A DNA stretch of 48,718 bases from an uncultured Pelagibacteraceae bacterium. Its GTDB lineage: Bacteria; Pseudomonadota; Alphaproteobacteria; Pelagibacterales; Pelagibacteraceae. The position numbers were made by a program, and so were the translations under genes. The stretch spans positions 1-48,718 of the forward strand of contig CACOQC010000006.1 in assembly GCA_902629215.1 (NCBI GenBank), given 5' to 3'. The notes below the pieces were generated by a model. It ran no database searches. It was not told the origin of the DNA and saw only the letters and a program-made list of their open reading frames with translations. This document shows positions 1 through 48,718 of this stretch, one piece after another; the first letter of the stretch is position 1, and each line of letters starts with the position of its first letter.

Positions 1-345
1 TTATCTAATTTTAGAAATAAAAAAACAATTTGCAAAATTGCTTTAACTGAGAATAATAATTATAAAAATAATAAAAAGATTAATAATATTAAATTGCTAA
101 AATCAAATCTAATATGTTTTTCACAAAATAAAACAAATCTTATGAATGGAGGAATTTATTATTTTAATAAAAAAATTTTCAAGTATTTATCTGCAAAAAG
201 ACTATCTTTAGAAAATGATATTATTCATAAGTTAATACTTGAAAAAAAAGTCGAGGGATTTCATAGTAAAAAAAAATTTATTGATATTGGAACACCCAAA
301 AAAATTAATTTTCTTTTGAAGAATAGGAATTATCTATATAAATAA
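1..345 (+). CDS. Sugar-phosphate nucleotidyltransferase, C-terminal part (HddC-like D-glycero-D-manno-heptose-1-P guanylyltransferase); runs off the left edge
   Basis: Frame 1 is open from base 1; NGGIYYFNKKIF...FIDIGTPKKI is typical of the nucleotidyltransferase C-terminus; followed by gmhA- and hddA-like genes. Confidence 0.7.
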   Translation, partial: LSNFRNKKTICKIALTENNNYKNNKKINNIKLLKSNLICFSQNKTNLMNGGIYYFNKKIFKYLSAKRLSLENDIIHKLILEKKVEGFHSKKKFIDIGTPKKINFLLKNRNYLYK

Positions 346-352
346 GAAATAA

Positions 353-934
353 ATGAAAAATATTATAAAAAATCATTTTTTAGAAATCAAAAAAATTTTA
401 AATAATTCAAATGATTTGATAAATAAAGTTGAAAAAATTTCAATTTTTTTGAAAAATAAAATTAAAAAAAAAAATAAAATTTTTGTATATGGTAATGGTG
501 GTTCATTTGCAGATGCTTCACATTTTGTTGGAGAACTTACGGCTTCATATTCTTCAAAAAAAAGAAAACCATTACCATTTATTCTTTTAGGATGTAATCA
601 AGCAGCAATTACAGGATGGTCAAATGATTTCAATTTTGATGATTATGTCGTAAGAGAATTTTCTTCATACGTTTCAAGAGAAGATGTTCTTTTTTTATTT
701 TCTACATCAGGTGGAAATATAAAAAAAAAACAATCTATTAATTTAATTAAGCTAGCTAAATATGCTAAGTCTAAAAAAATACCTATCATTTCGTTATTAG
801 GAAAAGGTGGAGGAGAACTAAAGAAAATTTCATCTGAGTATATATTAATTGACTCTTATAAAACTGGCTCAATTCAAGAAGCGCACAAAGTAATTTTTCA
901 TTCATTATGTGAAACTTTTGAAAATTTTAAATGA
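353..934 (+). CDS. gmhA: SIS-domain phosphoheptose isomerase (GmhA-like)
   Basis: FVYGNGGSFADASHFVGEL and LFSTSGG motifs; pathway neighbours. Confidence 0.8.
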   Translation: MKNIIKNHFLEIKKILNNSNDLINKVEKISIFLKNKIKKKNKIFVYGNGGSFADASHFVGELTASYSSKKRKPLPFILLGCNQAAITGWSNDFNFDDYVVREFSSYVSREDVLFLFSTSGGNIKKKQSINLIKLAKYAKSKKIPIISLLGKGGGELKKISSEYILIDSYKTGSIQEAHKVIFHSLCETFENFK

Positions 935-1908
935 TAATATCAAAAACACCATTTAGAATATCATTAATTGGCGGTGGTACTGATTTTCCAGACTATTATA
1001 AATACTACAAAGGGTTAGTTGTTGGGGGGACAATAGATAAATATTGTTATGTATCTACAAGATTTTTACCGTCAGTATTTGATTATAAACATAGAATAGT
1101 ATGGTCCAAAAATGAAGTTGTTAATAATAATAATGAAATTTTTCATCCTACAGTAAAAGCTGTTTTTAACTATTTAAAAATAAACAAAGGTCTAGAAGTT
1201 CATTACCAAGGAGATCTTCAAAAAAATTCTGGTTTAGGAACAAGTTCATCTTTTTGTGTTGGGTTAATAAACTCAATCAAGAATTTATATAAAAAAAAAA
1301 TAAATAAACGAAATTTAGCTAAAATTGCCAATTATATTGAACAAAAAATTATGAGAGAAAAGAGTGGGTCACAAGATCCAATTTGGGCAAGTTATGGTGG
1401 ATTTAATTCAATAAATTTCGAAAGAAATAATTTTAGTGTTAAAAAATTAAATTTAAAAAAAAGTAATTTAGATGATATTAGTGAAAATCTATATTTAATT
1501 TACACTGGTATTAACAAGTTCTCTCATAATATAGAAAAAGATAAATTATCAAAACTAGACAAAAATATTAGCTATCTTGATAATATATACTCTTTGGCAA
1601 AAGAATTTGAAAAAAAATTAGTAAACTCAAAAAATCATGATTTTATTGGATCAATGTTGAATGATTATTGGAAAATTAAGAAAAGTTTATCTTCGAAAGT
1701 ATCTAATAATAAAATTGATGAAATATATGCCGAATGTTTAAATGCAGGTGCTATTGGTGGAAAAATAATTGGGTCTGGTGGTGGTGGTTTTTTGTTAATA
1801 TACTGTCAAAAAAGATGTTTATCTAGATTAAAAAAAAGACTTAATAAATTAGCAATAATTGATTTTAGTTTTACTCAAAATGGTAGTGAGATTATATTTA
1901 AATCTTAA
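931..1908 (+). CDS. hddA: GHMP kinase, D-glycero-D-manno-heptose 7-phosphate kinase-like (HddA)
   Basis: SKTPFRISLIGGGTDFPDYY, SGLGTSSSFCVGL, GGKIIGSGGGGFLL; overlaps gmhA by 4 bp. Confidence 0.8.
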   Translation: MIISKTPFRISLIGGGTDFPDYYKYYKGLVVGGTIDKYCYVSTRFLPSVFDYKHRIVWSKNEVVNNNNEIFHPTVKAVFNYLKINKGLEVHYQGDLQKNSGLGTSSSFCVGLINSIKNLYKKKINKRNLAKIANYIEQKIMREKSGSQDPIWASYGGFNSINFERNNFSVKKLNLKKSNLDDISENLYLIYTGINKFSHNIEKDKLSKLDKNISYLDNIYSLAKEFEKKLVNSKNHDFIGSMLNDYWKIKKSLSSKVSNNKIDEIYAECLNAGAIGGKIIGSGGGGFLLIYCQKRCLSRLKKRLNKLAIIDFSFTQNGSEIIFKS

Positions 1909-2638
1909 CAAATGTTGATTTAATTAAATACTTAATAAATTCAATTTTCTGTATTTTTCTCCTATTCAAAAATAAACCATCTTTATGTTCATTCAAATAC
2001 AAGCTATTTATTTTACTATTCTTATTTTGTGTATAAACAACTTTTTTATTAGTCTTCTCAAAAAATTCTAAACTTAAATTTTTAATAAATGATTTCTTTT
2101 CTTTTTGTAGATAAATAGCTAACCATAAATCATCGTCTAAAAACATATTTTTGTTATTTTCAACAAATTTTTTATAAAAATTTTCAATATTATCTAACAA
2201 TTCTGTGTTAATTAAAAAACCATCAGCACATTGACCCATTTTGATATTAAAAATTTTATTTAAATAAAAACTATAATTTGTTTTTTCTTTCTTGAATTTA
2301 TCAATAAAAATTTCAAATATATTCTTATCGTAAAGATGATCATCATCTATTAATATCACACAGTCAAAATTTTTTACTTTTTTTATAGAACCCATTATTT
2401 TCGTGCCTGGTCCATAATCTTTACATCTATTTATTTCCACATTATGTATTTTGATATTATTTAATTCTTTTTCATCAACAAATTTATTTTTAAATCTTTT
2501 ATATTCATATGGAACATTCAAAAAAATTTTGTTTGGTTTTAAAGTTTGTTCATTTATTTTAGATAAAATTTCTTCAATATTTTTAACTCTTTCTGGGATT
2601 GTTGACATAGAAACACAAAAAGAAAATTCATTACTCAT
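1898..2638 (-). CDS. Putative glycosyltransferase (GT-A like)
   Basis: N-terminal STIPERVKNIEEIL..QTLKPNKI and CVILIDDDHLYD acidic motif; next to the heptose genes. Confidence 0.6.
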   Translation of the reverse strand: MSNEFSFCVSMSTIPERVKNIEEILSKINEQTLKPNKIFLNVPYEYKRFKNKFVDEKELNNIKIHNVEINRCKDYGPGTKIMGSIKKVKNFDCVILIDDDHLYDKNIFEIFIDKFKKEKTNYSFYLNKIFNIKMGQCADGFLINTELLDNIENFYKKFVENNKNMFLDDDLWLAIYLQKEKKSFIKNLSLEFFEKTNKKVVYTQNKNSKINSLYLNEHKDGLFLNRRKIQKIEFIKYLIKSTFVKI

Positions 2639-3540
2639 ATTTTAATTTTATTTAATGCGTTATTTTTAAAAAGATTTGCTTCTTGTATATATCTTCTTAC
2701 CATTTGAGTAGTTTTGTGACCAGTCATTGCCATAATATTCCTCTCTTCAGCACCAAACTCAGCTGCTGTAGTTGCAAAACCTGATCGTAAACTATGTCCA
2801 GCATACTTAGATGAATCTAAACCCGCTTTTTCAGCATATCTTTTAATTATTAAGGCTACTGATTTATCTGAAATATCAAATATTTTACCTTCGCTAATTT
2901 TGTAAAATTTTTTGTTAATGTAATTTTTGAGTGCTATCACGGGACAAAATTCTTGATTATCGAAGTAGGGGATTGCTTTAATACTTCCTTCACCAGACTG
3001 ATCTGTTTTAGATCTTTTAATAAGAATTTTCACACCTTCAGTGACAAATTCTATATCCTCATACTGAATATTCACTAATTCTGATCTTCTAAATCCACCC
3101 GCAAATCCTATTAGAATTAAAGCTTTATCTCTAATTTTTTGTTCATCAATCACTTTAATTATAAGTTTTAACTCATTGATTAATATAGGTTTTTTTGCTT
3201 TTTGTCTTGAACCTAAAGTCCTTTTTATTCCATGTAAGTTTTCCATTATTATAGGATGTTTGGTATCTAGATAATGACCTTTTAGCTTATGAATAACGCT
3301 TATTGAGGCTATTCTCCTTTTTAAAGTGCTAAATTTTGAGGTTTTTGAAAGATGTGTAATGTAGAGCGCTATAATTTTTGGTTCTGTTGGAATTGAGGAT
3401 AATGCATTTTTAGAACAAAAAGCAGAAAAATCCTTAAAATCAGACTGATAAGCTCTTAGAGTATTGTTAGCTTTCGAATTTTTTAAATTTTGTAAAGTTT
3501 CTATTTCTAAGCTTTTAACATCAGTTATTAAATTATTCAT
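2635..3540 (-). CDS. Tyrosine recombinase / phage-type integrase
   Basis: SAM-like N-terminal domain plus catalytic set: GGFRRSEL (R), KTD (K), GHSLRSGF (HxxR), GHKTTQMVRRYIQE (H..Y). Confidence 0.93.
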   Translation of the reverse strand: MNNLITDVKSLEIETLQNLKNSKANNTLRAYQSDFKDFSAFCSKNALSSIPTEPKIIALYITHLSKTSKFSTLKRRIASISVIHKLKGHYLDTKHPIIMENLHGIKRTLGSRQKAKKPILINELKLIIKVIDEQKIRDKALILIGFAGGFRRSELVNIQYEDIEFVTEGVKILIKRSKTDQSGEGSIKAIPYFDNQEFCPVIALKNYINKKFYKISEGKIFDISDKSVALIIKRYAEKAGLDSSKYAGHSLRSGFATTAAEFGAEERNIMAMTGHKTTQMVRRYIQEANLFKNNALNKIKI

Positions 3541-3544
3541 ATTT

Positions 3545-3573
3545 ATTTCCGATAACCATTAATTATCGGAAAT
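3545..3573. repeat. Perfect 11-bp inverted repeat with 7-bp spacer, ATTTCCGATAA-CCATTAA-TTATCGGAAAT; candidate recombinase core site or operator
   Basis: Arms are exact reverse complements; 4 bp upstream of the recombinase start codon; resembles XerCD dif architecture. Confidence 0.75.
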
Positions 3574-3620
3574 TATATATTAGGTGATTTTTAATGTCAA
3601 TAGTTTAAATTATAAAAATT

Positions 3621-3797
3621 ATGGGTTCAATTGATGGTGAAATTCCTGCGGTGTGGTTTTTAATTAGCTCAATTGGTTTTGTTATATTAACATATATTCA
3701 ATATAGAAATACTGGAAAGAGCTTCAATACAATATTTTTGTCTATAATGGCTATCGTATTTTTTGTTAGTTATGTCATTCTATTGATTCCTCGATAA
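3621..3797 (+). CDS. Small hydrophobic protein, 58 aa (not in the supplied ORF track)
   Basis: MGSIDGEIPAVWFLISSIGFVILTYIQYRNTGKSFNTIFLSIMAIVFFVSYVILLIPR*; two predicted TM segments. Confidence 0.5.
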   Translation: MGSIDGEIPAVWFLISSIGFVILTYIQYRNTGKSFNTIFLSIMAIVFFVSYVILLIPR

Positions 3798-3885
3798 AAA
3801 GTTATCAACATTACCTGTTGAAAAGTAAGTAAATTCAACAATTAAGTGATACTTATTTTGAATTAGACAGAATATTATCTAATTA

Positions 3886-4027
3886 ACTTAAGAGGCAACT
3901 CTTAACTGGCCAGCCAAAGAAAGGCCGAGAGGTTTAAGTTTGGAGGGCAGAAAACCCTGTAAAGCAGCGCTAAACATACGGGGTGGTCGGTTCGGCGGTA
4001 GCGCCTACAACGACGAACCATAAAATT
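3886..4027 (+). ncRNA. Candidate structured RNA, family unassigned
   Basis: GC-rich island in AT-rich DNA with hairpins TTAAGAG-GCAA-CTCTTAA (3888-3905), GGCC..GGCC (3908-3926), AGGG..CCCT (3944-3958), GGTTC-GGCG-GTAG-CGCC..GAACC (3989-4019), followed by an intrinsic terminator; no convincing ORF. Confidence 0.65.
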
Positions 4028-4071
4028 CTGATCTTTGCACCCTAAAAAGTGTTAAGGATCAGGGTTTTTTT
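4028..4071 (+). terminator. Rho-independent terminator
   Basis: CTGATCTTTGCAC..GTGTTAAGGATCAG hairpin followed by GGTTTTTTT. Confidence 0.85.
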
Positions 4072-4075
4072 CTAG

Positions 4076-4354
4076 ATGATGATACTTTCAGGAACAAAAT
4101 TTCAAATAAAAGTCTGGAATTATCTTAAAAAAATTCCAAAAGGTAAGGTAAAAACCTATAAACAAGTAGCCAAAGGTATAGGAATGCCAAAAGCATCAAG
4201 AGCAGTGGCAAATGCATGTGGAAAAAACCCATATGCTCCAAAAATACCCTGTCATAGAGTCATTAGATCTGATGGAGGTCTTGGAGGCTACTCTGGAAGA
4301 GGTGGAATTAGGCAAAAGCTTAAATTACTTAGATCTGAAAAGGTAGAGATTTAG
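4076..4354 (+). CDS. Methylated-DNA--protein-cysteine methyltransferase, DNA-binding/active-site domain
   Basis: TKFQIKVWNYLKKIPKGKVKTYKQVA and the PCHRV active-site cysteine motif. Confidence 0.88.
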   Translation: MMILSGTKFQIKVWNYLKKIPKGKVKTYKQVAKGIGMPKASRAVANACGKNPYAPKIPCHRVIRSDGGLGGYSGRGGIRQKLKLLRSEKVEI

Positions 4355-4374
4355 CCCTATTTTAGGGCTTTTTT
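4353..4374 (+). terminator. Rho-independent terminator after the methyltransferase gene
   Basis: AGCCCTA-TTT-TAGGGCT followed by TTTTT. Confidence 0.8.
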
Positions 4375-4801
4375 ACATTAAAAAAGACAGTAAAATCAAC
4401 GTTTTTTGATCTTTTTAATTGATTTCTTGTATATTAACAAATTTCGCCCTTCAGTTGTACCATATATCAGGCTACACTTAAAATAGACCCCTCTATGGCC
4501 GTTTAAATGGTATATTCAATTAGTGCATCGCTCTACTATTTAATTATATCAACACTTTTAAACCACCCTTTTTTTTAATTAATTTAATATTTGGTACAGT
4601 TAAAAAGCTTGATTTTATTGATTTTTTTTAAAATTTTTCATTATTTAGAAAAAAACTAAGAACCTATTAAATCAATTATGTGTTTTTATATTCAAGATAA
4701 GTCTAATCTATAATATGTTATATTAGAAAAAATACAATAAAAACAATAGTTTAAATAATATATTTAATGTAATACTTTAGATATTAGTAAATTAATAATA
4801 C

Positions 4802-5656
4802 CTATTTTTTTATTTTTTTAACTAAATTCTCTCTTCTGGAGATGTAGATACCACTTAATACAATAATAAATAATCCTAAGAAAGTCCAATTATCAGGAAA
4901 ATCGCTAAAGAAATAATAGCCTATAATGATGTTTGTAATGATCTCAAAATAACTAAATGGAGCTAATTTAGAAGCGTCAGCGTATTTGAGAGACAATATT
5001 AAGAATAAATGCCCTATACAGGCAAATATACCTATTGCAGCCATCATAGACCACTGATTTAAGGTAGGTTTTACCCATATAAATGGCATAACAATAGATA
5101 TGATTACAGCCCCTACTACACCAGTTAATAATAAAGTTAGTAGAGGATTGTCTGAGGTGCTTAATTTACGAGTAATAATTAAATAAAAACCATACATTAC
5201 ACCTGTTCCAAGAGCAGCTATACTTGCTAAGTTTATCTCAACAAAACCAGGTCTTATAACTACTAAAGATCCTATAAAACCTATAATTACTGCAGACCAT
5301 CTTCTAAAACCAACCTTCTCACCTAAAAAAACTGGAGAAAAAGCAGTAACAATTAAAGGAGCAACAAAAGCTAAAGTTAATGCTTTAGCTAAAGAGATTA
5401 CTGAGATTGCATAAAAGAAACAAATGTTAGCTGTTAAAAGAATTAAACCTCTTATGAATTGTAATTTTGGTTTATCGGTCCAAACAAGATTTTTTCGAAA
5501 AAAGAAAAACATAATTGGAAAAGTGAATGCAACAGTAAAAAAATATCTTGCCCACGTAATTTGCAACACTGGAAGATCTGAACTTAAGTATTTTGCAAAC
5601 CCATCCATTATTGGAAGCATTACCCAAGCTAAAAGATTAAATGTTATAGCCTTCAT
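4802..5656 (-). CDS. EamA/DMT-family transporter
   Basis: Multi-TM EamA-type sequence (FAKYLSSDLPVLQITWARYF... FLGEKVGFRRWSAVIIGFIGSLVVIRPG). Confidence 0.88.
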   Translation of the reverse strand: MKAITFNLLAWVMLPIMDGFAKYLSSDLPVLQITWARYFFTVAFTFPIMFFFFRKNLVWTDKPKLQFIRGLILLTANICFFYAISVISLAKALTLAFVAPLIVTAFSPVFLGEKVGFRRWSAVIIGFIGSLVVIRPGFVEINLASIAALGTGVMYGFYLIITRKLSTSDNPLLTLLLTGVVGAVIISIVMPFIWVKPTLNQWSMMAAIGIFACIGHLFLILSLKYADASKLAPFSYFEIITNIIIGYYFFSDFPDNWTFLGLFIIVLSGIYISRRENLVKKIKK

Positions 5657-5674
5657 AAATATGAAGGATATAGA

Positions 5675-6577
5675 TTAATTAAAGTATTTTAAAGCAAAGA
5701 ATACAACAATAGGGATTGTTATAAAGGACATTAAGGTTGATACAACAATAGTACTAGCAACACTATCGACTATCTTTTTGGGTGAATATATTGATGCTAC
5801 AAGATAATTGAGAACAGCACTTGGCATTGAACATTGTATCAATAAAACACCAGCTGCAAATCCCTCTAAATTAAAATATAAGATTAATAAATATCCGATT
5901 ATAGGACCAATAATTACTCTTCCAATAGAAGAAAAGATTGCCTTGTTGAGTGAAAAAACTTTCAATCTTGTTAACGCTATTCCTAAAGACATTAAGATTA
6001 AGAATATTGTTGCATACATAAGTAAGAAAGTAGTATTTTCAACAAATCTTGGTAGTTCTAAATCATAATAAAGTAAAATTACTGCTATTATTATTGCATA
6101 GAACGGTGGACTTTTGAGTATAACTTTCAAACTAAATCTTCTGTCTGCTAAAAATACACCTAATGTAAAGTGGCATAATATAATTAGAGCAGATATAGCT
6201 GCTGATACACCAAGACCTTGTGAACCATAAGCAAATAAGCATATTGGTAAGCCCATGTTACCAGTGTTTGGCATTGTTAATGGTGGCAACTCTCGAATAA
6301 TATCCTTTGTATTTAAAAGATATAATATAACAACCCCAGTGATTATAAATCCACCTATTGCTAATGCGTAATACCAAAAATAATTTAGAAAAATATTAAA
6401 TGCTATATTTACAGGGTTTAAAGCATAGATAATCATTGCAGGAGTGCCTACATTTGCTGCAAAATTAGTAATAAATGTAGTATCAATTTTTGGATTTTTT
6501 TTACCTAAATAATAACCAATACCAACTACAAAAAATACAGGAAATATAACTTCAAAAAGTTTTAAGTAAATATCCAT
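5675..6577 (-). CDS. AEC-family (auxin efflux carrier) transporter
   Basis: FPVFFVVGIGYYLGKK..., PNTGNMGLPICLFAYG motif. Confidence 0.88.
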   Translation of the reverse strand: MDIYLKLFEVIFPVFFVVGIGYYLGKKNPKIDTTFITNFAANVGTPAMIIYALNPVNIAFNIFLNYFWYYALAIGGFIITGVVILYLLNTKDIIRELPPLTMPNTGNMGLPICLFAYGSQGLGVSAAISALIILCHFTLGVFLADRRFSLKVILKSPPFYAIIIAVILLYYDLELPRFVENTTFLLMYATIFLILMSLGIALTRLKVFSLNKAIFSSIGRVIIGPIIGYLLILYFNLEGFAAGVLLIQCSMPSAVLNYLVASIYSPKKIVDSVASTIVVSTLMSFITIPIVVFFALKYFN

Positions 6578-7869
6578 TAACTATAAAGTCTTATTAATGT
6601 TGGAAATTTAAGAATATTCTTATTTTTTTTGAATATTGATAGGCAATTTTTTGCATTAATTTCAGTAGTTTTGTGAGTAATAATTACAATTGTTGCTTTT
6701 TTATTTTTCTTATCAGGAGTTTGGATTATTCTTTTAACTGATATTTTATATTTAGCTAATCTATTTGTTATTAATGAAAGAACACCCTGCTTGTCTTTAA
6801 CTTCAAATCTTAAATACAAAGAATTAACGTAATTATCATTGTTAAATGGCTTAATAGTCTTTCTTTTACTAAATGAAATACCAAATGGTAATTTTACATT
6901 CCCTCTTAAAATTGATAATAAGTCTGATAATAAAGAGGATGAAGTTGGCCCAGGTCCTGCTCCTTCACCTTGTAAAACACTTTCACCCACTGGTTTACCT
7001 TCTGTAATCACAGCATTCATAACACCATTGACATTACCTATATACGTATTTTTACTTACTAAACATGGATGTACTGTTTCAAATAAATGACCATCAATAA
7101 TTTTAGAAATTCCGAGTAATTTAACTCTAAGACCCAATTGACTTGCTATTTTAATGTCTTCTAATTTAATATTTTGAATTCCTTCCATAATACATTTGCT
7201 TTTAGAAATTTTAGTATTGAATGAAAGAGCTGATAATATTCTAATTTTAGCAAAAGCATCAAAACCATTTAAATCTAGTTTTGGATTTCCTGGTTCAGCG
7301 TAGCCTAAGAGTTGTGCTTTTTTTAAGACCTTATCAAAATTCTCATTTGTTTTTTCCATTTCTGTTAAAATGTAATTTGTTGTTCCATTTAAAATTCCAT
7401 AAATTTTGTTAATTTTATTAGTAGCTAAACCTTCTTTGATAGTTCTAAGAATGGGAATACCGCCAGCTACTGAAGCTTCAAATTCTAAATTTACATTATT
7501 TTTTTCAGCAAGATTTGCTAAATAATCTCCATGTTTCGCTATCAAAGCTTTATTCGGAGTAATAACATTAATTTTATTTCTTAGAGCTGTTTCGACAATT
7601 TTTTTGGATATACCATCTGATTGTCCAATTGACTCAAACAAAATATCAATTTTTTTTGATTTAAATATTGTTAATGGATTTAAATAAAAAATTTTCTTAT
7701 CTATTTTAAATTTTCTTTTTTTATTCTTATTTTTTGCAGATATTGCAACTATCTTAATTTTTTTACCTGTTTTAGCTTCAATTCCTTTTTTTTTTTTATT
7801 TAATTCATTGTAAAGATAAATTCCTATCTGCCCCAAACCAACTATTGCAATATTAATATTATTTTTCAT
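6577..7869 (-). CDS. hom: Homoserine dehydrogenase
   Basis: GLGQIG NAD motif, VTPNKALIAKHG, FEASVAGGIPILRTIKEGL, GTTNYIL; C-terminal ACT domain. Confidence 0.95.
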   Translation of the reverse strand: MKNNINIAIVGLGQIGIYLYNELNKKKKGIEAKTGKKIKIVAISAKNKNKKRKFKIDKKIFYLNPLTIFKSKKIDILFESIGQSDGISKKIVETALRNKINVITPNKALIAKHGDYLANLAEKNNVNLEFEASVAGGIPILRTIKEGLATNKINKIYGILNGTTNYILTEMEKTNENFDKVLKKAQLLGYAEPGNPKLDLNGFDAFAKIRILSALSFNTKISKSKCIMEGIQNIKLEDIKIASQLGLRVKLLGISKIIDGHLFETVHPCLVSKNTYIGNVNGVMNAVITEGKPVGESVLQGEGAGPGPTSSSLLSDLLSILRGNVKLPFGISFSKRKTIKPFNNDNYVNSLYLRFEVKDKQGVLSLITNRLAKYKISVKRIIQTPDKKNKKATIVIITHKTTEINAKNCLSIFKKNKNILKFPTLIRLYS

Positions 7870-7871
7870 TT

Positions 7872-8045
7872 TTAATCATCTGGATTTGGATAAGGTGAAT
7901 TTTTAGCATACTCCTCAAGTTTTAATTTAAATTCATCAAATGTCATTTCATCTGAAAAATTATAAGAATCTTTTAAATTATTATTATCAAAATTTTTACC
8001 ACATGATATTAAAAGTAAGAAAAATAATAAAAAAAATTTTTTCAT
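7872..8045 (-). CDS. Small putative lipoprotein, 57 aa (not in the supplied ORF track)
   Basis: MKKFFLLFFLLLISCGKNFDNNNLKDSYNFSDEMTFDEFKLKLEEYAKNSPYPNPDD*; signal peptide with lipobox LISC. Confidence 0.65.
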   Translation of the reverse strand: MKKFFLLFFLLLISCGKNFDNNNLKDSYNFSDEMTFDEFKLKLEEYAKNSPYPNPDD

Positions 8046-9061
8046 TTAAGCCCCTCTTCTATCTTAAAATTATATTTCAAGTTCATATTTTGGATCGCTT
8101 GACCTGAGCCTCCTTTAATTAAATTGTCGATTGCAGATAAGATAATAATTTTGTTTTTAAATCTTGTCTTACATACTGATATATAGCAATTATTAGTGTT
8201 AATTACATCATTTGTACTCAAAAGAGAGTCTATATTTAAAATTTTAATGAATTTATCTTTTTTATAAAATTCTTTTATTAGTTTGTGTATTTTATTTATA
8301 GAATTTAGAGGTCCTAATTCTAGATAAATTGTACTTAAGATTCCTCTAAACATTGGTGTCAAGTGAGGTGTAAATACAAAATTTATCTTTTTTTTTGTAT
8401 ATTTTTTTATTTCTTGTTCAATTTCAGAATTATGTCTATGAAAACCAACACCATAAGCACTTAAGGACTCGTATAAATTTTTATCTTTATATTTTTTATG
8501 CACACCTCTACCAGCACCTGAATATCCGGACTTAGAATCAATTATAATATTATTCTTTAAAACATCTTTTTTTATTAATGGAATCAAAGGCAATAAAATA
8601 GAAGTTGGATAACATCCTGGACATGCAATTATATTATAATCTCTTATTTTTTTTCCTGAAATTTCGGGGATTGAATAAATACTTTTTTTAATATTATTGA
8701 CCGATCTATGTTTTTGTTTATACCATTTCAAATATACTGAAGCTTTATTAAGTCTAAAATCAGCAGCTAAATCAATTAAAACATTATTTTTTAAAAGATG
8801 TTTTGAAATTTGTTGTGCCTCACCATTTGGAAGTGCTGTAAAAATTACATCAACTTTTTTTAAATATTCTTTTTTAAATTTTACAATTATAGGTAATTTT
8901 TTACCAAGAAGAGATTTATCATAATAAGATATTTTTTTGCCTACTGATGAACTTCCACATAAATATTTTATTTTTACTTTTTTATGATTAAGTAAAAGTT
9001 TTACTAATTGAATACCAATATAACCAGTTGATCCAGAAATTAATATATTTAGCTTTCGCAT
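8042..9061 (-). CDS. argC: N-acetyl-gamma-glutamyl-phosphate reductase
   Basis: GSTGYIGIQLVKLL, IIACPGCYPTS, SGYSGAGRG motifs. Confidence 0.95.
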   Translation of the reverse strand: MRKLNILISGSTGYIGIQLVKLLLNHKKVKIKYLCGSSSVGKKISYYDKSLLGKKLPIIVKFKKEYLKKVDVIFTALPNGEAQQISKHLLKNNVLIDLAADFRLNKASVYLKWYKQKHRSVNNIKKSIYSIPEISGKKIRDYNIIACPGCYPTSILLPLIPLIKKDVLKNNIIIDSKSGYSGAGRGVHKKYKDKNLYESLSAYGVGFHRHNSEIEQEIKKYTKKKINFVFTPHLTPMFRGILSTIYLELGPLNSINKIHKLIKEFYKKDKFIKILNIDSLLSTNDVINTNNCYISVCKTRFKNKIIILSAIDNLIKGGSGQAIQNMNLKYNFKIEEGLK

Positions 9062-9096
9062 GTAGATTATTATAACAGTTAAAAGTTAAAAAAAAA

Positions 9097-9534
9097 TTAT
9101 CTTTTAGAAAATTGAAAGCTTCTTCTAGCTTTTCTTCTTCCAGGTTTTTTTCTTTCAACAGCCCTGGAGTCTCTTGTTGTTAATTTCTCGGTTTTAAGAG
9201 TAGATTTTAGATTTTGATCAAATAAAACTAAAGCTTTTGATATGCCGTGGACCATTGCACCTGCTTGACCAGTTGGTCCTCCGCCTTTAACACTGCATCT
9301 TACATCATATTCAGTAGGCTGTTTAATTATTTCAAAAGGTCTTGTAATTTGCATTTTGTGGTTATCATCTGAAAAATATTCATTATAAAGTTTACCATTG
9401 ACATAAATTTGTCCTGATCCTTTTTTTAACCATACCTTTGCAATAGAAGTTTTTCTTCTGCCAGTTGCATACTTACTGTCTTTAAAATCTAATTTAATTT
9501 TTGTTTTCTTAATATTTTGTTGAGTATTTTCCAT
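9097..9534 (-). CDS. rpsI: 30S ribosomal protein S9
   Basis: YATGRRKTSIAKVWLKKG; C-terminal DSRAVERKKPGRRKARRSFQFSKR. Confidence 0.97.
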   Translation of the reverse strand: MENTQQNIKKTKIKLDFKDSKYATGRRKTSIAKVWLKKGSGQIYVNGKLYNEYFSDDNHKMQITRPFEIIKQPTEYDVRCSVKGGGPTGQAGAMVHGISKALVLFDQNLKSTLKTEKLTTRDSRAVERKKPGRRKARRSFQFSKR

Positions 9535-9535
9535 G

Positions 9536-9994
9536 TTAATTTCTTACAATATTTTTTTTGTTTAGCTTAGATAATTCTATAGTTTTTGGATTTTGTGAGG
9601 AATGAGGATGTTCATTTCCAGAATAAATTTTTAATTTTGTAAGCTGTTTTTTTCCTAATACACCTCCAGGGAGCATTCTTTTAACAGCTAATTTAAGAAC
9701 CTCTCCTGGTTTTTTTTCGTATAATTTTTCAGGAGTGCTCTCTTTAATTCCACCAGGATAGCCTGTGTGTTTATAGTATTTTTTATTCTGAAATTTTTTT
9801 CCTGTAAATTTGATTTGTTCAATGTTTTTTACAACAACAAAATCACCATCATCCATATGTGGTGTATAAGTTGTTTTGTTCTTTCCTCTGATAATTTTTG
9901 AAATTATTGTTGCTAATCTACCTACTACGGCATTTTTAGCATCAATTTCATACCATGATGAAGTTATTTGATCTTTTTTTAAGAATTTTGACAT
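9536..9994 (-). CDS. rplM: 50S ribosomal protein L13
   Basis: SWYEIDAKNAVVGRLAT, GDFVVVKNIEQIKFTGKK, AVKRMLPGGVLGKKQL. Confidence 0.97.
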   Translation of the reverse strand: MSKFLKKDQITSSWYEIDAKNAVVGRLATIISKIIRGKNKTTYTPHMDDGDFVVVKNIEQIKFTGKKFQNKKYYKHTGYPGGIKESTPEKLYEKKPGEVLKLAVKRMLPGGVLGKKQLTKLKIYSGNEHPHSSQNPKTIELSKLNKKNIVRN

Positions 9995-10076
9995 TGTGCG
10001 TGGATTAATACTATTTATAACTTTAAAGTCAAATTGATATTTCTGTTGTATTACCTGATTTATTTGATATATATAT

Positions 10077-10125
10077 TAATGCCGATTTGTACCTTATTGC
10101 TGGCATTAAATAGCTAAAAAGGTTT
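10077..10125 (+). promoter_or_regulatory. SAM-II riboswitch aptamer
   Basis: TAATGCC/GGCATTA stem (10077-10083/10102-10108), pseudoknot ACCTT (10091-10095) with AAGGT (10119-10123), conserved GATTTGTACC..TTGC and AGCTAAAAAGG; upstream of metY. Confidence 0.88.
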
Positions 10126-10136
10126 TCCAACATCAT

Positions 10137-10195
10137 CGGCAGGTATTTGAACTATATTGTACACCTTGCATAAGCTAAAGTACTAAAAAAGGAGC
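10137..10195 (+). promoter_or_regulatory. SAM-V-type riboswitch aptamer overlapping the metY Shine-Dalgarno
   Basis: GCAGGT/ACCTTGC stem, AAGCTAAAG core, GTAC (10159-10162)/GTAC (10180-10183) pairing, then AAAAAAGGAG and ATG at 10199. Confidence 0.78.
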
Positions 10196-10198
10196 AAA

Positions 10199-11527
10199 AT
10201 GAGTAAAAAAAGAAACAACCCTGAAACAATAGCTATTCATGGTGGTGATTATAGAAGTGATCCAGCTACAAATGCAGTAGCAGTACCAATATACCGTACA
10301 ACTTCATATCAATTTCAAAACACAGAACATGCCGCTAATCTCTTTGCATTAAAAGAATTTGGTAACATTTATACTAGGATTATGAATCCTACAAATGATG
10401 TACTTGAAAAAAGAATTGCAGCTTTAGAAGGTGGACTTGCGTGTTTGACCGTCTCATCTGGTCAAACTGCTTCAACTTTTGCAATTCTTAATGTTGCTCA
10501 AGCTGGAGATAATATTGTAAGCTCTACAGATCTTTATGGTGGAACAGTATCTTTATTTACACATACATTGAGTAAACTTGGTATTGAAATTAGATATGCT
10601 GATCCAACTGATCCTAATAACTTTGAGAAATTAATAGATGACAAAACTAGAGCTTTTTATGGTGAAACTTTACCAAATCCATATTTAAGAGTTTTTCCAA
10701 TTAAAGAAGTTTCTGATATAGGAAGAAAATATAATATACCATTAATTATGGATAACACTGCATCTCCTGTTATTTGCAAGCCCATTGAACATGGTGCAGC
10801 AATAGTTATTCATTCTTTAACAAAGTATATTGGTGGCCATGGAACAGCTGTAGCAGGAAGCTTGGTAGATAGTGGTAATTTTGATTGGACCGCAGATCCA
10901 AAAAGACAACCATTATTTAATCAACCTGATGCAAGTTATGGAGGAGTAATTTGGGGTAAGGCGGTTCCTGAACTTACCGGTGCAAATATTCCCTTTGCCG
11001 TGCGAGCAAGAGTATGTTTATTAAGAGATCTAGGGTCAGCTTTAGCTCCTGATAATGCTTTTGCTATTATACAAGGTCTTGAAACGGTAGCTTTAAGAAT
11101 GAAACAACATTGTGAAAATGCTGAAAAAGTACTTAATTTTTTAAAAAAACATAAAGAAGTTACAAAAGTTATTTACTCAACAGAACATGACAAACATATA
11201 GCTGATAGAGCTAAAAAATATCTTAAAGGTGGTAACGGACCAATGATCGGAATAGAACTAAAAGGTGGTATTGAAGCTGGTAAAAGATTTATTGAGTCAT
11301 TAAAAATGTTTTATCATGTAGCTAATATCGGTGATGCAAGAAGTCTCGCTATACATCCAGCAAGTACTACACATAGTCAACTTAATGAAAAAGAATTAGC
11401 TGCATCAGGTGTTACACAAAGTTATGTAAGACTGTGTATTGGAATTGAACACATAGATGATATTATTGAAGATTTAGATCAAGCCTTAAATAAATCATCA
11501 AAAGGAGATCTTAAAGCTGTCAGCTAA
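10199..11527 (+). CDS. metY: O-acetylhomoserine aminocarboxypropyltransferase (Cys/Met PLP-dependent family)
   Basis: IAIHGGDYRSDPATNAVAVPIYRTTSYQF, YTRIMNPTNDVLE, VIHSLTKYIGGHGTAVAGSLVD; SAM riboswitch leader. Confidence 0.93.
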   Translation: MSKKRNNPETIAIHGGDYRSDPATNAVAVPIYRTTSYQFQNTEHAANLFALKEFGNIYTRIMNPTNDVLEKRIAALEGGLACLTVSSGQTASTFAILNVAQAGDNIVSSTDLYGGTVSLFTHTLSKLGIEIRYADPTDPNNFEKLIDDKTRAFYGETLPNPYLRVFPIKEVSDIGRKYNIPLIMDNTASPVICKPIEHGAAIVIHSLTKYIGGHGTAVAGSLVDSGNFDWTADPKRQPLFNQPDASYGGVIWGKAVPELTGANIPFAVRARVCLLRDLGSALAPDNAFAIIQGLETVALRMKQHCENAEKVLNFLKKHKEVTKVIYSTEHDKHIADRAKKYLKGGNGPMIGIELKGGIEAGKRFIESLKMFYHVANIGDARSLAIHPASTTHSQLNEKELAASGVTQSYVRLCIGIEHIDDIIEDLDQALNKSSKGDLKAVS

Positions 11528-12546
11528 ATTATTTTTCTAAATTTGGATATATAAAGAAGATAAATTGTTGATAATATTATAAGTACTGAATTTACTTGGT
11601 GTAAAGATGCATAAATAATTTTTACACCAGATAAAATCGTAAGCACTCCTAAAAAAATTTGAATAAATAATATAAAGCCTATTATCAAAATTGGTTTATA
11701 AAAAAACCTATTTTTATTTTTTATAATTAAAAATAAAAGATAAAAATAATAAAAAAAAATAATATAAGCTAAATTTCTATGGGTAAATTGCATTATTGAT
11801 GGATCATCAAAAAAATTTATTCCAAAAAATTCTGTAAATTTACTGTCATTTGGAAAATATGTCGTCCCCATTAAAGGCCAAGTATTATATATTGTACCTG
11901 CGTCCATACCTGAAACAAATGCACCAAAGATTAATTGTAAAAATAATAATAAAAGGAAAATTTTAATTAAAATTAATCTAATTGAAATTTCTGTTGATTT
12001 GATTTTAGTCAATTCGAGATATTTCCAAAAAATTATAGATAAAATTATGAATGCTGTTGTTAAATGAAGCGATAATCTATAATGACTTACATCAACATTA
12101 TCTACAAGTCCACTTGACACCATGTACCAACCAATGAATCCTTGCAAACAAATTAGAATAAAGATTAATCCATATTTTTTTAAAATCCATGAACCATATT
12201 TATAAGAAAAATATAACATTGGTAATAATGAAACGAGTCCAATTAACCTTCCTAATTGACGATGAACCCACTCCCACCAAAAAATTATCTTAAACTCATT
12301 TAGTGTCATATTAAAATTCTGTTCTTTATATTCAGGAATTTTTTTGTATAGATTAAAGTATTCTATCCAATCATTATTATTTAACGGGGGTAACAAGCCC
12401 GTAAACAATTCCCAACTTGTAATTGATAATCCTGAATCAGTTAGCCTTGTTAAACCGCCAATTAAGATTATTAGAGTAATCAAAGATAATAATGATAGTA
12501 ACCAAAATCTTAGCAAATTATTTGATTGATATTTCTGACTGTACAT
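11524..12546 (-). CDS. ctaA: Heme A synthase (COX15/CtaA)
   Basis: GGLTRLTDSGLSITSWELFTGLLPPL, EWVHRQLGRLIG, FGAFVSGMDAGTIYNTWPLMG. Confidence 0.95.
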   Translation of the reverse strand: MYSQKYQSNNLLRFWLLSLLSLITLIILIGGLTRLTDSGLSITSWELFTGLLPPLNNNDWIEYFNLYKKIPEYKEQNFNMTLNEFKIIFWWEWVHRQLGRLIGLVSLLPMLYFSYKYGSWILKKYGLIFILICLQGFIGWYMVSSGLVDNVDVSHYRLSLHLTTAFIILSIIFWKYLELTKIKSTEISIRLILIKIFLLLLFLQLIFGAFVSGMDAGTIYNTWPLMGTTYFPNDSKFTEFFGINFFDDPSIMQFTHRNLAYIIFFYYFYLLFLIIKNKNRFFYKPILIIGFILFIQIFLGVLTILSGVKIIYASLHQVNSVLIILSTIYLLYISKFRKII

Positions 12547-12589
12547 GGCTTGATAAATATATTAATTATTGATTTATCCAATTAATTAA

Positions 12590-12880
12590 ATGTCGCCTAT
12601 TAAAAGAAAAAAACTTAATAAAATTAGAAATCAACTAGATAAAGTAGATAATTCACTAATAAAAATTATAAAAAAAAGAACCTCTTTAGTCAAAAAAGTT
12701 TTAGATGTAAAAGAATATAAAAAAGAAATAGTTGATAAAAAAAGAATTAATAAGATTTTAAAAAATATTAAAAATAAATCAATTAAGAACAAAATTGATA
12801 CTAAAATTACTCGAAGAATTTGGATAAATATGATTTATGCCTATATAGATTACGAAAAAAGAAACTTTAAAAAAAAATAA
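12590..12880 (+). CDS. Monofunctional chorismate mutase (AroQ type)
   Basis: LNKIRNQLDKVDNSLIKIIKKRTSLVKKVLDVKEYK, typical CM-II helix 1; TRRIWINMIYAYIDYE. Confidence 0.75.
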   Translation: MSPIKRKKLNKIRNQLDKVDNSLIKIIKKRTSLVKKVLDVKEYKKEIVDKKRINKILKNIKNKSIKNKIDTKITRRIWINMIYAYIDYEKRNFKKK

Positions 12881-13072
12881 TTACTTACTATGAGGTGGAA
12901 GTTTTTTTTCTACAAAAATTTCATGTTTTCTTGTAACAGGGTTATATTTTTTTGATTTAAGTTTAACTTTTGCTTTTTCTCCACCAGCAGGTTTTTTTAC
13001 GTAATAAAAGAATGAGCTATCAGGTTTTGATTCTGGAACTAATCTTACTTTAACATGTGTTTTTTTTGCCAT
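12881..13072 (-). CDS. rpmG: 50S ribosomal protein L33
   Basis: FFYYVKKP...KYNPVTRKHEIFVEKKL. Confidence 0.88.
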   Translation of the reverse strand: MAKKTHVKVRLVPESKPDSSFFYYVKKPAGGEKAKVKLKSKKYNPVTRKHEIFVEKKLPPHSK

Positions 13073-13078
13073 AAAAAA

Positions 13079-13444
13079 TTACTCTTTTAAACTCTTTAAT
13101 ATTTTAGAAATTTTATTTAATTTATTTCTAAAATTAGCAGTCCTTATAGAATTATTTGACATTTCGTCAAGTTTTAAAGTTTCTTTTGAATTCAAGATCT
13201 TTTTAACACCATTAATTGTCATTCCCTGATCTTTTAAGAGAAATTTAATTTTTTTTAATAATAAAATGTTGTTTTCATCGTAGTATCTTCTTTTCCCTGA
13301 AAAAATCTTTGGTTTAATTTGTTTAAATTCTTTTTCCCAAAATCTTAAAGTGTGAGTCGGAGTCGAACCTTTAGTTCTTGCTTTTAAATCTAAAATTTTA
13401 ACTACCTCACCTATAGTCTTATATTTTGAGTCATTTTTATTCAT
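13079..13444 (-). CDS. MerR-family transcriptional regulator (start re-set to MNKNDSKYKTIGEVV)
   Basis: YKTIGEVVKILDLKARTKGSTPTHTLRFWEKEF.QIKP MerR HTH; ORF track begins at 13462. Confidence 0.85.
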   Translation of the reverse strand: MNKNDSKYKTIGEVVKILDLKARTKGSTPTHTLRFWEKEFKQIKPKIFSGKRRYYDENNILLLKKIKFLLKDQGMTINGVKKILNSKETLKLDEMSNNSIRTANFRNKLNKISKILKSLKE

Positions 13445-13736
13445 TATCTTTTGAATTAACAAGTTTTTTAAATTCTTTTGATGGTTTAAATAATAAGACT
13501 TTTCTGCTTGAAATTTCTTTTGACTCTTTAGTTTTAGGATTTCGTCCTATTCTTGATTTTTTATGCCTTATTTCAAAAGTTCCAAATCTAGAAAGTTTAA
13601 TTTTTTTTTCTTTCAAAAAACTTTGAATAATTATTTGAATAAAATCATCAATTAGATTTTCTGAAATTAACTTAGAAAAACCTAACTGCATGTAAATGGA
13701 ATTAACTAAATCTTTTTTAGTTAAATTTATTCTCAT
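13437..13736 (-). CDS. ihfA: Integration host factor subunit alpha
   Basis: LTKKDLVNSIYMQLGFSK..KLSRFGTFEIRHKKSRIGRNPKT. Confidence 0.92.
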   Translation of the reverse strand: MRINLTKKDLVNSIYMQLGFSKLISENLIDDFIQIIIQSFLKEKKIKLSRFGTFEIRHKKSRIGRNPKTKESKEISSRKVLLFKPSKEFKKLVNSKDNE

Positions 13737-14743
13737 TAAACTATTATATTATCTTTAATTTTATTTATCAAATTTCCTTTAATTATTTTACAACAGACAT
13801 CTAGTGAATTAGAAAAACCAATATAATCAGTTCCCCCGTGACTTTTTATGACCGGCGAGTCTAAACCTATAAATATTGCTCCATTATATAATCTTGGATC
13901 TAATCTTTTTTTAAATTTATTTATATTAATAATGTTTATTAAAGATGAAATTTTACCAATTAGATTTCCACTCATTGCTTTTTTCATTTCACCTGTGATA
14001 AAGTTTGCAGTTCCTTCTGCGGTCTTAAGGGCTACATTCCCTGTAAAACCATCAGAAATAATAACATTTACTTCACCGTCCATTAATTTATCTCCTTCTA
14101 TATATCCTGAAAAAATAAAATCTTTAATATTTTTTTCATTAAGTAATTGATATGTTTCTTTAATAGTTTCATTTCCTTTTAATTCTTCTGAACCTATATT
14201 TAATAAAGCTACGTTAGGTGTATCATTAGGATATAGTGATTTATATAATGATGCTCCCATAACTGAAAAGTCAACTAGGTTTTTAGAACTACATTCAATA
14301 TTGGCTCCTAAATCTAATACAACACTCATACCTTTTTTGTTTGGCCATAATGCTGATAAAGCCGGCTTATCAATATTCTCTATCATCTTTAGATTTAATT
14401 TAGAAATAACTAGTAGAGCTCCAGTATTTCCAGCAGAGATTACTATATCGCTCTCTTTTTTTTTAACACTTTCTATAGCTAACCACATACTTGTGTTTTT
14501 ACCTCTTTTTGCAGCTTCTAACGGACTATCAGTACTCTCAACTTTTTCATCTGTATGTATGATTTCATAAAAATCTTTACTAATCTTATTGCTTAAAATT
14601 TCTAAAATTTTATTTTTTGAACCAAATATTTTAAAAAAAATATCTTTATTTTTATGATGATTATGAATTATACCTTTGATAATTTTTTCGGGTGAATTAT
14701 CACCACCCATTGCATCAACTGCAATTTTTATCAAATTTTGCAT
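13736..14743 (-). CDS. plsX: Phosphate acyltransferase PlsX
   Basis: IAVDAMGGDNSPEKIIKG, SAGNTGALL, VISDGFTGNVALKTAEG. Confidence 0.96.
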   Translation of the reverse strand: MQNLIKIAVDAMGGDNSPEKIIKGIIHNHHKNKDIFFKIFGSKNKILEILSNKISKDFYEIIHTDEKVESTDSPLEAAKRGKNTSMWLAIESVKKKESDIVISAGNTGALLVISKLNLKMIENIDKPALSALWPNKKGMSVVLDLGANIECSSKNLVDFSVMGASLYKSLYPNDTPNVALLNIGSEELKGNETIKETYQLLNEKNIKDFIFSGYIEGDKLMDGEVNVIISDGFTGNVALKTAEGTANFITGEMKKAMSGNLIGKISSLINIININKFKKRLDPRLYNGAIFIGLDSPVIKSHGGTDYIGFSNSLDVCCKIIKGNLINKIKDNIIV

Positions 14744-14760
14744 TTATTGATTATATATTA

Positions 14761-14943
14761 TTATTCTTTGGGATCTAAAACTTGTCTTCCTTTATACATG
14801 CCAGTTTTCAAGTCTAAATGATGTGAAAGTCTATATTCACCAGATTTTTTATCCTCAACTACATTTTTTGCAGTAAATTTCATATTCTTGGCTCTTCTCA
14901 TGCCAGTTCGTGAGGGTGTTTGTTTACGTTTTGGTACAGCCAT
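14761..14943 (-). CDS. rpmF: 50S ribosomal protein L32
   Basis: [18 protein letters not shown]...[17 protein letters not shown]. Confidence 0.96.
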
Positions 14944-14945
14944 AA

Positions 14946-15413
14946 TTATGGGTTACTTACACTTTTTAAATAAGAATTCAAAGTTTTTTTTGCCAAATTA
15001 TCATTAAATTCATCAAAATATACCACCAAATCTTTAATATTTTTAAAATTATCTAAGAATTTAGTAATTATTTTTTCTTTTTCATCAAAAGAAAGTTTGT
15101 TCCAAAAATGAATATCACCAATAATTGTATGAAATAAATTTATATAATCTTTCATCTTTTTATTGATCGATTGATCACCATAGCCTATTTCTCTAATACT
15201 AAGTTCAATTTGCCTAAAATTAAAATCATATATTTCTTGTAATATATGTTTTTGCTCAACTGATTTAAAATTTTTCAAGAAAAAAGCAAAATGTAATAAA
15301 AATAAACTTAATCTATCAGAAAAAATATCCCTATTATCTAAATTTGAATATAGTTTTTTATTGGTGGTTAAATTAATTAAATTATTGTAAATATATAAAT
15401 ATTCTTTTTTCAT
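14946..15413 (-). CDS. Ubiquinol-cytochrome c chaperone family protein
   Basis: [18 protein letters not shown]...[25 protein letters not shown]. Confidence 0.75.
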
Positions 15414-15873
15414 GAAATATATTTCTTATTTATTAACATTTTTAATAATTACAAGTTGCTCTTTTGACAAAGTTGTAAAAAAACATGGTGTTAGAAATCT
15501 AGAAAAAAAACAAGAAAAATTAATAATTTTCGAGACAAATAAAAATGATATCAAATCAGTTTTAGGTCCACCTTCTAGTATTAGCGCATTTGACAATGAT
15601 TTATGGATCTTTATAGAACGTGAAATTACTCATGAAAGACTTATTAAACTAGGAAAAGAAAAATTGATTAAAAATAATGTTTTATTTCTTGAAATAAATT
15701 CTCAAGGAATTTTAGTTAAGAAAACTTTATACAATATAAATGAGATGAATGAGCAAGAATTTAGTGAGCTTAGCACAGAAGCTAAGTACAGTAAAAAATC
15801 TTTTGTATATGATTTTTTGTCTAGTATGAGACAAAAGATTAATGACCCTTTAGGAAAGAGAAAAAAACCTTAA
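15412..15873 (+). CDS. bamE: BamE/SmpA-OmlA outer-membrane assembly lipoprotein
   Basis: Signal peptide with lipobox ITSC; KSVLGPPSSISAFDNDLWIFI matches BamE pattern. Confidence 0.85.
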   Translation: MKYISYLLTFLIITSCSFDKVVKKHGVRNLEKKQEKLIIFETNKNDIKSVLGPPSSISAFDNDLWIFIEREITHERLIKLGKEKLIKNNVLFLEINSQGILVKKTLYNINEMNEQEFSELSTEAKYSKKSFVYDFLSSMRQKINDPLGKRKKP

Positions 15874-15891
15874 AATATTATTATAATATCT

Positions 15892-17997
15892 TTAACCCGC
15901 AATAACAGCCAACAACAATAAAGCAACAATATTAGTTATTTTAATCATTGGATTAACTGCAGGACCAGCTGTATCTTTGTAAGGATCACCTACGGTATCA
16001 CCTGTAACTGCAGCCTTATGCGCCTCTGACCCTTTTCCACCATGATTACCATCTTCAATATATTTTTTAGCATTATCCCAAGCACCACCACCAGCTGTCA
16101 TTGAAACAGCAACAAATAAACCTGTGATAATAACACCAAGTAACATTGCACCAACAGAAGCTAAGGCAGCAACTTGACCACCTATTGCAAAAATTATAAA
16201 ATATAAAACTATAGGTGATAAAACTGGTAACAAAGAAGGAATTATCATTTCTTTAATTGCTGCAACAGTTAACAGATCAACTAATTTTGCATAATCAGGT
16301 TTTTGTTTTCTCTTCATAATGCCTGGAAACTTTTTAAATTGTCTTCTTACCTCAATTACAACAGCACCACCCGCCCTTCCAACAGCCTGCATACCCATAG
16401 ATCCAAATAAATAAGGAAGCATACCTCCAATTAATAGCCCTACAACTACATATGGATTTGATAAATCAAAAGTTACGACTATGCCTTCTAATTTTGAACC
16501 AGCAACTTTTGAAAAGTGTTTGATATCTTCAGTATAAGCAGCGAAAAGAACAAGCGCACCTAAACCTGCAGATCCTATAGCATAACCTTTTGTTACTGCT
16601 TTAGTAGTATTTCCTACTGCATCCAATGCATCTGTTGTTTTTCTAACACTGTTAGGTAACTTTGACATTTCTCCAATTCCACCTGCATTGTCTGTAACAG
16701 GACCATAGGCATCTAAAGCAACTACCATACCAGCTAATGCTAACATTGTAGTAACTGCAATAGCTATTCCATATAAACCTGCAATATGATTTGTTAACAA
16801 AATTCCAGCTACTATAATTAAAGCAGGAATAGCAGTAGCTTCTAAAGAAATTGCTAAACCTTGAATAACATTTGTTCCATGTCCTGTTGTTGAAGATCCA
16901 GCTACACTTCTAACTGGTCTATAATTTGTTCCAGTATAATATTCAGTAACCCAAATTAACAAGCCTGTGATTATTAAGCCTATAATTCCACAATAATACA
17001 AACTCATCCCTGAAAATGATTTATTGTTTAAGTTATATGTATTTTCTAAACCTAATACAAAGTCTGTAACAGGATAAAGCACAGCTAATGAAGCTAAAGC
17101 AGAAACAATAAATCCTTTATATAAGGCTCCCATTACATTTTTGCTCTTACCTAGTTTAACAAAAAAAGTTCCAATTATTGATGTTAAGATACAAGCACCT
17201 CCAATAGTTAGTGGATAAATCATCATAGACATATCACCTGGAAAAAAGATTGAAGATAAAACCATTGTTGCAACAATTGTTACAGCATAAGTCTCAAATA
17301 AATCAGCAGCCATGCCAGCACAATCACCAACGTTATCACCAACATTATCAGCTATTACAGCAGGGTTTCTTGGGTCATCTTCTGGTATTCCTGCCTCAAC
17401 TTTTCCAACTAAATCTGCTCCAACATCAGCTCCTTTGGTAAAAATTCCACCGCCTAATCTTGCAAAAATTGAAATCAAAGATGCACCGAAACCCAAGGCT
17501 ACTAATGCATTTACAATTTCTCTTTCATCAATATTAAATTTTAATAATAAATAATAATAAACTGCGATTGCTAATAAAGCTAATCCTGCAACCAACATTC
17601 CGGTAACAGCTCCAGATTTAAAAGCCACCGAAAGACCACTCGCTAAACCTTTACGAGAAGCTTCTGCTGTTCTTACATTAGCTTGGACAGAAACTAACAT
17701 TCCAACATATCCGGCAATACCAGATAATGCAGCACCAATTAAATAGCCTAATCCAACCAAAGGACTAAATGCAACACTTACAATTACTAAAACAACAACA
17801 CCAACAATTGCAATTGTTTTATATTGCCTAGCTAGATAAGCTTTTGCTCCAATTTGAATGGCTGATGCAATATCTTGCATTTTTGAATTACCTGGACTTG
17901 AATTTAAAATATTTTTTCCTGTAAAATATCCATATACGATTGATAAAAATCCCGCGGCTATTGTATATAAAAGAATAGTTTCTATAGTTGAGCTCAT
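15892..17997 (-). CDS. hppA: K+-insensitive-type membrane H+-translocating pyrophosphatase
   Basis: [56 protein letters not shown] and C-terminal [21 protein letters not shown]. Confidence 0.96.
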
Positions 17998-18078
17998 ATT
18001 AACCTTAATTAAGTTGTTGGTTGTTAGTTTTAAAAACCGGACAATACAAAAAAAGCTATAAAACGCAACGATTAACTT

Positions 18079-19038
18079 TTAAAATTTATGAAAATAACCT
18101 TTATTTTTGAGGGTAATTTTCTTATTATTTTCGTTTATAATCTTAGATTTATCTTTAGATTTACAAATTTTTCCGATTTTTGAAATCTTAATACCTAAAT
18201 TTTTACCTGTTATAGAGATGATTCTAGATTTAGATGGAGAGGCAGTAAATAATATTTGATAATCATCCCCACAAGATACAGAAGTTATTTTTTTTATAAT
18301 TTTTAGATCAATTAATTTTTTTAGGTTTTTTGATATTGGTATATCTTTTAAATATAATTTGTAAGAAAGTTTTTGGTTATTAATCATTTTTTCTAAATCA
18401 GCTACTAGTCCATCAGAAATATCAATTGAAGTATTAGCAATGGATAATAATTTTTTTGTTATATTTGTATATAAATTTAGGTGGTAATATTTTTCTGTAA
18501 AATATTTTGTCAAAGCTTTATCTAATTGTATTTTCTTTTGTAAAATCATTAAACCTACAAAACTATCTCCTAAATTACCTGTAACATATATGTCATCATT
18601 AAGTTTTGCTTTATTTCTGAAGACTATTTTATTAGAAAAACCAATACACATAATTGTAAAACTTAATTTTTTTGAAAAAGTAGTATCTCCACCACAAAGA
18701 TATATAGAATATTTTTTTTGCTCTTGGTTTAATGATTTCGAAATTAGTTTAAGATTCTTTTTATTAAAAGAATTTTTATTTCCAGAGCCTGATACAAAAT
18801 AATATTTAGGTTTCACTCCTTTACAAATTAAATCTGAGATAGAAGATCTAAGAATTTTTTTAATAACAAGGTCTGGACGTTTAAAATCAATAAAATGAAC
18901 ACCTTCAACGTAAGTATCAACAGAAACAACTAATTTTTTGTGTTTATCAAAAAAAACATCATCATTAAGATTTAATGAGCTTTTATTTTTAAATGATAAT
19001 CTAGAAAAATATTTTTTTATGATTTCAAACTCATGCAT
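18079..19038 (-). CDS. thiL: Thiamine-monophosphate kinase
   Basis: VVSVDTYVEGVHF, CGGDTTFS, DISDGLVADLEKM, SCGDDYQILFT. Confidence 0.93.
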   Translation of the reverse strand: MHEFEIIKKYFSRLSFKNKSSLNLNDDVFFDKHKKLVVSVDTYVEGVHFIDFKRPDLVIKKILRSSISDLICKGVKPKYYFVSGSGNKNSFNKKNLKLISKSLNQEQKKYSIYLCGGDTTFSKKLSFTIMCIGFSNKIVFRNKAKLNDDIYVTGNLGDSFVGLMILQKKIQLDKALTKYFTEKYYHLNLYTNITKKLLSIANTSIDISDGLVADLEKMINNQKLSYKLYLKDIPISKNLKKLIDLKIIKKITSVSCGDDYQILFTASPSKSRIISITGKNLGIKISKIGKICKSKDKSKIINENNKKITLKNKGYFHKF

Positions 19039-19435
19039 TATTTATTCTTATCTTTTTCGCAATATTATCTAGTAATGCATTTAGATATTTTGTTTGAGAG
19101 TCATCCAAAAAAAAATTCGAGGCATTTAGATACTCTTTAATAATGATCTTTATCGAAAGATTTGGTTTATACAAAAGTTCATAAGTTGCGGATTTTAATA
19201 TAATTTGAAATAATTTATCAAGATTGTTGAAATTTAAATCTTTACCAAAATTTTTATCTAATTCTTCTGTCAAAATTTCATTACGTTCAATTGTACCTGA
19301 AACTATATCTTTAATAAATTTTTTAAATCTATGTTTAGGAAAATCTAATTTTTCTTCATCATTAAAAAATTTACCATATAATTTTTGAATAATTATAACT
19401 CTAGGATTATTTTTTGGACTAAAGAATGTTTTCAT
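19031..19435 (-). CDS. nusB: Transcription antitermination protein NusB (start re-set to MKTFFSPKNN)
   Basis: PRVIIIQKLYGKFF... KSATYELLYKPNLSIKIIIKEYLNASNFF; upstream ORF extension lies inside ribH. Confidence 0.88.
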   Translation of the reverse strand: MKTFFSPKNNPRVIIIQKLYGKFFNDEEKLDFPKHRFKKFIKDIVSGTIERNEILTEELDKNFGKDLNFNNLDKLFQIILKSATYELLYKPNLSIKIIIKEYLNASNFFLDDSQTKYLNALLDNIAKKIRINNA

Positions 19436-19821
19436 TTTTGTGATAAAACTGATAAAACAGCGTTTGCAGCTTCTGCGCCTTTTTTCTTTCGTGCTTTTGC
19501 CTGTTTCATATTTAAACATGTTAGAATACCATTTCCTATTGGTTTTTCTGAATTTATTGACAAGTTCATTATTGCTTCAGTTGAAGCATAAGAAATAAAA
19601 TCAAAATGTGGAGTTTGTCCTTTAATTACGCAACCAAGAGCAATAAAGGCATCATATCTTTTTAAATTTTTAGATATGGTAACTGGTATTTCGAAAACAC
19701 CTGGAACTTTAATTATTTTAACAACAAAGTTTTTTGGTAGAAAATTTTGCGCACTTTTTAATAATCCGATAGATATATCTTTATAATAATCAGCTATAAC
19801 AATTAAAATTTTTTTTTTCAT
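19432..19821 (-). CDS. ribH: 6,7-dimethyl-8-ribityllumazine synthase
   Basis: KVPGVFEIPVTISK, DAFIALGCVIKGQTPHFDFI, PIGNGILTCLNMKQA. Confidence 0.95.
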   Translation of the reverse strand: MKKKILIVIADYYKDISIGLLKSAQNFLPKNFVVKIIKVPGVFEIPVTISKNLKRYDAFIALGCVIKGQTPHFDFISYASTEAIMNLSINSEKPIGNGILTCLNMKQAKARKKKGAEAANAVLSVLSQK

Positions 19822-20921
19822 TATATAATTTCTTGTTTAGTTATTTTTATACCATACCCATCTAAACCAATTACCTTTTTAGGTGACTTTGTAATTAAAG
19901 TCATGTTTTTAATCTTTAAATCTTTTATTATTTGTGCACCGATACCATAATTTCTAATTAATTTATCTTTTCCTTTTTTGTAAAAACCTTTATCTTTATA
20001 GTCTTTTAAAGTTTGTGTTACAGATCTTAAATTAGTATCCTTTATAAAAACTAAAACACAATTATTGAATTTTTTAAAATAATTAAGCGTTTTATTGAAT
20101 GAATTAGGTAATTGTTGATTTATCAAATAATTCTTAACTACATTAGAAGAAATTACTCTAACTCTTGGAGTTATACCTCTTTTTATTGATCCTTTAATAA
20201 GTGCAAAATGTTCTGATCCATCTAAAAGATTTTCATATATCCTTATCTTATATTTATGATTTTTTACTTCAATGAAACTTTGTTTTTTTAATCTTATTAA
20301 TTTTTCTTTTTTAAGTCTGTATGCAATTAGATCCTCAATTTTACCAATTTTAAGTTTATGTTTGTGTGCAAAGTTAAAAAGTTCTTTACCTTTAGCCATT
20401 GTGCCATCTTCATTCATAATCTCACAAATAACAGCCGAGTTATTTTTTTTTGCAAGTTTTGAAATATCCACTGAAGCCTCTGTATGACCTGCTCTAACAA
20501 GAACACCTCCATCTTTTGCAATAATAGGAAATACATGACCTGGAGAAACAATATCATTTTTATTTACATTTTTTCTTGATGCAATTTTTATAGTTCTAGC
20601 TCTATCTTTTGCTGATATACCCGTTGTTATTCCCTTTTTTGCTTCAATAGAAATAGTGAATGCAGTTTTATTTCTTGATTGATTAATTGGGGACATTAAT
20701 GACAAATTTAACCTCTTAGCTTGCAAACTATCTAAAGCTAGGCAAATTAAGCCTCGTCCATACTTCGCCATAAAATTTATATTTTTTGCGTTAGTATCTG
20801 AAGTAGATATTACCAAGTCACCTTCATTTTCTCTTTTTTCATCATCAACTAAAATGAACATTCCTCCTTTTTTGGCAATATTGATTATAGATTCAATTGA
20901 AGAATAATTACTTTTTTTCAT
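19821..20921 (-). CDS. ribB: 3,4-dihydroxy-2-butanone 4-phosphate synthase fused to a degenerate GTP cyclohydrolase II-like domain (RibBX-like)
   Basis: VDDEKRENEGDLVIS, RAGHTEASVDISKLA; C-terminal domain lacks the C..CxC zinc motif. Confidence 0.9.
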   Translation of the reverse strand: MKKSNYSSIESIINIAKKGGMFILVDDEKRENEGDLVISTSDTNAKNINFMAKYGRGLICLALDSLQAKRLNLSLMSPINQSRNKTAFTISIEAKKGITTGISAKDRARTIKIASRKNVNKNDIVSPGHVFPIIAKDGGVLVRAGHTEASVDISKLAKKNNSAVICEIMNEDGTMAKGKELFNFAHKHKLKIGKIEDLIAYRLKKEKLIRLKKQSFIEVKNHKYKIRIYENLLDGSEHFALIKGSIKRGITPRVRVISSNVVKNYLINQQLPNSFNKTLNYFKKFNNCVLVFIKDTNLRSVTQTLKDYKDKGFYKKGKDKLIRNYGIGAQIIKDLKIKNMTLITKSPKKVIGLDGYGIKITKQEII

Positions 20922-21501
20922 TAAAAAAATTTTTTACATATTTAGAGAGTATATCTATTTCAACATTTACGAAACTACCTCGATTAATTTTAGATAAATT
21001 TGTTAATTTAAATGTATGAGGAATAACCCAGATTTGAAATCCTTTTTTAGTAACTTTGGATATAGTTAATGAAATACCATTTATACATATTGAGGCTTTT
21101 TCAATTAAATTTTTTCTTTCTTTTGATGGAACTTCAAAATCAAAAAGATAAGATTTATCTATTTTCTTAATGTCTTTAATTTTTCCTAATGTATCAACAT
21201 GTCCCTGACAAATATGACCAGATATTTTTTGACCATATTTAAGAGGTAGTTCTAAGTTAATTTGTTCATTAATTTTAAGAAATTTAAATTTTGATCTTTG
21301 GATCGTTTCATTAGATAAATAGAATTCCATTATCTTTTTCTTGGTTGTTATAAGAGTTAAACAAACACCATCACAAGCTACAGAAACACCAATATCCTTT
21401 TTAGATAATTTTAAATTTGATTGAATAAAGATGTTAATACCTTTTGGTCTTTTTAAAATCTTTTTTACAATACCTTTGTTAAAAATAATTCCGTTAAACA
21501 T
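20908..21501 (-). CDS. ribE: Riboflavin synthase alpha subunit
   Basis: GVSVACDGVCLTLI, SGHICQGHVDTLGKI, CINGISLTISKV. Confidence 0.94.
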   Translation of the reverse strand: MFNGIIFNKGIVKKILKRPKGINIFIQSNLKLSKKDIGVSVACDGVCLTLITTKKKIMEFYLSNETIQRSKFKFLKINEQINLELPLKYGQKISGHICQGHVDTLGKIKDIKKIDKSYLFDFEVPSKERKNLIEKASICINGISLTISKVTKKGFQIWVIPHTFKLTNLSKINRGSFVNVEIDILSKYVKNFFNEKK

Positions 21502-21502
21502 A

Positions 21503-22609
21503 TTATCTTTTATAAATGGTAATTTTGTCTTTGGCTAGTTTTGAGCTTAAAATTGATTTAACTATATAGTTTCTATTTAAGATATTTTTTGATGTAAAAA
21601 TTACATTTTTTTTTGTTTTTGGTAGAATTTTTAAGCTTTCAAATAAATAAAATTGATTTATTAATTTATTCTTAAGCATATTTTTTGTAATTTTTTCTCC
21701 TCCTTCGACTAATAAGTTTTTAATACCTAGGGAAAATAATTTTTTAAGAATAGTTTTTAAATTAAATTTTTTTTTAGTGTTTAATTTTGATTTGATTAAA
21801 TTTATTCCTTTTTTTCTTAATGTCTTAATTTTAGAGTGATTTGATGAATGGTGAAAAATTATAGTATTATTATTATTTGCCGATTTATAAATATAAGTAT
21901 TCGTTCTAATGTCTAAATTTTTATCTAAAATAATTCTTTTTGGAGAATATTTTTCATATCCATTTAAACGACAATTTAATTTAGGGTTATCAATATTAAG
22001 AGTGTTGCTGGAAATCATTAAACCATCATTTTTAAATCTTAAATAATGAGATAACTTATCTGAAGTTAGAGTGGTAATCCTTTTTACTTTTTCACTATAT
22101 ATAAGTTTATTTTTTGATACAGCTATTTTTGCTGTAACAAAAGGTACTCTATATTTTCTATTAACTATATAAGAGTCATAAAGATCTATAGCTTCTTTTC
22201 TTAAAAGACCTCTCCTAACCTTAATTTTTTTTTTAGTTAAAATCTTAAAACTTTTACCTTTAACTTTGTTATCAATATCATTAATTGAATAAAAAACTTC
22301 TTTTATGCCACTTCTAATTATACTTTTAGTGCATGGTGGTGTTTTGCCATAATGATTACATGGTTCAAGCGTCACATACATTTTAGCACCCTCTAAATTT
22401 TGAAAAGAATTATTAATAGCATTAGATTCAGCATGAGGGCGTCCATTATAACCTGTTTGCCCTATCGAAATAATCTTATCATCTTTTACAATTAAGCAAC
22501 CAACTGATGGATTTTCACCCGTTAATCCTTTCCTTGCTCTTGCTAAATTAATAGCAAGTTTCATATAATTTTTATCTTTTATTGAAAATTTATCTTTTTT
22601 TGTAGACAT
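21503..22609 (-). CDS. ribD: Bifunctional riboflavin deaminase/reductase RibD
   Basis: [42 protein letters not shown]. Confidence 0.95.
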
Positions 22610-23048
22610 CTAGTTTGTCCACAAATTGTACAAAATCTTTTTCTTCCCTAAAATTACGATAAACTGATGCAAATCTAACATAAGCGACCGGATCAAGTTC
22701 TTTTAAACCTTCCATGACCATAGTCCCAATCGTATTAGTTGAAATTTCACTTTGCCCTAACTCCTCGAGAGATCTTGAAATTCGACTTATAAATTTTTCT
22801 GTAGTTTCAGTATCAATAGGTCTTTTTTTTAATGCTATAAAAATAGATTTTGCAAGTTTATCTCTATCAAATGCAGATTTACGTCCATTCTTTTTAATTA
22901 CCATAATTTCTCTATATTGAACTCTTTCGAATGTAGTAAATCTTGCACCACAAACACATAGTCTTCTTCTACGTATAGCAGTACCATCTTCAGTTGGACG
23001 TGAGTCTACAACTGAGGTTTCCCCCTTTTTACATATGGAACAAATCAT
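22590..23048 (-). CDS. nrdR: Transcriptional repressor NrdR
   Basis: [41 protein letters not shown]. Confidence 0.96.
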
Positions 23049-24358
23049 TTATTTAGATTTTTATAAATTGGAAAATTAGAACATAAATCAACAACTTCGT
23101 TTCGTACTTCACTTTCCACTTTACTATTGTCATCTGGATTTTCAGATAATCCTTTAATTACTTTAGTTATCAGGTTTCCAACTTTTTCAAATTCTTTTAA
23201 ACCAAATCCTCTTGTTGTTGCTGCTTGAGAACCCAGTCTGATACCTGAGGTAATCATAGGTTTTTCAGTATCAAAAGGTATTCCATTTTTATTACAAGTG
23301 ATATTTGCTCTACATAAACTTTCTGAAGCTAAATTTCCTTTTACATTAAATGGTCTCAAATCAACTAACATTAAATGTGTATCTGTGCCACCAGAGTAAA
23401 TTTTAAATCCATTGTTTTTAAGAGTCTCAGCTAATATTTTAGCGTTTGCTAAAACATTTTTTATATAAGTTTGAAACTCAGGTTTTAATGCTTCAAAAAA
23501 ACCAGCTGCTTTTGCTGCAATTATATGCATCAAAGGTCCTCCTTGGTATCCTGGAAAAACTGCTGTATCAAATTTTTTTCCTAAATCAGCATCATTAGAC
23601 AAAATTATTCCACCTCTTGCACTTCTAAAAACTTTATGTGTTGTAGAAGTTACTACATGTGCATAATCACACGGGTTAGGATAACCTTTTCCAGCCACCA
23701 AACCTGAAAAATGCGCCATATCAACCATTAGATATGCTCCAACCTTATCAGCTATTTCTCTAAATCTCTTAAAATCAATTACTCTTGAGTAAGCGCTACC
23801 ACCAGCAATAATAAGTTTAGGTTTATGTTCTAAAGCAAGTTTCTCAACGTTATCATAATCAATGAGTTCAGATTTTTTGTCGACATCATAACTAATAGCA
23901 TTAAACCATTTACCAGACATTGAAATTTTTAAACCATGAGTAATATGACCACCAGAGTTTAGGCTCATTCCCATAAATGTATCATTTGGTTTTAATAAAG
24001 CTAAGAACACGGCACCATTAGCTTGTGCTCCTGAATGAGGTTGTACATTTGCATATTTACAATTAAATAGTTTCTTAATTCTTTCTAAAGCCAATTGTTC
24101 TGCAACGTCAACATGCTCACAACCATTATAATATCTTTTGCCAGGATAACCTTCGGCATATTTATTTGTTAGAACTGAACCTTGTGCTTCTAATACTGCC
24201 TGAGAAACTATATTTTCTGAAGCTATAAGTTCTATGTGATTTTGTTGTCTTATCAATTCATCATTAATTGCTTTAAATAAATCAGGATCAGATTTTGAGA
24301 GACTTTGTTCAAAAAAGTCCTGATAATTTGAATTTAAATATTTTTGTTCACTAGACAT
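23045..24358 (-). CDS. glyA: Serine hydroxymethyltransferase
   Basis: [61 protein letters not shown]. Confidence 0.97.
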
Positions 24359-24363
24359 TATTC

Positions 24364-24789
24364 TTATATATTTTTTACTCTTTTTTTATGTCTACCACCT
24401 TCAAATTTTGTATTTATAAAAGTATCAATACACTTAAAAGCGATATTTTTTTTTGTTAATCTAGATCCTAATGTAATAATATTTGCGTTGTTATGCAATC
24501 TAGATAATTTTGTATTTTTTATTGAATAACACACTGCAGCTCTTATTTTTTTATGCCTATTAGCCGCCATTGACATACCCATACCTGAACCACAAACAAG
24601 AATTCCCATATTTTTACTACTTTTTGAAACTTTCTTGCAAAGTTTATGAGCATAATCAGGATAGTTGACAGAAATATTTTGGTCATGTGTTCCCAAGTCT
24701 TCAAACTTATATTTATTGAGAAAATTAATTTTTATTTGTTCTTTAAGTTTATATCCAGCGTGATCAGATGAAATAAATATTTTTTTCAA
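24364..24789 (-). CDS. rpiB: Ribose-5-phosphate isomerase B
   Basis: [42 protein letters not shown]. Confidence 0.94.
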
Positions 24790-24790
24790 A

Positions 24791-25381
24791 TTAATTAAAT
24801 TTGTGATCTAACACACATGCCACAAGGTGAATTCTATTTTCTTCACCACCATTAAAAGCATTATGATATTTAGTATTATTTGTTATCCAAACGGAACCAT
24901 CAGCTGGTAAATGTTTTGCAATATTATCGATTACCATTATAGCCCCTGGATTTGTAATTATTGGAATATGTAATCTAGGTTCAGGATCTCTATGCCAGCT
25001 CAAGGTTGATCTTGGTTGTTTAAGAAGAATTCTAATTCTACCTAATTTATATTTTGATGACAAAACATCATAAACTTCTTTAAAATAAGTATTCTTATAA
25101 TCTTCAATAAATTCTGAATAAGCCGACTCATCTATCTTTTCATCTCTGATTACTTCTTTTCCTGTCGCATCAGGTTTTGTCCAAAAAACGCCTCTTGCTT
25201 TGTGTCCCTTGATTGACTCGGGGTCACCAGGAATTTGAGTTAAAGAAATAGCACCAAAATTTGAAATTCCTTCAGGTCCACTAAAATCTTTAATTTTAAG
25301 TATCTCCTTATAAGCTTTTTTCAGCTCATCGATGTCAAATTTGACATCCTGTTTTTGAAAATCATTAAAATTTAAATCCAT
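24791..25381 (-). CDS. Aspartyl/asparaginyl beta-hydroxylase-like 2OG-Fe(II) oxygenase
   Basis: SWHRDPEPRLHIPI (HxD) and YHNAFNGGEENRIHLV (distal H and R). Confidence 0.72.
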   Translation of the reverse strand: MDLNFNDFQKQDVKFDIDELKKAYKEILKIKDFSGPEGISNFGAISLTQIPGDPESIKGHKARGVFWTKPDATGKEVIRDEKIDESAYSEFIEDYKNTYFKEVYDVLSSKYKLGRIRILLKQPRSTLSWHRDPEPRLHIPIITNPGAIMVIDNIAKHLPADGSVWITNNTKYHNAFNGGEENRIHLVACVLDHKFN

Positions 25382-25453
25382 AAGATTGTTTAATATCTTT
25401 TTTAAGTTATATTTGTATATAACATTTGTCGCATATTATAAATAAATTTTAAA

Positions 25454-26443
25454 ATGATTACAGGAAAATTTCCAAGTTTGAGACTTAGACGCAGTCGAAT
25501 GTACGATTGGTCGAGAAGACTTGTTGAGGAAAACAATTTAATTTCTAGTGATTTTATATTGCCAATTTTTTTAATTGAGGGATCGAATAAAAAGCAACCA
25601 ATAAAATCAATGCCAGGTGTTTACCGTTACACAATTGATAAATTAGGAGTCGTAATAGACCGAGCAATAAAGAATAAATTACCTACGGTTGCATTATTTC
25701 CTTATACTAAAAAAAAGAAAAAGAATTATTTAGGTACAGAAGCATTAAATGAAGATAATCTTGTTTGTAGAGCAATAAGGTTTATAAAAAAAAGATATAA
25801 AAATCAAATTGGAATAATGTGCGATGTAGCCTTAGATCCTTATACTTCTCATGGGCATGATGGTTTGATAAATTCAGGAGTTGTCTTAAATGATGAGACA
25901 GTAAAAATTTTAGTTGATCAGTCTTTACTTCAAGCTGAAATGGGTTGTGATATATTAGCTCCATCAGACATGATGGATGGTCGAATAGGTAAAATTAGAA
26001 ATGCTTTAGATAAAAATGGTTATCAAATGACACAAATTTTATCTTATGCTGTTAAGTATGCTTCTAATTTTTATGGACCTTTTAGAGATGCAGTTGGATC
26101 AAAAGGACTTTTAAGAGGTAATAAAAAAAATTATCAAATGGATTTCAAAAACAATAATGAAGCACTTAGAGAGGTATCATTAGACATTAAAGAAGGTGCA
26201 GATATGATATTAGTAAAACCAGGTTTACCCTATCTAGATATAATAAAATTAGTAAAAGATAATTTCAAAATTCCTGTTTTAGCATATCAAGTTTCAGGCG
26301 AATATAGTTTAATAGAAAATGGAATAAAAAATAAACTATTTGATAAAAATATTGTTATAGAAAGTTTAATTTCTTTTAAACGAGCCGGTGCCAACGCTAT
26401 TATTAGTTATTATGCTGATAGAATAGATAAAATTTTGAAATAA
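25454..26443 (+). CDS. hemB: Delta-aminolevulinic acid dehydratase
   Basis: PIFLIEGSNKKQPIKSMPGVYRYTID, VALDPYTSHGHDGLI, PSDMMDGRIGKIR, FYGPFRDAVGS, YQVSGEYSLI. Confidence 0.97.
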   Translation: MITGKFPSLRLRRSRMYDWSRRLVEENNLISSDFILPIFLIEGSNKKQPIKSMPGVYRYTIDKLGVVIDRAIKNKLPTVALFPYTKKKKKNYLGTEALNEDNLVCRAIRFIKKRYKNQIGIMCDVALDPYTSHGHDGLINSGVVLNDETVKILVDQSLLQAEMGCDILAPSDMMDGRIGKIRNALDKNGYQMTQILSYAVKYASNFYGPFRDAVGSKGLLRGNKKNYQMDFKNNNEALREVSLDIKEGADMILVKPGLPYLDIIKLVKDNFKIPVLAYQVSGEYSLIENGIKNKLFDKNIVIESLISFKRAGANAIISYYADRIDKILK

Positions 26444-27124
26444 TTATTTAAGTGTATTTAAAAAATTTATTCTGCTTATAGGTTGGCTCAAGTTATTAGG
26501 TTTCAATATTGTTTTTTCTAGATAACTATTAATCAGATTAAGTCCATCTATTAAAATATTTAAGTTTTCCTCATTATAATTTTTATCGATTAAAAAATTA
26601 GGTATTATCTTATTTTCGTGAGCAGATTTTGTAATATATCTTAATTCATTATTTATAATTTTTTTATCAACTAATTTATTTAATTCTAAATCATATCCTA
26701 AATTTTTGAATAGTTCTAATTCCCAAAAAATATATTCCCTTATCCAATTTTTAGATTTTAATATAAGATAAAAATTATTAAGTAATTCAAAAATATTTAT
26801 ATTTTTTTGCAAATCAGCTGTGAGAATTTTAATTAAATGCATTGTCGAAATAATACAAGATAACTTTTTTTTATCATCAAAGAAAATTGGAGATAAGGCC
26901 TCAAGTATTTCAATTTTGAAATAACCAATTTTATTTTCTGATTTAGAATTGTAATTGACATAAATTTTGTTTCCAACTTGTAGATAATTTCTAATTTTTT
27001 TTGAAGTTCCTCCAAAAATAATTCCAGAAACTTTTCCATTTTCTTTTGTGAAAATTTCACAAATAATAGAATTTTCATTATATTTACTTTTTGAGAGTAA
27101 AAAACCTATATCATCCCACATCAT
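26444..27124 (-). CDS. recO: DNA repair protein RecO
   Basis: DIGFLLSKSKYNENSIICEIFTKENGKVSGIIFGG; located next to rnc. Confidence 0.87.
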   Translation of the reverse strand: MMWDDIGFLLSKSKYNENSIICEIFTKENGKVSGIIFGGTSKKIRNYLQVGNKIYVNYNSKSENKIGYFKIEILEALSPIFFDDKKKLSCIISTMHLIKILTADLQKNINIFELLNNFYLILKSKNWIREYIFWELELFKNLGYDLELNKLVDKKIINNELRYITKSAHENKIIPNFLIDKNYNEENLNILIDGLNLINSYLEKTILKPNNLSQPISRINFLNTLK

Positions 27125-27126
27125 AA

Positions 27127-27789
27127 TTATTTAATGTTTCTTAAACATTCATTTGCAGCATTTTGCTCTGCTTCCTTTTTAGATTTTCCTTCAGAAAAAT
27201 AAAATTTCGTATTAATAAGTTTTACAGCAACCTTAAAGATAGGTTTATGTCTTGGTCCAGTATTAGAAATCATTTTATATATAGGTAACTTCTTAAATCT
27301 TTTTAATGAATATTCTTGTAATTTAGTTTTTGCATCTATTTGTGTAATAATACTATTTTTAATATGATCGGACCATAGGTTTAATATTAGCTTCTCAACA
27401 ATATTGAAACCTTTATCTAGATAAATTGACCCAATTAGAGCCTCACAACTATCAGCTATAACTTTATCTTCAACAATATTTTTTTTTGTCTTAACATTCA
27501 AGGTCAGAATAAATTTTTGTAGATCGATTTTTTTTGCTATTTCCAAACATGTTTTCTTATTTACTAATGAGGCATATTTCTTATCTAAAATACCCTCTTT
27601 TTCATCAGGGTAAATTTCTAAAAGTTTTTTTGCTATTACTAATCCTAAGACGCGATCACCTAAAAATTCAATTTTTTCGTTATTAATATTTTTGTCAAAA
27701 CTTTTGTGTGTTAAAGATCTTATTAAAAGATCTTTATCTTTAAAATTAATTTTTATTTTTTTTTCAAGTATACGATAATCAATTTTCAT
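27127..27789 (-). CDS. rnc: Ribonuclease III
   Basis: NEKIEFLGDRVLGLVIA signature; C-terminal dsRBD (KTKLQEYSLKRFKKLP...GKSKKEAEQNAA). Confidence 0.96.
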   Translation of the reverse strand: MKIDYRILEKKIKINFKDKDLLIRSLTHKSFDKNINNEKIEFLGDRVLGLVIAKKLLEIYPDEKEGILDKKYASLVNKKTCLEIAKKIDLQKFILTLNVKTKKNIVEDKVIADSCEALIGSIYLDKGFNIVEKLILNLWSDHIKNSIITQIDAKTKLQEYSLKRFKKLPIYKMISNTGPRHKPIFKVAVKLINTKFYFSEGKSKKEAEQNAANECLRNIK

Positions 27790-28523
27790 TAAGAAATTTT
27801 TTTAAAGAATCTGTTAAATCTTAAAGATTTTTTCCATTTCCAAAATGCAAATATACTTCCTATTGATTTATCTGATGAAAAAAATATAAATTGTGCTTTT
27901 CCTACAAGATTATCTTTATGCACATATCCAACACTAGATAGATATCTGCTATCTTTAGAGCAATCTCTATTATCTCCTAAAAAAAAATAATGATTTTCAG
28001 GTACAATAAATTTGTCCGAGTTTTCTAATGTGTTTTTATCAAGATATACTGCTTTGTATTTTTTTCCATTATTTAAAGTCTCCTCAAAAGTTAAGACTTT
28101 AATATTTCTATTTCCACAAAAAATTTGATCATCATTTGAAATTTTAGATCTTATAATTTCTGAATTATTTAAATACAGGTTTGAATCTATAAATTGAATT
28201 TCATCACCAGGTAAACCTATTAATCTTTTTATATAATCTGTTCTATTGTCAGCTGGTGTTTTAAATACAACAACATCACCTCTTTTTGGCTCTTTAGAAA
28301 TGAATCTGCCTTGAAATAATGGTGGACTAAATGGAAAAGAATGTTTGCTATACCCATAAGAGTATTTTGTAACAAAAATTCTATCACCAACTAATAAATT
28401 TGGTTCCATTGAAGATGAAGGTATATAAAAGGGTTGAATTAATAGTGATCTAATTATTATTGCTATTATTAGTGCATAAAATAAAGTTTTTATATTTTCG
28501 ATAATTGAATTCTTATTAAGCAT
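27789..28523 (-). CDS. lepB: Signal peptidase I
   Basis: IPSSSMEPNLLVGDRIFVTKYSYG, GDVVVFKTP..YIKRLIGLPGD, FLGDNRDCSKDSR. Confidence 0.96.
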   Translation of the reverse strand: MLNKNSIIENIKTLFYALIIAIIIRSLLIQPFYIPSSSMEPNLLVGDRIFVTKYSYGYSKHSFPFSPPLFQGRFISKEPKRGDVVVFKTPADNRTDYIKRLIGLPGDEIQFIDSNLYLNNSEIIRSKISNDDQIFCGNRNIKVLTFEETLNNGKKYKAVYLDKNTLENSDKFIVPENHYFFLGDNRDCSKDSRYLSSVGYVHKDNLVGKAQFIFFSSDKSIGSIFAFWKWKKSLRFNRFFKKIS

Positions 28524-28909
28524 TATTTTTTTTGTAAAATTGTAAAAGCTATTGAGTAATCCTTTTCATCAGAAATGGAAAGAAACAAATTGAAACTGCT
28601 GATTTTAAATGTTTTTTTAATGATAGTGTCTATTTTTCTTGATTTTGAATAAAATGGTTTTCCTTTCTTATCATTCAATATTTCTATGTCTTTAAAATTT
28701 AAATTATTTCTAAAACCAGTCCCAAGAGATTTAGCCAATGCTTCTTTAGCAGCAAATCTTTTTGAAAAATAATTAATTTTATTTGAAATATTTTTGGAAG
28801 TTTTGATTTCATTTTGACTAAAAGTTCTTGATAAAAACAATTTGTTTTTAATCAAAGTTTTAATGCGTTTATTTTTAACAATATCAACTCCAATACCCAA
28901 TATCTTCAT
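28523..28909 (-). CDS. acpS: Holo-[acyl-carrier-protein] synthase
   Basis: ILGIGVDIVKNKRI, KRFAAKEALAKSLGTGF. Confidence 0.94.
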   Translation of the reverse strand: MKILGIGVDIVKNKRIKTLIKNKLFLSRTFSQNEIKTSKNISNKINYFSKRFAAKEALAKSLGTGFRNNLNFKDIEILNDKKGKPFYSKSRKIDTIIKKTFKISSFNLFLSISDEKDYSIAFTILQKK

Positions 28910-28910
28910 A

Positions 28911-29633
28911 CTATTTCTTCTTTATGATATTTCTGAATCTTTTAATAACTTTAGGTAAACCTTCAAAAATAGACTCCCCAATTAAAAAATGACCGATATT
29001 AAATTCTTCTATTTCATTAATTCTTGATAAATATCTTGTTGTTTTATAATCGAGACCATGACCCGCATGAACTTCTAAATTATTATTACTTGCATATATA
29101 GAGCACTTTTTAATTCTTTTTAATTCTTTGTTAAATTTTTTTTTTGATTTTACTAAATTAGCTAACTTTCCAGTATGTATTTCAATACAATTAGTTTTTA
29201 ATTCTATTGAAGTTTTTACATCATTTAAAGATGGATTAATAAATAGGCTTGTTCTGATTTTCTTTTTTTTTAATTTATTAATAATTTTTTTTAACTTGTT
29301 TTTATTTTTATTTAAATTTAATCCACCCTCAGTGGTTATTTCTTTTCTATTTTCAGGGACAATACATATAAAATCGGGTTTAAATTGTATTGCTTTTTTA
29401 ACAATCTGTGAATTAGTTGATATTTCTAAATTTACTAACACATTTTTGATTGAACATATTTTTTTTGCATCAAGGTCATTGATATGTCTTCTATCTTCTC
29501 TCAGATGAATTGTTATAGAGTCTGCGCCAGAATTTTTAACAAATTTAGCTGCAAAAACTGGGTCAGGATGCAATTCACCACGAGCATTTCTTAAAGTAGC
29601 TATATGATCAATATTTACACCTAATCTTTTCAC
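28911..29633 (-). CDS. pdxJ: Pyridoxine 5'-phosphate synthase
   Basis: LGVNIDHIATLRNARGELHPDPVFAA, EVHAGHGLDYKT, EFNIGHFLIGES. Confidence 0.96.
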   Translation of the reverse strand: MKRLGVNIDHIATLRNARGELHPDPVFAAKFVKNSGADSITIHLREDRRHINDLDAKKICSIKNVLVNLEISTNSQIVKKAIQFKPDFICIVPENRKEITTEGGLNLNKNKNKLKKIINKLKKKKIRTSLFINPSLNDVKTSIELKTNCIEIHTGKLANLVKSKKKFNKELKRIKKCSIYASNNNLEVHAGHGLDYKTTRYLSRINEIEEFNIGHFLIGESIFEGLPKVIKRFRNIIKKK

Positions 29634-30217
29634 TTAATAAATCTACTTCCAGGAGTTGTTATTGGTATCAACTTTAAATTTTTTGGTATCTTATTTTTTT
29701 TATAAGTTGGTACGTTTATCTTAAGATGTGAAACAATTTCTTTTTTTATTTTTAAAGACTTTTTTGACGATCTATCTATGATTGCAGCAAAGCCTACTAA
29801 TGATGCTTTAGACTTTTTAATTAATTTCACACATTCCAAACATGATTTACCTGTAGTGATTACATCTTCAATGATTAAAACCTTTGAACCTTTTTTAATT
29901 TTAAATCCTCTTCTTAAAACAAACTTTCCATTAACCCTTTCACAAAAAATTGTTTCTTTTTTTAAAAGTCTACCTATTTCGTATCCAATTATAATTCCTC
30001 CCATTGCTGGGGCTAAAATTAAATCAAACTTTTTAAATTTTTTTTTGATTTTACTAGCTAATGATTTACATATTTTTTCTGCTTTAGAGGGAAAACTTAA
30101 AAGTTTTGCGCATTGAATATATTTAGGAGAATGTAAACCTGAGGATAAAACAAAATGACCTTCTAATAAAGCATCAGTCTTTCTTAAAATATTTAAGGAT
30201 TTTTTGAGTGAAAGCAT
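29630..30217 (-). CDS. pyrE: Orotate phosphoribosyltransferase
   Basis: GHFVLSSGLHSPKYIQC, APAMGGIIIGYEIGR, VLIIEDVITTGKS. Confidence 0.95.
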   Translation of the reverse strand: MLSLKKSLNILRKTDALLEGHFVLSSGLHSPKYIQCAKLLSFPSKAEKICKSLASKIKKKFKKFDLILAPAMGGIIIGYEIGRLLKKETIFCERVNGKFVLRRGFKIKKGSKVLIIEDVITTGKSCLECVKLIKKSKASLVGFAAIIDRSSKKSLKIKKEIVSHLKINVPTYKKNKIPKNLKLIPITTPGSRFIK

Positions 30218-31919
30218 TTCTTTTATCTTCGTGTCTAATTATTTTAAATTTTATACCTTTTTGTTTAAGCTCTGCAATAAAATTAGTAAAATTTTTAAGA
30301 TCTCTTATAATTAACTGAAACTTAAAATTTATATAATTAGGGTTTTTTCCAGCCATTACTAGATTAGAAATATTCAATTTATGATCACCAATTAATGAGC
30401 TCACATTTCCTAATTGACCTGGTTTATCAGGTAAAGAAATCCATAATGTGGTATTATATTTCTTTACTCTTTCCTCTTTTTTTTCACCTTTGTCGTGCCA
30501 ATATCTTCTTATTGCAGCTCTTGCTTTACCAGTTTTAGTTGTTGGTATCCAGTGTAATGAAGGTGATTGTTTTTTTGAAGTAATAATTTTTATTCTATCA
30601 CCGTTTCTTAAAATAGTTTGAAGCTCACTTTTATTACCATTAATTTCACAACCAATTGCAGTGTCACCTATCTTCGTATGAACAGCATAGGCAAAATCAA
30701 TTGCTGTTGCATCTTTTGGCAATTTAATTACAGAGCCTTTTGGAGTAAAACAAAATACATTTTCTTGAAACATCTGTAACTTAGTATATTCATATGAATG
30801 TTCTGGATTTTCATTTTTTTCGATAATTTCCACTAGATCCTTAAGCCAGTCATATTCTTTCCATGTTAAAGAATTAAATTTTTCTGATGATTTATATTGC
30901 CAATGAGAAGCTATACCTCTTTCTGCAAAGTCATGCATATCATTAGTTCTAATTTGAACTTCTATTGGTTTTTTATATGAGCCAATTACTGCAGTATGAA
31001 TAGATTTATAACCGTTAATTTTAGGTGAAGATATATAATCTTTAAATTTACCAGGTATACAATTATATTCTTTATGAAGAACACCTAAAGTTTTATAGCA
31101 ATCATCAATATTTTCTAAAATTATTCGAAAACCAATTATGTCAGTTATTTGTTCTAACGACACTCGTTTTTTTTGTACTTTTCTCCATATTGAAAAAGGA
31201 GTTTTTTCTCTTCCATGAATTTCAGATCTTATATTATTTTTATTTAATATATTTGTTATTTCACTAGAGAGTGTTTCAAAAATATCTTTTTTATCTAATT
31301 TTATTTCATCTAGTCTATTTTGTATTAATAATCTTGCTTCATTGTTTAAAACTTCAAAAGATAAATCTTCTAACTCATCTCTAATTCTATGCATCCCCAT
31401 CCTATCTGCAAGAGGAGCATAAATTTCCATTGTTTCTTGGGCAATTCTTTTTCTTTTTTCTTCCTTTGTGATTGCTTTAATCGTTCTCATATTATGTAAA
31501 CGATCAGCAATTTTTACTAGCAAAACTCTAATATCTTTTGAGGTAGCTAAGATTAATTTTCTAAAATTTTCAGCTTTAGAGTTAGCAGTTGCAGTATTTT
31601 CTAAAACAGATATTTTGGTAACACCATCGACTAAATCTGCAACTTCATTTCCAAATTCACCTTTAATAGTCTCGTAGGTAGCAAAAGTATCTTCTATAGT
31701 ATCATGTAATAAACCTGTTGTTATTGTTGCACTATCTAATTTCAAATCGGTTAGAATATTGGCTACTTCAATGGGATGAACAGAATAAGGATCTCCTGAA
31801 GCTCTTTTTTGATTACTATGAGCTTTAACTGCAAAATCATAGGCTTTGTTTAACTTTTCAGGATTTAAAAACTTATTGTAAACTTTTACTTTATTTATTA
31901 AATCTTCAGAATTTAGCAT
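30174..31919 (-). CDS. RelA/SpoT homologue (HD hydrolase + synthetase + TGS + ACT), shortened C-terminus
   Basis: LLHDTIEDT, IADRLHNMRTI, GYKSIHTAV, RGIASHWQYK, FAYAVHTKIGDTAIGCEING. Confidence 0.94.
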   Translation of the reverse strand: MLNSEDLINKVKVYNKFLNPEKLNKAYDFAVKAHSNQKRASGDPYSVHPIEVANILTDLKLDSATITTGLLHDTIEDTFATYETIKGEFGNEVADLVDGVTKISVLENTATANSKAENFRKLILATSKDIRVLLVKIADRLHNMRTIKAITKEEKRKRIAQETMEIYAPLADRMGMHRIRDELEDLSFEVLNNEARLLIQNRLDEIKLDKKDIFETLSSEITNILNKNNIRSEIHGREKTPFSIWRKVQKKRVSLEQITDIIGFRIILENIDDCYKTLGVLHKEYNCIPGKFKDYISSPKINGYKSIHTAVIGSYKKPIEVQIRTNDMHDFAERGIASHWQYKSSEKFNSLTWKEYDWLKDLVEIIEKNENPEHSYEYTKLQMFQENVFCFTPKGSVIKLPKDATAIDFAYAVHTKIGDTAIGCEINGNKSELQTILRNGDRIKIITSKKQSPSLHWIPTTKTGKARAAIRRYWHDKGEKKEERVKKYNTTLWISLPDKPGQLGNVSSLIGDHKLNISNLVMAGKNPNYINFKFQLIIRDLKNFTNFIAELKQKGIKFKIIRHEDKRNAFTQKILKYFKKD

Positions 31920-31939
31920 GGTCTTATTATATCACTAAT

Positions 31940-32437
31940 TTAGATTTGTTTAATAGATCTTAAATCTTTATTTGATAATGATAATATAAGTTTTTTGATA
32001 GGCTGTTTTAAAATTGGGTGTTTCCAATCTTTATTTAGCTCATACAATGGTAAAAGCACAAAGTTTCTTTCATGCATTCTTGGGTGTGGCAAAATAATCT
32101 TCCCTTTTAATTTCTGATTATAATAATCAATAATGTCTATATCACATTCACGAGGAGCATTTTTTGATTTTTTTTTTCTACCGAGGTCAATTTCAATTTT
32201 TTTACAAGTATCAATCAATGTTAAAGGTGATAAGTTTGAAGAAATTTCTAAAATTATATTGAAAAACTTTGGTTTGTTCGGGTTTGGCCATGACAAACTT
32301 TCGTATATATTTGATGATTTATGTATTCTAATATCATTTTGAATTAATTTAAATTTAGCAAGTTCAATATTTTTTCTTCTATTTCCTAAATTAGAACCTA
32401 TTCCTAGATAAATAGTGTTAACTAGATTTTCTGACAT
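31940..32437 (-). CDS. folK: 2-amino-4-hydroxy-6-hydroxymethyldihydropteridine pyrophosphokinase (start re-set to [16 protein letters not shown])
   Basis: [38 protein letters not shown]. Confidence 0.93.
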
Positions 32438-32888
32438 ATCTTGCTTTATCTCGATTCCAGTCTCTATTTTTTTTTGCAGCTCTTTTATCAAATTGTTTTT
32501 TTCCTTTTGCTACAGCAAGTTCAATTTTAGCCTTTCCTTTTTTAAAATACATTTTGGTAGGAACTATAGTAAAACCATCTCTTTGCATTTTTCCTATTAG
32601 TTTATTTATTTCACGTTTATTTAATAATAGTTTTCTCTCACCTATTGGATTATGATTTGAGTAACTTGCTTGTTTATATGAAGCTATATGAGAGTTAATT
32701 AAAACAATTTCACCATTTTTTTCAATAGCATATGAATCTGCAATATTTACTTTGCCATCTCTGATTGATTTAATTTCAGAACCTTTAAGAACAATACCTG
32801 CCTCGAATAGATCTTCAAAAAAATAATTAAAACTTGCTTTTCTATTTAAGGAAATTATCTTCAAACCTTGACTGGTTTTTTTTTTCAT
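32418..32888 (-). CDS. smpB: SsrA-binding protein SmpB
   Basis: [52 protein letters not shown]. Confidence 0.96.
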
Positions 32889-33769
32889 TAAATCAATTTA
32901 GATGACCTAAGAGCTTTTTTAATAATATCTTTAGTTTTATCAGTAACTTTTACTAGAGGTAATCTTACCTCATCTTCACAAAGTTTTAATAATTTTGCAG
33001 CATATTTAACAGGGCTTGGATTACTTTCAACAAACATAGCATGATGTAATGGTTGTAAAACACTATCTAATCTTTCTGCTTCTTTTTTGGAATCATCATC
33101 CTTGTTTATTGAATATTTTTGAAATTCTGAACAAAGTTTAGGAGCAATATTTGCTGTAACACTTATTGACCCAACTCCTCCTCTTTTATTAAATTCTAAT
33201 GCATTATCATCATTGCCAGTTAATTGAAGAAAATCTTTTCCCATTTTTTCTAAAGTTTGATTAACTCTATTCAAATCACCTGTAGCATCTTTTACACCAA
33301 TTATATTTTTTAGTTCATAAAGTCTCGCCATCGTATCAACAGTCATATCAATTACTGATCTTCCTGGAATATTATAAATAATAATTGGAATTCCACATTT
33401 GTCATTAATGGATTTATAATGTTGATATAATCCTTCTTGAGTTGGTTTATTATAATATGGTGTCACTATAAGAGCTCCATTTGCACCTATTTTTTCAGCA
33501 TGAGTAGTTAAAGAAATAGCCTCCTCTGTTGAATTTGATCCAGTGCCCGCAAAGACTGGTAATTTTCCTTTACTTTCTCTTACACACAATTCAATTACTT
33601 TTTCATGTTCCTCGTGACTTAGAGTTGGAGATTCACCTGTTGTGCCGGCAGGTACCAAGCCATTAGTGCCATTTTCGATATGAAAATGGATTAACTTGAT
33701 ATAAGTTTCCTCATCAAGTTTATTGTTTTTAAATGGGGTGACTAAAGCAACATTTGAACCTTTAAACAT
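32888..33769 (-). CDS. dapA: 4-hydroxy-tetrahydrodipicolinate synthase
   Basis: [49 protein letters not shown]. Confidence 0.97.
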
Positions 33770-33812
33770 AAATACTTATAACATAGTTTGTAGATTCATA
33801 TACTAAAAGATT

Positions 33813-36038
33813 ATGCTAAAAAAATTCATATTTTTTGTAAGTTTAATTATTTTCTCAAATATAAGTTATTTAATATTTGCTGACATAATCCCTCTAAAAA
33901 AACCTACTCAGAGTAAAGAAGAAAAGGAAAAAAAGTTATTAACCGATGTAGTAAAACCTCTGCCAAAACCAATAAATAAAAAGATTATTAAAAAAGAAAA
34001 AAAACAACCTGAGAAAAAAATAGTATCAAAAAAAGAAAATAATCAAGGAATTATTCTACCTAAGAAAAAACCCTTAATAGCTGGATCTAAGAAAAAAAAT
34101 ACTGCTAAAAAATCAAAATATTATAGTAAAAAAGATTTTTCGATAGCTAGAAAAGCTATTATGGAAATGAAACAAGCCAAATGGTCCACTGCATTAAAAA
34201 CTGCCAAAAAAGCTAGAGATAAATCTATATATAATTTCATTCAATGGAGACACCTTCTTACTAGAGGAAATAAAGCCTCATTTTATGAATATAAAACATT
34301 TATAGATTCAAATGAAAATTATCCAAGAATAGGGAGAGTCAAATATTTAGCAGAACATAAACTTTCAACAGACTCAATTTCACCAAAAAAAATAATTAGC
34401 TGGTTTGCTGGAAATGAGCCATTAAGCGGATTTGGTAAAATGATATTGGGTGAAAGTTTAATTTTAAACGGTAATACTCAAAAAGGAATTAAATATATTA
34501 AAGAAGGATGGATTACAGCAGAGTTAAGTAAATCTGAACTGAGATTTTACCGAAAAAAATTTAAAAAGTATCTTAATGCAGATGACTATATTAAAAGAGC
34601 TGACTATCTTGCTTGGAATAATAAATATTGGGATTTAAGAAGATTATTAAGATATTTACCTAAAGATTATGAATTATTATATACAGCAAGACAATTATTA
34701 ATGAGTAAATCATATGGTGTTGACAACGCAATTTCAAAAGTACCATCAAAATTCAAAAATGATGCTGGATTAAATTATGATAGATTAAAATGGAGAAGAA
34801 AAAGAGGAAGAGTTGATAGTTCAGTTGAAATATTACTAAGTATAAAAAATACAAAAGATTATTTAGTTAGACCTGATAAATGGTGGATTGAAAGAGAAAT
34901 TATCTCTAGATCTCTAATTTATAAAAAGAAATATGAATTAGCTTATAAAATAGCAAGCAAACATGCTTTAACAGATGCAGATGGGCCTGAATATGCAGCT
35001 GCAGAATGGATGAGTGGATGGATCGCTCTGAGTTTTTTAAATGATCCATTGTTAGCCAAAGATCATTTTGAAAATTTTTATAATAATGTTGGTTATCCAA
35101 TAAGTACTTCTAGGGGAGCCTATTGGTTAGCTAAAACTTATCAGAAATTAGGAAAACAGGAAATTGCTAAACAATGGTTTGAAAAAGCTGCAAATTTTCT
35201 AACAACATATTACGGTCAATTAGCCTTTATGGAATTAAATCCAAATAAAACTTTTGAACTTTCAAAAGATATGGAAATATCAAAAGACTATAGGGATTAT
35301 TTCTTCAAAAAAGAATTAGTAAAAACAATTTATTTACTTGATGAATTAAATGAAGATAAATATACAAAACATATTCTTAGACATCTAGCTAATGATAATA
35401 TTGAAAATGGAAGTGAAATATTGGCAGCTGAACTTGCAACTAATATTGATAGATTTGATTTTGCTATTCAAATTGCAAAAATTGCATCTTATGAAAAAAG
35501 ATTTCACAATACTTATAATTACCCGATAATAAGCACGCCTAAATATATAAATGGAAGAAAGATTCCTGATACCGCATTTATATTATCGATTATAAGACAA
35601 GAGAGTGAATTTGATTTGAGTGCAAATAGTCATGCAGGTGCAAAGGGTTTGATGCAATTAATGCCTTACACAGCTAAAGTGGTTGCTAAACAAGCTAAAC
35701 TACCATATTCAAAATCACGATTAACGAAAGATGCTGAGTATAACATTAACCTTGGATCACATTACATTGCAGGTTTAATACTAGAATACGATGGTGCTTA
35801 TCCTTTTGCAATTGCAGCTTATAATGCAGGACCTAAAAGAGTAAGATACTGGAAAAAGATAAATAAGAATCCTCAAAAAAATCAAATCAATTATGTTGAT
35901 TGGATTGAATTAATTAAATTTAAAGAAACAAGAAACTATGTTCAAAGAGTGCTCGAAAATTATAATGTTTATCGTTATATTTTAGAACAAAAACCAGTAA
36001 AAATGAAAAATTTCTTTAAAGACGCACCATTGTATTAA
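33813..36038 (+). CDS. Soluble lytic murein transglycosylase (Slt-like)
   Basis: SIIRQESEFDLSANSHAGAKGLMQLMPYTAK..NINLGSHYIAGLI..AIAAYNAGPKRV; Lys-rich N-terminus, signal peptide. Confidence 0.93.
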   Translation: MLKKFIFFVSLIIFSNISYLIFADIIPLKKPTQSKEEKEKKLLTDVVKPLPKPINKKIIKKEKKQPEKKIVSKKENNQGIILPKKKPLIAGSKKKNTAKKSKYYSKKDFSIARKAIMEMKQAKWSTALKTAKKARDKSIYNFIQWRHLLTRGNKASFYEYKTFIDSNENYPRIGRVKYLAEHKLSTDSISPKKIISWFAGNEPLSGFGKMILGESLILNGNTQKGIKYIKEGWITAELSKSELRFYRKKFKKYLNADDYIKRADYLAWNNKYWDLRRLLRYLPKDYELLYTARQLLMSKSYGVDNAISKVPSKFKNDAGLNYDRLKWRRKRGRVDSSVEILLSIKNTKDYLVRPDKWWIEREIISRSLIYKKKYELAYKIASKHALTDADGPEYAAAEWMSGWIALSFLNDPLLAKDHFENFYNNVGYPISTSRGAYWLAKTYQKLGKQEIAKQWFEKAANFLTTYYGQLAFMELNPNKTFELSKDMEISKDYRDYFFKKELVKTIYLLDELNEDKYTKHILRHLANDNIENGSEILAAELATNIDRFDFAIQIAKIASYEKRFHNTYNYPIISTPKYINGRKIPDTAFILSIIRQESEFDLSANSHAGAKGLMQLMPYTAKVVAKQAKLPYSKSRLTKDAEYNINLGSHYIAGLILEYDGAYPFAIAAYNAGPKRVRYWKKINKNPQKNQINYVDWIELIKFKETRNYVQRVLENYNVYRYILEQKPVKMKNFFKDAPLY

Positions 36039-36041
36039 AAC

Positions 36042-36133
36042 TGGCGGAAGAGGAGGGATTCGAACCCTCGGTACAAGTTTCCTCGCACGGTCATTTAGCA
36101 AACGACTGGTTTAAGCCTCTCACCCACTCTTCC
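36042..36133 (-). tRNA. tRNA-Ser (GCT anticodon), CCA encoded
   Basis: Reverse complement GGAAGAGTGGGTGAGAGGCTTAAACCAGTCGTTTGCTAAATGACC...GGGTTCGAATCCCTCCTCTTCCGCCA; 7-bp acceptor stem, long variable arm, T-loop GTTCGAATC. Confidence 0.96.
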
Positions 36134-36196
36134 AGGAAATTTGTCACTTCTGATTGTATTGAATAATCATTATTTATAAAGTAATTATTCACTATA

Positions 36197-37450
36197 ATGA
36201 GAAATAAGTACTCTATATTTTCACTGGTAAAAAATGCCTTTTCGTATCATGAAAATTGGGAAAAAGCATGGAAAGACCCTGAGCCCAAAAAAGAATATGA
36301 CGCTATAATCATAGGTGGTGGTGGTCATGGATTAGCTACAGCCTATTATCTTGCAAAAAAACACGATATGAAAAATATAGCTGTTGTGGAAAAAGGATGG
36401 ATTGGTGGAGGAAACACTGGAAGAAATACAACGATAATTAGATCAAATTATTTATGGGATGCAAGTGCGGGTCTTTATGATCATGCTTTGAAAATTTGGG
36501 AAGGTTTATCTCAAGAACTTAATTATAATGTAATGTTTAGTCAAAGAGGAGTAATGAACCTTGCTCATAATTTACAAGATGTAAGAGATCTAAAAAGAAG
36601 AACTCATGCAAATAGATTAAATGGTATAGATGCGGTTTATCTTAATACAGATCAAATTAAAAAGTTTTGCCCAATCATAAACACATCACCTAATATTCGA
36701 TATCCAGTCTTAGGTGGAACACTTCAACGAAGAGCTGGTACAGCTCGTCATGATGCGGTTGCATGGGGTTATGCTAGAGGTGCTGATGAAATGGGTGTTG
36801 ATATACTTCAAAATTGTGAAGTTAAAGGAATTAAAAGAAATGGTGATAGTGTAGAAGGAATAGAAACAACCAAAGGATTTATTAAAACTAAAAAAATTGG
36901 TGTTGTTGCGGCTGGTCATTCTAGTGTAATTGCAAATATGGCTGGTTTGAGATTGCCTTTAGAAAGTAAGCCTCTTCAAGCATTAGTATCTGAGCCAGTT
37001 AAACCAATAATTGATACAGTGGTAATGTCAAATGCTGTACACGCTTATGTTAGTCAATCTGACAAAGGAGAATTAGTCATTGGAGCTGGTACTGATGATT
37101 ATGTATCTTATTCTCAAAAAGGAAGTCATGATATTGTAGAAGGAACTTTGAATGCTATTTTAGAATTATATCCAATTTTTAGTAGAATGAGAATGTTGAG
37201 ACAATGGGGTGGAATAGTAGATATATGCCCAGATGCAAGTCCAATAATCAGCAAAACTTCTATTAAAGGTTTATACTTTAATTGCGGCTGGGGAACAGGC
37301 GGATTTAAAGCAACGCCTGGATCAGGTGATTTATTTGCACATACAATTGCAAATGATGAACCACATAAATTAAATGCTGCATTTAATATTAATAGATTTA
37401 TAAGTGGTGATCTTGTAGATGAACATGGCGCTGCTGCAGTAGCACACTAA
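36197..37450 (+). CDS. soxB: Sarcosine oxidase beta subunit
   Basis: [51 protein letters not shown]. Confidence 0.95.
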
Positions 37451-37725
37451 TGTTTGTAATTAATTGTCCTTTTTGTGGTGAAAGAGAACAAAGTGAATTT
37501 AAAGCTGGTGGTGAAGCACACATAATTAGACCTAAACAACCAACTGAATTAAGTGATGATCAATGGGCAGAATATTTATTTATGAGGAAAAATATAAAAG
37601 GTATTCAATTTGAAAGATGGGTACACACTCATGGATGTAGAAAATGGTTTAATGTAGTTCGAGATACATCAAGTGATAAAATTAAAGCGGTCTATAAAAT
37701 GGGTGAAAAACCACCATCAGAATAA
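37450..37725 (+). CDS. soxD: Sarcosine oxidase delta subunit
   Basis: INCPFCGEREQSEFKAGGEAHI...WVHTHGCRKWFNVVRDT. Confidence 0.95.
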   Translation: MFVINCPFCGEREQSEFKAGGEAHIIRPKQPTELSDDQWAEYLFMRKNIKGIQFERWVHTHGCRKWFNVVRDTSSDKIKAVYKMGEKPPSE

Positions 37726-37728
37726 ATA

Positions 37729-40700
37729 ATGTCAAAAAATTTAAGAGTTAAAACAAGTAAGTTTATCGATGAAACATACAAAGTTTCATTTAAATTTAAT
37801 GGAACAACTTACTATGGATATAAAGGAGATACTTTAGCCTCTGCACTTTTGGCAAATGATATTCATTTAGTTGGAAGAAGTTTTAAGTACCACAGACCAC
37901 GTGGAATAATGACAGCAGGATCAGAAGAGCCTAATGCAATTGTTCAACTGCATAATAATACTTCAAGAACAGAGCCAAATGTAAGAGCTACTGAAATAGA
38001 AATCTATGAAGGTCTTGAAGCGTCAAGTCAAAATTGCTGGCCCAGTGTCAATTTTGATATAGGTGGAATAAATAATTTTTTAAGTCCAATTTTGCCTGCA
38101 GGTTTTTATTATAAAACTTTTATGTGGCCAGCTAATTTTTGGGAAAAATATGAATATTTTATAAGAAAGTCTGCAGGATTAGGTAAATCTCCCACTGAAA
38201 CTGACCCTGATATTTATGAACATAAATATATTCACTGTGATGTATTAATTATAGGAGCAGGAATTTCTGGAATTATGGCAGCAAGAACTGCTGCAAAAAA
38301 TGGATTTAAAACACTTTTAGTCGATGAAAAATCTTACTTAGGAGGTTCAACTATATATCAAAATTCAGAACAATTTAAAATTAATAATCAAATTTCAAAC
38401 TCATGGTTAGAGAAAGAAATAAATGAAATCAAAAAATTTGAAAACTTAGAAATTAAAACAAGAACAAGTGTAGCAGCTTTTCATGGATACAATTTTTTAT
38501 TAGCTAGAGAAAATTTAACAGATCATCTACCTTTAGATCAGAGAATAAATAAAACTAGACAAAGGCTTCTAAAAATAAGAGCAAAAAAAGTAATCACTGC
38601 GACAGGAGCTCTAGAAAGACCATTAATTTTTGATAATAATGACCGTCCAGGTATTTTACTATCTTCAGCTATAGAAAAGTACGCAAATCTATTTGGTGTA
38701 GCATGTGGTGAAAAAAATGTTTTATTTACTAATAATGATAGTGCTTATGAGACAGCAATTAGTTTATATCAAAAAGGAATAAATATAGAGGCTATTATTG
38801 ATAATAGAGAAGAAATTGATTCAAAATTAATAAAAGAAACAGAAAAAAATAATATTAAAATTTATAAAGGATTTACTGTAGTTAATACCTTTGGCTATAA
38901 AAGAATTAATAAAATTTCAATAATGCAGCTTTCAAAAGATGGTCAAAAAGTAGTGGGTTCTAAAATATCTATTGCATGTGACTGTCTTGGAATTTCAGGA
39001 GGATGGACTCCAGCTGTACATTTATTTACACAGTCAGGTGGTAAATTAAAATTCAGAGATGAAGATCAAGTTTTTATTCCCGATATTTATCCATCTGATC
39101 AAATTAGTATAGGTTCTTGTAATGGAGATTTTACTTTAGATGAAATAATATCAAGTATACCCAATAAACTAAAAGAGTTTTTGAATATAAAAAAAACTGA
39201 TTATGAAAATCTTGAAATTTATTCATCCTTTAATAAATCAAAAAGAAACATATGGTTACTGCCATCAGACAAAGTTATTGGAAAAACAAAACCATTTGTT
39301 GATTATCAAAATGATGCTACAGCAAAAGATATTAAATTAGCATTAAGAGAAGGTTTTAGATCCATAGAACATGTAAAAAGATATACAACTACAGGTATGG
39401 GAACTGATCAAGGTAAACTTGGTAATATGCATGCTTTAGGAATTATTTCTGAAACAGCAGGTTCTAAAATGGGAGAACTTGGCACAACAACTTTTAGACC
39501 ACCCTACACTCCTCTTACTTTTGGAACAATCGTTGGAAGAAATGTTGGTGAATTTTTTGATATATTTAGGAAAACTCCTGTTCATGATTGGCATGTAAAA
39601 AATAAAGCTGAATTTGAAAATGTAGGTCAATGGAAGAGAGCTTGGTATTATCCAAAAGATGGTGAGAATATGCACGAAGCAGTTCAAAGAGAAAGTAAAG
39701 CAGCTAGAGATAGTGCGGGAATATTAGATGCATCCACTTTAGGTAAAATTGATATTCAAGGAACTGATGCATCAGAATTTTTAAACAGAGTTTATACTAA
39801 CGCTTGGTCAAAACTCGCTATTGGAAAATGTCGATATGGTTTAATGCTTAACGAAGATGGTATGGTTTATGATGATGGTGTAACAACAAGATTAGATGAA
39901 AATCATTATATCATGACTACTACTACTGGTGGAGCTGCGACCGTTTTAGGAAAACTAGAAGATTATTTGCAAACAGAATGGCCTGAATTAGATGTTTATT
40001 TGACATCTGTAACTGACCATTATGCAACAATCAGCGTATGTGGACCAAGTAGTAAGAAAATTGTTTCTCAAGTAATTCCTGAACTTGATTTTTCAGATGA
40101 AAGCTTTCCCCATATGTCTTTTAAAAATGCAAAAATTGATAAAATTAAATGTAGAGTAATGAGAATAAGTTTTACTGGTGAACATAGTTACGAAATAAAT
40201 GTTCAAGCTAATTACGGTAAATCAGTATGGGAAAAATGTATGGAAGCCGGAAAAGAATTTAATATTACTCCATATGGAACTGAAACTATGCATCTATTGA
40301 GGGCTGAAAAAGGCTTTATTATTGTGGGTCAAGATACTGATGCAACTATGACGCCAATCGATTTACAAATGGATTGGATAGTTAGCAAAAAGAAATATGA
40401 TTTTATAGGCAAAAGATCTTTGTATAGATCTGATACAATAAAAGATGATAGAAAACAATTAGTTGGTTTACTTACAGAAAATCCAGACGAAGTTTTAGAA
40501 GAAGGAGCACAAATAGTAGCCGATATCAAAAAATCCCCAGTTGAAATGCTAGGACATGTAACTTCAAGTTATTATAGTCCAAATTTGAAAAAATCTATTG
40601 CTCTTGGAGTTGTAAGAGGCGGAAAAAATATGATGGGTCAAAAATTAATTATTCCAATGGAAAATAAGCAAATTAATGTAACTGTTGCAGATCCAGTTTT

Positions 40701-40734
40701 TTTAGACAAGGAGAATAAAAGATTAAATGCTTGA
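37729..40734 (+). CDS. soxA: Sarcosine oxidase alpha subunit (GcvT-like C-terminal domain)
   Basis: SFKYHRPRGIMTAGSEEPNA, LIIGAGISGIMAARTAAKNG, GTTTFRPPYTPLTFGT, GILDASTLGKIDIQG. Confidence 0.96.
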   Translation: MSKNLRVKTSKFIDETYKVSFKFNGTTYYGYKGDTLASALLANDIHLVGRSFKYHRPRGIMTAGSEEPNAIVQLHNNTSRTEPNVRATEIEIYEGLEASSQNCWPSVNFDIGGINNFLSPILPAGFYYKTFMWPANFWEKYEYFIRKSAGLGKSPTETDPDIYEHKYIHCDVLIIGAGISGIMAARTAAKNGFKTLLVDEKSYLGGSTIYQNSEQFKINNQISNSWLEKEINEIKKFENLEIKTRTSVAAFHGYNFLLARENLTDHLPLDQRINKTRQRLLKIRAKKVITATGALERPLIFDNNDRPGILLSSAIEKYANLFGVACGEKNVLFTNNDSAYETAISLYQKGINIEAIIDNREEIDSKLIKETEKNNIKIYKGFTVVNTFGYKRINKISIMQLSKDGQKVVGSKISIACDCLGISGGWTPAVHLFTQSGGKLKFRDEDQVFIPDIYPSDQISIGSCNGDFTLDEIISSIPNKLKEFLNIKKTDYENLEIYSSFNKSKRNIWLLPSDKVIGKTKPFVDYQNDATAKDIKLALREGFRSIEHVKRYTTTGMGTDQGKLGNMHALGIISETAGSKMGELGTTTFRPPYTPLTFGTIVGRNVGEFFDIFRKTPVHDWHVKNKAEFENVGQWKRAWYYPKDGENMHEAVQRESKAARDSAGILDASTLGKIDIQGTDASEFLNRVYTNAWSKLAIGKCRYGLMLNEDGMVYDDGVTTRLDENHYIMTTTTGGAATVLGKLEDYLQTEWPELDVYLTSVTDHYATISVCGPSSKKIVSQVIPELDFSDESFPHMSFKNAKIDKIKCRVMRISFTGEHSYEINVQANYGKSVWEKCMEAGKEFNITPYGTETMHLLRAEKGFIIVGQDTDATMTPIDLQMDWIVSKKKYDFIGKRSLYRSDTIKDDRKQLVGLLTENPDEVLEEGAQIVADIKKSPVEMLGHVTSSYYSPNLKKSIALGVVRGGKNMMGQKLIIPMENKQINVTVADPVFLDKENKRLNA

Positions 40735-41290
40735 TTACACAAATACAATAACTGATGAAAAATCTTTTTCAGGTTTACAAATGAAAGAAATCAAACCTGT
40801 TATGAAATTAATTATTAGAGGTAAAAAAAGAGAATTTTTATCTGCAATTGGTAAATCATTAAATTTATTATTACCAACAGAAGCTAATACATCATCAAGA
40901 AGTGAAAAATTAACTGCTCTTTGGCTAAGTCCAGATGAATGGATGATTTACTCTAATGAAACATTAAACTCTGAAAGTAATGACTATGAAACTGAAAATT
41001 TATTAAATAAGAATATTTCTAAAACAAATTTAGGAGCTGTGACAGATGTTACTGATCAATTTGTTCTTATAAATATTAAAGGTGACAAAATCTTTGACCT
41101 ATTCGAGACTGGATCTCCTTTTAATTTTAATGATTTTAAAAACAAAAAAGGCTCTGTTACTCAAACGATTCTCGCTAAAATTGATGTTATTATTCATAAT
41201 CAAAACCAAAATGAAGTAAATCTTTTTGTCAGACGCTCCTTTTCACAACATTTGTTCTCATGGATGAATGATAGTGCGTCAAGATTATAG
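40727..41290 (+). CDS. soxG: Sarcosine oxidase gamma subunit
   Basis: [12 protein letters not shown]; position after soxA in soxBDAG order. Confidence 0.85.
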
Positions 41291-41325
41291 TTTCATTTAT
41301 TTTTTCAAATAAGTTATCAAATAGA

Positions 41326-42093
41326 ATGAAAAAATTATTTCTTATAGCATTACTTGCTTTTTTACCCTTTTCCTTAAATGCAGAGTCTAATTTAGACAAG
41401 ATTTTATCATCAGGAGTTTTAAAAGTTGGGACAACTGGTGATTGGGATCCTATGACAATGAAAGATCCAGCAACAAATAAATATAAAGGTTTTGATATCG
41501 ATGTAATGAATGAATTAGCAAAAGACATGGGTGTTAAGATAGAGTTTGTACCAGCCGAATGGAAAACGATAGTTTCAGGTATCACATCTGAGAGATATGA
41601 TATTTCTACAAGTGTAACAAAAACTCCAAAAAGAGCCGAGGTAGCAGGTTTTACGGATACATATTATAAATATGGAACTGTTCCACTAGTACTTAAGAAA
41701 AATTTAAAAAAATTCTCAACGTGGGACTCACTTAACAATTCAAATGTAACTATTGCTACTACTCTTGGTACATCGCAAGAAGAAAAAGCAAAAGAATTTT
41801 TTCCAAAATCAAAATTAAACTCCGTAGAAGCTCCTGCTAGAGATTTTCAGGAAGTTTTAGCTGGAAGAGCAGATGGAAATATTACAAGTTCAACTGAAGC
41901 TAATAAATTAGTAATTAAGTACCCACAATTAGCAATAGTTCCTGATGGAGAAAAAAATCCTGCTTTCTTAGCAATGATGGTTCCAAAAGGTGATGATAAA
42001 TGGAACAGTTACGTTAATGATTGGATAAAAAAGAAAAAGTCATCAGGCTTCTTCACTCAGTTACTAGCTAAATATAATCTAAAAAGCTTATAA
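41326..42093 (+). CDS. Amino-acid/dehydratase-like ABC transporter substrate-binding protein
   Basis: Signal peptide; [53 protein letters not shown]. Confidence 0.88.
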
Positions 42094-42133
42094 TCAATTA
42101 GTAATTAATATTTAATTCTTTATAACTTCAAGA

Positions 42134-42865
42134 GTGAGAAATTTAATTTTTTTACTCTTAATTTTACCTCTTACTTCATGCGGTAAAAGTGAACTTAATT
42201 GGATAATTTTATCTCCTAATAATATGGAGGGATTAACTAATTTAAAATTTTTGTTAAGTGGTTTAACAACAACTATTTTTATCTCTGTAGTTTCAATAAT
42301 CATTTCTATCTTTTTAGGTTTAGTGATTGCGATTCCTTCTTTAGCTAAGAATAAATTTCTAACCTATCTAAATATAGGTTATGTGGAAATAGTAAGAGCA
42401 ATACCTTTATTAGTTCTCATTTTATGGATTTATTATGGTTTACCTATAATGACAGGTATAAGTTTTAGTCCATTTGTCTCTGGTATCATCGCTTTGTCAA
42501 TTAGTGAAAGTGCTTTTCAGGCTGAAATTTTTAGAGCAGGTATTAATTCAATCAAAAAGTCTCAATGGGAAGCTGGAAGTTCACTAGGTTTAAATTTTTT
42601 TAGAAAGTTGAAGTTAGTTATCCTTCCTCAGGCAATTAAGAATATTTTACCAGCAATTGGAAATCAGTTTGTGTATGTTTTAAAGATGTCTTCATTAGTA
42701 TCTATTATTGGTATTGGAGACTTAACAAGAAAAGCTAATGAATTAGTTGTCACAACTTATCGACCTCTAGAAATATATACTTTTTTAATATTAGAATATT
42801 TAGTTTTAATATTGATAGTTTCTTATTTGGTTAGAAAATTAGAAAAAAAATTACAAAAAGACTAG
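42134..42865 (+). CDS. Polar amino-acid ABC transporter permease (HisM/GlnP type) with lipoprotein-like N-terminus; GTG start
   Basis: VEIVRAIPLLVLILWIYYGLP; EAAxxxG loop variant QWEAGSSLGLNFFRKLKLVILPQAIKNILPAIGNQFV; N-terminus MRNLIFLLLILPLTSCGKS. Confidence 0.87.
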   Translation: MRNLIFLLLILPLTSCGKSELNWIILSPNNMEGLTNLKFLLSGLTTTIFISVVSIIISIFLGLVIAIPSLAKNKFLTYLNIGYVEIVRAIPLLVLILWIYYGLPIMTGISFSPFVSGIIALSISESAFQAEIFRAGINSIKKSQWEAGSSLGLNFFRKLKLVILPQAIKNILPAIGNQFVYVLKMSSLVSIIGIGDLTRKANELVVTTYRPLEIYTFLILEYLVLILIVSYLVRKLEKKLQKD

Positions 42866-43341
42866 TTGTTTTTTCTCCAATCCCATGGATACTCAAACTT
42901 CATAGACCACATACCAAGCTTATTTGATTTAGCAAAATCTTCATCAGCAATAAACTTTTTAGAATATTTTCTATATGCAAAAGCATAACCATTTTTGACT
43001 AAATAACTTGATAAACTTAAATCATTTACAAAACATTCAGCGAGTGTTCTTTTATATTGATCTTTTCCTTCTCTAATACAATTAATTTTATTATTAGCAA
43101 TGATCTTAATAAGTAATTCCCTAGCAAGAATACCACATTTTATAATTTCATTATTTTTTGTGCATGTTTGTTTTATTTCAGGAGTATCGATACCACTAAA
43201 ACGAATTTTTTCACCATTTAAATGAATAGTATCACCATCAATAATTTTTATTTCATTTGATTTAACATCAAAATAAGTAAGAAAAAAAAATATTAGACAA
43301 ATACTAATAACTAAAAAGAGATTTGTTTTGTTTAAATACAT
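42862..43341 (-). CDS. Thermonuclease (SNase) family secreted nuclease
   Basis: IIDGDTIHLNGEKIRFSGIDTPEIKQ...DQYKRTLAECFVN..LVKNGYAFAYRKY; N-terminal signal/anchor. Confidence 0.9.
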   Translation of the reverse strand: MYLNKTNLFLVISICLIFFFLTYFDVKSNEIKIIDGDTIHLNGEKIRFSGIDTPEIKQTCTKNNEIIKCGILARELLIKIIANNKINCIREGKDQYKRTLAECFVNDLSLSSYLVKNGYAFAYRKYSKKFIADEDFAKSNKLGMWSMKFEYPWDWRKNN

Positions 43342-44674
43342 TGTTTAGAAAATAACCAATAAATATTAAAACAGCAATTCCCATTGCCCAATTTGTAGCC
43401 ATGATTGTATAGAAAATATCCTCATAATCTCCACCCTTGATATTTATAACATACCATAAGCTCAAAAAAGGAAATGCGGTTAATCTTAATATACTTAAGT
43501 ATAAACTATAAAGAGGCTTCTTAACTGCCTGAAATACTGCAGTAGTAATAAAAAAAACTGGATAAATTGGTCCAATTAATGCTGCAACTTTTAGATAAAT
43601 AGCTCCACTCTCAACTGCTTCTTGATTGTCAGTAAATAGAGAAACAAAAAATTCTGCACCAAAAAATATTATTATTCCTGCTACTGCCATGAATGATGAG
43701 CCAAATAGTAAAGCCTTTGTATAGAGTTCTCTTATTCTATCATAAGCTTTAGCTCCAAAATTTTGTCCACCAATCGAAAGAACAGCTGTATTTAATCCAA
43801 TAACTGGCAGTAAAAAGACTTGTTCTACTCTTAATGCAGCACCATAACCAGCGGTAGCTAGATCACCGAATTGTCCAATGAAATATAAAATATTAAATAT
43901 ACCTACCCCAATAAATAACATACTGAACATAACGGGGACAGCTTGTGTTGTTAATGGTTTTAAATACTCAAACTTAGGAATAAAGCATTGCAATTTTAGA
44001 TATTCTTTTATCTTACAATTATTGACTTTGTAAGCTAGATAGATTGTTCCAATTAACTGTGAAATCACTGTCGCTATTGCTAGTCCAGCTATACCAAAAC
44101 CAGGAATAAATCCATATCCCCATATAAAAAGAGGATTTAAAAAAATATTTAGGAAAAAACTAAATATTAAAACATTTCTGTAACTTCTTGTATCACCTTG
44201 TGCATTTAAAGTTCCGTTTAATGAAATTTGTATCAATACAATAAAAGTTCCATAAAAAATGATATCTAAATACTCTCTTGTTAATGCTATACCAGCAACA
44301 TCGGATCCCATAATACCTAATAAATAATTTGAAGCATTCAAGCCAAATAAGGTTACAAATATTGATACAGTTAAAGCAAAAATCAGAGATTGGGCAATAT
44401 ACATCGAAGCAACTCTTACTTTTTTTTCACCTATTGAATTACCAATTAAAGCATTGGTGGCTGCTCCCAATCCAACACCAACAGCAATAATAGTAAAATA
44501 AATAGGAAATGATTTAGCTATAGCCCCTATTGCTTCTGCAGAAATCCTACCAGCAAACCAAGTATCAACTAAATTATAAAAAGTTTGGAATAATGAACCA
44601 ACACTTGCAGGTATGGTTACCTTTCTTAATAGAGTCCAAATTGGATCTTTAGTTAATTTTATTGATTTAGACAA
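43304..44674 (-). CDS. MATE-family efflux transporter
   Basis: LRKVTIPASVGSLFQTFYNLVDTWFAGRIS; 12-TM pattern; VGLGAATNALIGNSIG. Confidence 0.92.
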   Translation of the reverse strand: MSKSIKLTKDPIWTLLRKVTIPASVGSLFQTFYNLVDTWFAGRISAEAIGAIAKSFPIYFTIIAVGVGLGAATNALIGNSIGEKKVRVASMYIAQSLIFALTVSIFVTLFGLNASNYLLGIMGSDVAGIALTREYLDIIFYGTFIVLIQISLNGTLNAQGDTRSYRNVLIFSFFLNIFLNPLFIWGYGFIPGFGIAGLAIATVISQLIGTIYLAYKVNNCKIKEYLKLQCFIPKFEYLKPLTTQAVPVMFSMLFIGVGIFNILYFIGQFGDLATAGYGAALRVEQVFLLPVIGLNTAVLSIGGQNFGAKAYDRIRELYTKALLFGSSFMAVAGIIIFFGAEFFVSLFTDNQEAVESGAIYLKVAALIGPIYPVFFITTAVFQAVKKPLYSLYLSILRLTAFPFLSLWYVINIKGGDYEDIFYTIMATNWAMGIAVLIFIGYFLNNVFKQNKSLFSY

Positions 44675-44682
44675 AGTTATCC

Positions 44683-45591
44683 TTATTTAAATTCTTTTTG
44701 AAAAATATGTTTTTTTCCAGATTGTTTTGCTTTGTATATCTGACTTTGTCTCATTCTAAAACGTGATTTTTGAGTTTCTGTTAATTTATCGTAACAATTT
44801 GGACAAGAAACTCCCTCTTCATACTTATTTGATCTTTTGTCTTTTGAAGAAATAGGCATTCTACATCCACTACACATAGAATAAGAGCCTAATTTTAATC
44901 CATGTTTTAGACTAATTCTATTATCAAATACAAAACACTCACCTTTCCACAAACTTTCATTTTTCTTTATCTTATTTAGATAATTTAAAATTCCACCATT
45001 TAGTTGATAGATATTTTTAAATCCTTTCTTCTTTAAATAAACAGAAGTTTTTTCACAACGTATTCCGCCGGTACAAAACATTGCTACTGGTTTATTTTTA
45101 TTCAGTTTATTCAAATACTTAGGAAAATCTCTAAAATTAGTTACATTTGGATTTACTGATCTTTTAAAAGTTCCAACCTTATATTCAAAAGGTTTTCTAG
45201 CATCAATTATGTGAGTTTCTTTATTCTTAATTAGTTTATTCCAATTTTTTGGGTCTAAATGAGATTTCATATTTCTCTCTTTAGGATTAATGATTAAATT
45301 CATAGGTACAATTTCTTTTTTAATCTTAACTTTAGGCTTATGAAACGGTTGAAATTTAGATTTAGACTCATTGCTACTATCAAATAGTTTAAATGAGAAT
45401 AAAGATTTTAGTTTTTTAATAGTTTTATCAATATCTTTGACGCTACCAGAAATAGTACCATTTAATCCTTCTTTAGCAATGATTATCGTTCCTCTAATAT
45501 GGTTTGAAATAAGGAACTTCTGTAAAAAAACTTTGTTTTTTTTTAAAGATTTAACCTTTATGAATTTATAAAAACCAAAAACTTTAAACAT
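44683..45591 (-). CDS. trhO: Rhodanese-related tRNA uridine hydroxylase (TrhO / UPF0176)
   Basis: GTIIIAKEGLNGTISG; rhodanese FCTGGIRCEKTSVYLKKKGFKNIYQLNGGIL; C-terminal C..C/CPNC motifs. Confidence 0.92.
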   Translation of the reverse strand: MFKVFGFYKFIKVKSLKKNKVFLQKFLISNHIRGTIIIAKEGLNGTISGSVKDIDKTIKKLKSLFSFKLFDSSNESKSKFQPFHKPKVKIKKEIVPMNLIINPKERNMKSHLDPKNWNKLIKNKETHIIDARKPFEYKVGTFKRSVNPNVTNFRDFPKYLNKLNKNKPVAMFCTGGIRCEKTSVYLKKKGFKNIYQLNGGILNYLNKIKKNESLWKGECFVFDNRISLKHGLKLGSYSMCSGCRMPISSKDKRSNKYEEGVSCPNCYDKLTETQKSRFRMRQSQIYKAKQSGKKHIFQKEFK

Positions 45592-46241
45592 TATAAAACC
45601 CTACAAACAGTCATTCCATCACCTAATGGAATAATTATTTGCTCTACTCTTTTATCTTCAGATACAAATTTGTTAAATTCTCTAATATATATAGTAAATT
45701 TATCATTATTTTTTTCATCAGCTACTTCACCGTGCCATAAAACGTTATCAATAATGATCAACCCATCTTTATTTAATAATTTTAGGGATTTTTCATAATA
45801 TTCCTTATAATTCATTTTATCAGCATCAATAAAAACCATATCAAATTTATTATTTTTTAATTCTTTCAAGCTTTCAAGAGCCGGTTTAATTATTGTTTGA
45901 ATTTTATGATCTTGATTAGCTTTTTTAAAAAAATTTAATGCTATTTTGTTTGTCTCTTCATTTTTATCAAGAGCAATTAGTTTCCCTTCATCAGGTAGGG
46001 CAAGTGAAATTGAGAGAGCACTAAGTCCTGTAAATGTTCCAATTTCAAGAACTTTTTTAATATTTGAAACTTTTATAATTAGATGAAGAAAATGACATTG
46101 TGTAGGATCAATCTGCATTCTTTTGATGTCACCTAAAGTTTTGTTATAATCAATTATCTCTTGTTGAACTGGATGTAAATTTAATCCAAAATCATTTATA
46201 TAATTTTGTAACTTTTCTGTAATATCAAGGTTTGCACCCAT
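45591..46241 (-). CDS. Class I SAM-dependent O-methyltransferase (family 3)
   Basis: KVLEIGTFTGLSALSISLALPDEGKLIALDKN, FDMVFIDADKMNYKEYYEKSL, GLIIIDNVLWHGEVAD. Confidence 0.92.
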   Translation of the reverse strand: MGANLDITEKLQNYINDFGLNLHPVQQEIIDYNKTLGDIKRMQIDPTQCHFLHLIIKVSNIKKVLEIGTFTGLSALSISLALPDEGKLIALDKNEETNKIALNFFKKANQDHKIQTIIKPALESLKELKNNKFDMVFIDADKMNYKEYYEKSLKLLNKDGLIIIDNVLWHGEVADEKNNDKFTIYIREFNKFVSEDKRVEQIIIPLGDGMTVCRVL

Positions 46242-46242
46242 T

Positions 46243-47103
46243 CTACTGAAGTTTTTTCTTTAAAATCTCATTTATAAGTTGAGGATTGGCTTTACCACCA
46301 GAAGCTTTCATTGCTTGACCAACGAAGAAACCAAATAATTTTTCCTTGCCTTGTTTATATTCAATTGCTTTTTCTCTATTGTCATTTATTATTTTATCAA
46401 TTAAAGCCTCTATTGCTTTAGGATCACTTTGTTGTTTAAGTCCTTTTTCTTCAACTATTTTTTGAGGATCTTTATCTCCATCCAACATTAATTCAAATAC
46501 AGTCTTTGCTATTTTTCCTGAAATTGTTCCATTCTTTATCAAGTTAACTAGTATAGCTAAATTCTTTGCACTTACTGGACTTTGAGAAATTTCTAAATTT
46601 TTATTATTTAAAACTGCAAATAATTCACCTGTAATCCAGTTAACTGCTAATTTCATATCTTTGTTCTTACCCATCTTAGCTACAACCTCTTCAAAATATT
46701 TTGCTGTATCGATATCTGAGACTAAAATTGTTGCCTCATATGGTGACAGCTTAAATTCTTCAATAAATCTTTTTTTTTTATCATCTGGTAATTCTGGGAT
46801 ATTATTCTTAAGTTCTTTAACAAATTCATCAGAAACTTCTAAAGGTAACAAATCAGGATCTGGGAAATATCTATAATCATGTGCATCTTCTTTTGATCGC
46901 ATTGATCTTGTTTCATTTTTTTTTGTGTCAAATAATCTTGTCTCTTGATCAATTGATTTACCTTCTTCAATTAAATCAACTTGTCTATTTGCTTCATATT
47001 CAATAGCCATTTGCATAAATTTGATTGAATTTACATTTTTAATCTCACATCTTGTTCCATATTCTTTTGAACCTTTTGCTCTTACAGATACATTTACATC
47101 TGA
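46243..47103 (-). pseudogene. gatB: Aspartyl/glutamyl-tRNA amidotransferase subunit B, 5'-truncated (about 287 C-terminal codons remain)
   Basis: GatB-like sequence from [40 protein letters not shown] to C-terminal YqeY-like domain; upstream of D (47098-47100) the frame is antisense of pyrB. Confidence 0.9.
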
Positions 47104-47251
47104 TGCATTAATTATGCATCCTGGGCCGATGAATAGAGGTATTGAAATAGATACAGTGCTAGCTGATGACATAAACAAGAGTGTAATTAAAGAACAAGTT
47201 GAGCTTGGAGTAGCCGTAAGAATGGCTTGTTTAAAGATATTTTGTACATAA
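47102..47251 (+). pseudogene. pyrB: Aspartate carbamoyltransferase catalytic subunit, C-terminal fragment only (about 49 codons)
   Basis: [47 protein letters not shown] is the ATCase C-terminus; stop abuts the pyrC-like ATG at 47252. Confidence 0.9.
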
Positions 47252-48538
47252 ATGAAAAAACAATATTTTATAAATGCCAACATTGTAGACCCTCATAATT
47301 CAATTAATGAAATTGGAGGATTAATTATAAGCGAAGATGGTAAAATTGAAGCTGTAGGAAAAAAAGTAAATACCAACAACCTTCCAAGTAGAGAAAAGCC
47401 AATAGATTTAAAGGGAAGATATATTTTTCCAGGATTGGTAGATATGAGAGTTTTTGTTGGTGAACCTGGTTATGAATACAAAGAAAATTTTAGAACCTTA
47501 AGTAATGCAGCTTTATCAGGAGGTGTTACCTCTGTCGTTACAATGCCAAATACAGACCCAATTATAGATAATGTATCTATAGTAGATTTTTTAAGAAGAA
47601 GAGGAAGAGATAAATCAAAAATAAATATTTTTCCATGCGCTTCACTTACAAAAAATGTTGAGGGTACGAATATGACTGAATTTGGTCTTTTACAAAGTAA
47701 AGGAATAATCGCTTTCACAGATGGAATAAAAACAATTCAAAACCCTAGATTAATGTCAAGAATAATGAATTCTGCAAAAGATTTAGGTTGTTTAATTATG
47801 CAACACGCCGAGGACTATGAACTTGCGAAGAATGGTATGATAAATTCAGGAATTATTGCCTCTAAACTAGGATTATCCGGTATACCAGAAATTGCAGAAA
47901 GAATTTTAATTGAAAGAGATTTAACATTGTTAGAAAAAGTTAAATGCAGGTATCACATATCTCAATTATCATCACAAAAATCGATTGAAGTAATAAAACA
48001 CAGGAAAGAAATCGTAAAATTTACTTCAGGTGTTTCTATTAATAATCTTTCATTAAATGAAAACGATATTGGAGATTTTAGAACTTTTTTAAAATTATCT
48101 CCCCCATTGAGAAGAGAGGAAGATAGAATTGCATTAGTTGAGGGATTGAAAGATGGTTTGATTGATGTCATTGTTTCTGATCATAAACCAGAAGATGAAG
48201 AGTCTAAAAGATTAACATTTTCACAAGCTGCTACGGGTGCATCAGGAATAGAAACACTATTATCTTTGAGTTTAGAATTATACCATAATGGTTCTCTTAA
48301 ACTTGAAACAATTATAAAAGCTCTAACTTCAAATCCGGCAAAAATATTAAAAATAGATAAAGGTAATTTATCTACAGGGAATGACGCAGACCTATGTATA
48401 GTTGATATTGATAAACCTTGGATTGTAAAAAAAGAAAAATTAGTCTCAAAATCAAAAAATACTTCAATTGAAGATAAAAAATTACAAGGAAAAGTTACTA
48501 ATACATTTGTAAAAGGTAAAGAATTATTTAAGCTGTAG
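47252..48538 (+). CDS. Dihydroorotase-like protein, probably non-catalytic (PyrC')
   Basis: Amidohydrolase/DHOase fold, but HxH is replaced: [13 protein letters not shown]; retains VSDHKPED; adjacent to pyrB. Confidence 0.88.
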
Positions 48539-48539
48539 T

Positions 48540-48718
48540 ATGGATATTTTTTTAATAGGTATAATTTCATACCTTATGGGTTCTATACCATTTGGGCTTA
48601 TACTCACAAAAATATTTTTAAATAAAGATATAAGAGAAATTGGTTCTGGTAACATTGGAGCTACTAATGCACTAAGAACCGGGAATAAAACTATTGGTTA
48701 TTCCACATTAGTCCTAGA
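48540..48718 (+). CDS. plsY: Glycerol-3-phosphate acyltransferase PlsY, N-terminal part; runs off the right edge
   Basis: [50 protein letters not shown]. Confidence 0.93.

Follow-up and report, generated by a model that had tools for sequence, protein, structure and literature searches.

A gatB/pyrB junction in a draft SAR11 genome is very probably an artefact that skips 3.7 kb of chromosome

The gatB/pyrB junction at positions 47098–47102 of the window (the entire contig C6, 48,718 bases) is very probably an artefact, either a chimeric molecule or a misjoin, in which 3,701 bp of real chromosome are skipped. The first-pass annotation had offered three explanations: a chimeric or collapsed assembly, a defective or mixed population, or relocation of the genes. 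An artefact is the best supported of the three, given a join that is unique, an adjacent hole in the assembly and a failure to find GlnRS, while relocation is unsupported in the assembly. The source assembly (G000) comprises 1.06 Mb in 47 contigs, with 84% completeness and 0.1% estimated contamination, and its closest genomes are Pelagibacteraceae (SAR11). Judging from isolate names, we take its nearest relatives to be almost all single-amplified genomes, and the source assembly itself appears to be a single-cell genome.

Both genes lose their 5′ ends at one point, as the first-pass annotation had recognized: the resemblance to GatB, carried by a minus-strand open reading frame at 46243–47283, stops at 47102–47103, and the match to PyrB starts at about 47098. 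The gatB remnant (46243–47102, minus strand) retains the C-terminal 286 codons with 98–99% amino acid identity to the best relatives’ GatB, and its Pfam GatB_N match is restricted to positions 190–276. The open frame at this locus encodes 349 aa, compared to 458–496 aa in all 30 other genomes with a GatB match. Relative to a 492-aa GatB (L015), about 206 codons have been lost, in agreement with the roughly 200 N-terminal residues originally estimated. Likewise, most of PyrB is gone, as had been stated: the pyrB remnant (47098–47251, plus strand) holds the final ~51 codons, with 92% identity to residues 261–313 of a relative’s PyrB, so that about 260 of 313 residues are missing. The fused open reading frames at 46243–47283 and 47021–47251 should not be read as genes. 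Downstream on the plus strand, pyrC (47252–48538) is intact and has 428 aa as in relatives, followed by plsY (48540–48718), which is truncated by the contig end at 48,718 and encodes a 192-aa protein in relatives.

We compared the window to the corresponding locus of Pelagibacteraceae genomes, with genes named by their sequence similarity and by known gene families. These relatives encode gatC-gatA-gatB on one strand and ruvX(yqgF)-pyrB-pyrC-plsY-topA on the opposite one. Left and right of the junction, the window has its genes in the order and orientation of the relatives, but it lacks 3,701 bp and its plsY is cut by the contig end. The proposed ancestral order of gatB-gatA-gatC and pyrB-pyrC is therefore the one that relatives show, with ruvX as an additional gene in the missing stretch. 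Across all 76 Pelagibacteraceae loci that contain both sides, the skipped stretch measures 3,701 bp (73 loci) or 3,702 bp (3 loci) and includes the 5′ part of gatB, gatA, gatC, ruvX and most of pyrB. A synteny comparison with a closed genome (G012) found colinearity between about 4 kb and 47.1 kb of the window, resuming past the join. Because the skipped stretch is constant in 76 loci and the closed genome is colinear on both sides, one deletion of a few kb, as first suggested, accounts for the junction, without inversion or relocation.

Alignment of both sides to 14 relatives showed that the gatB-side match runs through 47102 and the pyrB-side match begins at 47098. The 5-bp word ATCTG (47098–47102) thus belongs to both sides, and the breakpoint cannot be placed more finely; it falls inside the interval of 47098–47105 proposed by the first-pass annotation. 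The join is clean and in direct orientation. ATCTG is present at both distant points in 18 of 76 relatives, and the probability that a random join shares at least 5 bases, at this base composition, is about 0.011. A collapse of the k-mer assembly over a long repeat was ruled out, as the breakpoints in relatives share just 5 bp exactly.

The join also borders a hole in the assembly, because contig C6 stops only 1.6 kb beyond it and, on the closed genome, about 9.7 kb separate that end from the start of the next contig (C2). By comparison with that genome, the gap holds the 3′ part of plsY, topA and the genes that follow, and this ~9.7-kb stretch between the end of C6 (48718) and the start of C2 was not found elsewhere in the assembly. 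Coverage around the join was presumably poor.

Whole-genome amplification of a single cell is the most likely source of this junction. A displaced 3′ end would have re-primed at the 5-nt match ATCTG about 3.7 kb away and, if the region was very thinly covered, the chimeric reads would have been those that were assembled. When single cells are amplified by MDA, displaced 3′ ends are known to re-prime at short complementary words (PMC1855051). Among 475 chimeras from single-cell MDA, 15% were direct joins, and where directly joined segments were less than 10 kb apart, 90.9% had complementarity of at least 2 bp (Lasken and Stockwell 2007, PMC1855051). As in these chimeras, the window joins two segments that lie close together in the true genome (3,701–3,702 bp apart in 76 of 76 relatives) at a short complementary word, ATCTG, with the intervening DNA missing. 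Nor do related genomes share the junction, which occurs in 1 of 399 genomes of the same genus, namely its own assembly. Unlike most MDA chimeras, which are inverted, the gatB/pyrB join is in direct orientation, and direct joins over less than 10 kb make up a small share of such chimeras (11 of 475; PMC1855051), which counts against an MDA origin. Moreover, no inverted chimeric repeats were found at 20 other contig starts of the assembly. Because direct joins over such distances are rare and these contig starts lack inverted chimeras, we infer the MDA route rather than regard it as established. Misassembly is a further source of such joins: the GORG single-cell pipeline, when benchmarked, produced 1.5 misassemblies per 100 kb (PMC11247762), and they are therefore to be expected in a 1-Mb draft. 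Altogether, we infer that the join arose in amplification or assembly rather than in the cell.

Alternatively, the sequenced cell, or a subpopulation, could have undergone a genuine microhomology-mediated deletion that impaired both glutaminyl-tRNA formation and the synthesis of pyrimidines and left it dead or dying; this alternative survives best and is nevertheless unlikely. A genuine deletion would fit a clean, direct join with 5 bp of microhomology, as in vivo deletions show microhomology too, but such an event would have lost or broken five adjacent conserved genes, no other genome among the 399 of the same genus carries the join, and the join happens to adjoin an assembly hole. The failure to find GlnRS weighs further against it. 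No GlnRS above the curated cut-off was found in the source genome or in any of six relatives, of which five are 99–100% complete; the search returned just a weak partial match in a frame of 467–469 aa, as expected of GltX. Bacteria that lack GlnRS require GatCAB to form Gln-tRNA(Gln). Because no GlnRS was found, GatCAB should be indispensable and its deletion lethal, and a living cell could hardly do without it. That a SAR11 cell had truly lost the 5′ part of gatB, gatA, gatC, ruvX and pyrB and was living temporarily on existing enzyme is highly unlikely.

It is more doubtful still that the two sides of the join come from different strains, through mixed cells or reads, and were fused in assembly. 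The closest relative does switch across the join: on the left it is L011 (95.8%), whereas L018 takes its place on the right (97.1%, compared to 80.5% on the left). However, the best partners on the left and right differ in 57 of 73 compared sequences, nearly all of which are intact loci, and the estimated contamination is 0.1%. Since the other sequences differ likewise, the switch reflects the ordinary mosaicism of SAR11 at this locus rather than evidence for mixed cells. As a separate observation, the pyrB-pyrC-plsY tract (47098–48718) is 97% identical to positions 2685–4305 of L018 (AH-287-G21), compared to about 80% left of the join, and no other relative exceeds about 92% in this tract. 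This similarity suggests a recent recombination there between the L018 lineage and the source lineage.

Relocation of the genes elsewhere in the genome, with remnants left at the locus, is the least credible explanation: an unassembled copy is conceivable in a draft that is 84% complete, but DNA and protein queries of the rest of this incomplete assembly yielded no second gatB, gatA, ruvX or pyrB, contrary to the relocation first envisaged, and none of the 76 relatives’ loci has another arrangement. The GatA and RuvX queries gave matches in all five control genomes. A second GatA-like amidase of about 442 aa, which all five compared genomes possess, was likewise not found in the assembly, as would be expected when a draft is incomplete.

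An artefactual junction carries consequences for how this genome is read. The living cell is expected to have intact gatCAB, ruvX and pyrB at their usual place; the loss of essential genes that the draft seems to show probably has no biological basis, and the organism itself most probably lacks the deletion. That gatA, gatC, ruvX and pyrB are missing from the draft calls for caution, and should not be taken to mean that a streamlined genome has shed them.
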